Of a stretch of 32,663 nt of DNA, positions 1 to 32,663 are shown piece after piece (within the stretch, counting starts at the first letter, position 1; each line of letters starts with the position of its first letter). The notes under the pieces are model-generated. The model saw only the letters and a list, made by a program, of their open reading frames with translations, was not told where the DNA came from and ran no database searches. This stretch comes from Planctomycetota bacterium (GTDB lineage: Bacteria > Planctomycetota > Brocadiia > Brocadiales > Brocadiaceae): the NCBI GenBank assembly GCA_016873165.1, contig VGXV01000038.1, forward strand, positions 1 through 32,663, written 5' to 3'. The position numbers and the translations under genes were made by a program.

Positions 1-622
1 TGGGACTATTCATCTGGACACCGTCGACAAAAACAAGTGTTTGGGCAGCAGACGCCCCCCTTATAAACAAACTTGTAGTCCCTCCTATTCCTTGTGTCCT
101 TGTGACTTCAAGGCCGGGTACCTGGCGCAGGACGTCGAGTAACAGTGGCGCTTTGCTATTTTCAATGTCTTTTTGCGTAATAACAGATACAGAACTGCCA
201 ACATTTTTCAACGGCTGTTCAGTCCGTGTCGGCGTAATTACGGTTTCTTCCGTATATTTATTTTGCTCGCTTTGCTTCTCGTGCTGCAGTGGAATGTCTT
301 TCGGTGTTTCTGGTGAAGGTGGTTTATCCGGGGATAACGGTTTCTTTTCATCAGATGGTAACGATGGTTCTGTCTTGGTCTTTTCTGGAGTGTTTTTCCC
401 TTCCGGCTGTGATTGTATTACTTCTGTTAATTCCATCTCTCCTTCATGTTTTATTTCATCCCAAAATGCAGGTATTTCTTCCTTGTCTGGTATGAGAATA
501 ATAAATCTTTCTTCCGGAAAATGTCCGATTGGAACGGATTCTCCCGCCTTCTCTGTTGGCTCGGCACGGCAATTGCCGCTGAGTATTGAAATGAAAATTA
601 TTAAGATGAATAAATATTTCAT
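1..622 (-). CDS. TonB-dependent outer-membrane receptor (BtuB-like), N-terminal part, runs off the left edge
   Basis: The reading frame is open through the left edge; 207 residues are visible. The protein starts with a signal peptide (about residues 1-20, hydrophobic core after MKY, likely cleavage after CRA), then a Pro/Lys/Glu-rich region to about residue 122. A TonB-box-like segment (EETVITPTR, 125-133) follows. The plug domain then begins: VGSSVSVITQKDI, LLDVLRQVPGLEV, LFIRGASAAQTLVFVDGVQMN are classic plug motifs. Such receptors import scarce ligands through the outer membrane using TonB-ExbBD energy. Two cobalamin riboswitches upstream point to a corrinoid (BtuB role) or another B12-regulated substrate. 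The start ATG at 622 has AAGGAAGGA about 8 nt upstream. The roughly 100-residue spacer between signal peptide and TonB box is longer than in E. coli BtuB. The barrel is outside the window, so substrate is inferred from context only. Confidence 0.88.
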   Translation of the reverse strand, partial: MKYLFILIIFISILSGNCRAEPTEKAGESVPIGHFPEERFIILIPDKEEIPAFWDEIKHEGEMELTEVIQSQPEGKNTPEKTKTEPSLPSDEKKPLSPDKPPSPETPKDIPLQHEKQSEQNKYTEETVITPTRTEQPLKNVGSSVSVITQKDIENSKAPLLLDVLRQVPGLEVTRTQGIGGTTSLFIRGASAAQTLVFVDGVQMNSP

Positions 623-666
623 GCACATCCTTCCTTTCCCCTCGGAAATAAGAATTTAAGAAGAGA

Positions 667-862
667 GTGTAAGACAGGTCTCCTGGCTTTCGGGTCATCC
701 GACTCTCCGCGCCTTCCCAAAAAACCGTTTAATCAGTTTAAACCGTTCAAACCGTTTAACCGATTTTCCAGTGGCATTATGCGGATTTCGTCGCCGATTA
801 CAGTTGCGGGGCAGCTCCCGTTGCTCAAAAACAATGAGATGGGATTCCCTGGCTTCTTACAC
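667..862 (-). promoter_or_regulatory. Cobalamin riboswitch 1 (proximal to the TonB receptor)
   Basis: Read on the minus strand, this has the cobalamin riboswitch signature: AGCTGCCCCGCAACTGTAA, then the B12-box core GCCACTGG (769-775 on the complement), GGGAAGG, and the 3' segment GCCAGGAGACCTG. Closing helix P1 is visible as an 8-bp match between GTGTAAGA (855-862, complement) and TCTTACAC (667-674, complement). It ends 45 nt before the receptor start, and no intrinsic terminator lies between, so control of translation is the likelier output. A small TTTCC/GGAAA hairpin could include the Shine-Dalgarno region. The loop between the B12 box and GGGAAGG is enlarged by repeats of an ACGGTTTAA-like motif. 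Confidence 0.92.
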
Positions 863-983
863 ACAAATACAGATTATGTTAATTGAGTGTTACGTCGGTC
901 TTTTTTCCTCCTGTATGTATAAAATATTTTTTAAAAAATACGAGTACATTAAAAATTTCAGGCAAAATGCATAGTTTTCGTTT

Positions 984-1027
984 AAAAACAAAAAAACCCA
1001 TATCTCCGATGTTGAAGATATGGGTTT
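984..1027 (-). terminator. Intrinsic terminator between the two cobalamin riboswitches
   Basis: A perfect 12-bp stem (994-1005 with 1016-1027, 10-nt loop) is followed on the minus strand by a U-rich tract (complement of 984-993). It lies about 130 nt downstream of riboswitch 2 and upstream of riboswitch 1, so it can stop transcripts that start at the promoter near 1394-1422. It is probably the transcriptional expression platform of riboswitch 2, or the terminator of a tiny gene that ends at 1027. Confidence 0.8.
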
Positions 1028-1140
1028 CAATAGTCAAACACGTTTTTATTCTCAAGCCACAACAATAAATCAAACAGAGGCATCATAGAAACACCTGCGT
1101 TGTGTGACTTGAACTTGCCACCCTTCACCATCTTTACCAT
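1027..1140 (-). other. Possible micro-ORF (37 codons) between riboswitch 2 and the terminator
   Basis: An open frame begins MVKMVKGGKF at 1140 (an alternative ATG is at 1149) and ends DY-stop at 1027, exactly where the terminator stem begins. This spacing is what one expects for a very short riboswitch-controlled gene or leader peptide. Against it: there is no clear Shine-Dalgarno, no recognised family, and the same frame stays open backwards through the riboswitch itself, so an open frame here means little. It is reported as a candidate only. Confidence 0.2.
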
Positions 1141-1158
1141 CGAAGACATCGTGAAGCA

Positions 1159-1345
1159 ATTGCAGGCAGGTCTTCTGGCTTCCGGATCATTCTCCACATC
1201 ACACCTTCCCGGAAAGCTACAGCTTTCCAGTGGCGCTTCGTGATGTTCGTCCCCGGTTACAGCGGCGGGTCCGCTCCAATCCTCTGAGTGAGGCGTGGAT
1301 TCCCTTTTATTCTTTACCATGCAACAGGCAAAGAATACCTGCAAT
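1159..1345 (-). promoter_or_regulatory. Cobalamin riboswitch 2 (distal)
   Basis: On the minus strand the element shows CCGCCGCTGTAACCGGGGACGA, the B12-box core GCCACTGG (1228-1234, complement), GGGAAGGTG and the 3' segment GCCAGAAGACCTGCC. P1 is visible as ATTGCAGG (complement of 1338-1345) pairing with CCTGCAAT (complement of 1159-1166). It begins about 42 nt after the predicted start of the consensus promoter and is followed by an intrinsic terminator at 984-1027. Sequence divergence from riboswitch 1 outside the conserved core argues against a very recent duplication. Confidence 0.92.
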
Positions 1346-1393
1346 CAATATATTGTTTATTAAAAAGAACTGGTCTTACTGCTTTTCGGCGGG

Positions 1394-1422
1394 ATTATAC
1401 TTTGGGGTGCTTACATTGTCAA
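1394..1422 (-). promoter_or_regulatory. Consensus sigma-70 promoter driving the tandem riboswitch leader
   Basis: On the minus strand TTGACA (complement of 1417-1422) and TATAAT (complement of 1394-1399) are separated by exactly 17 nt: both hexamers and the spacing match the sigma-70 consensus perfectly. Transcription would start near 1387 and enter riboswitch 2 at 1345. No equally good promoter was seen between the two riboswitches, so this promoter may serve both. Confidence 0.85.
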
Positions 1423-1449
1423 ATTAAATTTTTGTCATGGATAAGAAAA

Positions 1450-1639
1450 TTCGTAACAATTTAGTTTTTTGAAAAAATCCGCCTGTAAGGGATATGATTT
1501 GTAGTGGCAAGGCGTGCCTTGCCTCGTAAAATATCCGCAATGGCAAGGCACGCCTTGCCACTACAAGAAAAAATATTTTCTTCCGTTATATAACAGGCGT
1601 CATATAAATATCCTTTTCAAAAAAGTAAATTGTTACGAA
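1450..1639. repeat. MITE-like 190-bp element with nested inverted repeats
   Basis: Outer inverted repeats at 1450-1475 and 1614-1639 match at 25 of 26 positions. Inside lies a second, perfect 25-bp inverted repeat (1499-1523 and 1542-1566), each arm of which contains an 8+2+8 palindrome GGCAAGGC-GT-GCCTTGCC. The element has no coding capacity and no clear target-site duplication. It fills most of the gap between the riboswitch promoter and the csp leader. The structure fits a miniature inverted-repeat element or a REP-type palindrome nested in one. Confidence 0.6.
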
Positions 1640-1740
1640 AATTCAAATGCCGTTTTCTGTTGCCAGGCAATGTAAATGGTGATACTTCCTGTTCATTACA
1701 GGCAGGCTTTGTTTAGTTGCCGTCAAAATAATTATTTCTC

Positions 1741-1768
1741 TTGCTTTCAGGATAATGTGTGATAATAT
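1741..1768 (+). promoter_or_regulatory. Possible promoter of the cold-shock gene
   Basis: TTGCTT (1741-1746) and TAATAT (1763-1768) are 16 nt apart. It is a moderate sigma-70 match about 140 nt upstream of the csp start, which would give a long leader, as is common for cold-shock genes. Other AT-rich matches nearby cannot be excluded. Confidence 0.3.
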
Positions 1769-1820
1769 TATATTTATTAATTGGTTGTGCTGTACCGTTG
1801 TATAGAGGAAAGTTTATAGC

Positions 1821-1856
1821 AAGGCTACAAGGTGTTACAACCTTGTAGCCTTTTTT
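1821..1856 (+). terminator. Terminator-like hairpin in the leader of the cold-shock gene
   Basis: A 13-bp perfect stem (1821-1833 with 1840-1852, 6-nt loop) is followed by a run of T (1851-1856): by structure a rho-independent terminator on the plus strand. No plus-strand gene lies upstream inside the window, so it more likely sits in the csp leader, 50 nt before the start codon, where it could act as an attenuator. It could also insulate csp from transcripts from further upstream. Confidence 0.7.
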
Positions 1857-1906
1857 AGTTTCTAAAGATAATTTTTTATTAATTATGAGAGGGGGTGATT
1901 TTAAGA

Positions 1907-2107
1907 ATGCCGAACGGGACCGTTAAATGGTTCAACGACTCAAAGGGTTTTGGTTTTATTTCTCAGGATAATGGAGAAGATGTATTTGTACACCAGACTG
2001 CTATTCAAAGTGAGGGTTTCAGGACTCTTGCTGAAGGCGATAAAGTAGAGTTTGAAGTCGTAAAAGACCAAAAGGGCTACAAAGCCACAAAAGTAGTCAA
2101 ATTATAA
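1907..2107 (+). CDS. csp: Cold-shock-domain protein (CspA family)
   Basis: A 66-residue single cold-shock domain, the usual length for the CspA family. RNP1 (KGFGFI, residues 17-22) and RNP2 (VFVHQ, about 29-33) are both intact, as is the N-terminal GTVKWFN motif. The protein is a cytoplasmic OB-fold single-stranded nucleic acid chaperone that melts RNA structure. ATG at 1907 was chosen because AGGGGGTGAT lies 8 nt upstream and MPNGTVKWF is the family's normal start; the upstream in-frame GTG at 1895 overlaps that Shine-Dalgarno. It appears monocistronic, with a terminator-like hairpin in its leader and a strong terminator about 100 nt downstream. Confidence 0.96.
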
Positions 2108-2209
2108 ATATATTTATGAGCATACTCGTATATTTTGCCGCATATAAAATGATATGAAAGGTTGTTTATTGAAAATATAGAGTAAAAATATTGTTATAAT
2201 TGAGACACA

Positions 2210-2253
2210 AAAGACCCCAATAATTTTTTACAGTTATTGGGGTCTTTCTTTTT
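2210..2253 (+). terminator. Intrinsic terminator after the cold-shock gene
   Basis: A perfect 14-bp stem (2210-2223 with 2234-2247) with a 10-nt loop is followed by a T-rich tail. A TATAAT at 2195-2200 lies just before it, so a transcript starting about 2207 would begin with this hairpin; a leader or small-RNA role is therefore possible, though termination of csp is the simplest reading. Confidence 0.85.
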
Positions 2254-2311
2254 CATGGAAAACGTAGTATAAGATTTATTGATGGGTGATCACGAGTAGC
2301 ACAGGAATAAA

Positions 2312-3640
2312 ATGAGCAACGTTATGCATGCATGTTTAAAAAAAATATGGATAGCGCTTTTTGCCGTGTTTATAAGCATATTTTCCGCGCAACTATTCTC
2401 TCCCCGTGTGTGTTTTTCAAGTGAGGCGGAACAAGACCGGCTTTTGCAGGATTTAACCAGCGGTGATGTTTTTGTGGATACGGAAGAAGATGTACAACTG
2501 GTGACGGAGTATGTTTGCCAGAATGGGCATGTGCATAACGAGAAGGGCGATCTTGGCAAATGTGGTGTGTGCGGGTTAGGGTTGAAGGAGGTTATTCACG
2601 GGAAAAAACTCTCGCGGCGCGAAAACATTTCTGAAAGGATTGAGTATTTAACGGAAGAAATAGCAGAAAAACGGTTTCTTTTTGGCATCAGCAGCACAGG
2701 GATTTTACAACAGATACTTCATGGATATGGCGGACATGGTTTTACCGCGGAAGGATCTGTCGACCTGCTTTTTATTTACCGGCCGTTTGGCAATATGACT
2801 CTTTTTCTGGATTTGGAAGGCATCGGGGGCAACGGGCCCGATGAATATATTGACAGCATTTCCGGGCTCAATGACGATGCGGGAGACTTTCAGGAAGAAA
2901 ACGGCGGCGAACGCTTGTCAGTGCGCGAAGCATGGTGCGAATTGGGTTTCTTTAAGAACCAATTGACATTGGTAATGGGGAAAATAGATTTGACGAACTA
3001 CTTTGACAGTAATGCGGTTGCAAACGATGAGACCACCCAATTTATTACCAGTGTATTTGTAAATAACGCAACGTTAGAGGTTCCGGTAAACGGACCAGGA
3101 ATAGCATCCACGTATGAATTTGGCGGAGGTGTGTATTTTGGGCTGGGATTGCAAAGTTCTGATGACGTTGAATCAGGCAGAACTCATGGAATGTATGGAA
3201 TCGGGGAAATGGGCATTAACTCGTATAAACTGTTTAACCTTGAAGGCAATCTTCGCTTCTGGGGAAAAATGAACGAAGGGCAGGCAAATAATAAAGGGTT
3301 AGGAATAAGCATCGACCAGCAAATATCCGAATCAGTGTTTGCCTTCGTGCGGTATGGTATTAATGAAAGGGATGGCGCAGAGGTTAAAAGCGCATGGAGT
3401 TCCGGGCTTGAAATGCATCATCCTGTTAATTCACGCCAGGACGATAAGACGTCCCTTGCCTTTGGAAGAACAAAAGCGGTAAATGGGAGCGAAGAGTTTG
3501 TTACGGAAATGTATTATAAATTTGTTATTAATAAACATTTTTCCATTACTCCATCAATACAAACTATTTTCGACCCTGTAGGACTCGACGACAGAGATGT
3601 GGTAACCCTTATGGGACTGAGGACTCAGTTGGAATTCTGA
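2312..3640 (+). CDS. OprB-type outer-membrane porin with an N-terminal Cys/His metal-binding-like motif
   Basis: 442 residues. A long basic-hydrophobic N-terminus (about 1-36) is a signal peptide. Residues 68-92 hold C-x3-H-x-H-x8-C-x2-C (Cys69, His73, His75, Cys84, Cys87), closely resembling the small heavy-metal-binding domain (YTCPMHPE...GKCPxCGMDL) found on copper ATPases and efflux proteins. From about residue 120 to the C-terminal Phe it is a beta-barrel of the carbohydrate-selective porin (OprB) type, with REAWCELGFFKNQLTL, GKIDLTNYFDSN and NDETTQF characteristic of the family. OprB porins form outer-membrane channels for sugars or other solutes; here the motif hints at metal handling, which is inference. 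AGGA precedes the ATG at a usual distance. It appears to be a single-gene unit; the promoter is not obvious. Confidence 0.82.
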   Translation: MSNVMHACLKKIWIALFAVFISIFSAQLFSPRVCFSSEAEQDRLLQDLTSGDVFVDTEEDVQLVTEYVCQNGHVHNEKGDLGKCGVCGLGLKEVIHGKKLSRRENISERIEYLTEEIAEKRFLFGISSTGILQQILHGYGGHGFTAEGSVDLLFIYRPFGNMTLFLDLEGIGGNGPDEYIDSISGLNDDAGDFQEENGGERLSVREAWCELGFFKNQLTLVMGKIDLTNYFDSNAVANDETTQFITSVFVNNATLEVPVNGPGIASTYEFGGGVYFGLGLQSSDDVESGRTHGMYGIGEMGINSYKLFNLEGNLRFWGKMNEGQANNKGLGISIDQQISESVFAFVRYGINERDGAEVKSAWSSGLEMHHPVNSRQDDKTSLAFGRTKAVNGSEEFVTEMYYKFVINKHFSITPSIQTIFDPVGLDDRDVVTLMGLRTQLEF

Positions 3641-3868
3641 TAAAAAAGTGTTTTCTCTGATTGCATCAATAGAAGTATTCTCTTTTCGATAGTAGTAAAA
3701 GTGGCGACAAATACTATTCTTACGCCTTTTCCCGAAGAAGGGACATCATAAATCAGGACAAACCATTTGCAGATTTACATTCCTTACGACAACAATTCTT
3801 TATTAACCCGACTTTCGCAATTCGCGCCGAAAAGCGGTTATTTTTAGAAAAAACTCCGAAAAAAGGGC
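3641..3868. other. Non-coding gap after the porin gene
   Basis: No convincing gene, RNA or strong terminator is seen between the porin stop and the MITE target duplication. The remaining gap up to fliA (3869-4155) is the mobile element described separately. Confidence 0.5.
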
Positions 3869-3876
3869 TTTAAAAC

Positions 3877-4148
3877 GGGTGCATTCCCGATTTTTTGTAA
3901 CTTCTGCCATGTTTTAATAAAACGTACAGCCTTATAAGGGTGGATTAAGCGGGCCGAATCCACCATTCATGCGATAATCGTTGGTGGATACGGCGCAAAA
4001 ACCAGCGCCTTTATCCACCCTACCCACACCGATTGAAATTTTAAATCTTAAATTTTAAATTTTAGATTAATGGTAATTTAAAATCCAAAATTCAAAATTC
4101 AACATTTCTGAATCCCATAAACGGTTACAAAAAATCGGGAATGCACCC
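3877..4148. mobile_element. MITE with 25-bp perfect terminal inverted repeats and 8-bp target duplication
   Basis: Terminal inverted repeats at 3877-3901 and 4124-4148 are perfect over 25 bp. TTTAAAAC occurs directly outside both ends (3869-3876 and 4149-4156), a textbook 8-bp target-site duplication. The 272-bp element encodes nothing. Its core (from 3940) begins with palindromic segments (TGGATT...AATCCA and GGTGGATA...TATCCACC), then an AT-rich tail of TTTAAATTTTAAA and AAAATTCAAAATTC repeats. The target duplication includes the last base of the fliA stop codon. The inward-reading end, GGGTGCATTCCCGATTTTTT, is a weak hairpin plus T-run and might serve as the fliA terminator. A partial copy is at 10609-10810. 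Confidence 0.85.
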
Positions 4149-4155
4149 TTTAAAA

Positions 4156-4920
4156 CTATCTTAGAGTAACCTTGTTTATTTTTGAACGGAGCATATATAA
4201 GCCCTGATGGTGAAGTTGAGAAACCCGGGATTCTGAAATGTCTAATAACTGGCTGATTTCCTTTAACATCATACCTTCATAATAATAAAGACTTATTACC
4301 AATTTTTCACGCTTCGGCAATTCTTTAATTGCTTCAATCAACAATTCTTTTTCTTCTTCTGACTCCAGATTGCTCAAAGGATCACAAAACTTCGAATCTG
4401 CGAATTGCTTTCCCGCACTCTCTTTACCACCACTTTCCTCCGATTTTGCATTTATTTCTTCGAGGGAAAGAAACATGCCAAAATTAATCTCTGTCAATAA
4501 TTTTTCCCATTCGGCAGTGTCAATATTCAGTTCCGCCGCAACTTCTTCCGGGAGTGGAGGTCTGTTTAATTTTTGTTCCAGCGTGGCATATGTTTCTCTG
4601 GCCAATGAAACCTTATCACGAACAGAGCGCGGCAGCCAATCCTGTGCCCGTAAATAATCCAATATTGCCCCGCGGATTCTGGAAACAGCGAATGTCCCGA
4701 ACTTAGTATCCTTACAGGGATCAAACCTTTCCGACGCTTCCAGCAAGCCAATAACACCATATTCGACAAGATCATCTTTCTCGACAAAAGAAGGCAAATA
4801 AATGCTAAATTTATTTACTACATACTTTACCAATGAAAGATTTTCAGTAACCAATCTTTCTCTGTCCAGCATATCTTTATTCGTGTAATTTGACTTTTCC
4901 CTGTTTTTTTTAACCATCAT
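4156..4920 (-). CDS. fliA: Flagellar RNA polymerase sigma factor FliA (sigma-28)
   Basis: 254 residues, normal for FliA. Region 2 is clear (LVKYVVNKF, DDLVEYGVIGLLEASERFDP, FGTFAVSRIRGAILDYLR), as is the FliA/WhiG-specific AQDWLPRSVR; region 3 (LNRPPLPEEVAAELN) and the region 4 helix-turn-helix (LKEISQLLDISESRVSQLHHQGL) follow. It directs core polymerase to late flagellar and chemotaxis promoters and is normally held by the anti-sigma factor FlgM; no flgM was seen in the window. There are two adjacent ATG codons, and the first (4920) is used here. It is the last gene of the minus-strand flagellar array. A MITE is inserted immediately after its stop codon without altering the protein. Confidence 0.95.
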   Translation of the reverse strand: MMVKKNREKSNYTNKDMLDRERLVTENLSLVKYVVNKFSIYLPSFVEKDDLVEYGVIGLLEASERFDPCKDTKFGTFAVSRIRGAILDYLRAQDWLPRSVRDKVSLARETYATLEQKLNRPPLPEEVAAELNIDTAEWEKLLTEINFGMFLSLEEINAKSEESGGKESAGKQFADSKFCDPLSNLESEEEKELLIEAIKELPKREKLVISLYYYEGMMLKEISQLLDISESRVSQLHHQGLYMLRSKINKVTLR

Positions 4921-4985
4921 AGTTTTTTCAGGTTCTGTAATTTGTCAGTTTGAGAAAATCGATAAAAGTTCATTCTCTTATGCCA

Positions 4986-5258
4986 CTACTTTTTTTCACC
5001 ATTGCCAGTCATTTCCAACTCATCTGTTGCAGATTGTCCGGCCTCGTCTTCTCCGTGGTGTTTTTGTATTGCAGTGGCAAAAACACCCAGCAAATATTTT
5101 AAGAAAAAATGGCTTATAATACCAGTAATTCCGGCAATTATAATGCTTCTGATTGCCAGCGTGGGCAATGATACCTTTGCATTCAATCCAAGGAAACAAG
5201 AAGCGAAAAATACAAATATTATGAAATATATCCGTGCCCGGGCTAAAACCTGTTCCAT
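4986..5258 (-). CDS. Small two-TM membrane protein between flhG and fliA, function unknown
   Basis: 90 residues, not a family I recognise. Two hydrophobic segments (about 10-27 and 34-62, the second perhaps a long or split helix) are followed by a hydrophilic, acidic C-terminal tail (about 66-90, HHGEDEAGQ...GEKK). Both termini are predicted on the same side of the membrane. The ATG at 5258 has GGGAG about 9 nt upstream. It is co-directional with, and closely spaced between, flhG (85 nt) and fliA (65 nt), so it is probably cotranscribed and linked to flagellar regulation or placement. No other frame in this stretch gives a better candidate. Confidence 0.7.
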   Translation of the reverse strand: MEQVLARARIYFIIFVFFASCFLGLNAKVSLPTLAIRSIIIAGITGIISHFFLKYLLGVFATAIQKHHGEDEAGQSATDELEMTGNGEKK

Positions 5259-5343
5259 GCAACCAATGCTCCCTTTTTTGTATTTTATGTAATCCTATAA
5301 CAGTATTTCAATTCTCTCTTCCAGGCAATCTTTCTCTGTAAGA

Positions 5344-6186
5344 TTATTCATTAAGTATTGATGAATGAGTAATTCTTCTAAAGTAGTCCCCAACACCAAG
5401 GGATTGTGATGCATCATTATTTTTTAAAAGTGTGGCAGCCAGTTTATTAAGGCAACTGGTTGCTTTTGTGCTGGGATAAACTGTTGTAAAAGGTTTTTGC
5501 ATACGAGTTGCGATTGAAACATTCTGATCGTGAAGCATATATCCGACATATTCCAGTTTCACATCAAGAAACCGCTGCGATACCAATGCTATTTTTTTCA
5601 CAGTGGAATCCGCTTCTTCCTTGCTATCCGAATGATTTACAAACAACTTAATCGTTGCATTTTTCCTTTTTCTCGAAAGAACTTTTATCATAGCGTATGC
5701 ATCTGTTATCGCCGTTGGCTCAGGCGTTGTAATAAGCAATATTTCATTTGACGCCAAAACAAAATTCAATACGTCCGAGGAAATACCGGCGCCTGTGTCT
5801 ACAATCATAATATCCACTTCCTCATCCAATCCGCTGAAGCTTTTATAAAGTTGTTCTTTCTGGCTTTCATTTAGATTCGCCAATCCCTCAATGCCGGAAC
5901 TTGCGGGCACAATCTTTATACCCTCAGGTCCTTCAACAATTATCTCTTTTATTTCTTTGCGCCCCTCAATAGCGTCCTGCAACGTATATTCAGGATGTAT
6001 CCCCAGTAAAATATCGACATTGGCAAGACCTAAGTCAAGGTCTACCAACAAAATCTTTTTTTTGTATTTTCTCATAACTATTGCAATATTTGTGGCAATG
6101 TTCGTTTTTCCAACACCGCCCTTGCCGCTCGTAATTGCGATAGTTCTCACAGCAGAAAGACCTGCCGCTATATTTTGGTTTTCCAT
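5344..6186 (-). CDS. flhG: FlhG (FleN/YlxH) MinD-like ATPase controlling flagellar number
   Basis: 280 residues. The deviant Walker A P-loop of the MinD/ParA family (SGKGGVGKTN, about residues 20-29) and the following NIAIVMRK, VDLDLGLANVDILLGI and Walker B-like MIVDTGAGIS segments identify FlhG. The family binds ATP, dimerises on the membrane and limits flagellum number by acting on FlhF and on FliM/FliN and transcription factors. The ATG at 6186 is chosen (MENQNIAAGL); GTG codons at 6189 and 6207 are in frame, and GGAGGT lies 13 nt upstream of the ATG, or 10 nt upstream of the GTG at 6189, so the exact start is uncertain. Its usual partner gene flhF is absent: flhA follows directly 99 nt upstream. 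Confidence 0.93.
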   Translation of the reverse strand: MENQNIAAGLSAVRTIAITSGKGGVGKTNIATNIAIVMRKYKKKILLVDLDLGLANVDILLGIHPEYTLQDAIEGRKEIKEIIVEGPEGIKIVPASSGIEGLANLNESQKEQLYKSFSGLDEEVDIMIVDTGAGISSDVLNFVLASNEILLITTPEPTAITDAYAMIKVLSRKRKNATIKLFVNHSDSKEEADSTVKKIALVSQRFLDVKLEYVGYMLHDQNVSIATRMQKPFTTVYPSTKATSCLNKLAATLLKNNDASQSLGVGDYFRRITHSSILNE

Positions 6187-6285
6187 CACGTTGCGCAATA
6201 CCTCCACGGGTAAAACTTATCTAACGACTCAACTCAAAAGTAAAATAAAGAATATCTCCATACTCCGTTAAGTTCCTTTTTATTC

Positions 6286-8373
6286 CTACAGTTTGACGAC
6301 TCCTACCGAATCAATCATAACACCCGGAGAAATTTCCTTATACGATAATACTGCCAACTGCGGCAATGCGTTTTCTATAAGCCGGCGCACGTGGCTTCTC
6401 ACCGAAGAAGATGTCAGCAAGACGACCTCGTAACCGGAAGAGAGAGAACTTCTGACTATTTCCGCTAATTTATCAATTAATTTATGCGCCATATTGGGGT
6501 CTAAAGCAAGCAGATTTCCCTTTTCTGTTTTATGAATCGCATTTGCTATAGTTTGCTCCAACTGAGGATCGAAGGAAATCACTCCGATTTTTCCTTCCAT
6601 ATTTTGATATCTCTTGCAAATTGTTCTGGAAAGTTTCTGTCTTACATATTCAGTTAACATTTCAATATCTTTTGTCGCAGGCGCATAATCCGCGATTGTT
6701 TCAAGGATAGTTGAAAGGTCACGGATAGGCACTTGTTCCTTTAAAAGATTTTTAAGAATCTCCTGGATACTGCCAAGGGAAATGGTATTCGGCGTTAACT
6801 CCTCAACAATAGTCGGATAATCTTTCTTTAAAGCGCCAAGCAGCTTTTGAACGTCTTCACGGCAAAGAATCTCATATGCATGTGTTTTTATAATTTCAGT
6901 CAAATGCGTTATCATTACGGACGCAGGATCAACCACCGTATATCCCAAAGCTTCCGCATCTTCCTTTACCGCATCGGTGACCCAAAGGGCGGGAAGACCA
7001 TATGCGGGGTCCAGTGTTTCTATTCCATTCACCTTTTGAGTAACGGCGCCGGAGTCTATCGCAAGATAATTGCCAGGCAGCAATTCGCCTCTTGCAATTT
7101 CCTGTCCCCGTATCTTTACCACATATTTATTTGTCTCTAATTGTAAATTATCCCTTACTCTGATAGGAGGAACAATCATCCCCATTTCTTTTGCAATTTG
7201 CATGCGTAAGGTATTAATTCTCTCAAGAATACCTCCGTTTTTGTTCGGATCAACCAGCGGCACGAGTTTATAGCCAACCTCAAGCTCCATCCGGTCAACG
7301 CGAAGCATGCCTTCAACACTTTCCTCTTTGGCAGGTTCCCGCACCATATCTTTGGATTCGGTTTCAAGCGCTTCTGCCAGTTCTGTTTTCTTGGTGGATT
7401 TTCTAAGAATAAAGAACATCAGCCAGAAAAAGCCGGAAAGAATCATAAACGGCATCTTCGGCAGTCCCGGCACAATGCTGAACATAGCAAGAATTCCCCC
7501 TGCAAAAGCAACGGCATTCGGCTGACTAAACAGTTGTCCCGTAACATCTTTTCCCAGAGTTTCACCGGTGGACGAAGTTTTGGTAACAATTACCGCAGAC
7601 GCAGTGGCTATAATAAAAGACGGAATCTGAGAAACAAGCCCGTCGCCAACGGTCAAAAGGGTATAATGCTGCATTGCCTCAGAAGCGGTCATGCCGCTCC
7701 GCATACCCATGACAATTCCGCCGACAATATTTATTAATACGATTACTATACCGGCAACCGCATCGCCGCTCACAAATTTGCCGGCGCCATCCATTGCTCC
7801 ATAAAACTCTGCTTCCCTGGAAAGTTTCTCCCTTCGTGCACGGGCCTCTTTTTCCGTAATTATTCCCGCATTTAAATCCGCATCAATACTCATTTGCTTT
7901 CCGGGCATTGCGTCAAGCGTAAACCTTGCGGCAACTTCACCTATCCTTGTCGCGCCTTTCGTGATGACGATAAACTGTATTACAACAATAATCAGAAAGA
8001 TTACCAATCCGACGATCATATTGCCGCCAACGACAAACTCTCCAAATGCGGCAATCACTTTTCCACCGTATCCCTGCAGCAATATCTGCCGGGTAGAAGC
8101 CACATTAAGCGCCAGACGGAAAAGAGTCATAAATAACAATATTGAGGGAAATGAAGATAAATCCAGCGCTCCTTTTATATGAAGAGAAACCAGCAACAGC
8201 AAAAGAACCAATGAAATGTTTGTCGTGACCAGCAAATCAATAAGAAAAGGAGGCACCGGTATAATAAGCACGACAAAAATGCTTATCACACCAATGATTA
8301 ACGCCATATCCCCTTTAAAAAGGTATTTGAAAAATGAATTTTTCCCCTGGGAATTCGCCTTATCTGCTGCCAT
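6286..8373 (-). CDS. flhA: FlhA, flagellar type III export gate protein
   Basis: 695 residues, normal for FlhA. The N-terminal half has about eight membrane segments (first near 25-45) and the conserved FHIPEP-region cytoplasmic loop (RIGEVAARFTLDAMPGKQMSIDADLNAG). The C-terminal half is the soluble domain that forms the nonameric ring docking export chaperone-substrate complexes. It sits in the inner membrane at the centre of the MS ring with FlhB and FliPQR and couples proton motive force to export. Start ATG at 8373 has AAGG about 8 nt upstream. It lies between flhB and flhG in the common order. Confidence 0.97.
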   Translation of the reverse strand: MAADKANSQGKNSFFKYLFKGDMALIIGVISIFVVLIIPVPPFLIDLLVTTNISLVLLLLLVSLHIKGALDLSSFPSILLFMTLFRLALNVASTRQILLQGYGGKVIAAFGEFVVGGNMIVGLVIFLIIVVIQFIVITKGATRIGEVAARFTLDAMPGKQMSIDADLNAGIITEKEARARREKLSREAEFYGAMDGAGKFVSGDAVAGIVIVLINIVGGIVMGMRSGMTASEAMQHYTLLTVGDGLVSQIPSFIIATASAVIVTKTSSTGETLGKDVTGQLFSQPNAVAFAGGILAMFSIVPGLPKMPFMILSGFFWLMFFILRKSTKKTELAEALETESKDMVREPAKEESVEGMLRVDRMELEVGYKLVPLVDPNKNGGILERINTLRMQIAKEMGMIVPPIRVRDNLQLETNKYVVKIRGQEIARGELLPGNYLAIDSGAVTQKVNGIETLDPAYGLPALWVTDAVKEDAEALGYTVVDPASVMITHLTEIIKTHAYEILCREDVQKLLGALKKDYPTIVEELTPNTISLGSIQEILKNLLKEQVPIRDLSTILETIADYAPATKDIEMLTEYVRQKLSRTICKRYQNMEGKIGVISFDPQLEQTIANAIHKTEKGNLLALDPNMAHKLIDKLAEIVRSSLSSGYEVVLLTSSSVRSHVRRLIENALPQLAVLSYKEISPGVMIDSVGVVKL

Positions 8374-8419
8374 AATTTTTACCTTCAGTCAAAAAAATAT
8401 TACTCTCTGCCATTTTTCT

Positions 8420-9472
8420 CTACTTCTTTTTTAGTCCATATACGTACGACAATACCTTTGCCACTGCATAGTACAGTTTTTGGGGTATTTCTTTGCCAAC
8501 ATCCACCGTTTTGTATAATGTCCTCGCAAGCGACCGGTCTTCAACAATGGGAATTTTATGTTTTTTTGCAATTTCTCTGATTCTCAGGGCAAGATAATCC
8601 GCTCCCTTTGCAATTAGTTGGGGGGCATGCATTGTCTTGCGGTCATACTTTAATGCTATCGCATAATGCGTTGGATTCGTCACCACCACATCGGCTTTCG
8701 GAATCGCAGTGGCCATGCGCTTCAATGCCATTTGAAGTTGCGCAGACCTAATTTTGGACTTTATCAACGGGTCTCCGTCCATTTGCTTCCTTTCATCCTT
8801 CACCTCTTTTTTCGACATCTTCATTCCGCGTTTGTACTGCCATTTTTGATACATATAGTCTATAATTGCCAAAATCACCAACGCTATTGACACGCGCATC
8901 GCCAATCCAAATGTCAACTTTGTGGTAATAATTAAAAATTGCGCAATTCCTATGTCTATCAGATTCTCCAGCTTTGCAAGTTCTTTTTTGATATAAAAAA
9001 TGCCAACGCCGCCGATTACCAGAAGCTTTGCGACAGAGAATAAAAGTTTTACAAATGATTTGACATTAAAAAGTTTTTTTGCGCCGCTTATCACATTGAG
9101 TTTGCCTAAATCGGGTTTTATTGTCTGGGTAGTAAACAGAAAACCTATCTGAATGTATGACACAACCAATCCAACTATTAATAAACCGCCAAGTATAGGG
9201 AGTAAAATTTTTGCGCACACATAGGTGTAAGAAATAACCGTTTCTACGATAATATCCGAGGTAAAATCCTTCTGCGATAAATTGCCAAGGGTATGAGCCG
9301 TCACTTCTTTCAGACTATTATACATAGTCCTTCCCATGGCATATAAGAGCAAAAACCCTACCAAAACAGCTATTGCATTGCCAAGATCAGGGCTCTTGGC
9401 GACATTTCCTTTTTCTCGCGCCTCGCTTAACCGCTTGCCGGTAGGTTGTTCGGTCTTTTCCGTATCAGACAT
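8420..9472 (-). CDS. flhB: FlhB, export gate protein and substrate-specificity switch
   Basis: 350 residues. Begins with the typical EKTEQPTGKRLSEAREKGNVAKS and has about four membrane segments, then the cytoplasmic domain containing the autocleavage site NPTH at residues 266-269 (cleavage between Asn and Pro). FlhB interacts with FliK to switch export from rod/hook to filament subunits. GAGGCGGG directly precedes the ATG, and fliR ends 6 nt upstream, so translation is coupled. No fliK is visible in the cluster although the switch residue is kept. Confidence 0.97.
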   Translation of the reverse strand: MSDTEKTEQPTGKRLSEAREKGNVAKSPDLGNAIAVLVGFLLLYAMGRTMYNSLKEVTAHTLGNLSQKDFTSDIIVETVISYTYVCAKILLPILGGLLIVGLVVSYIQIGFLFTTQTIKPDLGKLNVISGAKKLFNVKSFVKLLFSVAKLLVIGGVGIFYIKKELAKLENLIDIGIAQFLIITTKLTFGLAMRVSIALVILAIIDYMYQKWQYKRGMKMSKKEVKDERKQMDGDPLIKSKIRSAQLQMALKRMATAIPKADVVVTNPTHYAIALKYDRKTMHAPQLIAKGADYLALRIREIAKKHKIPIVEDRSLARTLYKTVDVGKEIPQKLYYAVAKVLSYVYGLKKK

Positions 9473-9478
9473 CCCGCC

Positions 9479-10261
9479 TCACATTGTCGACAGCAACGAC
9501 ATTATTCCCTTTTCGAAACCAACTATATATGACCGCATTGCTCCGGTTATTAATGAAAACGAAACAAAAATCACAATGAAGCCTATTATTATTTTTATTG
9601 GAAAGGCAATAACAAATATATTAATTTCCTGCGCTACTTTTGCCATTAACGCCATTGCAACCACAGATAGCATCAAAACCACGAAAGCCGGTATCGATAT
9701 TTTGATCCCTATGATAAAAAGTGTTCTAAAAAGACTTAGTATTTTTGTCAATAGCGCCGCGGTATACTCAAAACCGCCGATGGGCACTGCGTGGAAACTT
9801 TGCGCAATCGCATTTATAAAATAGTGGTGCCCGTTAATTGCCAGCAATATCAATATGGCGATCATATTATAAAACACGGAAACGGTGGTCTCCTCTTCGC
9901 CGGTCAAAGACGAAGGGTCGGCAATAACGGCCATATCCAGTCCTATTTGATTACTCAACAAATACCCTGCCATACTAAAAGCGGCAAACAATATTGACGC
10001 CGCAAAACCAACCACTGCTCCAATGGCAATTTCTTTCAGAACGATTAAAGCAAAAGGAATCAGTTCGGAAGGCAACGCGTGCGAATTTTTATCCAGAGTA
10101 GGATAAAGAATAAATGCCAGTATCAAGGCAATAGCAATGCGTATAAGCAGTGGAATATGGGTATTGCTAAAAACAGGAGCAAACATAAGAATTCCGCCTA
10201 TACGAAAAAAAATCAGTATAAAAAGGGGCAGATCCTTAATGAAATCCGACAAATATTCCAT
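9479..10261 (-). CDS. fliR: FliR, flagellar export gate membrane protein
   Basis: 260 residues with about six membrane segments, the usual FliR size. Conserved segments include FRIGGILMFAPVF near the N-terminus, and the conserved NQIGLDMAVIADPS region after the third segment. FliR completes the FliP5-FliQ4-FliR1 export gate in the inner membrane. The ATG at 10261 is preceded by AGGTG; fliQ stops 8 nt upstream and flhB starts 6 nt downstream. Confidence 0.96.
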   Translation of the reverse strand: MEYLSDFIKDLPLFILIFFRIGGILMFAPVFSNTHIPLLIRIAIALILAFILYPTLDKNSHALPSELIPFALIVLKEIAIGAVVGFAASILFAAFSMAGYLLSNQIGLDMAVIADPSSLTGEEETTVSVFYNMIAILILLAINGHHYFINAIAQSFHAVPIGGFEYTAALLTKILSLFRTLFIIGIKISIPAFVVLMLSVVAMALMAKVAQEINIFVIAFPIKIIIGFIVIFVSFSLITGAMRSYIVGFEKGIMSLLSTM

Positions 10262-10269
10262 ATGTGCAC

Positions 10270-10539
10270 CTATTTACTGTATTTTGCCAGTTCACCTAAA
10301 AGATTAATCGTGTATGAAGTCATAATCCTCAGCATCCATGGCAAACAAAACAGAAACACTCCCAATACTGCAAACACTTTCGGTAAAAACGTCAGCGTTT
10401 GCTCATGAATGCTCGATACCGCCTGGAATATGCCGATAGCCAGCCCAACGATCATTGCAACCCCAAGCAAAGGTGCCATCATAAGAAACGTCGTTTGCAG
10501 AAAATCTTTTCCTAAAGTTGTTATTACTTCCGGAGTCAT
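10270..10539 (-). CDS. fliQ: FliQ, flagellar export gate membrane protein
   Basis: 89 residues with two hydrophobic hairpin helices (about 17-38 and 52-76), the standard FliQ size and topology. GLAIGIFQAVSSIHEQTLTFLPK is the family-defining stretch between them. It packs with FliP and FliR in the export gate. The ATG at 10539 has an AAGG-containing Shine-Dalgarno. The gap to fliP upstream is 319 nt and carries a repeat, unusual because fliP and fliQ normally nearly touch. Confidence 0.97.
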   Translation of the reverse strand: MTPEVITTLGKDFLQTTFLMMAPLLGVAMIVGLAIGIFQAVSSIHEQTLTFLPKVFAVLGVFLFCLPWMLRIMTSYTINLLGELAKYSK

Positions 10540-10608
10540 ACCTTATCCCTCAATAACGTTTTTAAATATTCATTTATTAGCCTTTTTGGCGACTTTTAAC
10601 AGTGTAGA

Positions 10609-10810
10609 GTGGATTAAGCGGAGCGAATCCACCATTCAGGCGATAATCGTTGGTGGATACAGCGCAAAAACCAGCGCCTTTATCCACCCTACCCACACCG
10701 ATTGAAATTTTAAATCTTAAATTTTAAATTTTAGATTAATGGTAATTTAAAATTCAAAATTCAACATTTCTGAATCCCATAAACGGTTACAAAAAATCGG
10801 GAATGCACCC
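10609..10810. repeat. Second, left-truncated copy of the 3.9-4.1 kb repeat, between fliQ and fliP
   Basis: Bases 10609-10810 match 3940-4148 almost base for base, with a few substitutions and a 7-bp deletion in the AAAATTC tract. The copy retains the right terminal repeat (ending at 10810) but lacks the left terminal repeat, and no target duplication is seen. It contributes to the unusually long fliQ-fliP gap. The palindromic first half can fold, so the element may act as an RNA hairpin in the operon transcript. Confidence 0.85.
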
Positions 10811-10858
10811 GATTGAAATTAACCGGGCTTTCCCGTTCAGAGACTTTTTCAGACATTT

Positions 10859-11626
10859 TTACGCTATACTTGTAATCAAAGACTGTATAATGAGTTGCCA
10901 ACCGTCGACCAAAACGAAAAGGATCAATTTGAATGGCATTGAGATCATTACCGGCGGCAGCATAAACATACCCATAGACGTCAATACACAGGCGACCACC
11001 AAATCTATTACAAGAAAAGGAAGAAACAAAAGGAATCCCATCTGAAATGAAGTTTTCAACTCGCTCGTCACAAATGCAGGAATCAATATATGCATAGGAA
11101 TGTCAGTCGCCGAAAAGGGTTTTTGCTCTTTTGCAATACTTGAAAACAAAGCAATATCCTTTTTTCGCGTTTGTTTCAGCATAAATTTCCTAACGGGTTC
11201 AATGCCTTTTTTCAAAGCTTCATCCTGTGTAATTTGCTCTTTCATATACGGCTGCAATGCATCTGAATTAATTTTAGTCCAAACCGGCGCCATAACAAAA
11301 AACGTTAAAAAAAGCGCTATGCCAATAAGAATCTGATTCGGCGGAAGCGTGTGAAACGACAAAGCCTTTCTCACAAAAGACAAAACAATAATAATCCTTG
11401 TAAATGAAGTCATTGCCAATAAAAGGCCGGGCAGCAAAGTAAGTCCTGTTAAAAAAAAGACTATCTTTAATACCCCTGCCATTTCCTTCGGGTTTTTGAC
11501 GCTATCCAGGCTCATTGTTAGTTTCAACGGAGAATCTGCTTCGTCAGCAGCTTCAGCAACCCCGGAAAGACTCAATGCCACCACCATTATTCCGCCAAAA
11601 ATAAAAAACCAAAACCATTTTTTCAT
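10859..11626 (-). CDS. fliP: FliP, flagellar export gate membrane protein
   Basis: 255 residues. It has a cleavable signal peptide (about 1-26, ending in an AEAA-like site), as is typical for FliP, then four membrane segments. Family motifs are plain: LLPGLLLAMTSFTRIIIVLSFVRKAL and the C-terminal SMGMFMLPPVMISMPFKLILFVLVDGW. The ATG at 11626 was chosen over an in-frame TTG at 11641 because GGGG lies about 9 nt upstream and the signal peptide then starts with MKKW. It forms the pentameric core of the FliPQR gate. Confidence 0.96.
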   Translation of the reverse strand: MKKWFWFFIFGGIMVVALSLSGVAEAADEADSPLKLTMSLDSVKNPKEMAGVLKIVFFLTGLTLLPGLLLAMTSFTRIIIVLSFVRKALSFHTLPPNQILIGIALFLTFFVMAPVWTKINSDALQPYMKEQITQDEALKKGIEPVRKFMLKQTRKKDIALFSSIAKEQKPFSATDIPMHILIPAFVTSELKTSFQMGFLLFLPFLVIDLVVACVLTSMGMFMLPPVMISMPFKLILFVLVDGWQLIIQSLITSIA

Positions 11627-11659
11627 ACGTGTTTTCCCCAAGATTTCAACGATAGTTTC

Positions 11660-12136
11660 CTACTGATCGGAATTTTTCTTAAAAAACTTCATAAATTCAC
11701 CGCTTCGAATCTCCGTATCAACCGAATCGACGATATCCTTTTCCGTGATTTCCGTAAGAGTTTGCATCTTTTCATTCGAAGCGCCAATAAGCAATAATTT
11801 CCCCGGTATTTTAATGAAATAGATATATCTCTTTGCTCCCAATGACGTTGTTTCTATTATTGAGATATAACGCTTTTTTTTATTAATACTTGTTTTAATC
11901 CCTAATTTTCTGCGCAATAAATACACCACAACAACAATAATAATTATTACAATGCCCAAGGATTCCATCACTTTGGTAGTTTTCGGGAAATTAATCGGAG
12001 ATGTCACCCCGATACCGTCATCTCCCATTGTAATTTTTTCCTGACCTTCTCCGGAATTCAGCGCACCTTCTGCAGAATAACCAATGCAGCAGAGAGAAAA
12101 TAGGCAAAATAAAATAATCACTAAATGTCTGTTCAT
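11660..12136 (-). CDS. fliO: FliO, assembly factor for the FliPQR export gate
   Basis: 158 residues from ATG 12136. A signal-peptide-like N-terminus (MNRHLVIILFCLFSLCCIG) is followed by a short periplasmic part, one membrane helix (about 65-80, GIVIIIIVVVVYLL) with RRK at its cytoplasmic end, and a small beta-rich cytoplasmic domain with IETTSLGAKRYIYFIKIPGKLLLIGAS, the characteristic FliO signature. FliO is a scaffold for FliP assembly. The frame stays open to 12262, but the upstream part (MPKRGNQCS...) has no FliO character and would displace the signal sequence; no Shine-Dalgarno decides the start. fliP follows 33 nt downstream. Confidence 0.88.
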   Translation of the reverse strand: MNRHLVIILFCLFSLCCIGYSAEGALNSGEGQEKITMGDDGIGVTSPINFPKTTKVMESLGIVIIIIVVVVYLLRRKLGIKTSINKKKRYISIIETTSLGAKRYIYFIKIPGKLLLIGASNEKMQTLTEITEKDIVDSVDTEIRSGEFMKFFKKNSDQ

Positions 12137-12262
12137 TTTGTTGAATGTAATATTTATGAAAATAACGGTAGCTAAGGCTACATATTGCGACAGTACAATT
12201 CGCAAATAATATGCCTTATACTTATTTATCAATATTGAGCATTGATTGCCTCTTTTTGGCAA

Positions 12263-12583
12263 GAGATAAGTTCATACTTTAGTAATATATACAACTTAAG
12301 CTTCCAAAAAAATATTTAATTCTTCATAACTAATTTCATTTCATCAAGATACAACAGAATTGAGACAGAGATACGAGCGTGGTTTTTTCCCACTCAACGT
12401 AGTTTTTTTATACACATTTTAAAACGGAGATATGCTTCCGGGTTTTGGCGGGTGATTTACAAATTGTATAAAAAACAAAAAAAGTACCACTTTAGTTTTT
12501 GAAAAATTGTCCGTGTCTTAACCCCATGCTTCAGCATGGGGGTTAATGGGGGAAATAATCATGGGCTTCAGCCCTGGGGTAGA
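12263..12583. other. Non-coding upstream part of the fliN-fliO gap, with short hairpins
   Basis: No gene is seen. An imperfect palindrome at 12518-12546 (TTAACCCC-ATGC, loop TTCA, GCAT-GGGGGTTAA) and a second small one near 12563-12574 (GGGCTTCAGCCC) share a CTTCAG apex. TTGCC...GGCAA near 12244-12260 lies at the fliO side. Open frames here on either strand have no recognisable product. Confidence 0.5.
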
Positions 12584-12697
12584 GCTAGTGCTTAATTGCG
12601 ATAATACACGATATTACACAAAGCGTTGAAATAGGCGAAAATATTGGCTTTCCAGCACAAATATAAATATCAAAGACTTATGCAATCAAGCACTAGC
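12584..12697. repeat. 114-bp element bounded by 16-bp inverted repeats
   Basis: The ends 12584-12599 and 12682-12697 are inverted copies with one mismatch (GCTAGTGCTT[A/G]ATTGC). The interior is AT-rich and codes for nothing. No target duplication is visible. It may be a small MITE or the joined ends of an insertion sequence. Confidence 0.5.
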
Positions 12698-12757
12698 CCA
12701 ATATCTCTCACTGTACCAGAAGGTTATGGCTAAAGCCGGTGTATTTATTGTGGATAT

Positions 12758-12777
12758 CTCCGCACTAAAGTGCGGAG
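12758..12777. repeat. Short hairpin upstream of the intron remnant
   Basis: CTCCGCAC (12758-12765) and GTGCGGAG (12770-12777) form a perfect 8-bp stem with a TAAA loop. It shares a C-TAAA-G apex with the smaller hairpin at about 12728-12737 (GGCTAAAGCC). It lies just before the group II intron remnant; some bacterial group II introns insert next to hairpins. Confidence 0.55.
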
Positions 12778-12800
12778 TTAATGGATGCGAAATGTGATCC

Positions 12801-13029
12801 ATGCGCCAATATGAGAGGTGCATTATAAAACAGATGTATCGATGAGGAGAAACAATTGCCGAACGCAGAATCGGAAAATAAATTGCAAACGAAACTGAAT
12901 CGACTATCAGAGATAGGACAATTGGATATACTCTTCTCCTTAGTGAATCTGTTTGAATATCCGTGTGCGGGAATACTGCATGCACGGTTCTGTGAGGGGC
13001 GGCTGGAGTAATCCTGCCGTCTACCCGAC
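12801..13029 (+). mobile_element. ORF-less group II intron remnant (3' domains V and VI recognisable)
   Basis: The 3' end has the group II layout. Domain V is at about 12955-12990: stem CCGTG/CACGG, a 2-nt bulge (12981-12982), stem TGCGG/CTGCA and loop GAATA, then GGTTC. Domain VI is a GGCGGCTGG...CCTGCCGTC hairpin with unpaired A (about 12999-13020), and the 3' terminus is CTACCCGAC (13021-13029). The 5' boundary is a guess: ATGCGCCAATATGAGAGGTGC at 12801 resembles the GTGCGCC starts of this intron type. The whole is only about 230 nt, with no reverse transcriptase gene, so it is a deleted copy. ATC stands at 12959-12961 where the catalytic AGC triad is expected, suggesting it is inactive. 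It lies antisense to the flagellar operon. Confidence 0.6.
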
Positions 13030-13092
13030 CAAAAAATAGTAGGGCATATTGATGAATTGAAGTGGAAAAATGTGTTTCTGTTAATAAATGAC

Positions 13093-13467
13093 TTACCCTA
13101 GTTTTCTCACCCGCTCTTCCGATCCGCATATTGACGTGATTTTCAAACCGAAACGATCTTCTACTACTACTACTTCTCCCCTTGCCAGCAATTTTCCGCG
13201 GACTAACAAATCGACCGGAGTGCCTGCCACTTTTTCAAGTTCAACAATCGATCCCTGAGACAAAGCAAGAATATCTTTAATAAGCATATTGGCACGCCCC
13301 AATTCCACAGATACAGGCACTGTTACATCTAAAATTAAATCTAAGTTTGCCACACCTTCATTTCCCGTGTGGTTTTCCATGTTTTCAGGAATTAATTGAC
13401 TGAATTCCACCGACTCTATGGTAGGGTTCCCTTTCTGACTTGAATCCATTTCTCTGGTCTGGTCCAT
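13093..13467 (-). CDS. fliN: FliN, flagellar switch (C-ring) protein
   Basis: 124 residues. A variable N-terminus (1-40) is followed by the SpoA (SPOA) domain: LDLILDVTVPVSVELGRANMLIKDILALSQGSIVELEKVAGTPVDLLVRGKLLARGEVVVVEDRFGLKI is unmistakable. FliN forms the base of the C-ring and binds the FliH-FliI export complex and FliM. AGAGGTG lies 7 nt upstream of the ATG; fliM ends 35 nt upstream. The next gene, fliO, is some 960 nt downstream owing to inserted non-coding elements. Confidence 0.96.
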   Translation of the reverse strand: MDQTREMDSSQKGNPTIESVEFSQLIPENMENHTGNEGVANLDLILDVTVPVSVELGRANMLIKDILALSQGSIVELEKVAGTPVDLLVRGKLLARGEVVVVEDRFGLKITSICGSEERVRKLG

Positions 13468-13502
13468 ATTTCACCTCTTTAAATGAAATCTTATACAAAA
13501 TA

Positions 13503-14456
13503 TTACAAAACGGATGAAAGTTTAATCGCAAGTTTTTTGCCGGAAACACCTGGTGTTCCATAAAACTTCGGTTTTTCATCTATTTCCATACTTAAATTGT
13601 CCGTAATTTTATTATCAAGGCTTATCACATCACCTACTTTAAGATTGATAAGTTCATTAAATGTCAGATGTGTTGAGCCCAAAATTGTATTGATTGACAA
13701 AGGAACCTGAGTAAGCGTCTTCTTTATCATGGAAATCTCTGCTTCCCGGTCAATAGTTGCCTCTTTTATTTTCCCCATAATGGCTTCCAGGCTTGCGACC
13801 GGCAGACAAAAAATAAGGGTGCCGGTCCCTAGTTCTCCGCTAATTGCAAAATTAATGGCAATCATGCTTTCCGTGTTATGCGCCACCTGCAACGACCGTA
13901 AATCCATGTCTGTTTTTGCAATCTGCCAGTCTATCTCCGCAACATCATTCCAGCACATGCACATAGAATGGAGCACATTTGACAACACCTGTGAAACTAC
14001 AGATTCCTCAATAATAGTAAGAGGCCTTAGCTTCTGCTGTGTTTTCCCAGGTCCTCCCAACCCGCGATCTACCATGGCAAGACAAAATCCCACATCCAGG
14101 GTTAAACACCCGTTTCCCCTGTATGGCGTCAAATCAACAACGCTTGCGCATACAAGATCCGTAAACGAATTCATAAATAATTCATAACTAAATTCCTCTA
14201 TTGCAATAAGCTCAACGTCAACGGTAGTCCTTACATATTGAGAAAACGTCAATCCCATGTTAACTGCCATGTTCTCGCTAATTTTCTGCAGTTGTCGTTT
14301 TTGTTCTCTCGGAAACCTGTCCGGTCTTCTGAAATCATAATGCTGGATTTTCTTTTGAACTTTATGTTCAACCTGCTCTCCCACCAGCACCTGTCCGCTC
14401 TCTATGGCATTGAGAAGAGCATCGACTTCATCATTGGACAAAATTGCATCTGACAT
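13503..14456 (-). CDS. fliM: FliM, flagellar motor switch protein
   Basis: 317 residues, the family size. The N-terminal CheY-P-binding peptide is present (LSNDEVDALL, about 6-15), then the CheC-like middle domain and a C-terminal SpoA domain (LGSTHLTFNELINLKVGDVISLD). FliM links FliG to FliN and receives the chemotaxis signal, so the organism is expected to have a CheY, though no che genes are in this window. The ATG at 14456 has AGG upstream; it is 36 nt downstream of fliL. Confidence 0.97.
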   Translation of the reverse strand: MSDAILSNDEVDALLNAIESGQVLVGEQVEHKVQKKIQHYDFRRPDRFPREQKRQLQKISENMAVNMGLTFSQYVRTTVDVELIAIEEFSYELFMNSFTDLVCASVVDLTPYRGNGCLTLDVGFCLAMVDRGLGGPGKTQQKLRPLTIIEESVVSQVLSNVLHSMCMCWNDVAEIDWQIAKTDMDLRSLQVAHNTESMIAINFAISGELGTGTLIFCLPVASLEAIMGKIKEATIDREAEISMIKKTLTQVPLSINTILGSTHLTFNELINLKVGDVISLDNKITDNLSMEIDEKPKFYGTPGVSGKKLAIKLSSVL

Positions 14457-14492
14457 AGAATAGTACCTGAATAAATTTTCCTAAATTATGCT

Positions 14493-15044
14493 TTATTGAA
14501 CAACAAATTCCTCAAAGTATACCTGCAAAATCGCTTTTTCCACGCCTAATACCACATCAACCGAATCTTTTATCTCCCGCTTGAGGAGTTCCCTGCCTTC
14601 AACGGAATCAACATCATCGATGGTTTTTGAAGAAAAAATAGATATAAGCCTATCTTTTACCTGTATCGTTCTCGTATCCAACTTGCCTTTTACTTCCGCA
14701 TCGCGCACTTCAAAAACTACCCTTGCCTTGAGATATCTTCTTAAATTAGAGCCGCTCAGATTTACAATAATTGTGTCCATCGGCACAATAATAGGGCCTT
14801 CCGGCACAGGTTCCTTAGCTTCTTTGTCAGACTTCAAAAGGATTTCATCCCTATGCTCCGCTATCCCCCATAAGAGGTTTTCCCCTTCTTCGGCCATTAC
14901 ATTGAGAGGCGCTTCTCCCCCTCGTGATACATTCGGACTGAAACACATAGTTATTATAAAAAAAATAATATTAGCATATACGACAGATTTGCCATTTATT
15001 TTCCCCAGCGCTTTGTTTTTTTGCACCATATCTTTTTCTCTCAT
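14493..15044 (-). CDS. fliL: FliL, flagellar basal-body stator-associated protein
   Basis: 183 residues from ATG 15044. It has one N-terminal membrane helix (about 20-38) and a periplasmic FliL domain recognisable by VPMDTIIVNLSGSNLRRYLKARVVFEV and the C-terminal VEKAILQVYFEEFVVQ. FliL surrounds the stators and raises motor torque. Further in-frame candidates are TTG at 15068 and ATG at 15029; none has a strong Shine-Dalgarno, so the start is uncertain. It follows the motE-like gene by 74 nt and precedes fliM. Confidence 0.92.
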   Translation of the reverse strand: MREKDMVQKNKALGKINGKSVVYANIIFFIITMCFSPNVSRGGEAPLNVMAEEGENLLWGIAEHRDEILLKSDKEAKEPVPEGPIIVPMDTIIVNLSGSNLRRYLKARVVFEVRDAEVKGKLDTRTIQVKDRLISIFSSKTIDDVDSVEGRELLKREIKDSVDVVLGVEKAILQVYFEEFVVQ

Positions 15045-15118
15045 AATGTTCGCTTTCTTAAATTTCAAGCCATTGTATATCTTTTTATCAAAATAAATGA
15101 AAAAACAACTCTCCCTGC

Positions 15119-15856
15119 TTACTGATTTTCAGCATTATTTCCGCTACTCTCCAACAACTTCAGTTTTTCACTAAATTTTACCGCAAGAAACGGCGTAACA
15201 GATTCCAATATCTTGGCAGATGTTTTTTTATCCATCATCGTTAACAATTTTACCGCAGTTTCTTCGTCCATTTCTTTTAAAATCATGGCGGCTTTCTGTG
15301 GTTTCATTCCGCCATAAACATCCGCCAGTTTCTTGATGTTCTTGGACTCAACCTCATCAAACTGAATAGTTTCCTTCTTTAATTCCTGCATTCTTACCGT
15401 TATCAATTCAAATGCCTTATTCATTTCTTCCCTGAGGGTTTCGAGTTCGCTTCGCTCTTTTTCAAGATCAATGCGCAGCGATTCAAGCATCTTTTCTCTA
15501 AAATCCAGAAGTTCTTTTTTTCTCTTGTAATCTTCTTTTTCCGCGGTTATTTCACTTATCATCCTTGACACTTCACTTGATGATAACGGTTTAAATACCT
15601 TTGCTGCATTCGATTTATAGACAGAAGGCAACTTGCTTGCCTGTAAATTTTTTGTATCTTTATTTTCTCCATCCGCAGGAGGAGAATTATTTTCAGTCCC
15701 TGAAGCATCTTTATTTGCCTGAGGAACCTCCTGCGCTTCCTGTTCTGCCGCAGGATCTTTCCCTTTCATAAAAAGAAACCAATATGCGGCGCCTCCCAGG
15801 ACGATCATTCCAACGCCAGCCATCATCATCATTTTTTTGTTAATCGGGAGTTTCAT
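15119..15856 (-). CDS. motE: MotE-like flagellar protein (YlxF/MgtE-N type)
   Basis: 245 residues. An N-terminal membrane helix (about 11-30), a Pro/Asn/Glu-rich linker (35-80), a long coiled coil (about 95-165) and a C-terminal MgtE-N/FliG-like domain (about 175-235; YGGMKPQKAAMILKEMDEETAVKLLTMMDKKTSAKILESV). This is the MotE architecture; MotE is a periplasmic chaperone-like partner of stator MotC in alphaproteobacteria, and the related ylxF lies in the same place after fliJ in Bacillus. GGAG lies 8 nt upstream of the ATG at 15856, which decides against the upstream in-frame ATG at 15874. In many clusters fliK, flgD and flgE follow here; in this one fliL follows directly. Confidence 0.8.
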   Translation of the reverse strand: MKLPINKKMMMMAGVGMIVLGGAAYWFLFMKGKDPAAEQEAQEVPQANKDASGTENNSPPADGENKDTKNLQASKLPSVYKSNAAKVFKPLSSSEVSRMISEITAEKEDYKRKKELLDFREKMLESLRIDLEKERSELETLREEMNKAFELITVRMQELKKETIQFDEVESKNIKKLADVYGGMKPQKAAMILKEMDEETAVKLLTMMDKKTSAKILESVTPFLAVKFSEKLKLLESSGNNAENQ

Positions 15857-15877
15857 ATTATAATCTCCATACATTAA

Positions 15878-16342
15878 TTATTCCAACACATCCTTTTCCC
15901 TGATGTGTTTGTAATAAAACCGGGAAGTTGCCATTTCGTCCAGTTTCTTCATTTCAAGGCGCTTTTCTTGTTCATCAAAATCCTTTTTGTGCCTCTCCCT
16001 CAGTTTTTCGAGCAACTTTCTTTTCTTAAAAGCAGCTAACAATTTCTGCCTTACTTGCTCTACTTCTTCAGAAAATTTTTTAATTCTTGATCGTTGAACA
16101 ATAATATCACGATTCAACTTGGTAAAGTACGACTCAAACAAAACAAATGTTGATGCCGCCGCATTAGCCTGCAGCATCTTTGTCATTTCAATCTGTCGTG
16201 TTTCAAGCAAAGATTTTAATAATGACTCTATTTTTTTTTCTTCATTAAGTTTTTTTTGTGCCGTTTTCAGTTCTTTGGCAATCTCTTCCTCTTTAAATTT
16301 TTCAATATCAAGTAATTTTTGAAATTTAAAATGAAATTTCAT
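15878..16342 (-). CDS. fliJ: FliJ, flagellar export chaperone/ATPase stalk
   Basis: 154 residues, almost wholly coiled-coil helix, with FHFKFQKLLDIEKFKEEEIAKEL at the N-terminus, typical of FliJ (FxFxLQxLLdxkxxxEe). It forms a stalk in the FliI hexamer, like the gamma subunit of F-ATPase, and contacts FlhA. ATG at 16342 gives MKFHFKFQ, the family start; the frame extends to a TTG at 16354. It lies in the fixed order fliH-fliI-fliJ. Confidence 0.9.
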   Translation of the reverse strand: MKFHFKFQKLLDIEKFKEEEIAKELKTAQKKLNEEKKIESLLKSLLETRQIEMTKMLQANAAASTFVLFESYFTKLNRDIIVQRSRIKKFSEEVEQVRQKLLAAFKKRKLLEKLRERHKKDFDEQEKRLEMKKLDEMATSRFYYKHIREKDVLE

Positions 16343-16380
16343 GATAGATAACAAAATATATTAACACTACTTTTGCCTTA

Positions 16381-17700
16381 TCATTTAAACAATTCCGACA
16401 ATTTCGAAACTGATTCATCAAATTTACAGTTCGACGTCATATCCTGTTTAAGGTAGTCATTTATGGCGTCTATAACCGATATGGCATAATCAATCTTCTT
16501 GTTGCTCCCCTTTGCATATGCCCCTATGTTTATCATATCTTCAGCCTCTTTATACGTTGCATATACTGTTTTTAACATGTGTGCAGCTTTTCTATGTTTT
16601 TCGGTAACGATATCATCCATACACCGGCTGACACTTTCCAGAATATCGATGGCAGGATAGTGATTTTGTGATGCTATTGCCCTTGACAATACAACATGTC
16701 CGTCAAGAATACCCCTTACGGCATCGGCAATGGGTTCGTTCATATCATCACCATCCACCAATACCGTGTATAAACCTGTTATACTGCCTTCAGAACCTGT
16801 TCCGGTTCTCTCTAAAAGTTTTGGCAGCAAAGCGAATACTGAAGGGGTATATCCTTTCGAAGTCGGAGGTTCCCCTATTGCCAACCCGATTTCTCTTTGC
16901 GCATTAGCAAATCTTGTCACAGAATCCATCATCAGCAATACCCGCATCCCCCGATCTCTGAAATATTCCGCCACACTGGAAGCAATATATGCCCCCTTTA
17001 CCCTTAATAAAGCAGGTTTGTCGGAAGTAACCGATACGATCACCGATTTTCTCAAGCCCTCTTCTCCGAGGTTTTTTTCAATAAACTCCCGGACTTCTCT
17101 CCCGCGTTCGCCAATAAGGGCTATAACATTGACTTCCGCGCTGGAATTTCTTGCAATCATTCCCATTAAAGTACTTTTTCCGACACCGCTCCCGGCAAAT
17201 ATTCCCAAACGCTGTCCCTGTCCAAAGGTAAGTATGCCATCTATTGCCCGAACGCCGGTTTCCAATGCCTCTTTTATTCTGCTTCTGGTCAAAGGATCAG
17301 GCGGAGAGTTATAAATTGAAACTTTTTCTTCTGCGTTGAGCGGCCCTTTTCCATCAATCGGTTCCCCCAATCCTCCTATGATCCTTCCCATAAGCCCCAT
17401 TCCTACGTTTACCATCAATGGCAAACCCGATGCAGTCACCCTGTTTCCCGGCCCTATTCTTTCCAACTCCCCAATAGGCATAAGAAGAATTCTTTTTTCT
17501 TTAAATCCCACCACCTCGGCAGGTATTGGCGTTTCTCCATTATTGGAATGTATATAACAGAGGTCTCCCACGGGAACGGAAGGCCCGTTTGATTCTATCA
17601 CTAATCCCGCTATATGCACAACCCTGCCGGCACGCTGAACCGTAGCCGACTCAGATACCCTTTTCTTATGGAAAGCGAAATCAATGCATTGTTGTGTCAT
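16381..17700 (-). CDS. fliI: FliI, flagellum-specific ATP synthase-like export ATPase
   Basis: 439 residues. Walker A AGSGVGKST (169-177), catalytic GERGREVREF motif, Walker B-like VLLMMDSVTRFANAQREIG and the FliI/SctN signature PPTSKGYTPSVFALLPKLLERTG are all intact. It hydrolyses ATP to unfold and hand over export substrates at the cytoplasmic face with FliH and FliJ. The start ATG overlaps the fliH stop by one base, so the two are translationally coupled. Confidence 0.97.
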   Translation of the reverse strand: MTQQCIDFAFHKKRVSESATVQRAGRVVHIAGLVIESNGPSVPVGDLCYIHSNNGETPIPAEVVGFKEKRILLMPIGELERIGPGNRVTASGLPLMVNVGMGLMGRIIGGLGEPIDGKGPLNAEEKVSIYNSPPDPLTRSRIKEALETGVRAIDGILTFGQGQRLGIFAGSGVGKSTLMGMIARNSSAEVNVIALIGERGREVREFIEKNLGEEGLRKSVIVSVTSDKPALLRVKGAYIASSVAEYFRDRGMRVLLMMDSVTRFANAQREIGLAIGEPPTSKGYTPSVFALLPKLLERTGTGSEGSITGLYTVLVDGDDMNEPIADAVRGILDGHVVLSRAIASQNHYPAIDILESVSRCMDDIVTEKHRKAAHMLKTVYATYKEAEDMINIGAYAKGSNKKIDYAISVIDAINDYLKQDMTSNCKFDESVSKLSELFK

Positions 17701-18404
17701 TACCCTTGTTTCCCTAAAGATTTCTTAATTTCTTCCCAGCGTGTTTCGAGCAAACTGTCAATATCGCCGAAATCCGTCTCCACAATACAACCTCCGGCAG
17801 ATATCATCTTGTCCTCTACAATTTTTATGTTTTGCCCCTTCACTTCGGTGTCTTCCGCATTAAACCTTTTACAATCCTCCGGGGAAAGCCGCAAGGAGAT
17901 GACCTTATTATCCCCGGCATATGAAAGAGCTTCAGAGACGGCACGTTTTATGATATTGAAACCGTTTTCTCCAATCTCATACCCCACAACTTTATTTGCA
18001 ACTGCCAAGGTAAAATCTATAATCTCCGATTCCGAATCTTTCCAGATTTTTCCTCTTTTATCCGCTAATTGCCCCGCAGCATCTTTCACCAACGATATCA
18101 ACGCCGCATATTCCGCTTTTACCTTTTCTACCTCCGACTGAAGCTCTTTTTCCGCGGAAAGTCTCCCCTCTTTGTATGCCTCTTCTCTTGCCAATCTGAT
18201 TTCTTGTTCTTTTAATGCTCTTAATTCTTTTTCCTTTGCCAGTTCAATTTCTTTAAGTTTTTCCTCTTCTTCTTTTACCTTTAACAACTCATCTTCTGTT
18301 TTCTGCGTATTTATTTTCGTTTTATGAGCATGAGTCATTGCAGGTTCTATAACTTTTACCCCTTTTATAGAAGGCGAAGAATATACTCGTTTCCCGGTTC
18401 TCAT
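17700..18404 (-). CDS. fliH: FliH, negative regulator/stator of the FliI ATPase
   Basis: 234 residues. A long charged helix (about 30-90) rich in Glu/Lys/Leu is followed by the globular FliH/V-ATPase-E-like C-terminal domain (VVGYEIGENGFNIIKRAVSEALSYAG and VEDKMISAGGCIVETDFGDIDSLLETRWEEI, the latter the conserved FliH/HrpE motif). It dimerises, holds FliI at the C-ring through FliN and docks it on the export gate. Its ATG overlaps the fliG stop codon in an ATGA arrangement, and its own stop overlaps fliI. Confidence 0.93.
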   Translation of the reverse strand: MRTGKRVYSSPSIKGVKVIEPAMTHAHKTKINTQKTEDELLKVKEEEEKLKEIELAKEKELRALKEQEIRLAREEAYKEGRLSAEKELQSEVEKVKAEYAALISLVKDAAGQLADKRGKIWKDSESEIIDFTLAVANKVVGYEIGENGFNIIKRAVSEALSYAGDNKVISLRLSPEDCKRFNAEDTEVKGQNIKIVEDKMISAGGCIVETDFGDIDSLLETRWEEIKKSLGKQG

Positions 18405-19429
18405 ACAAGTTTATCATCCTTGCCGGAAGATGGTCCCTTTTTCTGAATAACATTTTCACCCTTCGCTTCAAGACGCTTTACCGCCTCTACGATTTGCAAT
18501 TGTGCGCTCTGCACTTCAGACAGCAGTCTCGGCCCCAATAGTTCCTTTTCTTCCCTCACCGTATCGCCAATACGCTTTGACATATTTTTAAAGAATTTCG
18601 ATTCGATATCTTCATTTGCCGTTTTTAACGCCAACGCAATAACGTTAATATCGACCTCGGTAAGTATTTTCCTAAACGCTTCATCCTGAACATAAACCAT
18701 ATCCTCAAACGTAAACATCAATTTCTTTATTTCTTCGGCAAGCTCAGGATTCCTGCGGCTTATTTGTTCAATCACATCTTTGTCCACGCCGCCTTCTAAC
18801 CCGCCAATGATCTCCGATGCGAATTTATGCTTTTTCTTTGCCGGAGTTTTACGCCTTCTGCCCTCGGTTTTGATTTTTGCCATAACCACTTCATTCACCT
18901 TGGTAATTAAATTTATCGGTGGAGGTTCAAGCGTCGCGATTCTCATGATGATATCCGATTGCGCTTCAAGGGGAAACCTGGATAAAAGCCTTGAGGCCCG
19001 TTCCGCTTCCGTATACGACAATATCAGCGCTATCGTCTGAGGATGTTCTCCTATCAATAACCGCATATATTCATCATCCGAAACATCTTTTAAGTTTGAA
19101 AAAGGCGTGGGAAGCATTACCCCCTGCTCTACGTTCGCAATGATATCCTCGCTCTTATCAGCGCCGATTGCCTTTTCAAGAACTTTTTTAAAGGCATTTT
19201 TATCATGCTCCACCATCCCACCACAAAGTTTCATCTCCTGTCTGAGTTCGTCTAGCACGGCATCCACAATCTCATTGTCTACGTTCTCCATTCGTGTGAT
19301 TTCCGCAGACACCGCCACGATCTGGTTTTCATCAAACCCTCTTATTATTTCCGCGGCTGCATCAGCATCAAGTATGGACAAAACAATAGCTGCCTTTTGT
19401 ATGCCCGACAAGTTTAATTTCGTTTTCAT
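18401..19429 (-). CDS. fliG: FliG, flagellar motor switch and torque-generating protein
   Basis: 342 residues, normal. All three domains are present: N-terminal (binds FliF), middle with the EHPQT motif (128-132, binds FliM), and C-terminal with the charged torque helix (DIESKFFKNMSKRIGDTVREE). Typical opening GIQKAAIVLSILDADAAAEI. No clear Shine-Dalgarno precedes the ATG at 19429. fliF ends 35 nt upstream and fliH overlaps downstream by 4 nt. A short tail (about 325-342, GENVIQKKG...) goes beyond the family core. Confidence 0.97.
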   Translation of the reverse strand: MKTKLNLSGIQKAAIVLSILDADAAAEIIRGFDENQIVAVSAEITRMENVDNEIVDAVLDELRQEMKLCGGMVEHDKNAFKKVLEKAIGADKSEDIIANVEQGVMLPTPFSNLKDVSDDEYMRLLIGEHPQTIALILSYTEAERASRLLSRFPLEAQSDIIMRIATLEPPPINLITKVNEVVMAKIKTEGRRRKTPAKKKHKFASEIIGGLEGGVDKDVIEQISRRNPELAEEIKKLMFTFEDMVYVQDEAFRKILTEVDINVIALALKTANEDIESKFFKNMSKRIGDTVREEKELLGPRLLSEVQSAQLQIVEAVKRLEAKGENVIQKKGPSSGKDDKLV

Positions 19430-19464
19430 ATCAGTATAATAACCCTATTTTTTAGAACCAACTA

Positions 19465-21225
19465 TTATGACTGGATATATTCTCCCTCTATCCACTTCTT
19501 TAATGCTGTTGAGGCAAGATCGGGTTCCTTTTGCATTTGTCCAATTATTGTCTTCCTTTTTTTCTCTCTTTTCATTCCTTCCATCACCTCTTCAGGATTC
19601 TCCGCCTCCTCTATTGCCAGCATTTCTTCCACCGCCGCTTCCAACTCCTCCTTTGTGTATTGGACGCCTTGTTGTTCTTTGTTTATGCGCAATTCTTCGA
19701 ATAATTTATCTCTTCCAGAGGTGTCGCCTTGCTGCATTTTTTTAGCGAATCCCTGCTTTGCGGATGCCCCCGCATTTGAAATGTTGGTCATTTCACCATG
19801 TGTTACTGATTTCTTTTTAATCTTCTTCATACTTCTGCGCATAAACAGCAGGAACAGCAATACTGTTATACCAAGCGAACCATTTTTTGCCAATTTTAAT
19901 ATAAAGTCTTTTTGCTGTTCTTTCTTTAAAGACGCACTTTCATCCTCATAATCAGGTTCGTAAAACTGTACGTTTTGTATTTCAAAACTGTCATTACGGG
20001 AAGCGACATTCACCCCTAACGCCTGTTTCACAAGAGAAGCAATTCTCTTGATTTCTTCATTGCTTCTGGGAACATATGTCTGCTGAGTTTTTCCGTCTTC
20101 CGACGTAGCTTCCTCATACTTGCCATCAACAAGAACGGCAACGGACAATCTTCTTAAATTTGCCCCATGGTCGGAGACCATACGCTCCACCTTGCTCACT
20201 TCATATTGCGTCTGCGCAATTTCCTCTTCTTCTGAAGAACCGGCAGATTGCATAATGCTTGATTGCGACAAATTAAGATTCGCCTGCATGCCAGGAACAC
20301 CACCTCCTGCAGAAAACGGAGCCCCTCCGGATACCCGTGTCGTCACCGTCTGAACCTTAGGCACCCTGCGATCCGGATCAAACTCAATTTGTTTTTCATC
20401 AATATGGCGAAAATCCAGGTCGGCGCTTACTCTAACAACAGATTTTCCCGCACCAACAATCCGGTCCAATATATCCTGAGCCTTTGCCACGTAATATTCT
20501 TCTATTTTTTTCCTTATATCCAGTTGATTATTACTTGCCCCTGCCGCAGAAGAAGGGGATTCTTTTTCTGAAAGCAGGTTGCCCCGCGTATCGGTCACCG
20601 TAACATTTTCCGGCTTTAATCCCTCAACACTGGAACTTACCAAATGCACAATGCTGGCAACTCTTTCCGGTCTTAGCTTGCCTCCTGTTTTCAGTTTCAG
20701 GACAACTGACGCTGTTGGAGGTTTTTCATCTTCGACAAATAAAGATTCCTCTGGCACGGCAAGATGCACCTGCGCCCAGTCTACATAATCCAAATGTTTA
20801 ATTGTTTTTGCAAGTTCGCCCTGAACTGCCCTGCGATAATTCACCTTCTGTATAAAATCAGAAGTGCCAAAACTTACTTTATCAAGCAATTCATACCCCG
20901 TTTCTTCGTGAGGCAATCCTTCACTGGCAAATTTGAGTCTCATTTCATATATCTTATCATTGGGAATTAAAATAGAAGTCCCGTTCCCGCCAATTTTATA
21001 AGGAATATTTTCTTCTCTCAGATGATCGATAATTTCACCACTCTCCTTTGGGCTTAATTCACCATATAATAATCCAAAATCAGGTTTCCTTGCCCACTGC
21101 GTGACCCCAACTATTCCGATCAAAAATGCCAGGGTGAGAGATATCATAATAAATTTATGCGAAAAACTGATCCCTTTCCAAATATTTTTTAATTGTCCCG
21201 CAAAACTATTCATGTCTAAATTCAT
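19465..21225 (-). CDS. fliF: FliF, flagellar MS-ring protein
   Basis: 586 residues. Two membrane helices (about 25-45 and 450-466) flank the periplasmic YscJ/FliF ring-building motifs (LLYGELSPKESGEIIDHLREENIPYKI; YRRAVQGELAKTIKHLDYVDWAQVHLAVPE). The C-terminal cytoplasmic tail ends in the FliG-binding peptide (DLASTALKKWIEGE). It nucleates basal-body assembly. AAGGAGT lies 9 nt upstream of the ATG at 21225, a strong ribosome binding site. It is separated from the upstream fliE by 416 nt, so it may have its own promoter. Confidence 0.97.
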   Translation of the reverse strand: MNLDMNSFAGQLKNIWKGISFSHKFIMISLTLAFLIGIVGVTQWARKPDFGLLYGELSPKESGEIIDHLREENIPYKIGGNGTSILIPNDKIYEMRLKFASEGLPHEETGYELLDKVSFGTSDFIQKVNYRRAVQGELAKTIKHLDYVDWAQVHLAVPEESLFVEDEKPPTASVVLKLKTGGKLRPERVASIVHLVSSSVEGLKPENVTVTDTRGNLLSEKESPSSAAGASNNQLDIRKKIEEYYVAKAQDILDRIVGAGKSVVRVSADLDFRHIDEKQIEFDPDRRVPKVQTVTTRVSGGAPFSAGGGVPGMQANLNLSQSSIMQSAGSSEEEEIAQTQYEVSKVERMVSDHGANLRRLSVAVLVDGKYEEATSEDGKTQQTYVPRSNEEIKRIASLVKQALGVNVASRNDSFEIQNVQFYEPDYEDESASLKKEQQKDFILKLAKNGSLGITVLLFLLFMRRSMKKIKKKSVTHGEMTNISNAGASAKQGFAKKMQQGDTSGRDKLFEELRINKEQQGVQYTKEELEAAVEEMLAIEEAENPEEVMEGMKREKKRKTIIGQMQKEPDLASTALKKWIEGEYIQS

Positions 21226-21641
21226 AGTTAAGTACTCCTTTTAAATTATTATTGGTATTTTATCAATGTGCTTAGATAGTGAGCAATTACAATACCAACA
21301 AACATCAATAGATATTTCAAGAATAAAATCATCCTATCTCTTTGGAAAACAATATATTACAAAAACAAGACAATGAGTGGTTTTGCAAGATACATACGAA
21401 TGGAGGGAGACGGAAGTGGATAATTGCACTATACGATATTTAACTGTACATTATTTTAACAAACGGACGCGATAGCCAAATAAATCTGGTTTTCGAAATA
21501 TCAAATAAGTTTTTAGTTTCAAAAACAGCTAAATAATTAACAACGCAAGAAAAGAATTGGTACGGAAACAAAGAAACGATACGTTGATTTTTTTATGAAA
21601 TGGAGACAGGCTGATGCCTTGAAATGTATGGCGAGATACAG
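21226..21641. other. Non-coding gap between fliE (copy 1) and fliF, with a possible 27-residue ORF
   Basis: About 416 nt without an established gene. On the minus strand a short frame at 21249-21332 would encode a hydrophobic peptide (MILFLKYLLMFVGIVIAHY..., 27 residues, one predicted membrane helix), ending 23 nt before the fliF start; its ribosome binding site is weak. ATTGGTATT...AATACCAA at about 21250-21298 is a loose inverted repeat. A promoter for fliF is plausible here but no sigma-54 (GG-N10-GC) or sigma-28 match was clear by eye. Confidence 0.35.
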
Positions 21642-21944
21642 CTATGTTTGTTCTCGCATTACTTCTGTGTATGTTTTCACTAACTTATTACGGGCTTCCA
21701 TCATATACTTAAAACTAGCCTCAGCCTTTGACATGGCAACCATAACCTCGTGGATGTTTTCAACCTTTCCCGCTGACAAATTCTCTATGCTATCGTTGGT
21801 TTTCGTCTGCAACTCAGTAATTTCGTCTAAAAAGCCGCTTAAAACATCCTGGAATGAAGCTCCTTTATCTGATTGCCTTACGGAAGCGGAATCATTCTTA
21901 GGATTTTGAATTGTTTGATCTTTTCCAAGGGGTGATATGGTCAT
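21642..21944 (-). CDS. fliE: FliE, MS ring-rod junction protein (copy 1)
   Basis: 100 residues. The C-terminal three quarters is a typical FliE helical domain (SFQDVLSGFLDEITELQTK, SIENLSAGKVENIHEVMVAMSKAEASFKYMMEARNKLVKTYTEVMR). FliE connects the MS ring to the rod and is one of the first exported subunits. It is a clear paralogue of the gene at 22169-22468: about 53 of the last 75 residues are identical by hand count. Their N-termini differ. It is preceded by a weak Shine-Dalgarno (TGGGATTCC region), weaker than that of copy 2. The 224-nt gap between the two copies holds no gene. Confidence 0.92.
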   Translation of the reverse strand: MTISPLGKDQTIQNPKNDSASVRQSDKGASFQDVLSGFLDEITELQTKTNDSIENLSAGKVENIHEVMVAMSKAEASFKYMMEARNKLVKTYTEVMREQT

Positions 21945-22168
21945 AAAAGGAATCCCACGCTTATATTATTTAAACTTAGTCTGCGTTATACGACGGCCTT
22001 TAGGACAGCACTGGATTCATTTTAACAACGTTATTGGAGATGTCAACAAAAAACAGTATATTCGGAGATGGTTTGTGTATCTGAATTTCCTGATGAGGAT
22101 GAATAGCAGGCTACGTATATAACCGGCGGAATTATATGTTGTTATAATAATAAGGCTTTAATAGCCGG

Positions 22169-22468
22169 TTACATTTGCATACGCATGACTTCTTTGTATG
22201 TTTCTACCAGTTTATTACGGGTTTCCATCATAAATTTAAAACTCACTTCTGCCTTTGACATAGCGACCATAACCTCGTGAATATTTTCAATCTTTCCACT
22301 TGAAAAATTTTCTATACTATCATTGGCTTTCACCTGGAGATCATTAATTTCGTTAATGAAGCCTCCTAAGGTATCTTTAAATGAAGTTCCTTGCTGCTCT
22401 TGGGCAAAATCAAAGACCTTATTTTGTTGAATTGAACCGTTGTTATTATTAATCGGTAAAACAGCCAT
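22169..22468 (-). CDS. fliE: FliE, MS ring-rod junction protein (copy 2, next to flgC)
   Basis: 99 residues. Sits at the canonical fliE place, 10 nt after the flgC stop, with AGGAG about 8 nt before the ATG at 22468, so it is likely the ancestral-position copy. The FliE helical region (SFKDTLGGFINEINDLQVKANDSIENFSSGKIENIHEVMVAMSKAEVSFKFMMETRNKLVETYKEVM) is complete. The frame extends to a TTG at 22489, but that overlaps flgC and the ribosome binding site. A loose TAACCGGC...GCCGGTTA inverted repeat overlaps the stop codon (about 22120-22172) and might reduce read-through to copy 1. Confidence 0.94.
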   Translation of the reverse strand: MAVLPINNNNGSIQQNKVFDFAQEQQGTSFKDTLGGFINEINDLQVKANDSIENFSSGKIENIHEVMVAMSKAEVSFKFMMETRNKLVETYKEVMRMQM

Positions 22469-22478
22469 AACTAAGCTC

Positions 22479-22922
22479 CTATCTTCCAATAATTGATAAT
22501 GCCTGATTCGTAATATCTTTAGAAGAATTTATCACTGCAAGATTTGCTTCGTAAGACCTGGATGCCGTAACAAGATCCACCATCTCCGTTGCAATATTTA
22601 CATTGGGCATTTCTACAAAGCCATTTTCATCCGCCTGAGGATGCCCCGGAACAAATACCTTATTAAAGGGCTCTTTGCTCTTCATAATTTTACTCACTTT
22701 CACACCGCCCAAACGCTCCATTCCCTCAAGATCATTCATGCCAGATGCTTCGTTAAGAACTGATTGAAATTCTACTTGTTCTCTTCGATAAGGCCCGCCA
22801 TCAGGAGATTTCGTCGCATTTGCATTCGCAATATTATTTGCGATCACATTCATACGGATGCGTTCTGCCGTAAGACCGGAGGCGCTTATATCTAATGCGG
22901 AAAATACATTATCCATTCCCAT
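22479..22922 (-). CDS. flgC: FlgC, proximal rod protein
   Basis: 147 residues, normal for FlgC. N-terminal rod motif (FSALDISASGLTAERIRMNVIANNIANANATKSPDGGPYRRE) and C-terminal rod motif (MPNVNIATEMVDLVTASRSYEANLAVINSSKDI) are complete. Exported through the FliPQR gate to form the rod with FlgB, FliE and others. It starts 11 nt after flgB stops. Confidence 0.97.
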   Translation of the reverse strand: MGMDNVFSALDISASGLTAERIRMNVIANNIANANATKSPDGGPYRREQVEFQSVLNEASGMNDLEGMERLGGVKVSKIMKSKEPFNKVFVPGHPQADENGFVEMPNVNIATEMVDLVTASRSYEANLAVINSSKDITNQALSIIGR

Positions 22923-22933
22923 ATTTTTTCTCC

Positions 22934-23311
22934 TTACCCTTTAGAACCGTCAATTGCGGCTTTTACCAAATCAAATTTTTTTGCCAATAATTGTGAATAT
23001 GTTTTGTAGGAACTGGTGTTCTTCAGCAATGTTGCCACTTCCTTTTCCATATCCACCGTGTTTCCGTCATTTCTCATGGTTCCATCCGTAACATCTTCTG
23101 AAATAATCACTTTAGGTTGAAACTTACTGAAGTTGGTTTGAGAACTGTTTTCGATCGCTTTCTCAAGCTCTTCTTCAAAATTTACCACCATTTTTTTATA
23201 GCCGGGAGTATTTACATTGGCAATGTTGTTTGCGACAACCTTGTGCCTTAGAGATGAAACATCCAACATATTCTCTAATAAGCCAAACGTTTTATCCACA
23301 CCAACACTCAT
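22934..23311 (-). CDS. flgB: FlgB, proximal rod protein
   Basis: 125 residues from ATG 23311. Rod signature SSLRHKVVANNIANVNTPGYKK and C-terminal VDMEKEVATLLKNTSSYKTYSQLLAKKFDLVKAAI identify FlgB. GAGGAGG, the strongest Shine-Dalgarno in the cluster, lies 8 nt upstream of this ATG and rules out the longer frame to 23389. It is the first structural gene; 165 nt separate it from the upstream regulator, so an operon promoter is likely there, though no -24/-12 element was clear by eye. Confidence 0.95.
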   Translation of the reverse strand: MSVGVDKTFGLLENMLDVSSLRHKVVANNIANVNTPGYKKMVVNFEEELEKAIENSSQTNFSKFQPKVIISEDVTDGTMRNDGNTVDMEKEVATLLKNTSSYKTYSQLLAKKFDLVKAAIDGSKG

Positions 23312-23476
23312 AGCGTTCCTCCTCGCTTTAAAATTTAGCAAATCAAATACCGAAAAACAAAAACACCAAACACTACATATGACAAACAATACATAACTAT
23401 CTATCTTGCAAATATATAATAATGGAAAATAACAAAAAACCTTTCATTATTTCCCACCTTGCATCTGGAAAATATT

Positions 23477-24889
23477 TCACTCTATGTGGGAAAATACATC
23501 GCCTTCAACAGAATTTTTGTCCTCTATGTTGTATTTATTGAGTTTATTCCGCAATGTCCTCGTTGTAATTTTAAGCAATTCCGCGGCCTTTGTTTTATTC
23601 CCGCCTGTTTTTTCAAGGGTAGTAAAAATTAATTCTTTTTCCGCGTCTTCAATAGATTGCCCGTTATTCTTTATACTTACGGAATCGTTACCTATAGTAC
23701 GATGTTCAACTTTTCTTGTATCAAGAAGGGAGGTAAAACTGCTCAATTCAAGATCTTCCGATGATCCCATAACAACCGCTCTCTGAATAATATTTTTCAA
23801 TTCCCTCACGTTTCCCGGCCAATTGTACTGACAAAGATAATCCATGGCATCTTTTGCAATTGATTTGACACATGAATTGTTTTCCGAACTGTATTTTTTA
23901 AGATATGATTTGATCAGCAATGGGATATCTTCGCGTCTCTCCCGCAAGGGCGGCAAATGTATCGGAACAACATTCAAGCGATAAAACAGATCCTCACGAA
24001 ACGTTCCTTTTTGTATTTCTTTTGTCAGGTCCCTGTTTGTGGTTGCAACGATCCGGACATCAATTTTTATTGTTTTCTCTCCCCCTACCCTTTCAAACTC
24101 CTCTTCTTCCAAAACCCGCAACAGTTTTGCCTGGATATTAGGAGATATCTCGCTGATTTCATCAAGGAGCAACGTGCCTTCGTTTGCCAGTTCAAAACGT
24201 CCGACACGCTTTGCCACCGCCCCGGTATACGCCCCGCGTTCATGTCCGAAGAGTTCGCTTTCCAGGAGAGATTCCGCCAAAGCCGCGCAATTAACGCGAA
24301 TAAAAGGTTTGTCACAACGCGGACTGAAATAATGTATCGCACGCGCAACCAATTCTTTTCCCGTGCCGCTTTCACCCTGAATAAGAACACTTGCCTTACT
24401 CTGAGCTATTTTTTTCAGTTGTTCATATATTTGCGCCATTTTTGAGTTTTTGCCGTATACCGGTTCGGATTTTTCATCTGTGCCGGAAGCAGACCGCCAG
24501 TATTTATTTTCGGCAATTAATTTCTGCCGTTCATTCACCCGTGATATTAAAAGCTCTATCTGATCGGGAGAAAAAGGTTTTATAATATAATCGTATGCGC
24601 CTTTTCTCATGGCTTCTACCGCCGACTCTATCGTTCCGTATGCCGTCATAAGAATGACAACTGTTTCCTGGGAAATGCCCTTTACCTTTTCCAGCGCTTC
24701 CATGCCATCCATTCCGGGCATTTTCATATCCAGAAATATCAGGTCGAAATCTTCTTTGCTGATTCGCGAAATGGCTTGCTGTCCGTTGCCAACTCCGATT
24801 ACTTCATATCCTCCCCTCTTTAGCGTTTCACACAGGTATTCGCGCCCCAACGCATCATCATCAACCACCATTATCTTTTCAACACTCAT
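23477..24889 (-). CDS. NtrC-family sigma-54 activator, flagellar FlrC/FleR type
   Basis: 470 residues: REC domain (1-120, phosphoacceptor Asp54, acidic pair D10-D11, Lys104), AAA+ domain (about 145-385, Walker A GESGTGKE 172-179, the sigma-54 contact loop GAYTGA 219-224, Walker B LLLDEI), and a Fis-type helix-turn-helix (about 425-455, GGNKTKAAELLKITTRTLRNKL). Activators of this type open sigma-54 promoters on phosphorylation. The location immediately upstream of flgB and next to a soluble PAS kinase is that of FlrC/FleR, activators of middle flagellar genes. The GAYTGA loop has Tyr in place of the commoner Phe, a known natural variant. AGGGGAAT precedes the ATG at 24889. Confidence 0.93.
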   Translation of the reverse strand: MSVEKIMVVDDDALGREYLCETLKRGGYEVIGVGNGQQAISRISKEDFDLIFLDMKMPGMDGMEALEKVKGISQETVVILMTAYGTIESAVEAMRKGAYDYIIKPFSPDQIELLISRVNERQKLIAENKYWRSASGTDEKSEPVYGKNSKMAQIYEQLKKIAQSKASVLIQGESGTGKELVARAIHYFSPRCDKPFIRVNCAALAESLLESELFGHERGAYTGAVAKRVGRFELANEGTLLLDEISEISPNIQAKLLRVLEEEEFERVGGEKTIKIDVRIVATTNRDLTKEIQKGTFREDLFYRLNVVPIHLPPLRERREDIPLLIKSYLKKYSSENNSCVKSIAKDAMDYLCQYNWPGNVRELKNIIQRAVVMGSSEDLELSSFTSLLDTRKVEHRTIGNDSVSIKNNGQSIEDAEKELIFTTLEKTGGNKTKAAELLKITTRTLRNKLNKYNIEDKNSVEGDVFSHIE

Positions 24890-24949
24890 TTTATTCCCCT
24901 ATAGACCAGACTGGAATATACAAAAAATTTCATTTTTATTCGCAAATGG

Positions 24950-26272
24950 CTATGCATACTGAGTCACTAATGTCTCTTCTTCCGGAACGATAGTACTATA
25001 AGAATCCACATAGTGTTGTGAATTTCTGGGCAAATTAATATAGAACGTTGTTCCTTTTCCCTCTTCGCTTTCAACAAAGATTTTGCCGTTGTGCGCTTCA
25101 ATAATTTTATTTACTATTGCCAACCCAATCCCCGTTCCATCCTGTTTTGTCGTAAAAAAGAGATCAAATATCTTCCGCACCACTTCTTTTTTTATGCCAA
25201 CGCCCGTATCCTTTATCCCTATCTGAAAAACTTCGGTATCGTTTTCTCCCTCTATTGCACGCGTGAATACCGTTAAATGGCCTCCGCATGTCATCGATTG
25301 AATTGCATTTAAGCAAAGGTTCAAAAAGGCTTGTTGCAGTTTTTCAGAATCGCATTTCAGACAATCATCTTCTCCGTTGTATTCTTTGTGGATGTAAATA
25401 TTGTCGACTCCGTTCCGCTTCATATCTTCTTTAATAAAGAACAGTGTTTTGTCTAAAATTTCAGAGATACTGCTATTCCTTAAATGCAGCTTTACCGGAC
25501 GTGCAAATACCAGCAATTCTGTAACCGTTTTATTCAGATTTTTTGTGCCCTGTATTATATTTTTAACCAGTTTTTTACGAGGATCGGCATCATCAAAATC
25601 CCTTGCAAGCAATGCAGAAAATCCCTCAATTCCATTCAACGGATTACGAATTTCATGGGCAACACTTGCAGCCATCGCGCCAATAGCAGCAAGTTTGTCC
25701 GCTTTTCTCAGCCGTGTTTCCAAATCTCTTATCTTCGATAAATCTTTAAAAACCTCTACGGCCCCTATCGTATTATCCTGAGAATCCTTAATCAAAGATA
25801 CGCTGCTTTCCACCAGCCGCGTTAATCCATGACTCGTCTTTATTTCACGCTCAACACTAATAAAATTTTTCCCCTTTTTAAGCGCCTCTATAAGTAAAGA
25901 GGCGCCGCCATCTGCTTTTTCGTATAAACACTCTATTTTTTTCCCGATAACAGACGACCCGCTGATGTTTAATATTTCTTCCGCCGCTTTATTAAAAGTA
26001 GATATTTCTCCTTTTAAATTTATGGCAATAACACCACTATGAATACTTCCTAAAAGGCTGTTTAAATACTTCGTAAGGCTGCCCAATTCATGCACGTTAT
26101 CTTTTAAACGGGTATTCTTTTCTTCCATTTCCTTATCTATTTCTTTTACCTTGGTTTGCAACTGATTGTACGCTTCTTCCAAACGCAGCGTATAAAGGTT
26201 AAACTGTTCAAAAGCTGTTGCCAGTTCATTCCTGAACTTTTTTGGAAATTTATTCATAGCAATGTTTTTCAT
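24950..26272 (-). CDS. Soluble PAS-domain sensor histidine kinase, flagellar FlrB/FleS type
   Basis: 440 residues with no membrane segment: a coiled coil (about 25-65), a PAS domain (about 70-180), HisKA with phosphoacceptor His206 (SVAHEIRNPLNG), and HATPase with N-box NLCLNAIQSM, G1 DTGVGIK and G2 GTGIGLAIV. This cytoplasmic layout is that of FlrB/FleS, which sense progress of basal-body assembly and phosphorylate FlrC/FleR. It lies 60 nt upstream of the NtrC-type partner gene. A 22-residue tail follows the catalytic core. An in-frame ATG lies at residue 6; start uncertainty is small. Confidence 0.93.
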   Translation of the reverse strand: MKNIAMNKFPKKFRNELATAFEQFNLYTLRLEEAYNQLQTKVKEIDKEMEEKNTRLKDNVHELGSLTKYLNSLLGSIHSGVIAINLKGEISTFNKAAEEILNISGSSVIGKKIECLYEKADGGASLLIEALKKGKNFISVEREIKTSHGLTRLVESSVSLIKDSQDNTIGAVEVFKDLSKIRDLETRLRKADKLAAIGAMAASVAHEIRNPLNGIEGFSALLARDFDDADPRKKLVKNIIQGTKNLNKTVTELLVFARPVKLHLRNSSISEILDKTLFFIKEDMKRNGVDNIYIHKEYNGEDDCLKCDSEKLQQAFLNLCLNAIQSMTCGGHLTVFTRAIEGENDTEVFQIGIKDTGVGIKKEVVRKIFDLFFTTKQDGTGIGLAIVNKIIEAHNGKIFVESEEGKGTTFYINLPRNSQHYVDSYSTIVPEEETLVTQYA

Positions 26273-26301
26273 AACGTAACCTCGATTTTTTACCCTTTGT
26301 T

Positions 26302-27273
26302 TTATTTATCTTCTCTATCAGATGGCATTAACAACTTATTATCCAACGTGTTTTTTTCCTGCCATTCCTTCCACCATGCAATATGATCAATATACCATTT
26401 CGCCTGAACAACTAACTCACTATCAGGATTTTTATCGATAAAACGCTGGAATCCATTCAGTGCATCATCATATTTTTTTAAATGCCAGTAACAATTTGCA
26501 ACCTGATATTGAATCCATATATACTGATAGGATGTAACGTTTTCTTGCGGAATATTTTTATAGCTCTGCAATGCCTTTTCATACTCTCCCAGTTTGTAAA
26601 AACATTCTGCTATTGTTATTGGATTTATCTCTTTTTCCAGGTCGGATAAATATTGGTGCAATCTATTGCTCATTCCCGGTTTTTCCTCGTTAGCCTCTTC
26701 AAAAACACCAATATCGTATTCGTCTTCTTTCTGTTCTTGTTCCGGGTTTTCATCTTTTTTTAAATCCCGAACCTTCTTTAAATTCTGTGATGGAAAATTT
26801 TCCAAAACTACGTTTGAGGAATCTCCAACTCCTGTCAGATCAGTGTTTTCTGATGAATTATTGTCCTCAGCAACCGATACAGAATCGATACTTTTCTCTG
26901 CACCCGGCTTAAAATACTTTCCGAGTCCGGACTCTGAAGCCGCTCCTTGCAATTTTAAATATTTCTTTTCCAATTCACGAAGCCGCTCTTTTTCTGCATG
27001 GAGATTTGATATTACATTCTCCATGTTCTGATGCTCTTTCCCGTCAGACGATGTCTTGTCAGAATCTGAATTTTTAGAAGATATGTCCGGCGTGTTGTTT
27101 TCCTCTAAAATAATGTCCTGATTCTCTCCTGTATCTGCACTTTTTCCGCTATTTACAGAATCACCGAACAATCTTTTTTCTGAATTTATAAGCATTGGAG
27201 CTCCCATCCATAGAACAATGAAAATCACCAAATGCCTTTTACCTATTTTTTTAAAAACATCCAGACAACACAT
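26302..27273 (-). CDS. Signal-anchored TPR protein, YbgF-like, upstream of the flagellar two-component genes
   Basis: 323 residues. An N-terminal basic-hydrophobic segment (about 13-32) is an uncleaved anchor or signal peptide. Residues 35-80 are Ser/Asp/Asn-rich and low in order; 85-105 form a short coiled coil. After a further disordered stretch, about residues 205-305 hold two to three TPR units (ITIAECFYKLGEYEKALQSYKNIP; YIWIQYQVANCYWHLKKYDDALNGFQRFIDKNPDSELV). The protein is probably periplasmic or membrane-bound, acting as a protein-protein scaffold; function unknown. GAGGTAACGGGAAAA precedes the ATG. The kinase gene starts 29 nt downstream, so the three genes may be cotranscribed. Confidence 0.75.
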   Translation of the reverse strand: MCCLDVFKKIGKRHLVIFIVLWMGAPMLINSEKRLFGDSVNSGKSADTGENQDIILEENNTPDISSKNSDSDKTSSDGKEHQNMENVISNLHAEKERLRELEKKYLKLQGAASESGLGKYFKPGAEKSIDSVSVAEDNNSSENTDLTGVGDSSNVVLENFPSQNLKKVRDLKKDENPEQEQKEDEYDIGVFEEANEEKPGMSNRLHQYLSDLEKEINPITIAECFYKLGEYEKALQSYKNIPQENVTSYQYIWIQYQVANCYWHLKKYDDALNGFQRFIDKNPDSELVVQAKWYIDHIAWWKEWQEKNTLDNKLLMPSDREDK

Positions 27274-27649
27274 TTTTCCCGTTACCTCACCCGTTAATTA
27301 TCTTCAAAAAATGCAATTGATACGATTAGGTTAGCAAAAGTAGTACCGTAACATTGCCAAAATACCAGACCGATAGAGCTGAAAATACGGTCTATTGATT
27401 CACAACTCACTGATTAAAAAAGTCTTACACCGCAATGATTATCAAAAAAGCATCAATAATAAATAATTTCTTCACGGTAATCAGACTTGAAGTATCTATT
27501 AGTGGCATTGCTACGTAAAAAATATAGACATTTTGTCTAATTATAAGACAAAAAGAGAGCAAGGGGGGTGATTTATAAGCAGTATTGATGTGTGGTTGTT
27601 TTGTTGTTAAGCGGTTATTTTTTTATTTTTTATTTCAGAATAATCCGTA
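27274..27649. other. Gap with a palindromic AGACA/TGTCT cluster
   Basis: About 376 nt without a believable gene. Three half-sites occur at 27525-27553: TAGACA-TTT-TGTCTA (27525-27539) overlaps TTTTGTCT-N7-AGACAAAA (27531-27553). The arrangement resembles a repressor operator; AT-rich arms without a T-run make it a poor terminator. AAGGGGGGTGATT at 27560-27572 looks like a plus-strand ribosome binding site, but only a very short frame that runs into the end of the TPR gene follows. A promoter for the downstream minus-strand TPR/kinase/activator genes is expected in this gap. Confidence 0.4.
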
Positions 27650-29473
27650 TTATCCTAATTCTAAACGAAACGCTTTTATTGCTTGTTCCAGTTTTCCCAT
27701 CGACTTATAACATGCGCCGATTCTCTCAAATGCGAACGCCCGGATTTCTTTTTCAGCACTCTTTTCTAAAACATTGATATATGCCTTTACAGACTCTTCG
27801 TATTTTTTTTCATAAAAGAGGGAATCCGCAAGTCCTACCAGTCCATCTATTAATGATTTACTGTCAGGATATTTCTTTATAAAATCTTTAAAACTTTCAT
27901 ACGAACGCGTATAGTTATTACTCTCAAAATAACACCATCCTATCTCCAGAGACATTTTGTCCACATATTCATTATGCATTTTGGAATGTATCCCTTCCTG
28001 GAATGTTTTTATCGCAGAATCATAGAAATTCATTGCCCTCAAAGATTTTCCCTGCAAATACATACCGCGGGGAACCCAGTTGCTATTGGGATAGGTTTCT
28101 AACGCTCTCTTAAAAACCTGGAATGCTTCAACATAATATTTCTCATTATAAAAACATTCTCCCAGCAAGAAACTTGCATCTTCAATAAACTTTTCCTCTC
28201 CGCCATTCGCCAATAAATTCCCCAATACTGTCCTGGAGTCCTGATATTCCTTCAGCGAGAACAAACACTTTCCTATTAAATATTCAATTTCTGCCCCTAT
28301 CTGAATGGAATTGTACAGTTCCCTTGACATCATCAACGCCCTGATTGCCTCTCTGTATTCTTCCATTTTTGTAAGCGCTTTTGCAATGTTAAGCTGAACT
28401 CTTGCGGCAATCTCTCCCTCCGGATTTTCCTCTAAAACCTTTTCATAGGTTTCCTTTGCCTTCTTGTATAATCCCTGCATCATCAGACAATCGCCAATAC
28501 CGATAAAAGCCTCTGCAATTAATGGGTCTTTCGGATATCCATAAACAAACTGAAAATACGCCCGCATCGCGCTTTCAGGATCATTCAGCCGGTAATAACA
28601 ACTTCCTGTTTTGAATGCAGCATCCTTTGCAAACGGAGAAGTCATATATTTTTTTGCAACAATCTGATATTCCTGCAACGCGAGAAAATTAAAACCCAAA
28701 TCATAATAATAATTCCCCAGTTCGTAATACGCCTTGACGATCCTTTTGTCGTTGGGATATTTTATCTGCGCTCTTTGATAGATTTGAGCAGCTTTGTCCT
28801 TATAATATTCAGAAGCCGTATCAACATTAAGCTGTGATAAGGAGGTGACAAATATAGCATCTTCTTTCGGAATATATTCCAGGCTGCGCATGCCAAGAAT
28901 TGCCTCCAATATATCCTGTAGCGGACTTTTTTTAATCGATATGTTTATAAAAGATGATAAGTATTCAGGATCAACATTTTCATCCACAATAATACTCTTG
29001 CCGCAACTTGCTGACAATGCTTTTAATATTTCAGCCACCTGCACCTGTTTTGCGTTAATTGAAAAAACCGGCACGTCGTAGGGGTCCATTTCTTTTTTCA
29101 ATATAATATTTTCATTTGGTTGTATTACGACATTTTTTCTCTCTTTCTGTTCGGCAGCCTTTTTTTCAGATGATTTCTCTTTGGATTCCGTACCTTTCTT
29201 TTCTTCCAGTTCCTGATCTTTTAATATTTGCAGTTGCATCTGAAGCATTTCAAGATTTCTCAACTCTTTATCCAACTCCCCCTTTAAATCGCCTGATTCA
29301 CCCGTATTCTGTATCTGCGTCTGGATCATTTCATGGTTTTTGCTCTCATCGATGGCCACATTCTGTACATTATTTGAACTATCCCCGGCAGTATTGTTAC
29401 CGGCTCCGGCGAGAGCGTAAACCGGAAATACACCCAAAAGCATTGTTATTATAAAGATTAATCTCTTATTCAT
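27650..29473 (-). CDS. STN-domain plus multi-TPR secreted protein (unusual fusion)
   Basis: 607 residues from ATG 29473. Signal peptide (1-22, ending VYALAGA), a coiled coil rich in Glu/Lys/Gln (about 60-115), then an STN/secretin-N-like domain (about 136-212; VFSINAKQVQVAEILKALSASCGKSIIVDENV, INISIKKSPLQDILEAILGMRSLEYI). From about 220 to the end there are some ten TPR-like repeats with the -GNYYYDLGFNFLALQEYQ-, -GDCLMMQGLYKKAKETYEKVL- pattern. The STN domain is otherwise found at the N-terminus of secretins and TonB receptors; here no barrel follows. A periplasmic scaffold or outer-membrane assembly role is likely but unproved. ATG 29473 is preferred to a TTG at 29497 because it begins the signal peptide. 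fliF-like or secretin genes are not adjacent. Confidence 0.8.
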   Translation of the reverse strand: MNKRLIFIITMLLGVFPVYALAGAGNNTAGDSSNNVQNVAIDESKNHEMIQTQIQNTGESGDLKGELDKELRNLEMLQMQLQILKDQELEEKKGTESKEKSSEKKAAEQKERKNVVIQPNENIILKKEMDPYDVPVFSINAKQVQVAEILKALSASCGKSIIVDENVDPEYLSSFINISIKKSPLQDILEAILGMRSLEYIPKEDAIFVTSLSQLNVDTASEYYKDKAAQIYQRAQIKYPNDKRIVKAYYELGNYYYDLGFNFLALQEYQIVAKKYMTSPFAKDAAFKTGSCYYRLNDPESAMRAYFQFVYGYPKDPLIAEAFIGIGDCLMMQGLYKKAKETYEKVLEENPEGEIAARVQLNIAKALTKMEEYREAIRALMMSRELYNSIQIGAEIEYLIGKCLFSLKEYQDSRTVLGNLLANGGEEKFIEDASFLLGECFYNEKYYVEAFQVFKRALETYPNSNWVPRGMYLQGKSLRAMNFYDSAIKTFQEGIHSKMHNEYVDKMSLEIGWCYFESNNYTRSYESFKDFIKKYPDSKSLIDGLVGLADSLFYEKKYEESVKAYINVLEKSAEKEIRAFAFERIGACYKSMGKLEQAIKAFRLELG

Positions 29474-29508
29474 TTCCCACCATTCCACAAATAACAAACA
29501 AAATATTT

Positions 29509-30561
29509 CTACTTAACTTCCTTTTTCGTCTCCAAAGGGGCTTTTTTTTCTCCGGATACAGCGGTCATCGTTCCGATCGTGCGGGAAGCATTCTTCAGCC
29601 TCTTTGCTTCCTCCAGGTAATAATCTCCTATTTTAAAATAAGAATCCACAACGCACGACTTATCTTCTTCGGTCGCACAATTGCCCTCATGGGCAATAAC
29701 GGTATAAAGAGTTTTTCTTGCCTGCTGGTATTCCCCCAACTCTGCATAGCACTCGCCCATTTTTAATCTGCTTCTTAACTGATATTCACTGTTAAGATAG
29801 TCATTGTTTAAATGTCTGAATACTTCGAGAGCTGCCTTGTAATTACCCGAGTTAAAATAACAGTCGCCCAAACGATATACAATAAAATCCTCATTTAAAA
29901 ACGGCATCGATTTGTCTAATCCTTTTTCATAGAGTGAAGCGGCCGTCTTGTAATCTCCCTGCTCATACAACCGATTCGCTTCGATCACATATTCTGTCCT
30001 GTCTTCCTCCACATCTTCCGATTCCTGCATTGCATCCGAAGAAACATTTTCCCCCTTCGCGCTGCCTGACAATTTCTTTTTAGTTTTGCTGCCATTGACG
30101 CCGTCCTGTAATTTTTTGTTTGATTCCATGTATTTATCCAAAGATTCTTCAAGTTTCTTTTCCACAAGAGTCGAAACCATTTTATTGCCCTTTACCTTAA
30201 TCCAATCCTTCTGGAGGAATAAGAAGAAGCCTATTGCCCCCACTATTAATAAAATCACCATGACGGAAAGCACATACTGGTTAAGCATTATGCCTGCCAG
30301 TAATGATTTTTTTTGCTTTGCGGATTTTGATTTCGGCTCTTTTGATTTCTTTTCATCCGCCGGAACCTCATTCCCTTCGGAAGTTTCTGTCTGAGCCAGC
30401 ATATCTTCCATGCCGGGAGCTTTTGAATCCGGCACTTCCCGGGCGTCTTCCTCCGGAAGAATTGCTCCCTCAAGAGAATCCTTGCCGTCCTGACTTTGCA
30501 ACCCCTCAATTATTTCTTTTAACTCTGTTTCTTTTTTTTCGTTGGATGGCGTATCCGTCAT
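29509..30561 (-). CDS. Membrane-anchored TPR protein
   Basis: 350 residues. A long acidic, disordered cytoplasmic N-terminus (1-92, rich in Glu/Lys/Ser) precedes one membrane helix (95-116), then a second disordered charged stretch (120-190) and a TPR region (about 195-300; YEQGDYKTAASLYEKGL, GDCYFNSGNYKAALEVFRHL, GECYAELGEYQQARKTL). The TPR part should lie in the periplasm. No family assigned. It lies 35 nt upstream of the STN-TPR gene and 27 nt downstream of the STAS gene in the same direction, so an operon with both is likely. Function unknown; perhaps a partner of the TPR scaffold protein. Confidence 0.75.
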   Translation of the reverse strand: MTDTPSNEKKETELKEIIEGLQSQDGKDSLEGAILPEEDAREVPDSKAPGMEDMLAQTETSEGNEVPADEKKSKEPKSKSAKQKKSLLAGIMLNQYVLSVMVILLIVGAIGFFLFLQKDWIKVKGNKMVSTLVEKKLEESLDKYMESNKKLQDGVNGSKTKKKLSGSAKGENVSSDAMQESEDVEEDRTEYVIEANRLYEQGDYKTAASLYEKGLDKSMPFLNEDFIVYRLGDCYFNSGNYKAALEVFRHLNNDYLNSEYQLRSRLKMGECYAELGEYQQARKTLYTVIAHEGNCATEEDKSCVVDSYFKIGDYYLEEAKRLKNASRTIGTMTAVSGEKKAPLETKKEVK

Positions 30562-30588
30562 AATTAAATTACCTTTTGATTAATAGAA

Positions 30589-30975
30589 TTAAGATACATC
30601 TTCTCTGGACCATAAAAATGTTTTTTCCAGTTTCCCGACACGGGGGCCCATACTTGATATCGCTTCATTTTCGTTCTCAAATACTTCCACAATCCGAAGC
30701 AAGCCGGTGAGATCCATCAGCTTTTTGATATTCGTATTTATTTGAATTAATTTAAATCCTCTTTGTTTCTCTCTGAAACAACTTGCATAATATGCTATTA
30801 TTCCCAATGCATTTGCAGAAATATATTTTACATATCTGAAATTCAGTATAATATTACACGTGTCTTCATATACCGATTTGAGTATGTCTTCCAATTCGAT
30901 TGCCCCATTATACACAAGGTTCCCTTTGGGTGATAACACGACCACATTGTCTTTTTTCTGTTTTTCAATTTCCAT
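30589..30975 (-). CDS. STAS-domain anti-sigma-factor antagonist-like protein (HsbA-like) with altered phosphosite
   Basis: 128 residues, one STAS domain (about 1-110; VVVLSPKGNLVYNGAIELEDIL, IILNFRYVKYISANALGIIAYY). STAS proteins of the SpoIIAA/RsbV/HsbA type bind an HATPase kinase and are released or re-bound by Ser phosphorylation. Aligned by eye to the canonical phosphosite block (aromatic-M/I-D-S-S-G/A-L-G), this protein reads YISANALG: the phosphorylated Ser corresponds to Ala54, with Ser53 one place earlier and Asn55 after. So it may not be phosphorylated at the normal site. Its start overlaps the end of the REC-PP2C-HATPase gene by 11 nt, which marks that protein as its partner. C-terminal LEKTFLWSREDVS tail beyond the domain. 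Confidence 0.82.
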   Translation of the reverse strand: MEIEKQKKDNVVVLSPKGNLVYNGAIELEDILKSVYEDTCNIILNFRYVKYISANALGIIAYYASCFREKQRGFKLIQINTNIKKLMDLTGLLRIVEVFENENEAISSMGPRVGKLEKTFLWSREDVS

Positions 30976-32497
30976 TAAAACTCACCCGTTTTGCCAAAAA
31001 AACCGAAGTCCCTCCCCCCGTATGGGATTGTATCATCACCCGGTCCATCAGATGTTTCATAATAAAAATACCTCTGCCGTCTTTTTTTGTTATGCCTTTA
31101 TATAATGTCGTATCAGGTTCTTCACAATTCCGGGGATCAAATCCGCAGCCCCGGTCGCTTATTTCTATGATGATATCTTCACCTAACCTTGAAAATCTTA
31201 AAACAACCTTTCCCTTCTCCTCTCCTTTGTATGCAAATAATAATGCATTTAGCGTAGCTTCATTAACGGAGGTAATAATTTCATACCGCTTGCACTCGTC
31301 TTTTACGGTCTTTGACAATTTTTCTTCGAACAAATTTACTATCTCATCGTAATTATTAACCGGCAGGGAAATACTCATTTCTTCTTTCCATGATGGGTAT
31401 CCTCTGTTTCTGAGGTTAAGAACCATGACAGCCCCGTTTCGTTCATAAGCAGCTAACTCATACAATCCTTCTATCTCGTGTTTCATTTTTTTCGCTACCG
31501 TCTCACAACTCCCGGCAACATCTTTCTCAAGTATATCTTTCAACCTGTCTTTCTGAATAATTCCCTTCCGAAATCCCTTCGCTACAGCGCCGTTATCAAT
31601 TACAATAAACCTGTTGCCTTCCCTCATGGACAAAGTATGTTCAGGCACATCCATATCAGGAAACATATTTAAGCAGGGTGGATACGATTGGAGGCATATC
31701 GTCTCGTTATCCTGTGATGTTATAAAACACGTAATATCTTCCCCGCATACCGAATACGAAAACTTTTGCTCATTCTTATCTGAAATTACACAGAAAAGCA
31801 TGAGAGGAAAACGTTTTTTTACATTTTCACACAGAAAGTTATTTATCTTTTTTACCAGTAATGAAGAGGATATGCATGTTTTTGCCTCATAGCGAAAAAT
31901 AGTTTTTATTACAATGTCCAGATTTTTTCCCCCTGCCTCACGCGGAAAACTCCCAAACAACGCCACATTCCTTTCGCCGGTCTCAACAATGTCATAAAAA
32001 ACACGTTTCGACGTTTCAGTTTCGTCCTCTGCAACATACCATGATTCAGTCTGTTTACCCTGTAATTCTTCACACAGCCATACATCCTCTTTCCCGCTCT
32101 TTTTTTCACTGTCTGCATTGATATCAGAGACATTGCGTTCATTCAGTACCTTACGAATTACTTTCTTAATATGATCGAGTTTAAAAGGCTTTGTTATAAA
32201 ATCAGAAACGCCTGTGTGCATTGCCTCTATAACCGCCTCTGTCGAACCATACCCTGTCATAATAACCGCTTTTGTGGCAGGACTGACTTTCTTTATCTCG
32301 GCAATCAACTGTACACCGTTCATGATTGGCATAGTTAAATCACTAATCACCAGATCATATTTTATTTTCTTTGCCAATTTCAGAGCTTCAACGCTATCAT
32401 TGGTATCTTCCACGTCATAACCATCATCCAAAAGTGTATCCTTCAAAGCCCATCTTAGCGTTTCCTCATCATCTACCAATAAAATCTTTTTCTTCAT
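30965..32497 (-). CDS. REC - degenerate PP2C - HATPase regulator (HsbR-like partner-switching protein)
   Basis: 510 residues from ATG 32497 (MKKKILLVDDEE); an upstream in-frame ATG at 32521 has no better ribosome site. REC domain (1-125, phosphoacceptor Asp53, Lys near 102). A SpoIIE/PP2C-like domain (about 160-360) lacks its metal-binding Asp residues: GDFYD reads RVFYD, GDVSGHG reads GSFPREA, TDG reads DNG shifted, and the final DD reads RN. The C-terminal HATPase (about 385-500) is intact: NEATLNA N-box, DRGCGFDP G1, DGRGIFIMKHLMD G2. The domain order is that of Pseudomonas HsbR, which with STAS protein HsbA controls FlgM or HsbD and motility. Here the phosphatase is probably dead. It overlaps the STAS gene by 11 nt. 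Confidence 0.85.
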   Translation of the reverse strand: MKKKILLVDDEETLRWALKDTLLDDGYDVEDTNDSVEALKLAKKIKYDLVISDLTMPIMNGVQLIAEIKKVSPATKAVIMTGYGSTEAVIEAMHTGVSDFITKPFKLDHIKKVIRKVLNERNVSDINADSEKKSGKEDVWLCEELQGKQTESWYVAEDETETSKRVFYDIVETGERNVALFGSFPREAGGKNLDIVIKTIFRYEAKTCISSSLLVKKINNFLCENVKKRFPLMLFCVISDKNEQKFSYSVCGEDITCFITSQDNETICLQSYPPCLNMFPDMDVPEHTLSMREGNRFIVIDNGAVAKGFRKGIIQKDRLKDILEKDVAGSCETVAKKMKHEIEGLYELAAYERNGAVMVLNLRNRGYPSWKEEMSISLPVNNYDEIVNLFEEKLSKTVKDECKRYEIITSVNEATLNALLFAYKGEEKGKVVLRFSRLGEDIIIEISDRGCGFDPRNCEEPDTTLYKGITKKDGRGIFIMKHLMDRVMIQSHTGGGTSVFLAKRVSFNGN

Positions 32498-32521
32498 ATT
32501 TTCATTACTGTGTAATACCAT

Positions 32522-32663
32522 ACTCTTTTATTTTATGGGTCATCGTGGAAATGAGTGGGTAGATTTTAGGGAAAAAAGGACGAGAAGAGTCATAAAATAA
32601 GGGGAAAAAGGGGTTGAAGAGGATAGGAAAAGATGTCATGATTATTTGATGAGAAAAAAGAAG
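32522..32663. other. Right-edge stretch, polypurine on the plus strand
   Basis: No gene is supported. Bases 32570-32663 are strongly purine-rich on the plus strand (runs of G and A with few pyrimidines). A minus-strand frame beginning ATGACATCT at about 32638 runs into the start of the regulator gene but has no coding character. A promoter for the regulator-STAS-TPR genes may lie just beyond the edge or here. Confidence 0.3.

Follow-up and report, generated by a model that had tools for sequence, protein, structure and literature searches.

The locus described here raises the question of how a partner switch could operate when both its phosphatase and the serine on which that phosphatase would act appear to be lost. 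The window analysed (the whole stretch of 32,663 nucleotides, from a planctomycete of the Brocadiaceae) holds a flagellar gene cluster on its minus strand, with a regulator gene and a STAS gene at the upstream end of the cluster. The regulator gene (30965..32497, minus strand) encodes 510 residues from the ATG at 32497, or 518 residues from an upstream ATG at 32521, and overlaps the STAS gene (30589..30975, minus strand; 128 residues) by 11 bp (30965-30975). Both open reading frames lie where a preliminary description of this DNA had placed them. Three domains were identified in the regulator, i.e. a REC domain (residues 1-118; 32144..32497), a PP2C domain of the SpoIIE fold (residues 157-362; 31412..32029) and a HATPase domain of the SpoIIAB/RsbW type (residues 382-504; 30986..31354), all on the minus strand. 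The Pfam matches are all above cut-off (REC, E=4e-27; SpoIIE, 5.9e-10; HATPase_c_2, 1.5e-16), the SpoIIE match beginning only at profile position 25, and the same holds for the STAS gene product (Pfam STAS, 4.9e-12). The genome is that of a Candidatus Kuenenia (order Brocadiales); the closest named record over the PP2C-HATPase part is from Ca. Kuenenia hertensis (71%).

The metal ligands of SpoIIE include D628, D746 and D795 (PMC5468089). Aligning the HMM of 24 orthologous PP2C domains to that of 16 intact PP2Cs of the SpoIIE type (99% probability, E 5e-18, 222 columns) places Val166 (32000..32002) on the first metal-binding Asp, that of GGD, Ser183 (31949..31951) on the Asp of DVSGHG, equivalent to SpoIIE D628, Asn302 (31592..31594) on the Asp of TDG, and Arg353-Asn354 (31436..31441) on the terminal DD, with Arg353 at the fourth metal position (all minus strand). 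The replacement of all four Asp residues, read earlier from a hand alignment, is thereby confirmed in all but one detail: the DNG that was taken for a shifted TDG is in register with it, with Asn on the metal-binding Asp. Asp is found at the first two sites in none of the 24 orthologues, which come from three families, and at the third site in two of them; a DD at the fourth site is present only in five of the seven Scalindua-type sequences. No intact orthologue of the regulator was found among 62 Brocadiales genomes, 18 of which encode the full-length protein. Sequencing error could be ruled out as the cause of the lost motifs, as independent assemblies show the same losses. As judged from these alignments, the PP2C domain is a dead phosphatase that has kept its fold and lost its metal site.

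The AlphaFold2 model of the regulator retains the PP2C secondary structure; the multi-domain model has a pTM of 0.46 with low between-domain confidence, and does not fix the arrangement of the domains. Beyond lone REC domains, the best Foldseek matches are RssB (E 6e-19), the RsbU-RsbW part of Rv1364c, SpoIIE and RsbX. Matches in a structural alignment of the full model are filled by REC domains and say little on the PP2C part, and a sequence-profile search of the PDB with that part gave no PP2C structure at E<0.1. Conservation within the PP2C domain is highest (0.68) in a stretch with two helices after motif 2; motifs 1-2 reach 0.57, and motif 3 reaches 0.54. By position, these two helices match those reported as switch helices in SpoIIE and RssB (PMC5468089, PMC12143880).

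The predicted structure of the STAS protein has the STAS fold, as its match to 1thn_B shows (Z 18.6, rmsd 1.7, 111 residues). HMM alignment of its family with SpoIIAA (1tid, 1th8, 1auz) places Ala54 on the phosphorylated Ser58 and Ser53 on Asp57 (Ser53-Ala54, 30814..30819, minus strand), leaving no phosphorylatable Ser or Thr at the Ser58 position, and both residues are invariant in all 18 readable STAS orthologues. The canonical STAS serine can thus, by alignment, be neither written nor erased here. The same position is occupied by Ala in chain B of PDB 1tid (Bacillus SpoIIAA), and the Brocadiales STAS can be regarded as a naturally occurring equivalent of the non-phosphorylatable SpoIIAA from crystal structures. 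The paired loss of eraser and substrate serine, including the Ala at the phosphosite, had been suggested in the preliminary description, and profile alignments and the orthologue survey uphold it. As contrary findings it had named beforehand two or more Asp residues in the metal sites, Ser53 exactly on the Ser58 position, or orthologues with intact motifs; the four sites hold no Asp, Ser53 falls off Ser58, and intact orthologues did not turn up in the genomes surveyed.

The C-terminal tail of the STAS protein (residues 111-122, GPxVGKLEKxxLW; 30610..30645, minus strand) lies outside the STAS fold, is predicted to be disordered, and is better conserved than the STAS body (0.80 vs 0.69). With a level of conservation that few other parts of the protein reach, the tail looks like a putative peptide for binding a partner. 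In one genome (G031) the STAS frame breaks after 77 residues (L031:6107-6340) next to an intact regulator gene, through either an assembly error or a real loss.

STAS orthologues were found in the genome of the window, in 17 other Brocadiaceae genomes and in one genome of a second family; the full-length regulator is present in 18 of these STAS-bearing genomes, including that of the window, and a third family holds the REC-PP2C part alone. From this survey, the losses are general across the order Brocadiales and not an artefact. They all trace to one ancestor, so the orthologues do not represent independent events. The genome of the window has one STAS domain, one HATPase_c_2 domain above cut-off and, besides the regulator gene, a single SpoIIE gene. 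That SpoIIE gene, on contig C10, was considered as a source of a trans-acting eraser and rejected, since it lacks the first motif and neither sister species (G001, G002) has it. It (L051:1492-2184) encodes a few REC residues joined to the PP2C domain beyond the first motif, an arrangement that an internal deletion might have produced. In ten pair-bearing genomes (G001, G002, G004, G010, G011, G013, G024, G028, G029 and G031) the pseudo-PP2C is the sole SpoIIE match, and therefore no trans-acting eraser of the SpoIIE type is visible in them. In the openly accessible literature that was covered, partner switching is nowhere described for anammox bacteria, nor is a STAS family without the serine.

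In Scalindua-type genomes (family f4) the same position is occupied by a REC-pseudoPP2C gene only, without HATPase domain and without STAS gene. The Scalindua-type group is split from the full form in the gene tree with good support, and the f3 sequence is placed beside Brocadiaceae with weak support. Because these genomes keep the core alone, the core appears to have a role for which neither ATPase nor STAS is needed, and a separate binding partner probably exists for it. Together with RssB as the best structural match, this core-only form makes a degenerate PP2C that senses or scaffolds, offered at first as an alternative, the best-supported option. Between NtrC1 and the REC-pseudoPP2C gene, Scalindua-type genomes carry a small HisKA protein without ATPase domain (L121:13420-13917; also L069, L070 and L071), as though a kinase dimerisation domain had been turned into a phosphotransfer protein.

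Downstream of the STAS gene are three syntenic TPR proteins: TPRa (29509..30561), which comes directly after it and has a hydrophobic, membrane-segment-like stretch, TPRb (27650..29497), part of which weakly resembles GspD N0 (E 0.005, under the cut-off), and TPRc (26302..27273). They are followed by a PAS-HisKA-HATPase histidine kinase (24950..26272), a candidate phosphodonor, and an NtrC-type sigma-54 activator (23477..24889), and then by flgB, flgC, fliE, fliF and further genes; a FliA/WhiG sigma factor (4156..4920) is a candidate indirect target (all minus strand). The place of TPRb beside the switch is conserved across families, and the window contains two tandem FliE-like genes (21642-21944 and 22169-22489). 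The recurrent order across families is flgM, a small protein, a TPR protein, NtrC1, regulator, STAS, three TPR genes, histidine kinase, NtrC2, flgB, flgC and fliE.

In many relatives flgM is located 3-6 kb upstream of the pair on the same strand; in Kuenenia it is not adjacent to the pair, and in the genome of the window flgM and NtrC1 are on other contigs. An 88% identical NtrC1 stands at the end of contig C2 of this genome, so the regulator gene may be separated from NtrC1 by the contig break. Among 33 Brocadiaceae genomes, 17 have both the pair and FlhA, one has the pair only, two have FlhA only and 13 have neither (Fisher p=2e-6, the kinship of the genomes being ignored). The flagellar link drawn earlier from gene placement is strengthened by these data, and FliA/FlgM, then named as the target, is plausible by inference. 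FlgM was found in most flagellated genomes, ruling out the HATPase domain as a stand-in for a missing FlgM. In the closed Kuenenia genome G001 (C1:615181-620040), several stops interrupt the reading frames of FliA and FlhA, and regulator and STAS are intact.

The residues expected to be needed for signal input and ATP binding have been kept. REC residues D9, D10, D53 and K103 are invariant in 17 orthologues and T81 is nearly so. The N box (E413, N417), G1 box (D448-x-G450-x-G452) and G2 box (G474-R-G476) of the HATPase domain, described as intact from the start, are likewise invariant in 17 orthologues and align with SpoIIAB. Compared with two Kuenenia relatives, the dN/dS values of REC, PP2C, HATPase and STAS are 0.03-0.05, 0.19-0.21, 0.09-0.12 and about 0.12, respectively, these ratios being approximate as they come from a simple two-species method with dS near or above 1. 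Such values, also those of about 0.2 for PP2C and 0.12 for STAS, argue against decay and show that all parts of the regulator and the STAS protein are under purifying selection.

The arrangement resembles that of HsbR/HsbA in the HptB pathway of Pseudomonas aeruginosa, in which phosphorylated HsbR dephosphorylates HsbA, and HsbA then binds FlgM, freeing FliA (PMC5085249). The likeness proposed at the outset holds for the REC-PP2C-HATPase architecture, the adjacent STAS gene and the flagellar location with flgM nearby (PMC5085249). It does not extend to the chemistry, as HsbR needs its phosphatase activity and HsbA its Ser56, and the Brocadiales pair has neither; nor does it extend to the adjacent genes, since Brocadiaceae lack a neighbouring hptB-type gene and have NtrC1, STAS and TPR genes around the regulator. 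By its defining chemistry, as deduced from the alignments, the pair is not a member of HsbR/HsbA, although by analogy it may work by binding, as HsbR/HsbA does.

We propose, at about even confidence, that the pair is a flagellum-linked partner switch without serine phosphorylation, with a dead PP2C that acts as a scaffold for binding and is moved when REC is phosphorylated. A histidine kinase, for which the PAS kinase at 24950-26272 is the best candidate, would phosphorylate REC, and this would shift the linker and the switch helices of the PP2C domain. The latter would serve as allosteric and binding scaffold, as in RssB, and its state, possibly with the nucleotide state of the ATPase, would decide whether STAS is held or released by the HATPase domain. 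Released STAS might then target FlgM, a link that is plausible from the neighbourhood and by analogy with HsbA. Within this scheme, the loss of the metal site and of the phosphoserine, the selection on all parts and the flagellar linkage are the steps established by sequence comparison.

A rather unlikely alternative is that the HATPase domain is itself a direct anti-sigma factor for a FliA-type sigma factor, with the non-phosphorylatable STAS as its stoichiometric antagonist under REC control. The HATPase domain is most similar to SpoIIAB, and FliA, a member of the sigma group bound by SpoIIAB-type proteins, is encoded in the same cluster; SpoIIAB binds related group-3 sigma factors. However, the presence of FlgM in most flagellated genomes implies that FliA already has its own anti-sigma factor, and Scalindua-type genomes have FliA, yet a regulator without HATPase domain.

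It is also quite unlikely that the HATPase domain still acts as a serine kinase on a displaced STAS residue (Ser53 or one in the tail), to be cleared by an unrelated phosphatase or by turnover. Every box that a kinase needs has been kept invariant, including the N-box Glu, so the domain may still phosphorylate something, and Ser53 is invariant too. Ser53, which had been suggested as a phosphosite in a shifted register, nevertheless aligns with SpoIIAA Asp57 and could be ruled out as the Ser58 equivalent; it stands directly before a predicted helix (residues 54-69). In canonical STAS proteins from this order the block is YISSAGL, YISSSGL or YLDSEAL, where Ser or Asp precedes the true phosphoserine, so that Ser53 is the usual residue before the phosphosite and not a moved phosphosite, its invariance being explained structurally. 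In addition, a second SpoIIE phosphatase was not found in many of these genomes.

It is very improbable that the module is what remains of an HsbR/HsbA switch in decay: the broken STAS frame in G031, the absence of HATPase and STAS from Scalindua-type genomes and the broken FlhA and FliA frames in G001 would fit it, but 17 regulator frames are open, dN/dS is far below 1 for every domain, the REC and ATP-binding residues are invariant, and gene order is conserved. We give hardly any weight to a PP2C domain that is still a phosphatase via a rebuilt metal site, as D169 (of FYD), albeit invariant, is the second Asp of GGDxYD and not a metal ligand, and sites 1 and 2 lack Asp in 24 of 24 sequences and site 3 has it in only two, even if the terminal DD is kept in five of seven Scalindua-type orthologues.

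The preferred reading, which makes the dead PP2C a scaffold for binding that REC controls, has its known precedent in RssB of Escherichia coli. In this response regulator the PP2C fold has been left without an active site and works as an adaptor for binding (PMC7226468, PMC12143880). RssB (of E. coli, and of P. aeruginosa RssB/RssC) shares with the regulator a PP2C-fold effector without active-site residues, and its two-domain layout is the same as that of the Scalindua-type form. In contrast, the Brocadiaceae form adds an ATPase domain and a STAS gene, and its PP2C is not C-terminally truncated. The linker of RssB is a structured, segmented helical one; the model of the regulator gives residues 121-149 a pLDDT <50, and the linker there may be disordered. 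The likeness to RssB, a protein that binds sigma-S and ClpX, is one of sequence and predicted fold; the NCBIfam RssB models score 71 of 700 and 62.5 of 329 bits against the regulator, below their cut-offs and in the REC region only.

The possibility that PP2C regulators go through noncatalytic stages in which the allosteric switch is preserved has been put forward (PMC5468089); the pair fits this proposal and may show a stage toward an RssB-type adaptor. More tentatively, and at somewhat less than even likelihood, the whole order may run a partner switch without serine phosphorylation, with the PP2C as scaffold under REC, an always unphosphorylated STAS acting via its tail, and a sister lineage reduced to an RssB-like adaptor. 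If so, an RssB-type adaptor would have arisen separately from the gammaproteobacterial one, with a living intermediate that still bears ATPase and STAS. The textbook view of a partner switch is that of a serine kinase-phosphatase system, and the order-wide version would have dropped both the phosphatase chemistry and the substrate serine. As the folds and the ATP site are all kept, the purpose of the ATPase domain becomes a directly testable question.

The SpoIIAA/SpoIIAB/SpoIIE and RsbV/RsbW/RsbU switches of Bacillus have the STAS and ATPase folds and the ATP-binding boxes in common with the pair. Unlike them, the pair has no working phosphatase and no phosphorylatable serine, and puts the three functions on two proteins under a receiver domain. 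The RsbU-RsbW fusion Rv1364c of Mycobacterium tuberculosis, a strong structural match, also carries PP2C and HATPase in one chain; it is catalytically competent and, unlike the regulator, has no REC domain. SypE of Vibrio fischeri combines REC, kinase and phosphatase domains, and, as proposed for the pair, one regulator acts on a small STAS protein, SypA. There, however, Ser56 of SypA is the control point, the S56A variant being constitutively active (PMC10120452), and the domain order of the regulator is different.
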